Source of the DNA: a virus
Virus record (IMG/VR): IMGVR_UViG_3300020123_000028
Location: 1 to 39,542 of that record
Strand: one strand, 5' to 3'
DNA length: 39,542 bases
The position numbers were made by a program, and so were the translations under genes. A model generated the notes under the pieces. The model was not told where the DNA came from. It saw only the letters and a list, made by a program, of their open reading frames with translations, and did no database searches. This document shows positions 1-39,542 of this stretch, piece by piece (the stretch's first letter is position 1; each line of letters opens with the position of its first letter).

Positions 1-10
1 ATGCGGAACC
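1..10. repeat. Terminal direct repeat (circular-assembly overlap)
   Basis: The bases ATGCGGAACC at the start recur exactly as the last ten bases, 39533-39542. This is the usual signature of a circularly closed assembly of a circular, circularly permuted or cohesive-ended genome. If the overlap is removed the unit is about 39,532 bp, and the gap between the last gene of the early operon (stop at 16) and the first gene of the packaging operon (start at 39482) is only about 65 bp. A ten-base match could also be an assembler k-mer artefact. Confidence 0.75.
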
Positions 11-15
11 GTCGG

Positions 16-681
16 CTAGGTAACTCCTATTTTAGGACCCGTCTCGACATACCTCCTCATCATATTGTCCCTATGCCAGAGGGGTCTCATGTTCGAGAAA
101 TGGAAGCACTCTAAAGCTTGCGCTTCAATGGCCAAGTTGAATGTCGAGCATGGCCTGATGTGATCGATGCTCCATTGCCCCTGCTTGTTGCCGTAATTAT
201 GCCAGCCCATTCCCTCTGTCCATTGTGATGCTATATGCTTCAGGAACTCCATTGGAGTGCACCCAAGCCAATTAAGATGTTTGACTCCGTAGCGTGAGCC
301 CCTGTTGATGATCTTGTTTACGCGCTTATATAGTTTCTCTTGCGCGTTGAAATGCCGATCGGTGTGATATCGGCGATTATACCGCTGAGCTTCTGTCTCA
401 ATTAGCCTTGGCTGCTTTGGCGCCTTCTTCTTGATGCACTTCCTCCATCGGCGCGAGGTGGCACGTAGCACTCGCTTAACTGCCATCTCCCACTTCTCAC
501 GTGCGGGGATGGCCAGCCGCTTCAGCTTTCCAGGCTGATATTCACCGAGCGAGATCAACAGTCGGCGAACACAGGAGTGCGCCACGCCTGTTTCTCTTGC
601 GATCGTCTTTGTTCCGAAGCCAGCTCGGTATGATGCCAGCACTCTGGCCGTGATGTCGGATCTGTGGGCGAATGTTCTCAT
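16..681 (-). CDS. HTH plus HNH endonuclease-like protein
   Basis: This 221-residue protein pairs an N-terminal helix-turn-helix (about residues 10-45, with TIARETGVAHSCVRRLL as the core) with a C-terminal HNH-type module. The catalytic-looking part is WSIDHIRPCS (D173, H174) followed by N197 and N206 in a typical finger order. HNH proteins of this sort in phages are site-specific or homing nucleases, or packaging-associated nickases; which applies here is not visible. The ATG at 681 is chosen because it forms an ATGA overlap with the stop of the upstream gene at 678; a longer frame to 852 starts inside that gene. It ends in TAG. If that amber were read through, the frame would stay open to a TAA just inside the next gene beyond the circular junction. 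Confidence 0.8.
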   Translation of the reverse strand: MRTFAHRSDITARVLASYRAGFGTKTIARETGVAHSCVRRLLISLGEYQPGKLKRLAIPAREKWEMAVKRVLRATSRRWRKCIKKKAPKQPRLIETEAQRYNRRYHTDRHFNAQEKLYKRVNKIINRGSRYGVKHLNWLGCTPMEFLKHIASQWTEGMGWHNYGNKQGQWSIDHIRPCSTFNLAIEAQALECFHFSNMRPLWHRDNMMRRYVETGPKIGVT

Positions 682-1028
682 TCTGTGAATTCCCTTTCGA
701 AAATCACTCTCTGCTTTTCGTGCTCTTCCCAATTCATCGGCACCACCATTGTTATAGGCGCACTCAGGATGGTCCGCCCTGCATCGACGTTGACCGCCAA
801 TGGGCCTCCGGTGTAGATGACATCTACTGGCCGCACAAACTCTGTCATCCAAGCTACGTTAGCTTGCTGTCCATCCAAGGAATGGGATTTCTCCCATTCT
901 TCGAATACTCGATTGAATCCTGCATTAGAATTCACGCCTATCCGTTCGCAATATTGATCGCCTGTCATGCGATTGAACGTTGCTTCCTCTATCTCCTTAC
1001 TGGCTGTGATGGTGAGCTTGGGTTTCAT
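678..1028 (-). CDS. Hypothetical phage protein
   Basis: This 116-residue soluble protein belongs to no family I recognise. It has no signal peptide or membrane segment. The first half is charged and probably helical; the second half (VDVIYTGGPLAVNVDAG) looks like a beta-rich domain. The start at 1028 is supported by an ATGA overlap with the stop of the upstream HNH reading frame (TGA at 1025-1027), and its own stop overlaps the next gene the same way. The open frame continues upstream to 1151, but that extension lies on top of the HNH coding sequence in another frame and is not used here. Confidence 0.6.
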   Translation of the reverse strand: MKPKLTITASKEIEEATFNRMTGDQYCERIGVNSNAGFNRVFEEWEKSHSLDGQQANVAWMTEFVRPVDVIYTGGPLAVNVDAGRTILSAPITMVVPMNWEEHEKQRVIFEREFTE

Positions 1029-1261
1029 CTGTTTCGGATTCTTCGCGTGATTGAGCTGATACCATTGCGCTGCGCGAGCGTATACCAATTCAGGTAAACC
1101 ATAAAGTCCAGCGGCATTAGATCGGCCTTGGCCTAGTTGCATCGCCAGCATGATAGGATGAGATTTCCGATACCATCTGTGCCTCCTTTGGATTTAGGTG
1201 TCATGTGATCTACCGTCGCGGCTTCATTTGATAATCGGCAATTCCGACTGATCTGCACCAT
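1025..1261 (-). pseudogene. HNH endonuclease gene interrupted by an in-frame amber codon
   Basis: Read through one TAG (1133-1135, codon 43), this frame gives a clear 78-residue HNH domain. It contains ATVDHMTPKSKGGTDGIGNL, then CWRCN, the amber, then AKADLMPLDF. In related phage HNH proteins the motif usually reads CNQAKAD or CNxxK, so the amber replaces what is normally Gln or a similar residue; CAG to TAG is a single transition. The frame starts at an ATG preceded by GACCA (the CCAATG context seen elsewhere in this genome) and ends in a TGA overlapping the next gene's ATG, as an intact operon gene would. The first zinc-knuckle Cys pair typical of the family is missing, so the N-terminus may also be eroded. 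It is either a recent pseudogene or a gene that relies on amber suppression. Confidence 0.7.
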
Positions 1262-1289
1262 TGGTCACGACGATTTCCAAGCGTGGGAT

Positions 1290-1391
1290 TCAATGGTGTT
1301 CATGGGCGAACGGTGGAAAGAAAGGTGCATCTATCCGGTCGCTGCCATCTCCGGATTCCGGTATCGTTACTTTTGTCTCCACAGTATGCAT
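1290..1391 (-). CDS. Possible small ORF, 33 aa, or remnant
   Basis: An ATG-started frame of 33 residues (beginning MHTVETKVTIPESGDGSDR) lies between the gene ending at 1493 and the broken HNH gene. The segment PESGDGSDRIDA resembles the linker between the first zinc knuckle and the DH motif of phage HNH proteins, and a YCGD-like sequence sits just upstream in another frame. It may therefore be the frame-shifted N-terminal remnant of that HNH gene rather than an independent gene. Apart from this frame I see nothing firm in 1262-1492. Confidence 0.25.
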   Translation of the reverse strand: MHTVETKVTIPESGDGSDRIDAPFFPPFAHEHH

Positions 1392-1492
1392 ATCAAGTTC
1401 GCTAGTGGATTCTCCCTCACGTATTCACCGGCACACTACAGGGATAGTCGCGCGCGTTTCTGCTTTCAACGCCGTAGATGCATTTCGAAATT

Positions 1493-2392
1493 CTATTCTC
1501 CCCACCCCGCCGTCTTATGCAGCTCGGCATAAAGTTCGGCGATGGGCTTGAGTGCTGCCAGAATCGGTTGCTTGCGATTCGGTCCAAGAAGCTTGAGAAA
1601 CTCAATCCCGCGTTCGTTGTCTTGCGATCCCAATTCTTCCAGCTTGTCCGCGAGATCGTTCGCCATGTCCATAACCTCATCGCACTTTTGCGATTCCTCG
1701 AATGTCGGCGAAACAGCGGCCCATCCTTTCGGGGATTTGGTTTTCTTTGCCTTCCCATCTCCGCGGGGACGACCAGCGCCGCCGGCACGTTTCGGCTTGG
1801 GCGCGATCTTCTCTACCTGCACCTTGAATTCCTTGACGGTCAGTGGAAGCACTTTGTCGCCCTCCTGATGTTCGGCGATCTCGACGAGCTGCTTGAGCTT
1901 TTCCGGGTCCGGTACGTGGCTGATTTCCCGGTAGTGCTTGAAGGTCAAGTGACGGCTGCGGAGATGATCAGGAATGGCGCGGGAAACCTCCTCGTAGACT
2001 TTGAGGGTGCTGAGTTTGCGGCCGGTTGAGTTGATAGCGTGCTCGTAGGCGTCGTTGCCGTACAGAGAGCGTGCCTGGATGATCAGATCGCCGATGAAAA
2101 ACCCAACCCGGTCTTTCTGGGCCACCGTGGTATCAAGGATCGGGAGGAACTCCGGCAGGGGCGTATCCTTGGCTAGCTTGAGCCCGCAGCCACTCTTTGT
2201 CATCTGCACGTACTGCTGCATGATGCCACCGATAGGCTTCTTACTCTCCTTGATGACCGTCAGTTTGCCTTCCTCAGACTTTTTCTCGGCCGTCTTCTTG
2301 GTCGCCGATGCTTTCTTTTCGGCCTTCATTTTCGGCTTTTTCGTTTTGGGAGCCGGGGGTTGAACTTCGGGTTCGATTTCGAGATCTTCCAT
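1493..2392 (-). CDS. Lys-rich DNA-partition-like phage protein
   Basis: This protein has 299 residues. Residues about 1-50 are a low-complexity Lys/Ala/Glu/Pro tail. The central part (FFIGDLIIQARSLYG, then SRHLTFKHYREISHVPDPEK and LTVKEFKVQVEKI) resembles a family of plasmid and phage proteins with a ParB-like helical organisation, where a 'GD-x-L' helix is followed by a 'LSWSHH' segment and a DNA-binding helix pair. Function is not proven; DNA binding linked to replication or partition is the best guess. A second basic Gly/Lys linker sits near residues 205-225. ATG 2392 is used because the frame further upstream has only a TTG at 2431, which sits on a perfect palindrome. The stop is TAG; readthrough would add only nine residues. 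Confidence 0.55.
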   Translation of the reverse strand: MEDLEIEPEVQPPAPKTKKPKMKAEKKASATKKTAEKKSEEGKLTVIKESKKPIGGIMQQYVQMTKSGCGLKLAKDTPLPEFLPILDTTVAQKDRVGFFIGDLIIQARSLYGNDAYEHAINSTGRKLSTLKVYEEVSRAIPDHLRSRHLTFKHYREISHVPDPEKLKQLVEIAEHQEGDKVLPLTVKEFKVQVEKIAPKPKRAGGAGRPRGDGKAKKTKSPKGWAAVSPTFEESQKCDEVMDMANDLADKLEELGSQDNERGIEFLKLLGPNRKQPILAALKPIAELYAELHKTAGWGE

Positions 2393-2415
2393 GGTTCTTT
2401 GGTTCTGAGGTTTTC

Positions 2416-2431
2416 TTGTATCCGGATACAA
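2416..2431. promoter_or_regulatory. Perfect 16-bp palindrome, operator-like
   Basis: TTGTATCCGGATACAA is a perfect inverted repeat between the stop of the XRE-like gene (2444) and the ATG at 2392. It shares the TATCC/GGATA core with the ATATCC-N-GGATAT palindromes at 4668 and 27030. Its position next to a small helix-turn-helix gene suggests an operator. Binding is inference. Confidence 0.45.
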
Positions 2432-2443
2432 TCACGGAATTCG

Positions 2444-2677
2444 TTATGAAAATATGGCGTCGTTTAGCTCCCTCTGCTGTTTGCGGTTCGCGTGCTTGTG
2501 GCACCACCGAATCATCCGCAATGCCCCTTCTGCCGATGGGTGAGTCGCGCCCGACATCCACGTGTGAACATGCGTGTGGTACATGCCGCAGTCCTCGGAT
2601 AGCTGTGGAAGACGATGCTGCCTCCAAATCTCTTGGAGAATCACACGGACTTTTGACCATCGCCTGGGCTCAAGCAT
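2444..2677 (-). CDS. Small XRE-like helix-turn-helix regulator
   Basis: A 77-residue basic protein. The segment from about residue 10 to 55 fits the Cro/CI fold: a first helix (VRVILQEIWRQH), then RLPQLSEDCGM as helix 2, YHTHVHTWMSG as a recognition helix, and a following helix (SAEGALRMIRWCHK). The match is by pattern only. The ATG at 2677 lies two bases after the TAA of the upstream frame, and a perfect palindrome lies immediately downstream at 2416-2431. This would be the best candidate for a phage regulator in the window. No divergent partner gene or integrase accompanies it. Confidence 0.5.
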   Translation of the reverse strand: MLEPRRWSKVRVILQEIWRQHRLPQLSEDCGMYHTHVHTWMSGATHPSAEGALRMIRWCHKHANRKQQRELNDAIFS

Positions 2678-2679
2678 GA

Positions 2680-2978
2680 TTATGGCTTTTTTGATGAAAT
2701 TTCATACTCGTAATGATCTCGGATCGCATTGGGCCCTAATACTTCAAGACCATATTTCACACAATCAGACATACTGTCCCAAGAATATATTTTGAAAAAT
2801 CTGTTTGCGTATCTGATATCGGCTCCCCACGCGGCACAATCCCATTGTGGATGACGATATGCCCCTCCTGAATCCAAAAGTCCTCCGGATATATTACGAT
2901 CGGGAATTTCAGGAATTCGCGCATGGCTTGCTGGAGTTTTTCAGCAAGCTTTATCCGTGTTTTCCCAATACGCCTCAT
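2680..2978 (-). pseudogene. Small phage gene split by a -1 frameshift at a GGGG run
   Basis: Frame A (2757-2978, ATG at 2978, 73 aa, TGA) and frame B (stop TAA at 2680) read as one protein if translation shifts -1, or if one G is added, at the GGGG run (+ strand cccc at 2862-2865). The joined product is about 99 residues: a basic N-terminal helix, FPIVIYPEDFWIQEG, then AYRHPQWDCAAWGADIRY and FFKIYSWDSMSDCVKYGLEV. Frame B alone has only a TTG near the overlap or a late ATG at 2775 (30 aa), and frame A's tail after the run is unlike a folded domain. The start overlaps the upstream stop by ATGA. Explanations are a real mutation, an assembly indel in a homopolymer, or programmed frameshifting; I cannot separate them. 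Confidence 0.5.
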
Positions 2979-3304
2979 AGCGGCAAAGAGTTATATTTTC
3001 CACCGAAACGCCCAAGGGGAAAAGGATGCTTGTTCGCTCGGCACTCCTTTTCGAATTCAAGCCAGCCGTAGCTATTTGCCTCCCAATCAGTTCCGAAACA
3101 TACCTTGCGATATGCGCCAACAGTTTCCGCCGCGCCGTCGATGGTGACTTTGAGTTTTCCAAATGGAACGCATTCAAATGCTTCGCGTTGCTCAGTTTGA
3201 GTCAATCTCCCTTCGAATTTCCCATAAATGCTTCCGGTGCGATTCAGTAGGAAGATTGCAAGCGCTCCTACTATTTCAAGAGATTTGAGAGATTCTGGAT
3301 TCAT
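2975..3304 (-). CDS. Hypothetical protein with a hydrophobic N-terminal segment
   Basis: A protein of 109 residues. Residues 7-18 (KSLEIVGALAIFLL) form a short hydrophobic stretch that could be a membrane anchor or a buried helix; the rest is soluble and mixed. No family is recognised. ATG 3304 is preferred over an upstream start at 3325 because it carries the CCACCA-ATG context shared with many other starts in this genome. The stop overlaps the next gene (ATGA), and the upstream helicase gene ends about 40 bp earlier, so it is probably cotranscribed with the replication genes. Confidence 0.5.
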   Translation of the reverse strand: MNPESLKSLEIVGALAIFLLNRTGSIYGKFEGRLTQTEQREAFECVPFGKLKVTIDGAAETVGAYRKVCFGTDWEANSYGWLEFEKECRANKHPFPLGRFGGKYNSLPL

Positions 3305-3345
3305 TGGTGGCACCACATTACGCAATTCGTCACGGGCTGCAACAT

Positions 3346-4665
3346 TTATTTTTCGGTCTCGTAAAATGTCATCTTCGGCATGTCGAAATAAAGCGTCTCA
3401 GAGCCAAGCCCCGATCCTCGGCCTTTTCCGCTCTTCAGGTAAACGCGCTGACGGAATAAGCCGCCTGTTCTGCCGTCGCGAAGCGTGCGCGGATCTTGAT
3501 CGCTCCAGACAATCACCGAATTGTCGGTGTCTTTGATGATCTGGTCACACCATGCAATTTTCGTTTCAGGCTCGGTGAAATCGTTTCCCGATCCCGGCAG
3601 ATGCGCGAGCACGATAAGCGCAACGCGGAATTCACGGGCGATCTCACGTAGCTGCATGGAGTTCTCCGCGTACATCTCCACGATTTTGCCTCGCCCGCGG
3701 ACCTGCTGGAACACGTCCAGATAGACAATCTTCACGCCATATTTCGCCACTTCTTTTCGCACAACGCTGCGGAGTCGTTCGATGTCGAAACGAATCGGCT
3801 TCGGAATTCGCAGATGAGTTTCCAGCAATGGGTCAAATGCCTCACGCGCCTTTTTGATCTTCGCCTCATCGAATCGATCAATTTTCCCAAACTCATAATC
3901 CGAGAATTGAATACCGGCCTGGCGACACACTAATCTCGCGTAGAAGTCGTTCACATCGGTGTCAAGCTGCACATAAAGCACTGGGATGCCTATTCTGACC
4001 TGATGACATACGATCTGCTCACAGAGTGCTGTCTTGCCGCATCCTGGGCGCCCTGCGATAGCCATGTATCGGCCAGCTTTGATCTTGAGGAGCGCATCGA
4101 CAGCCTTGATGCCGGTCGGGATTCCGATGCTATCGCCTCCGACACAAGCCATGAGATGCATATCCATGGCGAGCTTGGCTTCTTTTATGTGGTCATTTGA
4201 TTTCTGAATGTCGCCTATCTGAGATACCTCTTCGCGCAGCTCGGCCAGTATTCCAGAGCAGTTGTCCTGTTCATTATAGGCCCGCCGTTGTGCATCTGAT
4301 CCAATTCGGATGATCTCCCTCAGCGTGTGCTTCTCACGCAGTATGTTGAGGTAGTACGGCGCGTTTGCCGCCGTTGGCATCACATCCCGAAGTCCTACGA
4401 TCAGCCCGGCCCCTCCGACCGATTCCAGCATGCTTCGATCTCGTAACATGTTCACGACCGACAACGGCTCCAGCGGATCGCCTTCAAGCCACAGTTCCAT
4501 CATGGTTTCGTAGATCGTTCGCCGATGATAGAAAAACGCAGGCATGCATTTCCTGACTAGCAAATCTCCTACTTGATCCGGGGCCAGGAAGAATGAGGAG
4601 AGAACGCCATCCTCTGCGTCTGATGATGATGGGAGACTCTGATGCTCTTGGAGTGGGTGTGACAT
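3346..4665 (-). CDS. dnaB: DnaB-type replicative helicase
   Basis: At 439 residues the length matches DnaB helicases. Residues about 10-125 are the DnaB N-terminal helical domain (EDGVLSSFFLAPDQVGDLLV, FYHRRTIYETMMEL). Residues from about 175 form the RecA-like motor, with Walker A GRPGCGKT at 205-212 and Walker B VKIVYLDV ending in D317. DnaB hexamers unwind the replication fork ahead of the polymerase. The phage encodes its own helicase but I see no primase, polymerase or obvious loader, so it probably uses host enzymes and the initiator-like protein at 7084-7896. The family's usual Q-rich motif 3 is represented by VALIVLAHLPG. A palindrome (4668-4682) lies immediately upstream of the ATG. 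Confidence 0.9.
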   Translation of the reverse strand: MSHPLQEHQSLPSSSDAEDGVLSSFFLAPDQVGDLLVRKCMPAFFYHRRTIYETMMELWLEGDPLEPLSVVNMLRDRSMLESVGGAGLIVGLRDVMPTAANAPYYLNILREKHTLREIIRIGSDAQRRAYNEQDNCSGILAELREEVSQIGDIQKSNDHIKEAKLAMDMHLMACVGGDSIGIPTGIKAVDALLKIKAGRYMAIAGRPGCGKTALCEQIVCHQVRIGIPVLYVQLDTDVNDFYARLVCRQAGIQFSDYEFGKIDRFDEAKIKKAREAFDPLLETHLRIPKPIRFDIERLRSVVRKEVAKYGVKIVYLDVFQQVRGRGKIVEMYAENSMQLREIAREFRVALIVLAHLPGSGNDFTEPETKIAWCDQIIKDTDNSVIVWSDQDPRTLRDGRTGGLFRQRVYLKSGKGRGSGLGSETLYFDMPKMTFYETEK

Positions 4666-4667
4666 GC

Positions 4668-4682
4668 AATATCCGGGATATT
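4668..4682. promoter_or_regulatory. Palindrome AATATCC-G-GGATATT upstream of the helicase
   Basis: A perfect 7-1-7 inverted repeat sits in the 15-bp gap between the TAA of the upstream zinc-ribbon gene and the helicase ATG. Related sequences occur at 6433-6445, 27030-27046 and 35139-35151. It could be an operator or a translational control hairpin at the helicase start. Confidence 0.45.
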
Positions 4683-4899
4683 ATTTTGATTTCAGGAATT
4701 CCATCATAGCTGACTTCGCGCTTTTCTCTCCGCGCTTAAATCCTTGCTTTCCTCCGGCCAAAAATCCAGATGAGTATCCACGCAAGAACTCCTCTGAATA
4801 ATGCTCTTGGATAAGCTCAGTTTCGCTGCATTTCGGGCACGAAAACTTTCGACCCTCTTTCTTCAAATCCTCACTGCACACAGGGCATTGGAAGGTCAT
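4681..4899 (-). CDS. Small zinc-ribbon protein
   Basis: This 72-residue protein has two CxxC knuckles near the N-terminus (CPVCSEDL and CPKCSE), which together make a four-Cys zinc ribbon, followed by a Gly/Lys-rich helical tail. Such small zinc ribbons are common in phage early regions and may bind nucleic acid or host proteins. The start overlaps the upstream stop by ATGA (4896-4899). Confidence 0.65.
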   Translation of the reverse strand: MTFQCPVCSEDLKKEGRKFSCPKCSETELIQEHYSEEFLRGYSSGFLAGGKQGFKRGEKSAKSAMMEFLKSK

Positions 4900-5129
4900 G
4901 CGAACAAAAACGGGATTGTTTTCACAGGTTCACGTTTCGGCGCCAGGTACGCCCTGACGGCGTCGAGATGCACGCACCCAGGCTGCGGATGATCACGTTC
5001 TATCTGTCCGATGAAATCAGGACATGAGCATTCTCCGTCTTCTGGGCAAACAACGTAATCGCCGTCGCCGGTTTGCGAGGAACAGAGATAGGTTCCGATA
5101 TCGTGGGGAATGATGATCATAATTACCAT
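4896..5129 (-). CDS. SWIM-like zinc-finger protein
   Basis: A protein of 77 residues. After a short hydrophobic N-terminus, the pattern CSCPDF, about 14 residues, then CVHLDAV fits the SWIM zinc-finger signature CxCx(n)CxH, which in other proteins binds DNA or mediates protein contacts. Two ATGs are possible (5129 and 5120). The first overlaps the TAA of the upstream gene and the second follows it directly, and neither has a Shine-Dalgarno sequence. Functional role unknown. Confidence 0.6.
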   Translation of the reverse strand: MVIMIIIPHDIGTYLCSSQTGDGDYVVCPEDGECSCPDFIGQIERDHPQPGCVHLDAVRAYLAPKREPVKTIPFLFA

Positions 5130-5503
5130 CCTATTGGCGGTACTTCCGTTTCTTTCCGAAACTCCCGCATCTCCTCTTTGAAATCGAAGTCGAACCAGAC
5201 TTCATCGACCTTCTTTGCGTTGCACTGCCTCATCGCAGCCATCATGCAGACCGGGCAGCCTTCGGCGGCATCGCGCAGGTCATTGAGATGCGATTTCTGT
5301 TCCTCGGCGCGGGCCGGAAACGTGTCGCAAATCGCCATCAACTCAGCCAGCGGTGTTGACTCCTGATTGTACTCTGCGCACAGCGAGCAAACGCGGTTCG
5401 GATTCAGCGTGCAACTCGCCTCGTGCTCCTTCATGCGCTTCGCGGTGAATGAGCCCTTGCGGCAGAAATCGCAGTAATAGCGGGTGACTTTCTTGGATGT
5501 CAT
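5123..5503 (-). CDS. Zinc-finger phage protein, 126 aa
   Basis: The N-terminus has a C2HC finger (YYCDFCRKGSFTAKRMKEHEASC), then CSLC and later CPVC, giving several potential zinc ligands, and an acidic C-terminal tail (DEVWFDFDFKEEMREF). It is probably a DNA-, RNA- or protein-binding accessory protein; I cannot name the family. ATG 5503 is chosen because it overlaps the previous stop (TGA at 5500-5502); the frame is open upstream to 5560, but that part lies inside the neighbour. Confidence 0.6.
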   Translation of the reverse strand: MTSKKVTRYYCDFCRKGSFTAKRMKEHEASCTLNPNRVCSLCAEYNQESTPLAELMAICDTFPARAEEQKSHLNDLRDAAEGCPVCMMAAMRQCNAKKVDEVWFDFDFKEEMREFRKETEVPPIGW

Positions 5504-5703
5504 AACCCAGAAGATGCACCGAGAGCCACGGCGAGCCGTTTCTGTGCTTTGGATAAGCATTCATTGCAGAAGAGCGACGGATCACGCGACACAGCGGGCC
5601 AAATGCACGTCGCCAATGTTCCGCATTTAGAGCATCGCTTCACCGCGTCGGGCGGCAGTGATACCACGGAATCCATAACGATCTGTTGAGGGGTTTTGTT
5701 CAT
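5500..5703 (-). CDS. Small CxxC protein
   Basis: This 67-residue protein has two knuckles, CSKCGTLATC and CNEC, in a zinc-ribbon arrangement. It is one of a run of five small Cys-rich proteins encoded head-to-tail here, each joined to the next by ATGA overlaps. Function unknown. Confidence 0.55.
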   Translation of the reverse strand: MNKTPQQIVMDSVVSLPPDAVKRCSKCGTLATCIWPAVSRDPSLFCNECLSKAQKRLAVALGASSGL

Positions 5704-5978
5704 CTAGATGCCCTTGCAATTACTGCATTTTGAAGAGCATTAAGAAGATTAAAGCTAGCGAATCTTTCAGTTTCAAATCCAGTCCATTCCCCATTACACT
5801 CGATAGCATTATTAGGTGGCCCATCTGGATTATCACAAAGGATTCTAACCTCGTCTCCTTCGCTTTGCCTCAGAATCTCAATTGCCGCAACAATTGCGAG
5901 TGCATCACGGAAATTGTTGCATTTCAGATCTAATCCGGTGCGTGGATTGACCACGCAATTTATACAGTTGGTACTCAT
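5700..5978 (-). CDS. Hypothetical protein, 92 aa
   Basis: A mixed alpha/beta sequence with an N-terminal CINC knuckle, then helix DALAIVAAIEILRQ, strand EVRILCDN and a helical C-terminus. No family is recognised. The start has the CTACCA-ATG context and an ATGA overlap with the upstream stop at 5975. Confidence 0.5.
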   Translation of the reverse strand: MSTNCINCVVNPRTGLDLKCNNFRDALAIVAAIEILRQSEGDEVRILCDNPDGPPNNAIECNGEWTGFETERFASFNLLNALQNAVIARASR

Positions 5979-6241
5979 TGGTAGATATGATTTCGGCCAC
6001 CTTGCATTCCTCGTGGTTGGTGACCGTATTTGTGGCGCTGACGATCACGGCAGATGATCCCGCACGGATTGCAAAGCACACCTCCGTTTTCAGCGGGTGA
6101 TTGTCGGCAGTAAGTGCAGATACCTTTCGCCTTTAGCTCTGCATATGGGAGCCGCTTCCGACGCGTGGTGAATTGTATCTCGCCGGCTGCTTTCGCGGAT
6201 TCGATCACGCTTCGATATTCTTCGATTTCTTGGGCGTTCAT
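5975..6241 (-). CDS. Cys-rich small protein, 88 aa
   Basis: The N-terminal helical part is basic (FTTRRKRLPYAELK). It is followed by a zinc-ribbon-like CTYCRQSPAENGGVLCNPC motif and a basic, Gly/Arg-rich tail with several His residues. This is consistent with nucleic-acid binding, but the function is not assigned. Coupled to both neighbours by ATGA overlaps. Confidence 0.55.
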   Translation of the reverse strand: MNAQEIEEYRSVIESAKAAGEIQFTTRRKRLPYAELKAKGICTYCRQSPAENGGVLCNPCGIICRDRQRHKYGHQPRGMQGGRNHIYQ

Positions 6242-6426
6242 TTCCGGGTTGCTTTGTTGATTTCTCCGAAACCATTACATTCATGGCATTTAGTTCCGCT
6301 TGCGATTCCTTCACCGCTGCCGTGGCAAAGAGGACATGTCACCCATTCGCATTCGCACCATTCTTGCCCGCACCAATCGCAATACACGGGCTCCCATTGC
6401 ACAGGCTCATCAGGCTCGTTGCTCAT
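6238..6426 (-). CDS. DnaJ-type zinc-finger mini-protein
   Basis: This 62-residue protein consists almost entirely of Cys knuckles. CPLCHGSGEG and CHECNGFGEI match the CxxCxGxG repeats of the DnaJ central zinc domain, preceded by CDWCGQEWCEC. In phages such free-standing DnaJ-like fingers are common and unassigned. The ATG at 6426 overlaps the upstream stop, and an ATATCC-T-GGATAT palindrome (6433-6445) lies just before it, within the upstream coding end. Confidence 0.6.
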   Translation of the reverse strand: MSNEPDEPVQWEPVYCDWCGQEWCECEWVTCPLCHGSGEGIASGTKCHECNGFGEINKATRK

Positions 6427-6728
6427 TTGCTTATATCCTGGATATTAACCGTGTTCGGTATGCCTGGGTAATTGTGGTCTATCCAGTCGAACACAACCTG
6501 CGCGATCGGAGATGCCTTCACGTCAAGGACGCCAAATCCCATGATCACCCAACAGATAATCATTCCATTCGGTTGACGCTCGGTTTCGGCGCGCGGGGTT
6601 CTCGGTCGGAAGGCGAATTTGAGAACGAGGTTTTTCTGTCCAACGAATTCGCTGTGGATCGGCTCTCCGTTTTCGTAGCAGTCGCCAGCTTGGATTATCT
6701 CACCGATAGCGATAGGGAGAGGCTTCAT
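6423..6728 (-). CDS. Hypothetical protein, 101 aa
   Basis: This looks like a compact beta-rich domain (GEIIQAGDCYENGEPIHSEF, then FGVLDVKASPIAQVVFDW). No signal peptide, no motifs I can name. The last codons (VNIQDIS) overlap a palindrome related to those at 4668 and 27030. Start and stop are both in ATGA overlaps. Confidence 0.5.
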   Translation of the reverse strand: MKPLPIAIGEIIQAGDCYENGEPIHSEFVGQKNLVLKFAFRPRTPRAETERQPNGMIICWVIMGFGVLDVKASPIAQVVFDWIDHNYPGIPNTVNIQDISK

Positions 6729-7087
6729 TGCGCGGGGCGGATATCGGTGAATCCGTAGTTTAAGATGTGGCCGGATCGAAACTCAATCTGCACCTCTTGG
6801 CCCTCACCCACGTTGATAAATTGCATCAGCGAAATGTTCACAGTGCCAATACGGCCCTCCGTGCTACATTCGGCCATGTACTCCGCGGGATGAACATTGA
6901 CGTGGCTTCCAACAAACTTCCCGTTGCTGTCATAATCGTTCACTGACTCATACCATTCGGGAATGCAATGCTTTCGCAGCACCTTTCCGGCTAGCCAATG
7001 CGGAGTTGCTGTCGCGTAATCGACAATCAACCCGCCGGCGATTATCATGGATAGACCTAGGAATGCCATCAGGACTCGTTCTTTCAT
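6725..7087 (-). CDS. Membrane-anchored hypothetical protein
   Basis: A protein of 120 residues. Residues 4-24 (VLMAFLGLSMIIAGGLIVDYA) form one strong transmembrane or signal segment after a short positive start (MKER). The remainder is predicted to be outside the cytoplasm, with beta-like stretches. The function is unknown; early-expressed single-span phage proteins often act on the host envelope or in exclusion. The start is the clearest case of the AAAACCA-ATG context and also overlaps the upstream stop. Confidence 0.6.
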   Translation of the reverse strand: MKERVLMAFLGLSMIIAGGLIVDYATATPHWLAGKVLRKHCIPEWYESVNDYDSNGKFVGSHVNVHPAEYMAECSTEGRIGTVNISLMQFINVGEGQEVQIEFRSGHILNYGFTDIRPAQ

Positions 7088-7896
7088 TGGTTTTGCTTCT
7101 GTTGCCTGCGTCTATACTCATCCCATTCGCTGTTCGTCATCTGACCTCCGGGGCCAGATCCGCGGAAAGGTTGTCCTGCGGGGATTGATTGGTCGCCAGG
7201 ATGGCCCGGGATCGCTGGATTTGCCCCGTGTAGCCCGTTCTGACCGTTCGGGCGGCCGGAGAGAGCTAAAATGGATTGGTGAACCTTCTGAGAGGGGAAG
7301 TGTCGAGCCAATTGCCAGGATATGACGACTGACTTCCATTTCTTGATTTTCTTCCGCTTCACAGTCCACTCGTTGTTCTCCCAGACATTGAAGATGTATT
7401 CAGCATCAGTGGCGAGAAGTCCTCTTTGCAGACAGAATGTAGTGACTTGTTGCAGAGTCGCCCTTGCCTCGCTCTCTACATTCCCTGACGGTTCCTGATG
7501 GTTACCTGATGGTTTGGGTGCAGAATCTGCGGGGGTAAGGTGCAGAATCTGCGGGGTCTCCCGTAATATCTGCGGGGGTGCAGAATCTGCGGGGGTGCAT
7601 TTCATGGCCTTCCTTGTGTCTGTCTCAATCTGCAATTTCGCTACGTTGATGTGATACAGATTGCAGCTCCGATAGCCCTCATTGGCGTCGATAACCAGTT
7701 CGCCGGAATCGACGCATTTCCGCAATGAGGCCTGAACCGCCCGCTCGGACAGCATCGCCTTTTCAGCTATGGTCTTAACGCTTGGGAACGCCCTTCCATT
7801 GTCGTCTGAATTGTCCGCGATCGCCAGCATCACAAGACGGGCTCCGTGCTCCATCTTCGATCCATGGAAAACTAGATTCATTACCTGGATGCTCAT
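7084..7896 (-). CDS. Replication initiator-like winged-helix protein
   Basis: This protein has 270 residues. Residues about 1-85 form a winged HTH of the type found in phage O-like and replisome-organiser proteins (HGARLVMLAIADNSDDNGRAF, then TIAEKAMLSERAVQASLRKC and GYRSCNLYHIN). Residues about 100-130 are a Pro-rich linker whose DNA consists of four iterons (7519-7596). A second domain follows (VTTFCLQRGLLATDAEYIFNVW, WKSVVISWQLARHF), then a Gly/Pro-rich tail. The domain order and the iterons in the linker parallel lambda O, which binds iterons inside its own gene and recruits DnaB. The helicase gene lies downstream in the same operon. The start is in an ATGA overlap with the HNH gene. Confidence 0.75.
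   Translation of the reverse strand: MSIQVMNLVFHGSKMEHGARLVMLAIADNSDDNGRAFPSVKTIAEKAMLSERAVQASLRKCVDSGELVIDANEGYRSCNLYHINVAKLQIETDTRKAMKCTPADSAPPQILRETPQILHLTPADSAPKPSGNHQEPSGNVESEARATLQQVTTFCLQRGLLATDAEYIFNVWENNEWTVKRKKIKKWKSVVISWQLARHFPSQKVHQSILALSGRPNGQNGLHGANPAIPGHPGDQSIPAGQPFRGSGPGGQMTNSEWDEYRRRQQKQNQ
7519..7596. repeat. Four iterons inside the initiator gene; likely origin
   Basis: The 18-mer TGCAGAATCTGCGGGGGT occurs exactly at 7519-7536 and 7579-7596, nearly exactly at 7541-7557 (one G fewer), and in degenerate form at 7564-7579. Each exact unit contains the palindrome GCAGA-A-TCTGC. A second short tandem, CCTGATGGTT-like, lies directly beside it (about 7486-7516). Iterons within the initiator's own linker are the classic layout of lambdoid origins. 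Confidence 0.7.
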
Positions 7897-8282
7897 TGCT
7901 TGGCTTTCTTTGCATCAATTTCAGCCCATGTCTTCTCGTGTAAGCCTTCCCACGAATATCCCTCTGGACCACGTAGCAATGCCAGGATCACAGAATTGAT
8001 CTCTGCAATATTCATTTTGCACATGAGGTTTCTCAATGTGTCTTGTGCCATTATTTCGAATTCCGCCCTCTTTTCATGGCATTCCCAACAAAGGCATTTC
8101 AATTGAATCGGAACGCAATCCCACGGCTCTCTACCATAGATATAAAAGCAATGATGCACATGGAGAGTCTTGTCGGATGCGAAACATTCCTCGCACCGAA
8201 ACGCTGCTGCCGACATGACTTCAAGCCGCTTCTTTTGCCAGCGAGGATCTTTCAGTTTCTCAGCGTATGTTTTCTTCTTCAT
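7893..8282 (-). CDS. HNH endonuclease-like protein
   Basis: Its 129 residues contain CEEC (C30, C33), LHVHH (H43, H44) and CWECHEK (C65, C68, H69), the zinc-coordinated HNH arrangement of a family often found in phage replication regions ('LHVHHxxYxxGREPW'). It probably cuts or nicks DNA; its substrate is unknown. ATG 8282 is used because it overlaps the upstream stop (ATGA), although the frame is open to 8351. Its own stop overlaps the initiator-like gene. Confidence 0.75.
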   Translation of the reverse strand: MKKKTYAEKLKDPRWQKKRLEVMSAAAFRCEECFASDKTLHVHHCFYIYGREPWDCVPIQLKCLCWECHEKRAEFEIMAQDTLRNLMCKMNIAEINSVILALLRGPEGYSWEGLHEKTWAEIDAKKAKQ

Positions 8283-8494
8283 ACGAGTTTCGCCAACTCC
8301 TCCCGGCTGAGCTTGGTGCGGTAAGTTGAAAACTGACAAGATCCTTCCCATCCAGAACTATCCCACGAACCAAGTACATGGCGCTCAATCCAATATGATT
8401 GGCAACGAGCTTCAATCTCATCCTCATCCAGAAACCGATAGCCTTCACCGGGCGATTCAAGGCCGTCGGGGTTGTGCGGTTTGGGAGTGGTCAT
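8279..8494 (-). CDS. Hypothetical protein, 71 aa
   Basis: A small acidic protein with a central segment YRFLDEDEIEARCQSYWIE and a C-terminal helix (REELAKLV). No family recognised. It is coupled by ATGA overlaps on both sides, so it is very likely translated. Confidence 0.55.
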   Translation of the reverse strand: MTTPKPHNPDGLESPGEGYRFLDEDEIEARCQSYWIERHVLGSWDSSGWEGSCQFSTYRTKLSREELAKLV

Positions 8495-8655
8495 TCCTCA
8501 TCCTCATCTTGAAGCGTTTCCTCAAGCTCATCGGCTTCCTTCTCCAGTTGATCCGCGATTCGATTCTCCTCATCTGCGGTGAATCCGTGCTGCAATGCCT
8601 CTTTCCGAAGCCGCGCTACCTCACGTTCGATTTCTGCTCTGTTTGGGTTACTCAT
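8491..8655 (-). CDS. Acidic coiled-coil mini-protein, 54 aa
   Basis: The frame starts MSNPNRAEIEREVARLRKEA and is followed by strongly acidic helices ending LQDEDEE. It looks like a short helical hairpin or coiled coil. Both ends are in ATGA overlaps, which supports it. If the amber stop of the gene at 8806 were read through, that gene would continue in this same frame and the two would be fused. Confidence 0.55.
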   Translation of the reverse strand: MSNPNRAEIEREVARLRKEALQHGFTADEENRIADQLEKEADELEETLQDEDEE

Positions 8656-8774
8656 AAACAATTTGCCCGCTCGGTCCGTGAGCCCGGTAGAAACATCTCC
8701 ACCCCGAAGATGCTCCCGAAATGGGACAGGCTCACGGACGAAACGGGCCTGATATTGGATTGAGTTTGATTCAT
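8652..8774 (-). CDS. Possible small protein, 40 aa
   Basis: The frame starts with ATG at 8774 (MNQTQSNIRPVSSVSLS) and ends in a TGA overlapping the next ATG (TTATGAG), the pattern used by nearly every gene here. Most of it lies on the large inverted repeat at 8665-8748, so its coding status competes with a structural-RNA explanation. No family recognised. Confidence 0.35.
   Translation of the reverse strand: MNQTQSNIRPVSSVSLSHFGSIFGVEMFLPGSRTERANCL
8665..8748. repeat. Large inverted repeat with nested hairpins
   Basis: The outer arms GCCCG (8665-8669) and GTCCGTGAGCC (8674-8684) pair with GGCTCACGGAC (8729-8739) and CGGGC (8744-8748), separated by a 4x4 internal loop (CTCG against GAAA). 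Inside are two further hairpins, CATCT/AGATG (8694-8712) and TCCC/GGGA (8714-8726). The transcribed minus strand could fold into a three-way junction just ahead of the 54-aa gene. Confidence 0.6.
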
Positions 8775-8805
8775 CGGTTTCTACGCCGAAGTTGTGCGGA
8801 GAGTG

Positions 8806-9240
8806 CTATGCGCGGTCCGAAAGTGCAAGCTGGAAGTTTTGATCAGCTAGGCGTTCGTAGATCGTCTTCCCGTTCGCCGTCTGCATGTAGGGCAGGAACA
8901 CTTGCTGCATATCCACCATGCCGACATTGATCAGCGCAAGCTGTGCTTCTAGCCAGTCTTTCAGGATGCGCCAAGATATACGCGCCGCCTGTTCCTTGGT
9001 GCGGAGCCGCGCTGGTAGTTTCCGGTCACGCACGATGACTTGATAGACTTTTTGGACATCACACGGAAGACGGAATGAAAGAACACCGCTTGGACTTTGG
9101 ACCTGAAAACTAAGTGCGGATATGATGCCATTGCTGTACTCCGAGAGAACAGCCGACGCCTTTGCTTTTGCTAGCATAGCCTGCATTTCTCCCACGGTCT
9201 TTTCAGCCGCAATCGATGTTGTATAGTTGAGGAGTGCCAT
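8806..9240 (-). CDS. Conserved phage protein of unknown function, 144 aa
   Basis: I recognise the type: a small phage early protein with an N-terminal strand-helix (MALLNYTTSIAAEKTVGEMQ), a central beta domain (SFQVQSPSGVLSFRLP) and a helical C-terminal half (KEQAARISWRILKDWLEAQ, FLPYM). Related proteins often sit beside recombination and replication genes, but no biochemical role is established that I know of. The start has the AATCCA-ATG context and the stop is TAG. The family normally ends about here, which argues that this TAG is a real stop. Confidence 0.65.
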   Translation of the reverse strand: MALLNYTTSIAAEKTVGEMQAMLAKAKASAVLSEYSNGIISALSFQVQSPSGVLSFRLPCDVQKVYQVIVRDRKLPARLRTKEQAARISWRILKDWLEAQLALINVGMVDMQQVFLPYMQTANGKTIYERLADQNFQLALSDRA

Positions 9241-9258
9241 TGGATTAGAAATGGGGCG

Positions 9259-9333
9259 TCAATTGTTATCATCAGTGAACAGCCATCCCAAGAACATCCA
9301 AAACGCAAACCATGCGATGAGGAACCAGATCAT
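9259..9333 (-). CDS. Single-span membrane micro-protein, 24 aa
   Basis: ATG 9333 overlaps the stop of the preceding gene (ATGA). The product is almost entirely hydrophobic and aromatic (MIWFLIAWFAFWMFLGWLF) and ends TDDNN. One transmembrane helix is predicted by inspection. The function is unknown; a membrane effector or accessory subunit is possible. Confidence 0.45.
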   Translation of the reverse strand: MIWFLIAWFAFWMFLGWLFTDDNN

Positions 9334-9548
9334 TTCTTCACCCTCTGCACTTTCCACGTGGTTTTGTCATCGGAGCTAACCCGGCGCACGCTGATCTTTC
9401 CAACCATACCCTCCCTGCGAACGGCACTATAGATTGTCTGACAAGATTTTCCGGTGAAAATGAAGCAATCTCCGATTTGCTTCAGCCGGCGGATGTCCTC
9501 ACGCCAACCGATCGGTGATGGAACAGGTTCTCGGAAGATCTGAGTCAT
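9330..9548 (-). CDS. Hypothetical basic protein, 72 aa
   Basis: The sequence contains a helical stretch (WREDIRRLKQIG), then GKSCQTIYSAVRREG, which may be a winged-helix-like recognition region, and a basic C-terminal strand (TTWKVQRVKK). DNA binding is plausible but not proven. ATGA overlaps on both ends. Confidence 0.5.
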   Translation of the reverse strand: MTQIFREPVPSPIGWREDIRRLKQIGDCFIFTGKSCQTIYSAVRREGMVGKISVRRVSSDDKTTWKVQRVKK

Positions 9549-9688
9549 GGCGTGAGGTTGAGAGTTCCGAGCCAGTAAAAGAAGGCGAGTACCGCAGCCC
9601 AGAATAGGAGTCCGAGCACGAATCCTAGCATGAGATTCTTGAACCCTCGGCCCGCGGATCGGATGGCGATGCGTTCGATGATGGTCAT
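9545..9688 (-). CDS. Small membrane protein, 47 aa
   Basis: Starts MTIIERIAIRSAGRGFKN and continues into one long hydrophobic helix (LMLGFVLGLLFWAAVLAFFYWL) with a short outer tail. ATG 9688 overlaps the stop of the zinc-ribbon gene upstream. The longer frame to 10006 merely runs across that gene. Role unknown. Confidence 0.55.
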   Translation of the reverse strand: MTIIERIAIRSAGRGFKNLMLGFVLGLLFWAAVLAFFYWLGTLNLTP

Positions 9689-9957
9689 GGGCGATGTTTG
9701 TGCCTCCAATTTCGTTGTATTGTTTGCTTCGCTCCGGGACTTAGTTGCGTAAACGATTTCACTGATCCGCATCCCGGCATTTCTCTCTCTAATTCGATGC
9801 ATGCGTGGATGTCGCAATCTTCGCTGCACACAAATCCTCCGTAGTGGCAACTTGGACATTTCTCTATTGTTCCCGGAAGATACGCCGATCCTCCGAAATG
9901 ATATGCCATCCCATTCAATGTGCGCCCGCAGCCTCGACACGTAGCTTGTTCGCTCAT
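9685..9957 (-). CDS. Cys-rich zinc-binding protein, 90 aa
   Basis: CRGCGRTLNG, CPSCHYGGFVC and further Cys/His (CDIHAC) suggest one or two zinc sites. The last part, SFTQLSPGAKQTIQRNWRH, is a basic helix. Start and stop are both in ATGA overlaps. It looks like the small zinc-ribbon proteins that accompany RuvC-like genes in phages, with no assigned function. Confidence 0.55.
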   Translation of the reverse strand: MSEQATCRGCGRTLNGMAYHFGGSAYLPGTIEKCPSCHYGGFVCSEDCDIHACIELEREMPGCGSVKSFTQLSPGAKQTIQRNWRHKHRP

Positions 9958-10664
9958 TCCTGGCCCTCTGCTGAGTGTGGTTGAAACATAAGGTTGAAGA
10001 GTTCAAGGTTATCGCCGTTTCCCGGCGTTTTCTTGCCCCGGCTGGCTGAGAGCACCCGGCCAGCCTCAGACGGGCTTACACGGGGCGCCTGCGCGGGAAT
10101 CGGGCCGCTTACGCAAGGCTGCATGAGTCCATATTCGAGTAGGAGGAGTGCGTCCGCCGTCTTGAGGGTGACTTTGATGCTAGGATTGCGGCGTTGCGCC
10201 TCACCCTTGAGCTTGTTTTTCCAATCGCTCTTTGCCTTTGCGTTATGAGCTTTTGCTTTCGCGATCTCGTCGGCGTGATCGATCTTGAATTGCGCCTTCT
10301 CTTGCTTTGTCGCGCCCTTCGGAGTCGATGGTACTTTGATGCGATCTGACTTCCCGAGTTGGAATGACTTTTGCCAGGCGCCTGGAGTCACTTCGATTAC
10401 CTTGATTCCAAAGCACGAAGCGGCCACCGGCACTCGCTCAACCTGTCGCCCATACTCCATCATATTACTGGCGCCAGCATCCGGGATGTAAGGGGAAACT
10501 TTCTCAATGTACAGAGTCGCCGTCCCTAGTGCCGACAATCCGCGGATAAGCTCGATGCAGTCTCCTCGCGTCTCCGGCATCGCCTTCACCATCGTGATGT
10601 CACCATGCCGCCATGCGATCGATCCGCTCTCGCCTGGGTCACAGGCTATGATGATTGGGTTCAT
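9954..10664 (-). CDS. ruvC: RuvC-like Holliday-junction resolvase
   Basis: A 236-residue protein with an RNase-H-fold start, IIIACDPGESGSIA (D9), then LYIEKVS with Glu near residue 54, and a later acidic position in KTADALLLLEYG, the usual order of RuvC carboxylates. Residues about 115-165 are a Lys-rich insertion (TPKGATKQEKAQFKID). It would resolve recombination or replication branches before packaging, and pairs naturally with the RecT-like protein two genes upstream. It is longer than host RuvC (about 170 aa) because of the insertion and a Pro/Ser-rich tail. Start in ATGA overlap. Confidence 0.8.
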   Translation of the reverse strand: MNPIIIACDPGESGSIAWRHGDITMVKAMPETRGDCIELIRGLSALGTATLYIEKVSPYIPDAGASNMMEYGRQVERVPVAASCFGIKVIEVTPGAWQKSFQLGKSDRIKVPSTPKGATKQEKAQFKIDHADEIAKAKAHNAKAKSDWKNKLKGEAQRRNPSIKVTLKTADALLLLEYGLMQPCVSGPIPAQAPRVSPSEAGRVLSASRGKKTPGNGDNLELFNLMFQPHSAEGQE

Positions 10665-10918
10665 TCCGTCTCCTCTGGTTCAGGATTCGCCAACTTGGAG
10701 ATGATCTGGCTAATCACCATCATGTCATTCTCGCGCCGCTCCAATGCGCTGAGTCTTTTGAGCACGCCGCCGATTTCAAGTTCCGCTCCGACGTCGGGGC
10801 ATTGGGTGTAACTCTTGCAGATCAACCTCTGGATGGTATCGCGATCGATCTCAACTAATACCTTGTAGTTATATGGCTCGCGATTCGTAACGGCGACCAC
10901 TTTTAGCGATGGACTCAT
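10661..10918 (-). CDS. Hypothetical protein, 85 aa
   Basis: The first half is beta-like (LKVVAVTNREPYNYKVLVEID). The second half has a coiled-coil-like segment (IGGVLKRLSALERRENDMMV). No family recognised. Coupled by ATGA overlaps between a Cys-rich protein and the resolvase. Confidence 0.5.
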   Translation of the reverse strand: MSPSLKVVAVTNREPYNYKVLVEIDRDTIQRLICKSYTQCPDVGAELEIGGVLKRLSALERRENDMMVISQIISKLANPEPEETE

Positions 10919-11187
10919 GACAGCACCTCCTCTTTGCCTTTTGCGTGCACCCGATAACCAAGCTCCTGCGCCTCCATTTCAGCGGCGATCAGGGTTTCGC
11001 CCTCAAGTAATAGCGATCGTTCGCCGCCGTAAGTTGTACGGTAGATCAGAAGGAAATATGCGCCTTGTTGCGCTGAGTGAATGCGAGCGATGCGCGTGGG
11101 ACAGCTCTCGCTCTTGCAGATGTCAGTCTGCCCGTTGTGCATGACATCGCATCCGCAGTTCAGGCATTTGGGATCGTTGATAAGCAT
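10915..11187 (-). CDS. Zinc-ribbon-like protein, 90 aa
   Basis: The N-terminus CLNCGCDVM and CKSESC form a zinc knuckle; the rest is an alpha/beta segment (YFLLIYRTTYGGERSLLL). The start has the exact AAAACCA-ATG context, five bases after the RecT-like gene's TAA. Function unknown. Confidence 0.55.
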   Translation of the reverse strand: MLINDPKCLNCGCDVMHNGQTDICKSESCPTRIARIHSAQQGAYFLLIYRTTYGGERSLLLEGETLIAAEMEAQELGYRVHAKGKEEVLS

Positions 11188-11192
11188 TGGTT

Positions 11193-12881
11193 TTATTCAG
11201 GGATGAGTTTCGGGATAAGCCAGAGAATCCGGCGAAGCTGTTCGTCATTGTAGGCGGTTAGGGGAGCTTTCGAATTGATGACGACCTCGGGTAGTTGATG
11301 CTTCTTCGCGATGCTATTCAGAGCAGTCACGAAGCTGAGGGCGTCATTATCTGGGATGCGATCGGTGACCATCTGCATCAGCACGCTATGCGGCTGTCCG
11401 AATCCCAAATCCACCTTCGCTGCCTGGACTGCTTTCTCGAAACATGAGTTCTCGTCTCCAGCGTTCGCCATGTAATGATTGGTCATCATCTGTTCCAGAT
11501 TCAGAAGATGCTCCGGCAGGAGGTTCCCGAGTGGCTTCCCGTGGACCTTCTCCGATTGTGGGAGATAGATCGGTGCTTTCCTCCATTCAATCGCGGCTGG
11601 CGAGGGATCGGACTTCGCCGCCGCGTTATTCTGGCCTACCCCTGACGCTTGCATCTCCGTGGATTGGACAGAAGAAAGCGACTCCGTATGCGGGGCATTT
11701 ACAGCTTTCGATGATGATTCACCTCCTTCCTTGGTTTTGCGTTCTTCGAGAAAAGCTTTGGCATGCACGAGTGCAGCTATAAGCGCGTGGTCCTCCTGAG
11801 TCGTTGGATTGGTGACAGCTCGAGACTTGTCGAAAAGCTCCATCAGCTTCTCGGCGCGATGCAGCTTGGGCTCAACGAATAACACTCGGAGCGTGCGCCC
11901 AAGCAACGGGCCGTTTGACTTTCCGATGTGGCATTTCAGGGATTGCCATTGAGGATGGCTAATTGCTTCCGCCACTACTTTCCCGGTTACATCGATAACT
12001 TCTGTATGCTTGCGGTCCTCGGAATCCACGAATGATTTTGCTGTCTCCCTGACATCATCCATTTCCGTGAGTCGGTCGCGGATAATGCAGAGCCTCTCCA
12101 TTGCCGACTTATCACCCGATGCATAAGCCGATGCATAAGCCGATGCTTCGCGCTGTTCCGCCTCGCGAAGTTGATCTAACGTCATTCCGAGATAGTTCGG
12201 AGCCGCTGATTTCACGGGCTCTTCCGCCGGCAGATCTTGCAATTCCTCCACGCTTGCAATGCCGGCAATGAGCCCAGGCCACACGAGACGCACACCCTCT
12301 GTTACGACACGGGCCGATAGCATCTGGCGCGGATATGCTTCCCAGTTGTGCTTCAGCGTTTGCTTATCTTTCGCCAATGAGATCCCCTTTCGCCACGCTT
12401 CCTCAGCAGTCCAAATCACGGTGTCCTCGTAATACATGGATAGATCCGCTATCTTATCCGAAAGTAATGCTGCCTCCCTTAGATCGCCGGGCGGATCGAT
12501 TACTTGCCTACGACGCAATTTATATCGCTCGATTGCCCGCTTTTTTCCAGCCTCGTCACATTGCGAACGGTGTCGGAAAAACGTGGCGCCTACCTCCAAA
12601 TCAGTTCGTGTGTGCCAAATGATAATGCCTTCACGCTCGAACTCACCTTGCATCGCATCGGCGCGCATTGCCGGCTTGCCTTCAATGATGTGGTAACGTC
12701 GCAAGGCGAGGAGCGGATTGATGCCCTCAGCCTGACAGAGAAGCATGAGCGTCACGATAGCCGATGAATTGGAGATCCCGAAAAGACCGCTCTTCGCAAT
12801 CCGCTCCGCGAACGTCTCCATTTGCGTGAATTGCTCTGGCGTGCAAGCGAGTGATTGAGATTGGGTGATTAGTTCAGACAT
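11193..12881 (-). CDS. recT: RecT-family single-strand annealing protein with a long C-terminal extension
   Basis: The protein has 562 residues. Residues about 15-215 carry the RecT/Bet-like core as found in phages: IVTLMLLCQAEGINPLLALRR, IEGKPAMRADAMQGEFE, then a helical stretch ending in NWEAYPRQMLSARVVTEGVR. RecT proteins anneal complementary single strands for recombination-dependent replication. Here no exonuclease partner (RecE or lambda Exo) is recognised. The C-terminal 300 residues are unusual for a RecT (typically about 270-330 aa) and include a YASAYASGDK repeat encoded by a 12-bp tandem (GATGCATAAGCC, about 12119-12145) and two helical regions. The start overlaps the stop of the small membrane protein at 12869. 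Confidence 0.75.
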   Translation of the reverse strand: MSELITQSQSLACTPEQFTQMETFAERIAKSGLFGISNSSAIVTLMLLCQAEGINPLLALRRYHIIEGKPAMRADAMQGEFEREGIIIWHTRTDLEVGATFFRHRSQCDEAGKKRAIERYKLRRRQVIDPPGDLREAALLSDKIADLSMYYEDTVIWTAEEAWRKGISLAKDKQTLKHNWEAYPRQMLSARVVTEGVRLVWPGLIAGIASVEELQDLPAEEPVKSAAPNYLGMTLDQLREAEQREASAYASAYASGDKSAMERLCIIRDRLTEMDDVRETAKSFVDSEDRKHTEVIDVTGKVVAEAISHPQWQSLKCHIGKSNGPLLGRTLRVLFVEPKLHRAEKLMELFDKSRAVTNPTTQEDHALIAALVHAKAFLEERKTKEGGESSSKAVNAPHTESLSSVQSTEMQASGVGQNNAAAKSDPSPAAIEWRKAPIYLPQSEKVHGKPLGNLLPEHLLNLEQMMTNHYMANAGDENSCFEKAVQAAKVDLGFGQPHSVLMQMVTDRIPDNDALSFVTALNSIAKKHQLPEVVINSKAPLTAYNDEQLRRILWLIPKLIPE

Positions 12882-13003
12882 GAGATGTAATAGGAGAAAT
12901 AGCCGAGTAGAATTCCTGCGACTAAGTTAATGATGCACTTGAATAACAATGCCTGATCATCGGATATGGGTGAATCAAGCATTGTTTTTATGAGCTTGAT
13001 CAC
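12869..13003 (-). CDS. Small membrane protein with GTG start, 44 aa
   Basis: GTG at 13003 overlaps the TGA of the upstream gene (GTGA). The product begins (M)IKLIKTMLDSPISDD and has one transmembrane helix, IINLVAGILLGYFSYYI. A shorter ATG start 21 bases later is also possible. It ends in a TAA just inside the RecT-like gene. Unknown role. Confidence 0.5.
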   Translation of the reverse strand: MIKLIKTMLDSPISDDQALLFKCIINLVAGILLGYFSYYISCLN

Positions 13004-13809
13004 GAAAACCTCCGTTGTGTTGTTTCGAAAATCCGCAGTCCCGGCACTTGCGGCGTGACATCCTCGGGGAATCCGAAGCGATCGCGGTTGAGACGGTCAA
13101 GGATAGAGGACCGGATAGCCTCCAGTTTCACAAGCTCAGGGTATTGTCCGAAAAGCTTGATGAGTGACTTTCGCTGCTCAAACTCATTGGCCCCGATAAT
13201 CTCGAAATCCAACTTGGTGCGGACGCTGACGCCTTGCGGCTTATCTTCGGTAATCGCGAGAGTTGATGGAGTGGACAGCGCGGCTTCCTCGGCCTGCACT
13301 TCGAGTGCGAAGAGTGTGTCCGACAATTCCTCAGCTTTGGTCGCATCGCCGGCCTGTGCAGCTTTCTCAGCCTCGGCAGCAAGTCGGGCCTGCTCTTTCT
13401 CGATCCGCAGCCTTTCCTCTTCGATCTTGCGCGCCTCTTCCGCGGCCTGCCGTTCGCGCTCCTTCCTGGCCTTCTCGATCCCCAACTCATACGCCGTGGC
13501 CAGCTTCGCAAGCTGAGCCTTCAGGGTTTCAACGGGAGCGATGAATTCTGCCGCCTTGGCATCAAGATCCTTGCCGAGCTTGATCAGGGGCGCCTTGACC
13601 TCTTTCCGAGCCTTCTCGACCTCTTTCTCCATTCCATTGAGTGCCCGCATCGCATCCACTACCTCTTGATAAGTCCGCGGTCCGTTGATCTTGGCAAGCC
13701 GAGCAAGGGGCTCGCCAACCATCAGGATCTCCTCCCGATGCAGCCGCGCCGCCGATGAGATGGTGATCTGAGCCGATGGCTCTAGTCCAGTGAGTGCAAG
13801 AGTGGTCAT
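13000..13809 (-). CDS. Coiled-coil phage recombination-associated protein
   Basis: A protein of 269 residues. Residues about 55-165 are a long Lys/Glu/Ala coiled coil (KARKERERQAAEEARKIEEE and on). The flanking N- and C-terminal parts are folded (FEIIGANEFEQRKSLIKLFG near 200-220). Long coiled-coil proteins of this composition commonly precede recT in phage recombination operons, and this one resembles DUF1351-type proteins. It is possibly an SMC-like accessory to recombination. Start in an ATGA overlap with the repeat-protein gene. Confidence 0.55.
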   Translation of the reverse strand: MTTLALTGLEPSAQITISSAARLHREEILMVGEPLARLAKINGPRTYQEVVDAMRALNGMEKEVEKARKEVKAPLIKLGKDLDAKAAEFIAPVETLKAQLAKLATAYELGIEKARKERERQAAEEARKIEEERLRIEKEQARLAAEAEKAAQAGDATKAEELSDTLFALEVQAEEAALSTPSTLAITEDKPQGVSVRTKLDFEIIGANEFEQRKSLIKLFGQYPELVKLEAIRSSILDRLNRDRFGFPEDVTPQVPGLRIFETTQRRFS

Positions 13810-14324
13810 TGCAGTAGCTCCAGTGCGTATTGGATGGCCTTTTTATGCTCAACGGCGGAGGCGGAGGCGGAGGCGGCGGCGGAGGCGGCGTAGGCGGAGG
13901 CGGAGGCGGCGGCGGCGGCGGAGGCGGAGGCGGAGGCGGAGGCGGAGGCGGAGGCGGAGGCGGAGGCGGAGGCGGAGGCGGCGGCGGAGGCGGCGGAGGC
14001 GGAGGCGGAGGCGGAGGCGGCGGAGGCGGCGTAGGCGGCGGAGGCGGAGGCGGAGGCGGAGGCGGCGGAGGCGGCGTAGGCGGAGGCGGAGGCGGCGGAG
14101 GCGGCGGCGGAGGCGTATTGCTTAGCCCGATCCGCACACGCTCGCGCCCATGCGACCCGATCAGCGCGCGAAAGCAATCGGCTCAGTAGCCATCGGCAAT
14201 CCGATCTCGATAGTGATAGTAGCCGATCCTCAGTCAGCTCGGTTGCTTCGGGTAATGCCTTCTGGAGATCTTCATCTTCCCAGCACGGCCCGAGTACCCT
14301 GATTTGCTCGTATGTGATTTTCAT
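13806..14324 (-). CDS. Ala/Ser repeat protein
   Basis: The protein has 172 residues. Residues 1-65 form a normal small domain (ITYEQIRVLGPCWEDEDLQK, then LTEDRLLSLSRSDCRWLLSR). Residues about 70-157 are almost only Ala and Ser with occasional Tyr (ASASAS, AYAAS). A short charged end follows (VEHKKAIQYALELL). The repeat would form a very long Ala-rich helix, and similar low-complexity tails occur on phage proteins with this kind of N-terminal domain. Its role is not known. ATG 14324 is fixed by an ATGA overlap. Because the DNA is a near-pure trinucleotide/hexanucleotide repeat, length variation or assembly collapse is likely. Confidence 0.65.
   Translation of the reverse strand: MKITYEQIRVLGPCWEDEDLQKALPEATELTEDRLLSLSRSDCRWLLSRLLSRADRVAWARACADRAKQYASAAASAASASAYAASAASASASASAAYAASAASASASASAASAAASASASASASASASASASASAAAAASASAYAASAAASASASAVEHKKAIQYALELLQ
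13853..14115. repeat. GGAGGC/GGC microsatellite-like tract
   Basis: About 263 bp composed almost entirely of GCGGAG and GCG units on the + strand (GCC and TCC codons on the coding strand), broken by a few gta (Tyr codons). Every frame on both strands stays open across it, giving artefactual poly-Arg, poly-Gly and poly-Pro frames. It encodes the Ala/Ser tail of the gene on the minus strand. Confidence 0.9.
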
Positions 14325-14563
14325 TGCGCCACCTCCGAGAGTGCGAGTTGTGCCCACTTCGCATCAGCGCATGGCGGGAGCTTGATCGCGATGGCCGAGG
14401 CTGTCCTGGCCGCGTGATATTCGCGGATCATCTCCGCGTGCTCGGGGCATTGTTTGGCGATGATTTCCACGAAACATTCTGGTGTCCGCGTCCGATTGTA
14501 CATGTCGCGGATAGCCTGACGCTCACGGGTCAGGCGCTGGATTTCGAGAGGATCAGTGATCAT
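14321..14563 (-). CDS. Hypothetical helical protein, 80 aa
   Basis: A mostly helical, charged sequence (LEIQRLTRERQAIRDMYNRT, ECFVEIIAKQCPEHAEMIRE). No family recognised. The start has the exact AAAACCA-ATG context just after the TGA of the upstream gene. Confidence 0.5.
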   Translation of the reverse strand: MITDPLEIQRLTRERQAIRDMYNRTRTPECFVEIIAKQCPEHAEMIREYHAARTASAIAIKLPPCADAKWAQLALSEVAQ

Positions 14564-14569
14564 TGGTTT

Positions 14570-14833
14570 TCAGCAGAAAATGCTTTTGGCGTTCTCGACG
14601 AGTTCAGCCCCGAATGTTCCGAGCTTGGCATATTTGTCTGTGATCTGCCCACCGGGCTCAACGGAAAGGCTGCCGCAATCCTTGCCGCCGTTCCGGATAT
14701 AGATACGAACCTTCCCATCCTTGGCCCACACCCGAGCCGTGTATTCTGGCCGGAACCCCTCTTGGGGAATACTGCCGTTTGCGTTGATATATCCTGCGAC
14801 GTTATTAGCGATTTCGAGCAAATTTGTTTTCAT
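14570..14833 (-). CDS. Hypothetical protein, 87 aa
   Basis: A small alpha/beta protein: an N-terminal helix (NLLEIANNVAGYINANGS), two strands (YTARVWAKDGKVRIYIRNGG) and a Gly-rich C-terminal part. The start has the exact AAAACCA-ATG context. A stable hairpin (14849-14875) lies directly upstream of the start in the mRNA. Confidence 0.5.
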   Translation of the reverse strand: MKTNLLEIANNVAGYINANGSIPQEGFRPEYTARVWAKDGKVRIYIRNGGKDCGSLSVEPGGQITDKYAKLGTFGAELVENAKSIFC

Positions 14834-14848
14834 TGGTTTTGAGGAGTT

Positions 14849-14875
14849 GGCCCGCTGAGTTTCCCCCAGCGGGCC
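14849..14875 (-). other. Intergenic hairpin without U-tract
   Basis: GGCCCGCTG (14849-14857) pairs with CAGCGGGCC (14867-14875) around a nine-base loop. In the transcribed direction it is followed by AACTCCTC, not a T run, so a rho-independent terminator is unlikely. It may protect or segment the mRNA between two early genes. Confidence 0.55.
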
Positions 14876-14887
14876 GGTTGCTGGGAA

Positions 14888-15154
14888 TCAGACGATGCGG
14901 ATGCGGAAATCTTCGCCGTCCCACCACACATCCAAGCTTCCATCGTTTTCCAGGACATAATCCAGCTCGGTCACGGCGTCGGTGTCCTCCAGCAGCTCCA
15001 CGAGCTTGTCACCATCACCCTGCATCTTGGTAATCTCAGTATGGCTAATGCTACGTTCGATCGCGGCGGCAAGGTCGGTGATCTGAGCGGGCTTGATGTA
15101 TTCGGGGAGAGCGGCTGCGGTCAGTGCTTCGGAGATTTGAGAGAGCGTTTTCAT
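14888..15154 (-). CDS. Hypothetical acidic protein, first gene of the early operon
   Basis: An 88-residue protein with a helical N-terminal half (LSQISEALTAAALPEYIKPA) and a C-terminal part with Asp/Glu and Trp (YVLENDGSLDVWWDGEDFRI). No family recognised. It is the first gene after the terminator at 15261-15300 and the palindrome-rich region, so it is probably promoter-proximal. The start context is AATCCA-ATG. Confidence 0.5.
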   Translation of the reverse strand: MKTLSQISEALTAAALPEYIKPAQITDLAAAIERSISHTEITKMQGDGDKLVELLEDTDAVTELDYVLENDGSLDVWWDGEDFRIRIV

Positions 15155-15176
15155 TGGATTTGGTTTTCGTTACGCC

Positions 15177-15199
15177 ATCACAATTACGCAATTTGTGAT
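15177..15199. promoter_or_regulatory. Dyad ATCACAA...TTGTGAT ahead of the early operon
   Basis: Seven-base arms (15177-15183 and 15193-15199) separated by nine bases lie 23 bp upstream of the first early gene. The order TCACA...TGTGA is the reverse of a CRP site, so it looks like a phage-specific operator. An early promoter is probably in this stretch, but I cannot pick -35 and -10 boxes with confidence. Confidence 0.4.
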
Positions 15200-15217
15200 G
15201 CGGCGCAAGAAGAAAAT

Positions 15218-15237
15218 GAATAATTCTGAATAATTCT
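15218..15237. promoter_or_regulatory. Tandem GAATAATTCT pair, AT-rich upstream element
   Basis: Two exact copies of the 10-mer GAATAATTCT are adjacent. Each contains the small palindrome GAAT-A-ATTC. They lie between the terminator and the dyad at 15177-15199, where a promoter for the early operon is expected. They may act as regulator sites or an UP-like element. Confidence 0.4.
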
Positions 15238-15260
15238 TTCTGCCGTGTTTTCTCGCCATG

Positions 15261-15300
15261 CCAAAAGAAAACCGCCGCACCCTCGTGGAAGGTGCGGCGG
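15261..15300 (-). terminator. Rho-independent terminator after the lysis/HNH genes
   Basis: On the transcribed minus strand CCGCCGCACC, a nine-base loop and GGTGCGGCGG are followed by TTTTCTTTTGG. The ten-pair GC-rich stem and T-rich tail make a strong intrinsic terminator. It lies 38 bp after the last late gene and separates the late operon from the early one. Confidence 0.9.
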
Positions 15301-15337
15301 ACCAATGCTCGGAACTCTCGGAGTCCCAATGACAAAA

Positions 15338-15667
15338 TCAACTTGCCGCGTACTTCGCCAGTTGTCCAGAGGGAATCTTTACCGCCGTCTCCCGGTTCTC
15401 GATGATGCCTTCAATTATCTGCTGCATAACTTTCTCGCCAGTGTCCTCGGCCTTCTTGTGGCAAGTGGCACACAGCAGAGCAACACGAAAAATCTCTATA
15501 CCCTGGATATTGCGACGCTTCTTCGCGTGGGCGAAAGATAGAGCAAAAGTCCCGCCGCATCCTTCGCATCGAGTAATCCCGGCCTCAAGGAAGCATTGCT
15601 TGAGTACCCTTCGGACTGACTCCCACTCGCGAGTTTTTCGGCCGGGTTTGAACGTAGAATATGGCAC
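15338..15667 (-). CDS. HNH endonuclease-like protein, GTG start
   Basis: This 109-residue protein has CEGC (C34, C37), a His in SFAHAKKRR (H47) and CATCHKK (C66, C69, H70), which fit a zinc-bound HNH fold with a basic DNA-contacting region. Such proteins near late genes can be homing nucleases or packaging nickases. The only start in frame is GTG 15667, preceded by an AAAAGG that could serve as a Shine-Dalgarno; this is one of the few here. It is the last gene before the terminator. Confidence 0.65.
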   Translation of the reverse strand: MPYSTFKPGRKTREWESVRRVLKQCFLEAGITRCEGCGGTFALSFAHAKKRRNIQGIEIFRVALLCATCHKKAEDTGEKVMQQIIEGIIENRETAVKIPSGQLAKYAAS

Positions 15668-15691
15668 GTAGAATACCTTTTAGATGCCGCC

Positions 15692-15723
15692 AGATACAGA
15701 CACTGTGATTCCGGATCTGTATC
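15692..15723. repeat. Inverted repeat GATACAGA...TCTGTATC
   Basis: Eight-base arms lie in the 71-bp gap between the endolysin stop and the HNH start. There is no T-run next to it, so it is not a standard terminator; it may be a regulatory site or mRNA hairpin for the HNH gene. Otherwise I see nothing in this gap. Confidence 0.4.
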
Positions 15724-15738
15724 CAGCGGGACATGATC

Positions 15739-16197
15739 TCATGCGTGTTGCAGAAGGAATTGCTTGCCGTCCACGATCGCGGGAATGCCGGGCTCGAAAC
15801 GATAAGTCACACCGGATGCCACTCCGCAACTCACGGGACTATCTGGAATACCGAGAGCACGAGCACATGCTATAGACATCTCGCCCAACTTCGCACGCGG
15901 ACCGATGTCTCCTACAACAGCAGTCACGGTGCGGCCATTGAATGTCACATGAGCCTGACACCCCAGGACGACGCCAGCAACAGCATTGCGGATCTGTGGC
16001 GGCACGACGATATAGCGATCCACGTCCGCATTCAGGGGGCGGCCCTCGAAATGGAGCGACGTATCATTCTGCGCTGTCCGGTCGCCGTGATGCGGCCCGG
16101 TGCCGTCTGAATCGATGTCTGCCTTGGCCGTGTAGCTAACACTGCCGTCATCATCAAGGATGACATCGTGAGTCTGAATATGGTCGAGAATTCTCAT
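15739..16197 (-). CDS. GH75 (chitosanase)-like endolysin candidate
   Basis: A protein of 152 residues. The core RYIVVPPQI, LGCQAHVTFNG, then TAVVGDIGPRAKLGEMSIAC and ARALGI matches the glycoside hydrolase 75 pattern known from fungal and bacterial chitosanases. D97 (VVGD) and E106 (LGE) correspond to the catalytic acid pair of that family. An upstream DSDG...TSLHFEGRPL segment also fits bacterial members. Its position among holin-like genes makes a cell-wall-degrading role likely, even though GH75 is known for chitosan. It could instead be a depolymerase. No signal peptide is seen, so export would need the holin. ATG 16197 is preferred (TGATG overlap with the upstream gene). Confidence 0.7.
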   Translation of the reverse strand: MRILDHIQTHDVILDDDGSVSYTAKADIDSDGTGPHHGDRTAQNDTSLHFEGRPLNADVDRYIVVPPQIRNAVAGVVLGCQAHVTFNGRTVTAVVGDIGPRAKLGEMSIACARALGIPDSPVSCGVASGVTYRFEPGIPAIVDGKQFLLQHA

Positions 16198-16409
16198 CAG
16201 CTCCGGGATTGGCAAGTGATGCTCGGCTGGCCCCAATACGGCCTTGGAGGCTCGATCACTGGTGCAACCTGAATTGGAGGCTGCACGATGATTTGTTGCG
16301 GCGGAATGAATACCGGGGTTTGTCCTACAATTTTCTTCAGCTCTTCAAATTGCTCTGGCGTGAACTTGAATTGCTTGCCGCAGAGAGTGAGTGTGATTTT
16401 TGATTTCAT
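16197..16409 (-). CDS. Small Pro/Ile-rich protein, 70 aa
   Basis: Residues 1-30 are a small folded unit (ITLTLCGKQFKFTPEQFEEL). Residues 31-60 are an extended Pro/Val/Ile stretch (VFIPPQQIIVQPPIQVAPVI), like the periplasm-spanning Pro-rich parts of spanins or linkers. It lies between the lysis genes, but I see neither a signal sequence nor a lipobox. Coupled on both sides. Confidence 0.5.
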   Translation of the reverse strand: MKSKITLTLCGKQFKFTPEQFEELKKIVGQTPVFIPPQQIIVQPPIQVAPVIEPPRPYWGQPSITCQSRS

Positions 16410-16516
16410 GCGATCAGATAGCGTTCGTCTGTCAGGCGGGGAACAAAAGGCGGAATGGCAACGTCATAGTCCGGCGATGAGAGCAACAGCCAGAACATGA
16501 GGATGCCGAAGTTCAC
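16406..16516 (-). CDS. Small hydrophobic protein with GTG start, 36 aa
   Basis: GTG 16516 follows the upstream TAA by two bases; an internal ATG at 16498 would give 30 residues. The N-terminus (NFGILMFWLLLSS) is a short hydrophobic segment, followed by PDYDVAIPPFVPRLTDER. The stop overlaps the next ATG. It may be a signal-anchored lysis accessory such as a small spanin component; that is speculation from position. Confidence 0.4.
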   Translation of the reverse strand: MNFGILMFWLLLSSPDYDVAIPPFVPRLTDERYLIA

Positions 16517-16518
16517 GA

Positions 16519-16959
16519 TTAGAATTTCGTGCCGACTACCGGGCCGCTCATCATACTTGCCGCAGTGTCGAGCCCTGTTGCCGCTTTCTCGATTGCCGCA
16601 GATGGATTGGCCCCGCCAGAGACTGCGGATGCAATGGATGCCGCCACCTTGGGGCCAATCGCCTTGGCCACGGCAGGCGATCCCGCGATGGTCGCGATAG
16701 TGGCCTGAATTTGAGCCGAGGAAGGCGCTGTAGCCGTCTTACTTCCCTCCATGGTCCGAAGAGCCAGCGAAGCGTCCTGTACGTCAGTAACGAGATCCTT
16801 GCTCGCCCCGGCGATGGCGCCTCCTGTGCCGCCGCTGAGATAACCGAGCCCGGCATCGATGGCAGTCTTGGTCACATCGTTAAGGGCGGTCTGCTGATTC
16901 GGGGAAAGGCCGGAACATGTGGCCAGGATTGCGACGAAAGGAATAATGATAAGCTTCAT
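16519..16959 (-). CDS. Secreted Ala-rich protein in the lysis cassette
   Basis: A protein of 146 residues. MKLIIIPFVAILATCSGLS is a signal peptide. The Cys at 15 in LATC only loosely fits a lipobox, so lipoprotein processing is possible but uncertain. The mature part is Ala/Ser/Gly-rich helix (AIGPKVAASIASAVSGGANP) with no catalytic motif. It might be a spanin-like or structural periplasmic protein. ATG 16959 is fixed by an ATGA overlap with the holin-like gene upstream. Confidence 0.55.
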   Translation of the reverse strand: MKLIIIPFVAILATCSGLSPNQQTALNDVTKTAIDAGLGYLSGGTGGAIAGASKDLVTDVQDASLALRTMEGSKTATAPSSAQIQATIATIAGSPAVAKAIGPKVAASIASAVSGGANPSAAIEKAATGLDTAASMMSGPVVGTKF

Positions 16960-17174
16960 GGTTTGTCTTGAATCTGCGTTGTGGTTGGTGAGGTATAGGC
17001 CTTGACGGCCAGGAATCCTGCGGAAAGAGATGCGCACACTGAACGCCAGCTAAGCTCCGGACTCGCGGCCAATGCACCGAGCCCCACTCCGAGAAAATAG
17101 AGCCATGCTTTCGGATCGCAAACTAGCTGTAATGCTGTCGGGGGATTTGCGACGGGTGCTGGGATGTTGCTCAC
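16956..17174 (-). CDS. Holin-like membrane protein, GTG start
   Basis: The 72-residue protein has a hydrophobic segment WLYFLGVGLGALAASP (about 25-40) and a second, weaker one, VCASLSAGFLAVKAYTS (about 46-62). With two short membrane segments, small size and a place next to the endolysin, it is a good holin candidate. The start is GTG 17174; there is no upstream ATG in frame. The family is not identified. Confidence 0.5.
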   Translation of the reverse strand: MSNIPAPVANPPTALQLVCDPKAWLYFLGVGLGALAASPELSWRSVCASLSAGFLAVKAYTSPTTTQIQDKP

Positions 17175-17206
17175 GATCCCGAGTCAATCACTCATTACGG
17201 AATACG

Positions 17207-17536
17207 TCAAGGCTTCTTGAATAACGCCACGATCAGACCAGCGATGATCGCCAGCAACAATCCAGCTATCCAGTTGAATATTCTCCCCTGTAGTTTCATG
17301 TGTCCCTCCATCTTGGCGTAATCCTTCGTGAGTTGGTTGAACTCAATGCTAAGCTTCTTCAGCGACTCCGCCTCGGAAACTATTACAGCAACCGATATCT
17401 CCAGCGTCTCAACTTTCTTCGTCAGCTTCTCAACTGCCTGCCATAACATCCGCCGGATCTGATCCCGGTCTTTCTCCATTTCTCTTGAATCGTATTCCTC
17501 TTGTTCATCGTCATCATGTCGATTGCTGGGGGACAT
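17207..17536 (-). CDS. Coiled-coil plus C-terminal membrane anchor (XhlA/holin-like)
   Basis: A protein of 109 residues. Residues 1-20 are very acidic; 20-80 form a coiled coil (WQAVEKLTKKVETLEISVAV, EAESLKKLSIEFNQ). Residues about 86-106 are a transmembrane helix (IFNWIAGLLLAIIAGLIVAL) ending in KKP. This arrangement matches XhlA/haemolysin-type phage lysis proteins, which work with a holin. It overlaps the upstream receiver gene by 23 bp. Confidence 0.6.
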   Translation of the reverse strand: MSPSNRHDDDEQEEYDSREMEKDRDQIRRMLWQAVEKLTKKVETLEISVAVIVSEAESLKKLSIEFNQLTKDYAKMEGHMKLQGRIFNWIAGLLLAIIAGLIVALFKKP

Positions 17537-18032
17537 CGATTTTGATCCTTATCTTTTCAAGTATTCCGTAGATTTCAGATGTGGCTGGTTCGTTCTTTTT
17601 CTTCAGGCTTCGAAGCATTGCCTCGATAATCCGAGCACCTTTCCATATTTCGCTGTCTTTGACGAGAATTTCCACGTCATCCCCAAGTGACATCTTTTTT
17701 AATTCCTCAATTGAATGTCCAGTGAGGATGACTACCGACGAACGATCCTGTAATTCGTGGATCTTCGCTGCTGTCTCTGCCGCCGTGGCATCAAGCAAAG
17801 CTAGATCCAGAAGTATGATGTCGGGGGCCGGAGACCGCTTTGCGATGTCCATAGCGCGCCATAGAGTGCGAACCATTGTGATCTCAGCATCAGGGAACTC
17901 TTTCCATATCGCCGCGAGCTTGTGATTGAGAATAGAGAGGAAAGTCGAATCGTCCTCGACGATCAGAATCCGTAGATTCATGTGCCGCGGTATCAGTGCA
18001 CGGCCTTCGACTTCTGGTGGTTCAAAACTCAT
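17514..18032 (-). CDS. Stand-alone response-regulator receiver domain protein
   Basis: Residues about 19-145 are a receiver (REC) domain with all canonical residues: the acidic pair in ILIVEDD (D27, D28), the phospho-acceptor in IILLDL (D76), Thr in VILTGHS (T104) and Lys in ILVKDSE (K125). About 25 further residues form a helical tail with no DNA-binding or enzyme output. In bacteria REC domains are phosphorylated by sensor kinases. No kinase is encoded here, so it would draw on a host phosphorelay. It sits between the tail-spike gene (ATGA overlap at 18029-18032) and the lysis membrane genes. A later ATG at 17981 (MNLRILIVEDD) would also give a full domain. Confidence 0.8.
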   Translation of the reverse strand: MSFEPPEVEGRALIPRHMNLRILIVEDDSTFLSILNHKLAAIWKEFPDAEITMVRTLWRAMDIAKRSPAPDIILLDLALLDATAAETAAKIHELQDRSSVVILTGHSIEELKKMSLGDDVEILVKDSEIWKGARIIEAMLRSLKKKNEPATSEIYGILEKIRIKIDVPQQST

Positions 18033-19447
18033 ATACCAAGCAGTCCTTTAAGGGCGGATGTTTTCGCTGTGATTTCCGTGGCATAAGCAGCTGTTGTTGG
18101 ATGTGCGCCCGTATAATCACCTCCTCCTGGATTTGGTCCTCCCGTGTAGTAAGTCCCATCGGTGTAGGATGTGGGGGAATTGTAAGCTGCCGTCACGGTC
18201 AAATCATAGGTTGCATCCGCACCCGCAGCATTTCCCGTTACCGCTGTATTAAATAGTCCTCTCTGCACTTCAAATGCAGCCTGAACCGTTCCGTTCGTGC
18301 TCGCCTGCTTTGGCCGACATGTAGTCACGAGGACAAGGCATCCCTGAGCGTGAAATTGCTGAACAAGTGTTGTAACTCTACCGTAAACCGTAGATGCGCT
18401 ATCTCCATTCGCAAGGTCCGCCGAAATGTCATCGATCATCACAATCCCATTTTGCATCTCGCTCAATAGATCCGGGAACGGAGCAACGCCGCTCACCATA
18501 TTGGCTATATCCCCAAGTGGTGCCGCAATGCAGGAATTGATGATTCGGTTCTGTGGGAAGTTCGGTTGCAATAAATCGAACTGCGTCTGATTGGCATCAG
18601 CCAAAAGGCCCTGCGCGAAGCTCGTCCCGATTCCCCAGATGCGCCGATTCCCGTTGTCGACATATTTCCTGTACAGATACCTCCCTATCAAGCGACGCTC
18701 GGTTGGATTTAGTGCACGATTCCATCCCGTCATCCTACCATATATGCCGGTGAAATTATTGGCATCTGAATAGATATTTCCGAACGTCATTGGACCGTTC
18801 AGAGTGATATTTCCAGCATTGGCAGCGTAGGACAGAGTTTGTCCATCAATATCGATGATGTAATTCGTTCCATCGAATACGCAAATAATTACCTGCTCTC
18901 GAAAAGATGCCATCCGGAACACGTCGGCGGTGACGCCAATGGACGATCGAAGCTCGATGCAGGCCGGACTACCCGTTGTGGTATTCAAGGCGAATTGTGC
19001 GGCGAAAATATTCGCTGCATACAAATTTCCAAAGGAAAATGTCGTCACCCCAAAAACTGCGGAGAAAGTCAGTGGCTTTATCACTAAGGCGAAAGAAAAC
19101 CCCGATGAAGAAAGACTGCTAAAGAGATTCTGTGTTGCCATGCACATGTTGGTCCCGCAATAGAGACCGGGCCATCCATTGATACCTGAGTTCCGCATTT
19201 TTGGGGCCACCGAACTTCCATATATAGGAACCGCATTAGAAACCGATGCAGTGTTGCCATATATGTCCGAAATTGAAGATACCGCTGAACCCTCCGTAGC
19301 GTTCAGCGTCTCAGGCATAAAATCAAGAAACGGTGCCGATTGAATAATCGGATCATTCTGGGAAACCTTCACTCCAGCAATTGATGGCGCGTTTGCGAAC
19401 GTCTGAGCCCCCACAAAGTTAGTATCGCCTTGTCTAATTGGAATCAT
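18029..19447 (-). CDS. Tail spike/fibre-like protein with ConA-like and SGNH-esterase-like domains
   Basis: This protein has 472 residues. The first ~260 resemble a LamG/concanavalin-type beta-sandwich used for binding (PMTFGNIYSDANNFTGIYGR, then TGWNRALNPTERRLIGRYLY, a common end of such domains in phage proteins). The remainder looks like an SGNH hydrolase: IWGIGTSFAQG supplies the block-I Ser and DYTGAHPTTAAY the block-V Asp/His. Such esterases deacetylate surface polysaccharides and are found on phage tail spikes. It is the last structural gene before the lysis cassette, a usual place for receptor-binding proteins. The GDS motif is atypical (GTS), so activity is likely but not certain. 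Confidence 0.65.
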   Translation of the reverse strand: MIPIRQGDTNFVGAQTFANAPSIAGVKVSQNDPIIQSAPFLDFMPETLNATEGSAVSSISDIYGNTASVSNAVPIYGSSVAPKMRNSGINGWPGLYCGTNMCMATQNLFSSLSSSGFSFALVIKPLTFSAVFGVTTFSFGNLYAANIFAAQFALNTTTGSPACIELRSSIGVTADVFRMASFREQVIICVFDGTNYIIDIDGQTLSYAANAGNITLNGPMTFGNIYSDANNFTGIYGRMTGWNRALNPTERRLIGRYLYRKYVDNGNRRIWGIGTSFAQGLLADANQTQFDLLQPNFPQNRIINSCIAAPLGDIANMVSGVAPFPDLLSEMQNGIVMIDDISADLANGDSASTVYGRVTTLVQQFHAQGCLVLVTTCRPKQASTNGTVQAAFEVQRGLFNTAVTGNAAGADATYDLTVTAAYNSPTSYTDGTYYTGGPNPGGGDYTGAHPTTAAYATEITAKTSALKGLLGI

Positions 19448-19450
19448 AAA

Positions 19451-21028
19451 TCAAATGCGTGCATCGAGCATTGCGATGTAAGTGGAGGTGTCAGTGGAGG
19501 GATTAAAGCGGATCGTGACACCCGAGGATGTCAGCGTCGTTAGATCGGCCTCCCCTCGAATGAAGCTGCCGCCGGAACCGATCGCTATATCCACGGAAAC
19601 ATAGGAAGGAGCGGTGGAAAATGGCGCTGGGAAAGTAACCGCCAGATGATCGATTCCATTCGAAAGTGCAATAGCCATATACTGCATGATCGGCGGGATC
19701 TCCGTCGATCCGACAGTGCCAGTAGGCTCAAGATTCGGACGAAGGATGGCATCATTCCGCCATGCTATCGTTGTCGGCACCAAAGAGATCACCTCTCGAA
19801 TCTGAAGCTTGATCCCGACATCATCATCGGCCCCGGAAAGGATCTGCTCAACGCCAGCGGAATTGATGTTTAACGTGCCGGTCACAGCCGCAGGAACTGC
19901 CAGCGTGTTCACCGATGTCATCTGCGCGATCGCGTAGCCACCTAGAGTGCCCTGGAAAGTGACCTGAAAGGCTCCCTGCGCCGTCTTGACGACCGAGAAG
20001 GCACTTGTAGATGCCTGAGACGATCCATGGGCGCCAAGGGCATTCAGTAGATCCGTATTGGAACAATTGAACTGCACCTGCGGAATCTGCCGTGTGAGCG
20101 ATACCGTTCCGCCAGTGCCAGCCGTGCCCAGGTTCACCTCAGTCGTAAACGTCGATACACTCGGGACACTAGCTACGGTATGCGTGCCGTTCAGAGCGGA
20201 TTGCGTGTTCCCAGAAATGACGACAGAATCACCGACGCGTAAATTGTGGTTCCCGAACGTGGTCACGACCGATGGCGATGCCAATGACGCCGTGTTGATT
20301 CCATTGCCCGTCGGAAGCGTTGCGGTCAGCCATACCCCTCCAGAATAAGAGTCAGCATTCCAGACGACCGTCTGCACTCCATTTACTCCGCTGCCGCCTG
20401 CGGCCACAATCGTGATTGTCACCAATGCCGCAGGAAGGCCATTCCCTGAAGCCACAGCGAATACCGCCGGCGGCTGCAAGAGCTGAAGAAGAAAAACCTC
20501 ATCAAGATCTGTCGATCCGCCTTGCAAATGAACAACTTCGAGAACTGAGTTTGGCGGGGATATCGCCGAAGGATTTCCGACCAAGGCATTAGCCAATGCG
20601 CCAGTTATTCCGCGGTCGACAGTCCAAGGTCCGCCATCGGGACCGGACACCAACGCATTGCCCCACTGATTATTCAGATCCCGGTTGATGATAATCTGAA
20701 GATTCGCAGCCGATATATTGTAGGCGATCGCTGCTGTTGTCTGCGATCCTGGCGTCGGATCTGTGAGTGTGAATGTGCCCGAAAAAACTGGCTGATTGAG
20801 CTTGCCCGCCGAAATGTGAATCGTTGTCGCACTCGGATCAACATAAATGAACGGGACCGTGTTCTGTGTCGTCGTGTCAGGATTTGGAGCGAGTAAGTGA
20901 ACCTGAAAGGGCTCCGCTGTGTTTCCCTGACTGAAGATTTGCACGTCTGCCGGCTGCGCATTCGTAAATGATTGCACCATTGCCGCCGCAGTATCATTGG
21001 CCTGGGTGTTGACGTAGAAAATCTTCAT
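19451..21028 (-). CDS. Tail fibre or baseplate-like beta-rich protein, 525 aa
   Basis: This long, Ser/Thr/Gly/Asn-rich beta protein has Ig-like repeats: an N-terminal domain (PFQVHLLAPNPDTTTQNTVP), a central SHP/Ig-like stretch (LRVGDSVVISGNTQSALNGT, a motif widespread in phage tail and tip proteins) and a C-terminal assembly-like domain (ATTIAWRNDAILRP). No enzymatic motif. It is placed with the tail-tip genes between the tape measure and the receptor-binding protein. Exact role unassigned. Confidence 0.6.
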   Translation of the reverse strand: MKIFYVNTQANDTAAAMVQSFTNAQPADVQIFSQGNTAEPFQVHLLAPNPDTTTQNTVPFIYVDPSATTIHISAGKLNQPVFSGTFTLTDPTPGSQTTAAIAYNISAANLQIIINRDLNNQWGNALVSGPDGGPWTVDRGITGALANALVGNPSAISPPNSVLEVVHLQGGSTDLDEVFLLQLLQPPAVFAVASGNGLPAALVTITIVAAGGSGVNGVQTVVWNADSYSGGVWLTATLPTGNGINTASLASPSVVTTFGNHNLRVGDSVVISGNTQSALNGTHTVASVPSVSTFTTEVNLGTAGTGGTVSLTRQIPQVQFNCSNTDLLNALGAHGSSQASTSAFSVVKTAQGAFQVTFQGTLGGYAIAQMTSVNTLAVPAAVTGTLNINSAGVEQILSGADDDVGIKLQIREVISLVPTTIAWRNDAILRPNLEPTGTVGSTEIPPIMQYMAIALSNGIDHLAVTFPAPFSTAPSYVSVDIAIGSGGSFIRGEADLTTLTSSGVTIRFNPSTDTSTYIAMLDARI

Positions 21029-21070
21029 CGGTCGGGAATCTAAGTGGAGGGGCTGACTTACATCAAGTTT

Positions 21071-21874
21071 TTATGAGAACGCCACCCCGATTATGACGGT
21101 AACACTCGTTTCACCTCCTGAATCCGAGCCGGAAAGCGTCATTGTCCCGGTGTAGCTGTGCGTCGTGTTCGTCGGATCAATTACGAGCGTTCCCTCATAT
21201 TCGCTGCCCGAGGCACCATCAGAAAATCCCATCACCGGCCAAACCGGACCCGTCTGCGTTACACCCATTCCTGAGAACGCATAGGTTCCCGTGGCACTTC
21301 CTCCGGTCGTCGGTCCATTGCTCCATACCCAAACGAAATTCTGAATCACATCATAGACGGACACGGATGATGGAGGCTGGATTACTGATGCGGCATCTAG
21401 CTTGCATGGCGTCATCGCTTCTGGCGTATCAAAAGCATAGAGTCCGTATCCGAACCCTGGCGCCGTGTCCAAATACATCAGAGCGGCTATCTCAAGGAAA
21501 ATATCCGTAGTGCTTGTCGATGTCCCGCCTCCGCCATGAATCGTGGTCGTGATCGTAACCTGCGGCACCGGGGAAAACATTTCACCGAACCCATCTCGAC
21601 CGAAGATCGCCTTCCAGCGAAATGGGCAGCAACAATCCTGAATCAAATAAAACTGCCCGATCGATGGGTCCGATGCAGGGTCATAATCGATCCTCGAAAT
21701 GGTCTGAGTGAATGAGCAAGATGGCGCGTAAGTATCAAAGTCCGGGTCGGGTATTCCGCCATGAATCGTCTTTTTCACGAGCCCGCTGATATTGAGCGTC
21801 ACGGTGCACTGCGTCCACGGCATTGCGCTATCTCGCGGACGATGACAATCACCGAGGATATTCTGCCCAGCCAT
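21071..21874 (-). CDS. Tail-tip associated protein, 267 aa
   Basis: A beta-rich protein with a CCCPF motif near residue 80 and a C-terminal Ig-like end (GTLVIDPTNTTHSYTGTMTL). No named family. The ATG at 21874 overlaps the upstream TAA (TAATG), the spacing used by three successive genes here, so they are translationally coupled. Probably a structural component of the tail tip. Confidence 0.5.
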   Translation of the reverse strand: MAGQNILGDCHRPRDSAMPWTQCTVTLNISGLVKKTIHGGIPDPDFDTYAPSCSFTQTISRIDYDPASDPSIGQFYLIQDCCCPFRWKAIFGRDGFGEMFSPVPQVTITTTIHGGGGTSTSTTDIFLEIAALMYLDTAPGFGYGLYAFDTPEAMTPCKLDAASVIQPPSSVSVYDVIQNFVWVWSNGPTTGGSATGTYAFSGMGVTQTGPVWPVMGFSDGASGSEYEGTLVIDPTNTTHSYTGTMTLSGSDSGGETSVTVIIGVAFS

Positions 21875-22449
21875 TACACAAGCCCCCAGAGCGGTTCGAC
21901 GAGTCCGCACAGCTCAAACATCTGGCTGCCACTGATTGCCTGTGCAATCGACATTACACCATCGGTGATCGAGTAAGATCCGACCTCAAAATGATAATCG
22001 CCGGAAGTATCGGCCGGCACTGTCGCAGCAACCCCAATGCTCCGATCCGTGATGTTCCCGCTACTATCCGTAGTCACTTCGAGATAAACGAATCCTGTGC
22101 TACCAACAGTTGAAACTACGAACTGAGGATTATCTCCAGGCGAGAAACCATCTGGCGCCGTTCCATTAATTGTCCCGTATACCACCCTGATTTGACCTGC
22201 TCCCGCTGCGACTAGTTTGAAGGGAAATATTGCATCTGACGCCGTAGGAGCTGATGTCGCAGAAGCGTTCATCATTCTGCCATCGGGACCGTCAAGTGAT
22301 GTCTGACCTGCCCCTGGCAATGGCCTAATGCAGATCGCGAATTGAAGCAGGTTATTGTAAGCATCCCTAGCCCATTTCGGACCTTTCTTCAGCGGATCGG
22401 GTGGCGTCTGCGCATTGATGCCTGTTTTCCCTGTATTGATCGTGCCCAT
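21874..22449 (-). CDS. Tail structural protein, 191 aa
   Basis: The N-terminal part is basic and Pro-rich (INAQTPPDPLKKGPKWARDA), followed by a beta-rich domain (AGQIRVVYGTINGT, GFVYLEVTTDSSGNITDRSI) of the sort found in tail-fibre-associated phage proteins. Coupled to both neighbours by TAATG. No function assigned. Confidence 0.5.
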   Translation of the reverse strand: MGTINTGKTGINAQTPPDPLKKGPKWARDAYNNLLQFAICIRPLPGAGQTSLDGPDGRMMNASATSAPTASDAIFPFKLVAAGAGQIRVVYGTINGTAPDGFSPGDNPQFVVSTVGSTGFVYLEVTTDSSGNITDRSIGVAATVPADTSGDYHFEVGSYSITDGVMSIAQAISGSQMFELCGLVEPLWGLV

Positions 22450-23207
22450 TACGCGTTGCTGGCGAATAGACGGGCCTGCGTCTCGCTGATCTCGAAGTAA
22501 GGCGTCCCTGGAACAGGATCACAGTTGAACGCCATTTGCTGAATCACGATGGCCGGGAACAAGGCTGTGACATAGGCTGCGGGCGCATTCTCCTGCGAAA
22601 ACACAATTCCCAAGTTGTCATCTCGGATCGAGCTTTGCCGAATGATCGGATCAATCCCCGAAAGTTCCGTCTGCGTGCCGGCCGATATGCGCTGATTAGT
22701 CACATACTTCCAGTCCGTCTGATTTGCGTAGTATTGAATTGTCCGAGTTGCGTGGCCGCTAAGCGTGAATGACTGACCTCCGATGATGACGGTTGCCGAG
22801 GTATTGATGTTACAGGAAAGACTCGATGTCTGAAGCGTCTGACTATTGCAGGCGAGAGGTTTCGGAAGCACTCCGCTAAGTAATCCCTTGAAATTCAAAG
22901 TCACTGTCGGATAAACCGGATCATCATCCGTGGTCCATGTCTGTAGTGCGAAGCTCGCCAAACCATTCGTATTTCCGAACCCTGGGAAATTCTGGCCCGT
23001 GCTAATATCGATGTGACCGATGCTCACCATGGGCTGGCCCTGTTGCAAGGAACTCACAAATGCCAATAACCTCGACGCCGCCCCGCGCATCTTGCGAGTA
23101 ATGATATCGATTCCGTATTCGCTCTTGGAATAGACTGGCTGGCAAACGTCGTCAAAGTTCGTCTGCCCGACATAGATTGCATTACGGTATTTGAGCGCAA
23201 TCGCCAT
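22449..23207 (-). CDS. Tail protein after the tape measure (distal-tail-like)
   Basis: A protein of 252 residues. Its position directly after the tape measure gene and its two-domain beta composition (ITRKMRGAASRLLAFVSSLQ, then TVTLNFKGLLSGVLP and a C-terminal segment with paired Cys) fit a distal tail or hub adaptor. I cannot place it in a named family from sequence alone. Coupled by TAATG to both neighbours. Confidence 0.45.
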   Translation of the reverse strand: MAIALKYRNAIYVGQTNFDDVCQPVYSKSEYGIDIITRKMRGAASRLLAFVSSLQQGQPMVSIGHIDISTGQNFPGFGNTNGLASFALQTWTTDDDPVYPTVTLNFKGLLSGVLPKPLACNSQTLQTSSLSCNINTSATVIIGGQSFTLSGHATRTIQYYANQTDWKYVTNQRISAGTQTELSGIDPIIRQSSIRDDNLGIVFSQENAPAAYVTALFPAIVIQQMAFNCDPVPGTPYFEISETQARLFASNA

Positions 23208-25066
23208 TAGCTCTCTCCATTCATTGCTTTCTGCATGTCGGTCATCTTGCCATCGATATCGGAGAGAATTTCATTCGTTTTCTCGACGCCAAGCTTCTGG
23301 CGCAATTGCTCGCGCTGCGCCTCGCGAGCCCGCGCGTGATCTCCGCGGCGGATGGCGTGATATCCTCCTGGCGATAGTGCATCTCGATCTTGTCCAGATG
23401 CAACGGCCTTATCAACGATTGCTGCTATCTCCTCATGTCGCAAAAGACTGGTCTTCCCATAAGCTCCTCGATTGAGTGGATTCGCTCCTGCATTCAGTGT
23501 CGTGGTATGTACTGCCTGCATGAAAGGACCGAGAATGTCACTTAGTCCTCCAGCCAAAGATGGAGTGACGAGACTTCCCGTCTTGAGTCCCCCAAACCCG
23601 GAAAATCTCCATCCATTTTTCATACCATCCTTAATCTCGTCTTGAATCTTAGGCGTACCAGCGAGCACAGCTTTTCCCACAAGTCCCTTCAATTGAGATC
23701 CGACTTGCTTAAAAATAGTGATGGCGTCTTTAAATTCTCCAACGCCTTTGTCGAAGAGAGAAAGCTGAGTGCTTGGGTTAAACCCAAAACCGGAATGGCC
23801 AACTCCGAATCCTCCTTTTCCACCAGCTCCCGCGCCAAATCCGAACGCTCTCGGACCGGCATTGATGCCCGAGAACGGAACCACATAGGGCGATGGAATC
23901 GGTTGATTGATCAGGGCGCGCCGCTCATCCGAAGTCATATCCTGCTTCTGCACACCGGTTATCTTATCAATGATCGCGTCGGGCGAGAATCCAAGAAACT
24001 TATCCATCTTCTCGCCGAATCCGGAGAATGCCGTCAGCATCTTTTTCACGGCCTCAAGAAATCCATCCGTCATCTGACTCCAAATTCCAGTCCAGAAGCT
24101 TTTCGAGAAGATAGCAGCAATGGCATTAGCGATACCTCCCAAGGCCATCTTCCACAGCGATAGCCAAACCAATCCCTCGGCCTTGAAAAATTGAAGGAGG
24201 ATCTTTCCAAGCTCAGGCAATGAGGTGCGCCATGTCGTAATGAATCCTTTCACCGCAGCATAGGCCGTGGCCATTCCCTGCCCGATCGTTTGCCCGATGT
24301 GTAGGAAGTTGATCTTGGGAATCATTCCCAGGATGTCTTTCAGTGCCGGGGCAATCTTGTCCGCTATACCCAGGTATACGGCGCGAAAGCTTGTCCCCAA
24401 GCGGCGAAATCCGTGCACGATGTCAAAGAAGAGATTGGCGTTGCGCTGCATCACCTCAGCCTTCTCGCTCAGATCCCCGAAATCAGTATTTGCGATCTCT
24501 CGGAAAACGGGAATCAACTGTGTCCCCGCCTTACCAAAAAACATCATCGCCATCCCAGCGCGCTCGGTCGGATTCTTGATGGCCAGGATTCGGTCGCCAA
24601 TAGCCTGGAATTGCTTCCCTGGGTCCATCTTGATGAGATCATTGAACTTGAGATGCAAGGTCGCTATGGCCGCATGAGCCTGCGCGCTGCCCTTATCTGC
24701 GGCGAATAGCATCCGCTGCATGCGCGCCAGTGAAGCCACGACTAATTCGGAGTCCACATCCGCATCTTTGAAAGCCTTCCCGAGCGTCATGAATGTGCCA
24801 ACTGTCACACCCGTTTGCTCGGATAGCTTCTTCATCTCCGAGCCTGCACGAATGGCCCCGGCGATGCCGCCCGCAAAGCTCTTGAATACGAACAGTCCGG
24901 CAAGCGCACTTCCGATCATCCCAAGCGGCGAGGTGATGAATGATTTAAGCGTTCCTCCGACCGTGGAAGCGAATGACTTAGCCATTCCTGTTGCGTTCTT
25001 GAGCCCCGCTTTGAAAAGCGAGTTATCAAGAGTAATCTTTCCGCGAAGTTCGGCTTTGGTCGCCAT
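23207..25066 (-). CDS. Tape measure protein
   Basis: The protein has 619 residues. The N-terminal half contains the conserved TMP pattern for tails of this class (SEMKKLSEQTGVTVGTFMTL, VVASLARMQRML, then AGMAMMFFGKAGTQLIPVFR). Two to three hydrophobic stretches follow around residues 250-345 (LVWLSLWKMALGGIANAIAA), then a Gly-rich region. The C-terminus is a charged helical part (AREAQREQLRQKLGVEKTNE). By the usual 1.5 Angstrom per residue rule the tail would be roughly 90 nm. The start has the CACACC-ATG context, eight bases after the TAG of the upstream gene. Confidence 0.85.
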   Translation of the reverse strand: MATKAELRGKITLDNSLFKAGLKNATGMAKSFASTVGGTLKSFITSPLGMIGSALAGLFVFKSFAGGIAGAIRAGSEMKKLSEQTGVTVGTFMTLGKAFKDADVDSELVVASLARMQRMLFAADKGSAQAHAAIATLHLKFNDLIKMDPGKQFQAIGDRILAIKNPTERAGMAMMFFGKAGTQLIPVFREIANTDFGDLSEKAEVMQRNANLFFDIVHGFRRLGTSFRAVYLGIADKIAPALKDILGMIPKINFLHIGQTIGQGMATAYAAVKGFITTWRTSLPELGKILLQFFKAEGLVWLSLWKMALGGIANAIAAIFSKSFWTGIWSQMTDGFLEAVKKMLTAFSGFGEKMDKFLGFSPDAIIDKITGVQKQDMTSDERRALINQPIPSPYVVPFSGINAGPRAFGFGAGAGGKGGFGVGHSGFGFNPSTQLSLFDKGVGEFKDAITIFKQVGSQLKGLVGKAVLAGTPKIQDEIKDGMKNGWRFSGFGGLKTGSLVTPSLAGGLSDILGPFMQAVHTTTLNAGANPLNRGAYGKTSLLRHEEIAAIVDKAVASGQDRDALSPGGYHAIRRGDHARAREAQREQLRQKLGVEKTNEILSDIDGKMTDMQKAMNGES

Positions 25067-25073
25067 GGTGTGA

Positions 25074-25652
25074 CTATGCCGACACCTTTTTCATTGTCGA
25101 GGCTAGCTTGCGCAGTCCGTACTCGATCATATCTCGGGTGACATCGTTCAGCGCGTCCTGAAGCGGCTTTTGCCCGATCAACTCCGCAGCCGGCGCCGTA
25201 TTAATGAATTCAGCCACGAGCGATGATGTCCGCGCTTTGGTTCCTGATCCGAATCGAGCGAATGACTTATCGAATCCGCCCTGGATCTTCACGCCGCGGC
25301 CTCCGAACGCCACGGCTGCGTTATTCCATCCTGGCCCGGCTGTGTATCCACGGGCTTGTTTTCGCTGGTTGAGTATCTTTTTTACACGCTCGCCGATCTG
25401 TTGCTTGTTGAGTCCCAGATGTTTTTCGGCGTTTTCCTTGATGACCATGCGAAGGATAATTTCGGCCTCTTTTTGGATATCCGCTATGTTGGCCCTCGGC
25501 GTGCGCTGTATGGCCCCCTTGACCCCTTTCCCGCCGATTATGGTGTGCAATCCGGCATTGTTGAGGATGTCCACGGAATCTTTCCCGGTGGCGTCGGCCA
25601 CGAAGTCCAATGCCTTCTCGAATTCGCGCAGATCGAATTGGAAATCACTCAT
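25074..25652 (-). CDS. Tail-associated protein between chaperones and tape measure
   Basis: A protein of 192 residues. The N-terminal ~60 are helical (FDLREFEKALDFVADATGKD). A central Lys/Gln-rich helical region follows (KILNQRKQARGYTAGPGW) and then an alpha/beta C-terminus. No family identified; a minor tail or tail-completion protein is likely by location. ATG 25652 is used with an upstream GGGAAAAG. It ends in TAG, followed immediately by the tape measure. Confidence 0.5.
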   Translation of the reverse strand: MSDFQFDLREFEKALDFVADATGKDSVDILNNAGLHTIIGGKGVKGAIQRTPRANIADIQKEAEIILRMVIKENAEKHLGLNKQQIGERVKKILNQRKQARGYTAGPGWNNAAVAFGGRGVKIQGGFDKSFARFGSGTKARTSSLVAEFINTAPAAELIGQKPLQDALNDVTRDMIEYGLRKLASTMKKVSA

Positions 25653-25791
25653 ACTTTTCCCATGAAATCTTGATAGGGAAACACGGCAATAAGCAGATGT
25701 AAATCTGCCGCTCCCAAGGCATCCTTTTCTCAACATTCCAATAGACTCCCACCCATATATCCCGTGGTTCGAAGTAGCATTGGATTCTCAT
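25645..25791 (-). CDS. Small tail-region protein, 48 aa
   Basis: ATG 25791 overlaps the stop of the 59-aa gene upstream and the product ends in a TGA just inside the next gene. Aromatic- and basic-rich (RDIWVGVYWNVEKRMPWERQ, YICLLPCFPIKISWE). No family recognised, but the strict coupling on both sides supports expression. Confidence 0.5.
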   Translation of the reverse strand: MRIQCYFEPRDIWVGVYWNVEKRMPWERQIYICLLPCFPIKISWEKYE

Positions 25792-25967
25792 AAAATCATC
25801 GCGTTAACCGATGGCATCAGCGGGACAACATCGATGCCTTTCTTGAGGTAGAACTGATTCACATACTGATAGGCCCGCCAGAGTGGCAGTCGGTTCAAAA
25901 TGTATGTCTCACCACCTCGAAAGGAAAAGATTCCCCCGCTGCCTTCCTGGACCATGGTCACTAACAT
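25788..25967 (-). CDS. Small tail-region protein, 59 aa
   Basis: The sequence starts MLVTMVQEGSGGIFSFRGGE and continues with RLPLWRAYQYVNQFYLKKGI, a well-formed small alpha/beta unit. Its stop overlaps the next ATG. It may be a small chaperone-associated or tail accessory protein. A second ATG 12 bases later is possible. Confidence 0.55.
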   Translation of the reverse strand: MLVTMVQEGSGGIFSFRGGETYILNRLPLWRAYQYVNQFYLKKGIDVVPLMPSVNAMIL

Positions 25968-25984
25968 AGCGTCCTCAGACGGCC

Positions 25985-26440
25985 TTAGAGTTTTGGGGTG
26001 CTATCCCCGCCTTCCTCGTTTTTGACCTCGGGCTTACCCTGAGCGCCTGCAATAGCCGCCATGATGGAGAAGAAGGCCGTGGTGGCATCCTCGAACGATT
26101 TCCCGCCCATTGTGATGCCCTGCTCTTCCGCGAATGCATCGATCCTGGCCTCGTAATCATCGGGCTTTCGCCGGGCGCGCATCACCTCGCGGTCCGGCTG
26201 CGTGCATACCCACATTACGATCGCGGCATCGCGCAGAAGCCCGTTGTACATCTGGATTCTCTCTGGCTCGTCTGCCGCTCGGTCGGTATTCGGGTTATCT
26301 ATCCAGAATAGATCCTGCTCAGTGATACGACCATATTTGAGCCCCAGCTCTTGCGCCGCCGTCTGACGAAGGAATGAAAACGGTTGCAGCGGTTTTCCGA
26401 GGAATGTCGGTTCGGTTCGAAATGATTCTTCAGGGGTCAT
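25985..26440 (-). CDS. Tail assembly chaperone-like protein, 151 aa
   Basis: It contains GKPLQPFSFLRQTAAQELGL and a helical second half (DDYEARIDAFAEEQGITMGG, ending in an acidic tail). Genes between the tail tube and tape measure usually encode the G/GT-type chaperones, often linked by frameshifting. Here the two candidates are separate and overlap by ATGA (26437-26440). No slippery heptamer is evident at the junction. The assignment is positional. Confidence 0.5.
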   Translation of the reverse strand: MTPEESFRTEPTFLGKPLQPFSFLRQTAAQELGLKYGRITEQDLFWIDNPNTDRAADEPERIQMYNGLLRDAAIVMWVCTQPDREVMRARRKPDDYEARIDAFAEEQGITMGGKSFEDATTAFFSIMAAIAGAQGKPEVKNEEGGDSTPKL

Positions 26441-26988
26441 AATCCAAGGCGTTTCCAAACTTCAGGCGAGGCATCGACGGAGATCACCTTGTATCTACCG
26501 ATCATCTCATAGCCTCCGTTATTCGTGCTGGCTTTACTGACATCGGAGAACATCAGAAGAGGGGATTCTAGCATCCACATCCGTACGATGTGCTTCCGGT
26601 TTTTGGCGTACTGACAAAGAATAGCTGCCGCGGCTTCCGGATCGATCTCAAGCTTGGCGAGATCATGTGACCCAGTCCGAACCTCGTCATCCTGATGGAT
26701 AATAGTTTGCTCGATCTTGCCCCAGGCTTCGCAGAGCTGTTTCTGTAATGGAGTCGCCTGGAAGTTATACACGACCATGCCGTGCTTCTCATCCTTCACG
26801 GCCTGTCTCGCGGCCTCCTTCATTGTCATCCCACGATAACCATGCTCGCGGAGCTTATCGGCGGTATAGATGTTCACAACGCGCCTCTCGTTACCCTTAT
26901 TGTCCACGATCCACGGAACGCCCAGCGTGTGCAGCATCGTCGCGATTGCGCTGTTCTGGGTTTGGTATTCCTCGGCTGGCCTGCTCAT
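26437..26988 (-). CDS. Tail-region protein, 183 aa (possible chaperone partner)
   Basis: A mixed alpha/beta protein with a central basic helical part (GMTMKEAARQAVKDEKHGMV, LQKQLCEAWGKIEQ) and a Met-rich segment (HIVRMWMLESPLLMF). No family identified. The start has the GAACCA-ATG context, and the palindrome at 27030-27046 lies 42 bp upstream, in the gap after the tube-like gene. Confidence 0.45.
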   Translation of the reverse strand: MSRPAEEYQTQNSAIATMLHTLGVPWIVDNKGNERRVVNIYTADKLREHGYRGMTMKEAARQAVKDEKHGMVVYNFQATPLQKQLCEAWGKIEQTIIHQDDEVRTGSHDLAKLEIDPEAAAAILCQYAKNRKHIVRMWMLESPLLMFSDVSKASTNNGGYEMIGRYKVISVDASPEVWKRLGL

Positions 26989-27029
26989 TGGTTCTTTGTT
27001 TCGGTTTTAGGGTTGCCGATCCCGTTAGT

Positions 27030-27046
27030 TAATATCCCGGATATTA
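27030..27046. promoter_or_regulatory. Perfect 8-1-8 palindrome TAATATCC-C-GGATATTA
   Basis: It spans the stop codon of the tail-tube-like gene and the 55-bp gap that follows. It is the longest member of the TATCC-N-GGATA palindrome group in this genome. It may be a regulator site or an mRNA hairpin limiting readthrough; there is no T-run. Confidence 0.45.
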
Positions 27047-27424
27047 TGGAACTCCGGCGTAGGATTTCCATTCCCCAGTCATGTCAAGCCAGCCTTCGCG
27101 GGCCTCGGTGACTTCACCATTCATCAAATAAAGCCCGGTGGATGGAGCGCCGAAATAGGCGCGCGAGTTAGCCGTGGTCAACGAAGTGCCAAGCACCGAC
27201 GCCATCACACCAGTAAGGCCAGTATTGACCTCTCCGGAGATTGTCACGGTGGCCATCATTGGGCCTTGTGCAAATCCGCGGCAGGTATTGACGCGGTCCT
27301 TCAACTCCTCGGTAAACTCCGGCTCAACCTTCGTCTTGAATTCTTTGATGTTGATGCCGGTCTCATCGTTGCGGATGCCGCGAACGAATCCGGTTGTGTT
27401 GACGAGGACTAGTACGCCAGCCAT
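27044..27424 (-). CDS. Tail tube-like protein
   Basis: A 126-residue protein with alternating strands typical of tail-tube folds (MAGVLVLVNTTGFVRGIRND, MMATVTISGEVNTGLTGVM, TGLYLMNGEVTEAREGWLDM). Length and location upstream of the chaperones and tape measure agree with a major tail protein. The family is not confirmed. Confidence 0.55.
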   Translation of the reverse strand: MAGVLVLVNTTGFVRGIRNDETGINIKEFKTKVEPEFTEELKDRVNTCRGFAQGPMMATVTISGEVNTGLTGVMASVLGTSLTTANSRAYFGAPSTGLYLMNGEVTEAREGWLDMTGEWKSYAGVP

Positions 27425-27427
27425 AAA

Positions 27428-27796
27428 TTAGGAATTGCAGAAGAGGTACTGAATGGTGACGCTCGCCGTATCAGCCTTGAGATGGATCGCTGTGGTCTGC
27501 GGACAGAGCACGATGAAGTCACCGGGCAGGATTTTCTGCGGAAACTTATCGTAAGTGCTGGCCGCGTCCACCTGCACGAAATTGGTTGCGTCGAGATTCT
27601 TGATGGCCAACTTCCCGGCGCCAGTAATGGCCCCGATGTCCAGAGTTCCGTCACTGGTCGTGATAGTCTGAGTCCCCAGCGTCTGAAACACTCCACTCGG
27701 CGCATTCGTGAACGATCCCTGGATCGAGGTTGACACAGCTCCTGTTCCGGTCGGCGTAACCGTGAATGTGAAAGTGGAAACTGCGGAATTAGCCAT
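27428..27796 (-). CDS. Small structural protein, 122 aa (head or tail)
   Basis: A beta-rich Ser/Thr/Ala sequence: VSTFTFTVTPTGTGAVSTSI, LDIGAITGAGKLAIKNLDAT and ILPGDFIVLCPQTTAIHLKA. It resembles small phage decoration or tail proteins with a beta-barrel, without a specific match. A candidate promoter lies directly upstream. Confidence 0.5.
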   Translation of the reverse strand: MANSAVSTFTFTVTPTGTGAVSTSIQGSFTNAPSGVFQTLGTQTITTSDGTLDIGAITGAGKLAIKNLDATNFVQVDAASTYDKFPQKILPGDFIVLCPQTTAIHLKADTASVTIQYLFCNS

Positions 27797-27804
27797 ATGT
27801 CGGG

Positions 27805-27832
27805 ATAATGCTACTTAGCTACGGGTTGTCAA
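27805..27832 (-). promoter_or_regulatory. Candidate sigma70-like promoter
   Basis: TTGACA (27827-27832) and CATTAT (27805-27810, four of six matches) are separated by 16 bases on the minus strand. The -10 ends only nine bases before the ATG at 27796, so the transcript would be leaderless or nearly so. The -35 overlaps the previous stop codon. Suggestive only. Confidence 0.3.
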
Positions 27833-28242
27833 GCAAGCTTCGCTACCACTGGTACTTTGAATTGCCGTTCACGATCGTTCTTTTCGTTTCGTCTATCTCC
27901 GACTGACTCGGGAGATATGCTCAGATGCGAGAACGCTGCGAGTTGCGCAGTGAACTGACTTCCGGTTGCTTCGAATATGTCTAGCATCCCCTGAGCGGCG
28001 TTGTCCCCGAAGAAATCAGGCTGGCCCTCGACTGCTTTCCCGCGCGCTTCCATCGTCACCTCGACCTCAAATGGCTTGCACCCCTCAAGGATCTGTCGCC
28101 CTTGGATGGCGCGCACTGTCACGATATTCAATGCTCCTGGCACATTGTCATCGAAATGCTGGAATGCGAACCCCGGCAATGATGCCTGAAGGATCGCGAT
28201 AAATAGCGTCTCCACCTTGTACTCGAGAGAGGATTGACTCAT
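27829..28242 (-). CDS. Tail completion/terminator-like protein, 137 aa
   Basis: The sequence has an N-terminal helix (YKVETLFIAILQASLPGFAF), a central strand pair (VTVRAIQGRQILEGCKPFEV) and a helix near residue 90 (NAAQGMLDIFEATGSQFT). The order helix-strand-helix and location after the neck gene fit a tail terminator. Not confirmed as a family. Coupled upstream by ATGA. Confidence 0.45.
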   Translation of the reverse strand: MSQSSLEYKVETLFIAILQASLPGFAFQHFDDNVPGALNIVTVRAIQGRQILEGCKPFEVEVTMEARGKAVEGQPDFFGDNAAQGMLDIFEATGSQFTAQLAAFSHLSISPESVGDRRNEKNDRERQFKVPVVAKLA

Positions 28243-28580
28243 GCGGAAGGATCTCCTGCGACAATCTCTGTATACCCGTCATTCTCGTTTGTGGAAAGCA
28301 CCTGAAGCGAAACAAGCTCACCCTGCGCATCAGTGTAACCGCATGGAGTATATTTTGGCGGGACAGGAACCGTAGTTCGCACCATGGCCTTGAATCCGCC
28401 GTGCTCACCGATGCCGCCCGCAATGGTCGTTTCGTCCGTGGTCAAAATGTTAATTACCGCATCATATACTCCACCTCGATATGACTGGAAGTCCCCGATG
28501 GTGAGTCTCTCTTGCACCTGGCCGTTTGATTCCTTGTCGGCTGCCAGTAAATCCTCAAATGCTTGCTCGAAATCGGTCAT
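28239..28580 (-). CDS. Neck/head-tail connector-like protein, 113 aa
   Basis: A small beta-rich protein (LTIGDFQSYRGGVYDAVINI, FKAMVRTTVPVPPKYTPC) after an acidic N-terminal helix. Proteins of this size and position often form head-tail joining rings. No family-level match. Its ATG overlaps the stop of the glycosyltransferase-methyltransferase gene. Confidence 0.4.
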   Translation of the reverse strand: MTDFEQAFEDLLAADKESNGQVQERLTIGDFQSYRGGVYDAVINILTTDETTIAGGIGEHGGFKAMVRTTVPVPPKYTPCGYTDAQGELVSLQVLSTNENDGYTEIVAGDPSA

Positions 28581-29818
28581 GGCTTGATGGCTAGCCAGCA
28601 GTTTCCGATGATCATCACTTCACCTTGGAATGATTCGTTCACGGCCCGGTAAACGGATTCTCGGTTGATGTCATGGCCTGCGATGATGCCTCCTTGCTTT
28701 ACGCTTTGAGACCATTGCCGGATGTCATTTTTCACAGCTTCATATTCGTGATCGGCGTCGAGGAATACAGCGTCCAGGGATTCATATGGCACTCTTGATG
28801 CGGCATCCAAACTATCACGCTGCATTATGAATAACTGGCCATTGATCTCTGCCTTTCCCGCATTTTCCTCAAACTTTTCGCGCACATCTCCACCGAATTC
28901 CCTAACTGTCAATGCATGAATCTCACCTTCGCTAGCCGTACCCCTAAAGGTGTCTACAGCGATGATAGAAGGTGATTTTCCAATGGCCCTACATTGCGCG
29001 TGAAAACAGATCAGACTGCGACCCATCCAAACGCCGACTTCCGCCACTCTGGCATTGGCCGGAATATGTTCCGCTATGTACTGATAGCACTTCGCATCCT
29101 CCTCGGTGAACCATCCGGGGATCTGTTTCCAAAATGGCCTTTCATCGCGCACCTGATCGGCTTTGAATCGATACATCTTCATTCCCTCGTGACCAAGCAC
29201 GATGCGGTCATCAACGAGGATCTTATATCCGAGCGATCGGGCGCGGTCGCAGAAATACCAATCCTCACTCAGCCATTCCCGGAGCGGAAATCCTGCCTCA
29301 TCTTTCTCCTGGGTATGAATCGGGATAACACCTGACGGGAAAAACTCCCACTGTACTTCCCCGTGATTGTGATAACGCAAGGCCGGTCCGCCGTTCTCCT
29401 CTTTCATCGCCTCCAGCACTTCGCGCCGTACTCGCATGAATCCCCGCGCGGCCCTGGCGACCTCGATAAGCCCGTTCGGGTGTCTCGTGACTTCCTTGAA
29501 TGTAGAGAGGCATGGCTCCGTGTCCTCGTTCTTTTTCGGGTACACTCCATAGACCAGTGGGACGTCATGCGACATGATCCGCTTGATGTGCTCGGCGGTA
29601 AATTCGATGTCGGTATCGATGTTGAGCCAGTCCGTGCAATCGGTCTTGAGAAATCGGCTGGCGATCACGTTCATGCACCTGCCGGCGTGACTGTCATTGA
29701 TACCGTCTTGATGGATATGCCATCCATTGAATCCCGGCAGTAAACACATGGCCCAGGTTAGCTTTCCATCACCCATTCCATTCCCGGCAACCGGGAGATA
29801 TATTTTCTGTTCGTTCAT
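28577..29818 (-). CDS. Glycosyltransferase-methyltransferase fusion
   Basis: This protein has 413 residues. Residues 1-~225 look like a GT-A glycosyltransferase: WLNIDTDIEFT with the metal-binding DTD (68-70), LVYGVYPKKN, and SEDWYFCDRARSLGYKI (184-200), the usual acceptor-side motif of GT2-type enzymes. Residues ~245-413 are a class I SAM methyltransferase of the family-24 type: VAEVGVWMGRSL (motif I, E260-S268), IIAVDTFRG, DAVFLDADHEYEAV and GGIIAGHD. Both could act in series on one sugar or glycan. The gene lies between a terminator and the neck genes, so the likely target is a virion protein, with DNA or host-surface glycans as alternatives. Start context GAAACCA-ATG. Confidence 0.75.
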   Translation of the reverse strand: MNEQKIYLPVAGNGMGDGKLTWAMCLLPGFNGWHIHQDGINDSHAGRCMNVIASRFLKTDCTDWLNIDTDIEFTAEHIKRIMSHDVPLVYGVYPKKNEDTEPCLSTFKEVTRHPNGLIEVARAARGFMRVRREVLEAMKEENGGPALRYHNHGEVQWEFFPSGVIPIHTQEKDEAGFPLREWLSEDWYFCDRARSLGYKILVDDRIVLGHEGMKMYRFKADQVRDERPFWKQIPGWFTEEDAKCYQYIAEHIPANARVAEVGVWMGRSLICFHAQCRAIGKSPSIIAVDTFRGTASEGEIHALTVREFGGDVREKFEENAGKAEINGQLFIMQRDSLDAASRVPYESLDAVFLDADHEYEAVKNDIRQWSQSVKQGGIIAGHDINRESVYRAVNESFQGEVMIIGNCWLAIKP

Positions 29819-29840
29819 TGGTTTCTTTGGTCTGGATCAA

Positions 29841-29877
29841 AAAGAAAACCCGCATCACGGCCCAGACGTGATGCGGG
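29841..29877 (-). terminator. Rho-independent terminator after the capsid genes
   Basis: On the transcribed strand CCCGCATCACG, a seven-base loop and CGTGATGCGGG are followed by TTTTCTTTTTGATCC. The eleven-pair stem and T tract make a strong terminator 26 bp after the decoration-like gene. It would uncouple high-level head gene expression from the tail genes. Confidence 0.9.
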
Positions 29878-29902
29878 CGCGTTCACCCTGTCTTCAAACA
29901 AG

Positions 29903-30331
29903 TTACGGAGTTAGTCCGTTAATCAGCGCGGGCTGCACAGGTTCAACCACCTGGAAGCCGCGAGCGGTCACGGAAAGAGGATAGGCTGGGGAGTTAGTTC
30001 CGGTCACGGTCGGAATCGCGAAGAGATATCGGAGGCAATTTCGCGTATCGACGGACAGATCACCGATCACGGTCGCGTTGTTGCTCGTGTTAATCACCGA
30101 TGTCCCATAATTCACGGCGTTCGAAATGTTGTTCGTGGCACTCGTTGCCACACGCACAGAGATGGCACCGTCCGCATCACCGACAGTCTTTGTCCCGACC
30201 GATACCGTCACGCAGACAAGGCCGGTGTAATTGGAGAGATCCAACCCGCCCGCGCCAGTGTTATTCGTCTGGCTCTTCGGATTAATTATGGCGCTGACAA
30301 CTGACTGGCCTTTGAGATCGATGAGATTCAT
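29903..30331 (-). CDS. Head decoration-like protein
   Basis: A 142-residue Thr/Asn/Ser-rich beta protein (GLDLSNYTGLVCVTVSVGTK, AISVRVATSATNNISNAVNY, SLSVTARGFQVVE-like end). Small beta proteins immediately after the major capsid gene and before a strong terminator are typically decoration proteins made in high amount. It is separated from the coat gene by a 100-aa gene. No specific family recognised. Confidence 0.5.
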   Translation of the reverse strand: MNLIDLKGQSVVSAIINPKSQTNNTGAGGLDLSNYTGLVCVTVSVGTKTVGDADGAISVRVATSATNNISNAVNYGTSVINTSNNATVIGDLSVDTRNCLRYLFAIPTVTGTNSPAYPLSVTARGFQVVEPVQPALINGLTP

Positions 30332-30634
30332 TTACGCGGCTTTCTTATTCCGGCGCTCGGCGTCGGCACGGTTTCGGAGGTCTTCCTGTTCTTGGTGGAT
30401 GAGTCGTTTTTCATCCTCGATCTTCTTCTTGTTCTCCACACCGTTTTCCTCGATGCAGGTACCGGCCACGATCATGTCACTGGCGTATTCGTATTTCACG
30501 CGAAGTGACTCCCCGCGGTTGATGATCTTCATTAGGTTTTCGCGGCCTTCGGGGACGGTTTCGCCAGCGATATGCTCACGCCGAACGCGGACGGATCGCA
30601 CAAAGAAAACAGGGAGATGAGTTGGTTTTGCCAT
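30332..30634 (-). CDS. Small head-region protein with basic helical tail
   Basis: The N-terminal ~60 residues are beta-like (LPVFFVRSVRVRREHIAGET). The C-terminus is a charged helix (ENKKKIEDEKRLIHQEQEDL and on, to a Lys-rich end). No family recognised; a capsid accessory protein is likely from position between the coat and decoration-like genes. Confidence 0.45.
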   Translation of the reverse strand: MAKPTHLPVFFVRSVRVRREHIAGETVPEGRENLMKIINRGESLRVKYEYASDMIVAGTCIEENGVENKKKIEDEKRLIHQEQEDLRNRADAERRNKKAA

Positions 30635-30641
30635 GGGTAAA

Positions 30642-32738
30642 TTATGCCGGAGCTGTAGGTGCGTCCGTACTCACATTGAACGATTGCGGATACCGCAGTC
30701 CGACATCCAGCCACTGCGTAGTCGTAAGCGAAATAGTCTCAGTCTTCGCCCCGGTGTAAGGATCAACCACAACGTCGAATCCCGCCCAGCGCGCCTTGAA
30801 AATGTTGCTGAATACACCCTGGCATACTTGGTTGGTCGTGACATTTTTTGTGTGGTATGCCGGATACTCATTGACGATACCAGCCATGACACCGTTGATG
30901 TTCGGGAACTCGCCCTTCGCTGGCATCCAGAGATAAATCGGGAATGCCGGGCTCGCGATCTGGAGTGTCTGCTTGAGATAGCTCTTGGTGAGAGGGCTTG
31001 TGATGATCGCCATCTGCCCGTTGCGGACATTGGCGTTCTCCAGGCCGTATTCCAGATTCACGAAGTCAGCGAACACTGCGGAGCCGCCGAAGGTCACATT
31101 GCTGAGTACACCGGTCGTATTGAAAATACCGAGCGGTTCGCCATTGAGCCCAGTTCCCAGGATCGTAACACGGTCCTCCTCGACGGCCATTGCCATTGCT
31201 GTATCCGAACGCACGAAAGCCTCAATTGATAGGCTGGCCTGCGCCAAAAGTTGCTTGGTATAGGCCGTGTTGGCGACCATCCGGTGAGGAGTCAAGAAGA
31301 GCTGCGCGAAAGCTTGATCCGCTTCTGTCACGGAGCCACCTTCCGGTAGCCAGTAAACAGTGATGGTCCCGGTCTGCTTGGGAATCGCGACATTGCCGAC
31401 GAGTCCGCCAAGCTCGGTGATGGAGAGTGGCCCCTGTCCAATCAGTACGGCATTGCGGAGAATGTCGATAAAAGACCCGGCGAGTAAGTCGGTTCCGATA
31501 AGTGCACCGCCCGCCGAGAAATTCGTGGCCATCAGCGTGCGCATTTGCGCGACCTGCCGACCGATCTCCTGCATCTCACGCGAGCCGATGTCGCGATCCT
31601 CATCGAAGCGCGCCGTCAGGATGTCGTCGGGAATGCACAGACCAGAGAACTCGCGGGAATCTTTCCCGGCGTACTGCTTGTGCGCGGCCTCAATTGCCTC
31701 CTTCTCAATGCCAGTAAGTCCCTTGCCTTCCCCGCGGTTCTGCATCGCGATCTCATAGATAGCCTTGCGGATTGAAAAACGGCCACGTTCCCGGCGAGAC
31801 ATGCCGATAGTGGCTTCGGGATTCGGCGTATCAATGGCTCGTGCATGAGGATGCGCCATCAACACTTCCTCGTGAAACTTGGAATAGTCGGCCTCGTCGG
31901 AGCAGTGCTTTTCGGCAATTGCGAGTGCCTTCTCGTACCACTTGGGCTGCGCCTTGAGTCCGGCGACGAAATCATTGATCTTTTTGCAGCGCGCCTTGAA
32001 ATCCGCGATGGCGTTCTTGCGCTCGCTTACCACATCGACCTCAACCACAACTTCGCCCTCGGTGGTTGCGCCTGACTTTCCGCCCTTTTCAGCTTCGAAA
32101 AATCTGCGTGCTCCGGGAGTTAGTTTCATAGTCGATTTCTTGCTCTTATCAGATTTGGTTTGTTCGTCAATAGCATTTTGTTGACGGATGTGAATTTCTC
32201 GTAACTCGGAATCATCCGGCTTAGACCGCGAACGACCTACTCCGACCGAATAATCAGCCGGTATAGTTACAACACTAGCCTCGTACGGAGCCCATTTGAA
32301 CTTATAAATTGGGAGTCCATCTTTCGCGCCAATGCACTCGCCATCATCCATCAACTGATAGCCGACGCTCGTGAATTTCAGCACTCCCGAATCGATGTCC
32401 TTTTTCTTCTCGGTCGCAAATCCTCCCTCGCTCCAAGCCATGTCAAACACAGTGCATCGATAGCCATCATTCGAAAATGAATTAGCTAGCGCGATCTGCT
32501 CATCACGGTCGTGGTTGAAAAGAATCGGCAACCCAGCCTTGAGTCGCGCATCATCCATTTCTCCAGGACCGTGACCGAGGACTTCCCAATATTCTTCATC
32601 CGCATACCAGTCATAGCGCTTATAAGGCGTATCGCTGGAAATCGACATCTTGAATTTCCGATCCGCTCCTTCTCCATCCATCTCAATCGTCGCCTCGCGC
32701 CGTAGATCCTTCTGAACCTTGATTGTCTTTGTGCTCAT
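30642..32738 (-). CDS. Prohead protease fused to HK97-fold major capsid protein
   Basis: A 698-residue protein. Residues 40-170 form an HK97-type prohead serine protease: LPILFNHDRDE with the catalytic His at 76, LKFTSVGY with Ser at 124, and KWAPYEASVVTIPAD, the usual end of the domain. Residues ~190-340 are a charged scaffold-like (delta) region. Residues ~345-698 match the HK97 coat protein (SAGGALIGTDLLAGSFIDIL, VYWLPEGGSVTEADQAF, KSYLKQTLQI, and ARWAGFDVVVDPYTGAKTET at the end). Fused protease-coat genes occur in other phages; the protease presumably cleaves itself and the scaffold from the coat during maturation. A decoration-like gene and terminator follow. Confidence 0.9.
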   Translation of the reverse strand: MSTKTIKVQKDLRREATIEMDGEGADRKFKMSISSDTPYKRYDWYADEEYWEVLGHGPGEMDDARLKAGLPILFNHDRDEQIALANSFSNDGYRCTVFDMAWSEGGFATEKKKDIDSGVLKFTSVGYQLMDDGECIGAKDGLPIYKFKWAPYEASVVTIPADYSVGVGRSRSKPDDSELREIHIRQQNAIDEQTKSDKSKKSTMKLTPGARRFFEAEKGGKSGATTEGEVVVEVDVVSERKNAIADFKARCKKINDFVAGLKAQPKWYEKALAIAEKHCSDEADYSKFHEEVLMAHPHARAIDTPNPEATIGMSRRERGRFSIRKAIYEIAMQNRGEGKGLTGIEKEAIEAAHKQYAGKDSREFSGLCIPDDILTARFDEDRDIGSREMQEIGRQVAQMRTLMATNFSAGGALIGTDLLAGSFIDILRNAVLIGQGPLSITELGGLVGNVAIPKQTGTITVYWLPEGGSVTEADQAFAQLFLTPHRMVANTAYTKQLLAQASLSIEAFVRSDTAMAMAVEEDRVTILGTGLNGEPLGIFNTTGVLSNVTFGGSAVFADFVNLEYGLENANVRNGQMAIITSPLTKSYLKQTLQIASPAFPIYLWMPAKGEFPNINGVMAGIVNEYPAYHTKNVTTNQVCQGVFSNIFKARWAGFDVVVDPYTGAKTETISLTTTQWLDVGLRYPQSFNVSTDAPTAPA

Positions 32739-32968
32739 CGGTGATTCAGTCTCGGGATTCTGCTCATTGGCTTGGGATCACGATTCGCGACGGGCGCCAT
32801 GCTGTGTGAGTTCTCAATGCGGGCATTCACCTCGTCAATCGCATCATCAATGGCCTTGTGCTTGTCGGCCTCATCGATCCAAGAGCGGGTAGCCTCGTAA
32901 CTGATCGAACACCCAAGTCCTGCGCGGATGGTTCGACGAATAGTTACGGTGTTCACGGTCGATGTCAT
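32735..32968 (-). CDS. Small head-region protein, 77 aa
   Basis: A basic N-terminal segment (VNTVTIRRTIRAGLGCSIS) and a helical middle (DEADKHKAIDDAIDEVNARI). No family recognised. Its stop overlaps the start of the protease-coat gene by ATGA, and it follows the portal by three bases, so it belongs to the head operon. Confidence 0.5.
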   Translation of the reverse strand: MTSTVNTVTIRRTIRAGLGCSISYEATRSWIDEADKHKAIDDAIDEVNARIENSHSMAPVANRDPKPMSRIPRLNHR

Positions 32969-32971
32969 AAC

Positions 32972-34789
32972 TTAATGCCTTCCGTTGAGCAACGTTTTCT
33001 TTCCGTTGACTTTCTTTGTCGGCTTTTTATCCGTATCGGAGTCTGCCTCTTCGGGTGCGTTAGCACCATCATCCGCTGTATCTTCTGCGGCTTGAGGTTG
33101 CTTCACGCTCTCAACGGTTAAAGTCGTAGATAGGTCTAACTCTTCGAGAAGCATCTTGTCCTCGGCGCGCTGGAAACAAATCTTCTCGAAGTCCTTACCC
33201 AACTCGGCACATTCCGCCGTATGGCTGGAAAATCCGTTCGCGATTCGAAGCGCAGCCGCTGTGACTTCCTTGATTTCATCAACGCCCTCCCAGCGTCGAG
33301 CCTGGAAGTGCGGACGGTTGAATTTCTTAAACTTGTCCTGAGTGAATGGTAGCGGGATCGCACCCACAATGAGCGCCATTTCAAGGAAATCCTCAAAAAT
33401 AGGACGCTCAGCCATGTCGATGTCGTCCTGCTGCATCAGCTTCCAATCGCCAGTAGTGGCAAGTCGATCTAGGCGACCTGCGGAGAAATTAATGCTCTCA
33501 TAATCGTTACCGATGACAGCATAACTAGCACCCGGATTAGATGCGCAGAATGACCGCAACATGGCCTTTCGAAACTCCGGAAGGTTGGCATTCGGAAAGT
33601 TAGGGTCGAAGGTCTGCACCTCGATTCCGTAAGGCAATCCCTCGATTGACCCCGGCTCAAGCTTGCGAGCCTGCAAGCCTCTGGGATCTGGCGGCGGAAC
33701 TTGCAATCCACCTTCCGGCACGAGATTTGATGTAAACCATCCCATCTTACATGCAGCGGCCCGGCTGGCGATCACATGAGCCTCTTCGGTTTTGTCTAGC
33801 TGGCGAACCTTTGGGATGGCCGACACACCCCACGGCGCCGGACGAGTCGAATCGTTGTCGTCGAGCGGTCCGTAATGGATTATGTCCTCTGCCGGCACAC
33901 GATCGTGAAAAGTTCCTTGCCCGAAGTTGAAAGCACCGGGGATCGTGAATTGCCAATCCCCCGGCTGGCGCTTGATGAAATGGTAAGCAACGGGCTTCGT
34001 GATTCCGAAATCATCACGCTGATACTCGATGCCCATACGCACTTCGTTTCCATTGGCGAGGCGTGGCACGTTATACCAATAATCGCACCACTCGCTATTC
34101 ACCATGCGCAGCGAATAACCGAATTTATTCACACGAGGATCTTTGATGCGGTGGTAAAAAATATCTCCATCACGGCATGCGCTGATGAGCCTCAGTCGTC
34201 GAGATGCCGCGTAATTCACCCGCTGCCGAACATCACTGTATTCCTTTCGCTGCCATTCTTTCCACGCACTCTCGATCATCAGGTTGGCGAAGAGATCCGG
34301 GGCGCCGACCTTAACCATCGCCTTACGGGTCAGAATATCCTCTTCGCTGGCCCTTTCAAGGCGATCAGCCAGATGATAGGCGCAATAGCGGTGGAATGGC
34401 TTTTCCGCGAATTCTGCTGCCCATCTACGAATCTCATTGATCTTCCGCTCGTGCTGAATAAGCGCCCATTTCTCATCCTGCGAGTGCACAACACGGTCCT
34501 CTGTCTCCTTTATCTCCATCGTTAGCATGATGCCCTTGTCACCAAAAACATTGCTCCAGAGCATCCGGCGATAGACCTGAAAATATGGATTGGTTCTGAA
34601 TAGATCCCGCATCCGACTCCGCAGAAGAAAGATGTTCTGCCAAACCGCCGAATCGGTGGAGAGAGTGCCTTCTCCGATCCCCCAATCGGAATTTGCGCCT
34701 CCGATACTGATTACTCCACGGTAATCCCTGACATTTGATTCGATCTTATCGGCAACGGGTGCCGCTTTGACTGACTTTTTCTTGCCCAT
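32972..34789 (-). CDS. Lambda-type portal protein
   Basis: A protein of 605 residues. The sequence follows the lambda-portal family: MRDLFRTNPYFQVYRRMLWS near the N-terminus, IESAWKEWQRK, GDIFYHRIKD, YEYQRDDFG-like segment, IIHYGPLDDNDSTRPAPWG, then SFCASNPGASYAVIGNDYES and SAGRLDR, a characteristic portal stretch. Twelve copies form the DNA channel and terminase docking ring. The C-terminal ~50 residues are an acidic and then Lys-rich tail. The start forms TAAATG with the gpW-like gene's stop. Confidence 0.85.
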   Translation of the reverse strand: MGKKKSVKAAPVADKIESNVRDYRGVISIGGANSDWGIGEGTLSTDSAVWQNIFLLRSRMRDLFRTNPYFQVYRRMLWSNVFGDKGIMLTMEIKETEDRVVHSQDEKWALIQHERKINEIRRWAAEFAEKPFHRYCAYHLADRLERASEEDILTRKAMVKVGAPDLFANLMIESAWKEWQRKEYSDVRQRVNYAASRRLRLISACRDGDIFYHRIKDPRVNKFGYSLRMVNSEWCDYWYNVPRLANGNEVRMGIEYQRDDFGITKPVAYHFIKRQPGDWQFTIPGAFNFGQGTFHDRVPAEDIIHYGPLDDNDSTRPAPWGVSAIPKVRQLDKTEEAHVIASRAAACKMGWFTSNLVPEGGLQVPPPDPRGLQARKLEPGSIEGLPYGIEVQTFDPNFPNANLPEFRKAMLRSFCASNPGASYAVIGNDYESINFSAGRLDRLATTGDWKLMQQDDIDMAERPIFEDFLEMALIVGAIPLPFTQDKFKKFNRPHFQARRWEGVDEIKEVTAAALRIANGFSSHTAECAELGKDFEKICFQRAEDKMLLEELDLSTTLTVESVKQPQAAEDTADDGANAPEEADSDTDKKPTKKVNGKKTLLNGRH

Positions 34790-35398
34790 TTAATAAGGTC
34801 CGTAGATGCGGATTCCGTAAGGGTAATTGCTTGAGTCGGATTCCTTGAATCGAGCTGGATATAGACCATCGAGCTGCGCGCCGCGGGCAGCATCTTCGGA
34901 GCGTTTCTCCGCGATGACCTGCGCTTGCCAGAATACCAGTTGCTCCTGATATTGTTTGAGATCCTGGCGCTGGAACTCTTGGCCGTTGATGTTGACCTGC
35001 TTATTCTGCGTGGCGGCAAGTGCCTTGATGGCCGTTGTCAAAAGTGTGACCATCTGCTGCGCGGTAGTAGGCGTTCCCGGCACTGACAGATTCGGAATCA
35101 CTCGTGTTTTTCCACCGCTCGCCGTCATCACGACCGTTATATCCGGGATATTAGTGACGATGAATGACCAGTCATAATCTCCAGATGCAAAACCTCCCGT
35201 TACCGATGCCGGCACTGTAACGGAGAAATCATTCCCGCTGGCAACTGCATTCGTCTTTACCGGTGTTCCGTTGAATTGCGAAAACGAAAGCACTCCCGTC
35301 CATTGCGTCGCCGGATAGCACTGATAGGTCAACAGAAGCAAAAGCGTATCCCCTGCTTGGATAGTTCGGGGAACGCATGTGTGCGGCGTCAGTGACAT
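34790..35398 (-). CDS. gpW-like head-tail joining protein with N-terminal Ig-like extension
   Basis: A protein of 202 residues. Residues ~10-110 are a beta-sandwich-like domain (FSVTVPASVTGGFASGDYDW). Residues ~115-165 resemble the short gpW joining protein (LTTAIKALAATQNKQVNING followed by FQRQDLKQYQEQLVF), then a C-terminal tail with Tyr/Pro. gpW plugs the portal channel in lambda, and in lambda the gene also lies between the terminase and portal genes. The N-terminal addition is not in lambda W. A TATCC palindrome at 35139 falls inside coding sequence and may be coincidental. Confidence 0.6.
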   Translation of the reverse strand: MSLTPHTCVPRTIQAGDTLLLLLTYQCYPATQWTGVLSFSQFNGTPVKTNAVASGNDFSVTVPASVTGGFASGDYDWSFIVTNIPDITVVMTASGGKTRVIPNLSVPGTPTTAQQMVTLLTTAIKALAATQNKQVNINGQEFQRQDLKQYQEQLVFWQAQVIAEKRSEDAARGAQLDGLYPARFKESDSSNYPYGIRIYGPY

Positions 35399-35430
35399 TT
35401 GATGCCATTCCTACAGCACCGACTAACCTA

Positions 35431-37392
35431 TTACCACCATTTTCCGTTTGTAAACCCTCCACCCCCTAATGGTCCATTGCCATATTGCGGCAATGCTGTC
35501 TCTTCCTTGGGCTGCAATTGCGCTTCCATCTCGGCTTTTATCGCTTCATATGGCCAGTTTCGAAGTCGGAATGCCCCGAGATTTCCTACCTGGATATCAA
35601 GAGCTTCATTTCGCGCGTTGTTTTCATTCACATACTTCCGGATTTCCTCTCCCTTTTCAAATACGATTGAGACGGTCTCCGATGTCATCTGCTGAAAATA
35701 CTCCTCGGTGAATGACTTATTGAAATGCATGAAGCCTTCCTTCGTTGGATCTTCCAGCTTCAGCCTCTCGTAGATAAGATCCTTTGCGGCCCAAGTCCCA
35801 ATATGATGACCCTTGAGCTGTTTGGCGACTGTTCGGTATTTGGTATCAATGATTGGATGCCCATGTTTCCCTTCGCCCTTGGTCGCCCGAACCTTTCCAG
35901 TGACTCCAGGCTCCGGGTTGCGCACTAGATCACCCAAGAACCAGTAGACGAAGTCCGCGGCCCATCCTCCGTCGATCATGGCCATGGTTAGCGTCATCTC
36001 CGCTCCGGATTCATGCTGCCATTTTCGCGCTAGCTCGTGGCGAAGTGTTCGCCACACTTGAGCTTCCTTCGGATTTCCGTCGAGAACCACGTGGAGCATT
36101 CCCCAGCTCTCTTGATTCGGAGCGTGCGCCTTCCATTCCAACTCAAGACGGTTCGATTGCACATCGACATAGACGGTCAGGATGAGCGCCTTCATCGGCA
36201 CAATCAGCCCATAATCCTCACGCCGGTCATAGATAGCCTTCCATGGTGGTGGGGCCTCTGTCTGCCCGTCCGGATCGTCGCATTCTGCGAGAAAGGTGTT
36301 GATCCATACCCGCTTGGAGAATTGCGGGTCCATGCCTTTCTGAGCCCGGCGCGCGTCCATCACGAACTGATGCATCTTGTTCCGGTATCCCTTCTCGGCC
36401 GGTAGCACGGTGTTGAGTCCATTTAGCCAGTAGCTCCGGATGCCATCGAAAGATGCCGTCGGCCTCCACTCGGCTTCGAGAACTGAACGAATTCTCTGGC
36501 GGTCATTGTGCGAGGCGGCGCATTTCTCACAAAGCAGTACCGAGTTCCATGGCTTGTCTTTAACCTCATCGAATTGACTCCATTTCCAGAATTGTGCGTG
36601 CCCGCAAGAGCGACAGGGGACAAACCATTTCCGCTTATCTCCTAAATCAAACCAATATTGGATTCGGCTACGATAAATCTTCACTCCGTTGTGATCGATG
36701 TGCGCCTTTAGCGTCGGAGTTCCAGAGAGCATCTTAACAGCGTCCGGGAATCCCTCGCATCGCTTCATGCCGAGCAACACCGGGTCACCCTCCACGCCGA
36801 CAGACCCCGGCATTGCGTCGATCTCATCCATGTACACCATTCCAGCGCGAGGGCCGCGGAAGTTAGACGGCGAACGAGCTGCGATCATGTTGAGCGATCC
36901 GCCGGGGAACTTTTTGAAAGAGATCGTGTTTCCAGAGTCCGGACCTTTCGCTGGCACCACTCGCGATCTCACGGACGGCGTCGCCTCGATGAGTGACCTC
37001 TGAATCACGTCGCGGGAAAACTTATCGCGCGAATCCTCGATTGGGTAAGCCACAATGATATTCGTCGGTTCCTCAACGATCTTCTCGCCGATGATATTCA
37101 CGACGATCTCCGTCTTAGCCATTGCCGCCGCAAATAGCAATACGGTCATTTGCACATCCGGAGACACGGCCTCGATCATCGGCTCGACGCACCACGGCAT
37201 CCGACTCGCATCGTACTTCAAATCCCCATCCATCGACAACGGAGATGCACCCTGCGCGATCACTCGCTCTTCCTGAGCCCATTGATAAGGGTTGCGCTTT
37301 GCCTTTACCGGGAAGTATCGCCCGCGCTGCGAATAGTATGCCTCCTGGCAGCGTGCATGACAGTGAGCGCGGATGTCTAGGATTGTGCTCAC
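35431..37392 (-). CDS. Terminase large subunit (GpA family)
   Basis: A protein of 653 residues, a normal length for lambda GpA-like terminases. The motor follows GpA order: MPWCVEPMIEAVSPDVQMTV, the Walker A position AAAMAKTE (88-95), IIVAYPIEDSRDKFS, NFRGPRAGMVYMDEIDAMP (Walker B DE) and KMLSGTPT. A zinc-like pair CRSCG and CEKC sits near the middle, and the nuclease begins with LILTVYVDVQSNRLELEW. The Walker A glycine is replaced (AKT instead of GKT), which is unusual. GTG 37392 is chosen as start because it overlaps the methyltransferase stop (GTGA); the frame upstream of it lies inside that gene. Confidence 0.9.
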   Translation of the reverse strand: MSTILDIRAHCHARCQEAYYSQRGRYFPVKAKRNPYQWAQEERVIAQGASPLSMDGDLKYDASRMPWCVEPMIEAVSPDVQMTVLLFAAAMAKTEIVVNIIGEKIVEEPTNIIVAYPIEDSRDKFSRDVIQRSLIEATPSVRSRVVPAKGPDSGNTISFKKFPGGSLNMIAARSPSNFRGPRAGMVYMDEIDAMPGSVGVEGDPVLLGMKRCEGFPDAVKMLSGTPTLKAHIDHNGVKIYRSRIQYWFDLGDKRKWFVPCRSCGHAQFWKWSQFDEVKDKPWNSVLLCEKCAASHNDRQRIRSVLEAEWRPTASFDGIRSYWLNGLNTVLPAEKGYRNKMHQFVMDARRAQKGMDPQFSKRVWINTFLAECDDPDGQTEAPPPWKAIYDRREDYGLIVPMKALILTVYVDVQSNRLELEWKAHAPNQESWGMLHVVLDGNPKEAQVWRTLRHELARKWQHESGAEMTLTMAMIDGGWAADFVYWFLGDLVRNPEPGVTGKVRATKGEGKHGHPIIDTKYRTVAKQLKGHHIGTWAAKDLIYERLKLEDPTKEGFMHFNKSFTEEYFQQMTSETVSIVFEKGEEIRKYVNENNARNEALDIQVGNLGAFRLRNWPYEAIKAEMEAQLQPKEETALPQYGNGPLGGGGFTNGKWW

Positions 37393-38504
37393 AGTGTTGC
37401 GTCTACCATTTTCATCCGCTCTCCAATCCAACGAATCACCGGGACTGCAATGGAGTTTCCGAGCGCTTTATATCTCGGACCATCCGCCGTCTTCGAATCA
37501 ATCTTGGTCTTTCCGTCCGCGAATCCCTGAAGTCTCTCGCATTCCAATGGAGTTAAACGGCGCACTCCGTTTTTCATTACGCATTGCGTAGATTTTGAAT
37601 CCAAGCTTCCGGGGATCTCTCCATTCACAGGGTCCATGCGACCGTTGAAAGCTATGATGTTATCGCTGTCCTCTCGGTGCGAGCAATTCGCCTGTCCTCG
37701 AAGTGATCGCGCGATCAATGGTATTCCGCGCCCTGTTCCGTCTTCACTCGCGTCGAATCCTTCGGCCTTGAGCGAATGCGTGATCAGCGTTTCAGTCTCA
37801 TAATCAATTCGCCCCATCCCGCCTGCGTTAAGGCAATATGCCACATTGCCTGTGCTTGGAATCATGTGTCCGTTGGCGGCGTCTTGCACTCCGACACTTC
37901 GGCAAGTGCGCGCGCTAATTGTTTCGGTAATGTTTTCCCGCGCGCCTCTGCTCGGCGGAGGATTCCCGCACAAGCTTTCGCGCTCAAATAATACCGCTGC
38001 GGCACGTCGCCAGTCTCCAAGATATCCGACAACGAAGACGCGACGGCGCTGCTGTGGAACTCCGAAGTGCTGAGCGTCAAGAATCCGGTAGGCGAACCCA
38101 TACCCGAGTTTTGCCAACCCTGCAAGGAAGGTTCCAAACACCCTTCCTCCTTCAATTGACAGAATACCGGGGACGTTCTCCCATACCACCCAGCGGGGCC
38201 GATATCGGTCAGCAACGGCAAGATAGGTGAGGGTGAGGTTGCCACGCGGATCATCCAATCCCTTTCGTAGTCCGGCGACGCTGAAGGCCTGGCAAGGTGT
38301 TCCTCCGAAAAGAGCATCGATTGCGAATCCTGGCCATGTTTTGAACTGGAGCATGTCCCCGAGGTTCGGCGTTTCGGCATAATGATGGGCGAGGTATTTA
38401 CAGGGAAAGGATTCGATCTCCGAGAATGCTACAGGCTCAAATCCGATCGGGATGAGTGCTTCTGACACTGCTTCTATTCCGGAGCATACGGAGAGATACC
38501 TCAT
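37389..38504 (-). CDS. dcm: Orphan C5 cytosine DNA methyltransferase
   Basis: This 371-residue protein has the full C5-methyltransferase motif set: motif I YLSVCSGIEAVSEAL, motif IV FGGTPCQAFS with the catalytic Cys71, motif VI WENVPG, motif VIII QRRRVF, and motifs IX-X RLTPLECERLQGF and YKALGNSIAVPVIRWIGERM. The target-recognition region is ~200-310. No matching restriction enzyme is present, so it probably protects phage DNA from host restriction or marks packaging or regulatory sites. It sits between the small and large terminase genes, coupled by GTGA and ATGA overlaps, which is an unusual place. Confidence 0.9.
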   Translation of the reverse strand: MRYLSVCSGIEAVSEALIPIGFEPVAFSEIESFPCKYLAHHYAETPNLGDMLQFKTWPGFAIDALFGGTPCQAFSVAGLRKGLDDPRGNLTLTYLAVADRYRPRWVVWENVPGILSIEGGRVFGTFLAGLAKLGYGFAYRILDAQHFGVPQQRRRVFVVGYLGDWRRAAAVLFERESLCGNPPPSRGARENITETISARTCRSVGVQDAANGHMIPSTGNVAYCLNAGGMGRIDYETETLITHSLKAEGFDASEDGTGRGIPLIARSLRGQANCSHREDSDNIIAFNGRMDPVNGEIPGSLDSKSTQCVMKNGVRRLTPLECERLQGFADGKTKIDSKTADGPRYKALGNSIAVPVIRWIGERMKMVDATL

Positions 38505-38767
38505 TGAGCGATAACCGGGAATGACCTATCCGGGCAGTAGCTTCCCATCTGCGGCCACCATTTACGCCGTCCAGCATTCACGCCTGAACGCAAAAGCCTT
38601 GGCGGCGATGGTTGAACGAATCGCTCGTAGAAGATTCGCTTCTTCGGTTTCTCGATTTTTGGCTCCGGAAACCAATACGAATTGCAGCAATATACCCGAT
38701 ACACCTGAGTTGGCGGCGAGTAATAATAAGTGTTGGTCGAGTAAGAAATATGATCGCTGGTCATCAT
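38501..38767 (-). CDS. Tyr-rich hypothetical protein in the packaging module
   Basis: An 88-residue protein, rich in Tyr, Ser, Pro and aromatic residues (ISYSTNTYYYSPPTQVYRVY), then basic (KIEKPKKRIFYERFV). No family recognised. It is coupled on both sides: ATGA with the small terminase stop and with the methyltransferase start. The aromatic N-terminus is unlike other genes here. Confidence 0.5.
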   Translation of the reverse strand: MMTSDHISYSTNTYYYSPPTQVYRVYCCNSYWFPEPKIEKPKKRIFYERFVQPSPPRLLRSGVNAGRRKWWPQMGSYCPDRSFPVIAQ

Positions 38768-39180
38768 TCTTTCAGCTTCGGCAATTTGATCGCCAGGAAA
38801 TCTGCCGTCAGTTTCTCCCGGCTCTTCATTGGAATGTAATTCGCCTTTCGGATCGCAAGCACAATCTGCGCGAAACCATCAGCCCACGCAGCTTCGGCAT
38901 CCGAGACAAAGATTAGCTCATTCGCTTTCTTGAGCGCATCCAGTTCCGCGGAGTTAGCTTCGGCCTTCTTCCGCCTGGCGTCGTCTCGCGCGGCTTCCTC
39001 GCTCACGTTGTCGCTTGCGGCCACGAAATGCCTCACCACGGCGTCCACGCACTGATCCACGTCGGTGTACCCTGTCTTGCGGTTAGCGGGGATTCCTGCG
39101 GCATCCAGGATGCGCTGCACGCGCCTCTCATGGAGACCCCAACGAGAGCCCAAGCTGGCGGCTGTGACCTTGGGGCTCAT
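38764..39180 (-). CDS. Terminase small subunit-like protein (Nu1-type)
   Basis: A protein of 138 residues. The N-terminal winged HTH (AASLGSRWGLHERRVQRILD, then AGIPANRKTGYTDVDQCVDA) has the order found in lambda Nu1, which recognises cos. The C-terminal half is a helical coiled-coil region (DDARRKKAEANSAELDALKK) that would contact the large subunit. Position upstream of TerL agrees. ATG 39180 with an ATGA overlap is preferred to 39201. A cos-like site is not evident. Confidence 0.7.
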   Translation of the reverse strand: MSPKVTAASLGSRWGLHERRVQRILDAAGIPANRKTGYTDVDQCVDAVVRHFVAASDNVSEEAARDDARRKKAEANSAELDALKKANELIFVSDAEAAWADGFAQIVLAIRKANYIPMKSREKLTADFLAIKLPKLKE

Positions 39181-39482
39181 TGGCTGGCGCGAGTATTCCA
39201 TCTCGCAAGAAGTTTTTCCAATTCGGCCTCAAGCTCTTGAGCCTTTATTTTCGCAACCACTTCCACTCCACGCTCGTCGACGTGGCATCCACTGGTAGTA
39301 CATCCATCCGATTCACAGCCAATCCAGTAATATGCGCCGGGGAAAGGTGCGCCGGGATCATTCAATCCAATGGAAGGCTTCTCCCCACAGAAAGGACATG
39401 GCTTCGATCTTTCCCAAATCGAGCCCAGAACGCGCTCTTCCTCTGGAGTTATGCTCATAAATGATGGGTGCTTTATTTCCAT
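39177..39482 (-). CDS. Lar-like restriction-alleviation zinc protein
   Basis: A 101-residue protein. SKPCPFCGEKP (C29, C32), then YYWIGCESDGC (C56, C61) and a C-terminal LARWNTRA reproduce the Lar/zinc-ribbon pattern KPCPFCG...EAIxAWNTR, a family linked in phages to relief of host restriction. Between them lies an inserted acidic helix (AKIKAQELEAELEKL). Function in this phage is inferred from the motif. ATG 39482 has the AAACC-ATG context; a second ATG at 39458 is possible. First gene of the packaging operon. Confidence 0.6.
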   Translation of the reverse strand: MEIKHPSFMSITPEEERVLGSIWERSKPCPFCGEKPSIGLNDPGAPFPGAYYWIGCESDGCTTSGCHVDERGVEVVAKIKAQELEAELEKLLARWNTRASQ

Positions 39483-39542
39483 GGTTTGTCGCGTCCCTGT
39501 TGTTTTTTGTCGTCAGGTAAAAAGTGTTGGCAATGCGGAACC

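Follow-up and report, generated by a model that had tools for sequence, protein, structure and literature searches.

The viral DNA analysed here, the whole IMG/VR virus record IMGVR_UViG_3300020123_000028 with its 39,542 bases (the window), probably holds a replication origin in two parts, both lying within the gene for the initiator. One part, a set of four iterons, is of a known kind. The other is a second array of three short AACC(A/G)TCA elements (AACCRTCA), which is undescribed as far as the searched literature goes: no description of the array or its letters in phage origins was found, in a search covering mainly freely available papers. Comparison of sequences makes it very likely that the origin itself is located in the initiator gene, and gives good grounds for regarding the array as the opening (unwinding) element. 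That the array strand is captured by the initiator specifically is suggested by analogy with other origins, and we place this slightly below an even chance. The features concerned are the following, all on the minus strand.

3346..4665, minus: DnaB-like replicative helicase, 439 aa (PF03796, 9.7e-21; PF00772, 1e-13; PHROG 19, 2.7e-49)
7084..7896, minus: O-like replication initiator, 270 aa (PF13730 HTH_36, E=2.9e-9; PHROG 391, E=3.7e-20)
7579..7594, minus: iteron 1, CCCCGCAGATTCTGCA on the coding strand, furthest upstream in the gene; the plus strand at 7579-7596 is exactly TGCAGAATCTGCGGGGGT
7562..7577, minus: iteron 2, degenerate, CCCCGCAGATATTACG; 17 bp from iteron 1
7541..7556, minus: iteron 3; 21 bp from iteron 2, flanking C one shorter than in the full copies
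7519..7534, minus: iteron 4; 22 bp from iteron 3, adjoining the second array; the plus strand at 7519-7536 is exactly TGCAGAATCTGCGGGGGT
7507..7514, minus: array element 1, AACCATCA; its distance to the centre of iteron 4 is 10.5 bp
7496..7503, minus: array element 2, AACCATCA; +11 bp, read in frame as N-H-Q, against K/E-P-S in elements 1 and 3
7486..7493, minus: array element 3, AACCGTCA; +10 bp

Its gene content marks the window as a tailed phage whose packaging module is lambda-like. It encodes a RecT-like annealing protein (11193-12881), a C5 cytosine methylase (37389-38504), a GpA-type terminase (35431-37431) and a lambda-type portal (32972-34789). About 45 copies of the hexanucleotide GGCGGA (83% match) occupy 13854-14115; they sit in a G+C-rich island at 13.0-14.5 kb that reaches 65% G+C against about 52%, and an exonuclease-like gene at 13000-13809 adjoins them.

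The initiator falls among the O-like phage replication initiators by its profile matches: PHROG 391 is annotated as 'replication initiation O-like', and PHROG 1032 (1.7e-18) and PHROG 8540 (1.2e-17) match as well. It has no match to PF04492 (Phage_rep_O), its Pfam matches being HTH_36 and, weakly, DnaD_N only, whereas lambda O and P22 gp18 do match that family (5.7e-36 and 6.9e-38). Being outside PF04492 and inside HTH_36/PHROG 391, the protein is therefore O-like and not an O. Its AlphaFold model consists of a confident winged helix (residues 1-85), a linker of low confidence without predicted secondary structure (residues about 100-139, the part encoded by the repeats) and a helical C-terminal part (residues 140-212). 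A sequence search of solved structures gave no relevant match, and a fold search returned generic winged helices only, the nearest solved folds being MarR-like and TubR-like.

The iterons themselves are three copies of the 16-mer TGCAGAATCTGCGGGG and one degenerate copy. A sequence-only reading of this DNA had described four of them at 7519-7596, two exact, one lacking a G and one degenerate, and all four are present in that form. On the plus strand, iteron 3 (7541-7557) matches the full copy except for the one missing G, and iteron 2 (7562-7579) reads CGTAATATCTGCGGGGGT, with four mismatches and one palindrome arm gone. The reading frame of iteron 3 differs from that of iterons 1 and 4. Exact TGCAGAATCTGCGGGG occurs three times in the 39.5 kb of the window, each time in the iteron region; allowing up to three mismatches, there are five matches against 0.55 expected, and none of 100 shuffles reached five. 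Their placement within the linker codons of a winged-helix protein, likewise claimed beforehand, agrees with the AlphaFold model, which puts them in residues 100-139. Multiple dyad-symmetric iterons thus lie between the parts of the gene that code for the DNA-binding and C-terminal domains, and with a helicase gene downstream this bears out the lambda-O-like architecture that had been proposed.

The proposal had also set the helicase gene downstream in the same operon. That gene carries both DnaB domains and is on the same strand; it lies about 2.4 kb downstream with several small ORFs between, and is not directly adjacent. The DnaB-like helicase is the presumed cargo loaded by the origin complex. 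A further expectation, a minimum of cumulative GC skew at 7.5 kb, did not materialise: the skew falls across the whole window and is uninformative here, because all genes identified by homology are on one strand.

Relatives of the initiator were collected to see the repeats in other genes. A search with the single window protein found nothing, and alignment of the winged-helix (wHTH) domain was required. The 160 loci gathered in this way owe their selection to that alignment alone, so the repeats played no part in the choice; together with the window they were reduced to 120 nonredundant initiator genes. Independently of this collection, an exact scan of IMG/VR for TGCAGAATCTGCGGGG returned 29 stretches. 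In at least 12 of these, from contigs other than the window, an O-like winged-helix initiator carries the site in its linker, often with 3 to 9 related copies per gene, and the search for the same iteron in homologous genes that had been suggested therefore succeeds. Exact matches in non-initiator genes, such as a repeated virion-like ORF (L015, L020, L025 and L028), are isolated copies, apparently due to chance. The unit on the coding strand, CCCCGCA-N5-TGCA, is read in different frames (TPADSAP, PPQILHP), so that protein sequence alone is no explanation for it. Spacing, whose loss in homologues was to have counted against the iterons, is kept: lags of 17, 22 and 23 bp stand out in 79, 89 and 64 genes out of 106, where within-gene synonymous permutation gives 19.5, 18.7 and 11.6. 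The iteron core varies among phages (GCAGATTCTGC, GAACGACGTTC, GCCAATTTGGC and others).

Iteron half-sites covary with the protein. Residue E51, in the recognition helix, is the top column of all for association with the half-site: D51 accompanies GA-starting arms (11 of 11 genes), and E51 accompanies GC-starting arms almost throughout, counts that are uncorrected for phylogeny. Such covariation is expected if the recognition helix reads the iteron. The change E51D with GAAC-type arms is seen in L051, L074, L082, L085, L121 and L127, and R or F/Y at position 55 goes with other arms; the pattern at residues 51 and 55 is a possible recognition code of O-like initiators. One relative, L011 (IMGVR_UViG_3300002461_000338, 2028-3110), has about 80 extra linker residues between two iterons; this insert resembles a separate domain, and the iterons and the array are still there.

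Within the gene, the second array follows the iterons immediately on their 3' side, at 7486-7514 on the minus strand. Its three elements, in the order AACCATCA/AACCATCA/AACCGTCA, were separately detected by a tandem-repeat finder as an 11-bp repeat, and even the two-element pattern has no match elsewhere in the 39,542-base record. At least two elements 10-12 bp apart are present in 106 of the 120 initiator genes, against 16.1 after synonymous permutation, and at least three in 80, against 2.6 (maximum 7 in 200). Reading frame is not preserved: 99 of the 106 arrays span at least two frames, giving E/K-P-S, N-R/H-Q and I/R-T-I/V. When EPS tripeptides of the linker are defined from the protein (n=127), 95% are written GAACC(A/G)TCA, against 3.1% predicted from the codon usage in the rest of these genes. 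Mixed frames and near-fixed EPS codons together mean that the constraint acts on DNA.

The geometry of the array is also regular. Spacings across the family are mostly 11 and 12 bp, and where the last iteron is a palindrome and could be measured, its centre is mostly 10.5 or 11.5 bp away from the first element. In 77 of the 106 genes, the lowest predicted duplex stability within 300 bp coincides with the centre of the array; in the window this feature is weak, the array being only slightly richer in A+T than its flank (0.48 against 0.42) and not the 300-bp minimum. Short direct repeats conserved as DNA, such as a strand-capture DUE possesses, are what these genes contain.

To follow the array beyond the collected genes, IMG/VR was scanned with the three-element DNA pattern and no protein input, which yielded at least 79 loci. 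Among the 79 matches listed, 59 lie in genes that match the winged-helix profile (E below 1e-4); the remaining listed loci include several cut by a contig end and about eight simple repeats. Named phages with the array are Pseudomonas MD8, LESphi3 and Riah, Vibrio 1.236.O and Sphingopyxis VSN-002. Altered forms, AACCAGTCA and ATCCAGTCA, occur in Escherichia mEp044, Vibrio D59 and Morganella IME1369_02, and the exact array is absent from some relatives. The initiator gene of the actinobacterial Arthrobacter phage Arielagos (L322) carries AACCGTCA-AAT-AACCAACC-ACT-AACCACCC in 11-bp steps, which may be a weak form of the array. A DNA search with the origin stretch of one relative (L005) against named phages gave a single weak match.

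Genes downstream of array-bearing initiators vary, and include DnaB-like (L110), DnaC/IstB-like (L035) and DUF6475 (L043) types; the idea that the array is tied to one loader type is accordingly rejected. DUF6475 (PF20081, E 3.8e-38 and 5.9e-28) lies directly downstream of the initiator in L043 and L089, at the position expected of a helicase loader, and its product may be one. Bacterial chromosomes were scanned as well. Across 294 Burkholderiaceae genomes the exact triple was found at six loci, all six in initiator genes, and a control with the pattern written backwards matched once; in 299 genomes of a second genus the array pattern appeared once, in a tandem repeat without a winged helix. 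A host chromosomal motif as the identity of the array is thus unsupported, triples being near-absent outside initiator genes in both sets of genomes.

From this material we infer that the origin is active and melts, that one strand is captured, and which molecule does so, in the following form. The N-terminal winged helix of the initiator would bind the four iterons, probably as a dimer that contacts the GCAGA/TCTGC half-sites; the iterons near the array are spaced by about two helical turns. Binding in dimeric form has indirect support from the covariation of half-site and recognition helix. The array would offer one AACC(A/G)TCA per 11 bp or so, the first of them a step of that size away from the last iteron's centre. 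Iteron-bound initiator would bend and unwind the DNA, and the array, usually the least stable stretch nearby, would melt. One strand would then be held through its AACCRTCA repeats or the complementary TGAYGGTT repeats, most likely by the initiator, which could either extend its assembly on the iterons into the array or loop back to it. The phage DnaB-like helicase would then be taken up by the region thus freed. An array that stays invariant while the iterons change fits a role in strand recognition, and the array step of 11 bp, half the iteron step of 22-23 bp, suggests one register running through both. More broadly, O-like phage origins may commonly use AACC(A/G)TCA arrays to open and capture a strand. 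The initiator would read the array as single-stranded DNA at intervals of 11 nt, in continuation of the 22-bp iteron register, and proteobacterial phages would have retained the array while exchanging iteron specificity and helicase loader; this general form we offer tentatively, as nearly but not quite an even proposition.

The main rival is that a host factor reads the array. The array would then be a double-stranded site for an architectural, helicase-loading or priming protein, not the place of strand capture by the initiator. Constancy of the array while iterons, initiator C-termini and loaders change is what a conserved host factor would also produce, and a spacing of about one helical turn fits a double-stranded site; spacings of 10 to 13 bp, however, tolerate lost helical phase. 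The chromosome scans described above tell against this reading, host chromosomes being nearly free of exact triples outside initiator genes, as does the spread of the array over phages of alpha-, beta- and gammaproteobacteria, with the weak form in the Arthrobacter phage. We know of no host-factor site that could be named as fitting the array. Taken together, we consider a host-read site rather unlikely, though the most serious competitor of capture by the initiator.

Much less probable is that the iterons are operators for autorepression by the initiator, and no origin. Winged-helix proteins are often repressors, and the nearest solved folds of this one have been named above; the iterons, though, lie some 300-380 bp into the gene, 3' of the wHTH codons, in multiple copies at conserved distances beside an element of low stability, the arrangement of the lambda and P22 origins. 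An iteron-only origin in which the array is a linker motif of the protein (EPS repeats) without a DNA role is the least credible of all: a motif ITxxEPSxEPSxN is recognisable across the initiator family, yet the same elements are also read as KPS, NRQ/NHQ and ITI/TV, and the near-fixed codon choice within EPS goes against it too.

How lambda-type initiators hold the opened strand is a question that has stood since the 1980s, as far as we found. An element that is constant across about 100 divergent initiator genes, and written through different frames of the linker, supplies a concrete sequence for work with purified protein. As a DNA pattern alone, the array serves as a signature that locates phage initiator genes together with their origins, both in viral contigs and in bacterial genomes, and gives few false matches; the covariation of half-site and residue 51 is a starting point for a recognition code of O-like initiators.

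Among known systems, the initiators of Pseudomonas phages MD8, LESphi3 and Riah, which are PHROG 391-like, share the HTH linker anatomy, related iterons and the AACCRTCA array with the window. GCAG half-sites are kept in this group while iteron cores vary, and the initiator is followed by a P-like or unannotated gene, where the window has a DnaB-like helicase. The MD8 paper covers the origin of lambda, and a text search of it found no mention of iterons. In layout, the window origin appears closest to P22 gene 18/gene 12, and by analogy it would work like that of lambda. P22 likewise has mid-gene iterons, with a rep_origin annotated inside gene 18, and a DnaB-like helicase gene downstream; it differs in its initiator (PF04492, not HTH_36), in iteron sequence and in gene 12 being directly adjacent, and the A-rich repeats just 3' of its iterons are ACAAAAGACAATA, not AACCRTCA. 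At ori-lambda, O dimers bind four dyad iterons of 18-19 bp in the O gene, and an A+T-rich region beside them opens on supercoiled DNA (PMC5043065, PMC7466680). Lambda iterons, of CCCTCAAAACGAGGG type with spacings of 20, 24 and 23, are unlike those of the window in both respects, the lambda DUE is A+T-rich without AACCRTCA, and lambda P loads the host DnaB, whereas the window phage has a DnaB-like helicase of its own. In lambda (L034), P22 (L324) and HK97 (L325) the place of the array, on the 3' side of the last iteron, is taken by an A-rich ACAAAAGA(CAATA) repeat.

For the holding of a strand, the parallels come from plasmid and chromosome-2 initiators. RctB, with ATCA repeats, and TrfA, with 13-mers, hold one DUE strand via short direct repeats, and the structure of RepE includes both kinds of DNA (PMC10316083, PMC4081077, PMC10797057). 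Vibrio cholerae ori2/RctB and RK2 oriV/TrfA differ from the window in having unrelated initiator families and intergenic origins. They are alike in placing initiator-bound double-stranded repeats beside a repeat-bearing DUE, and the (A/G)TCA end of the array element resembles the ATCA of ori2, a likeness of motif that may be chance.
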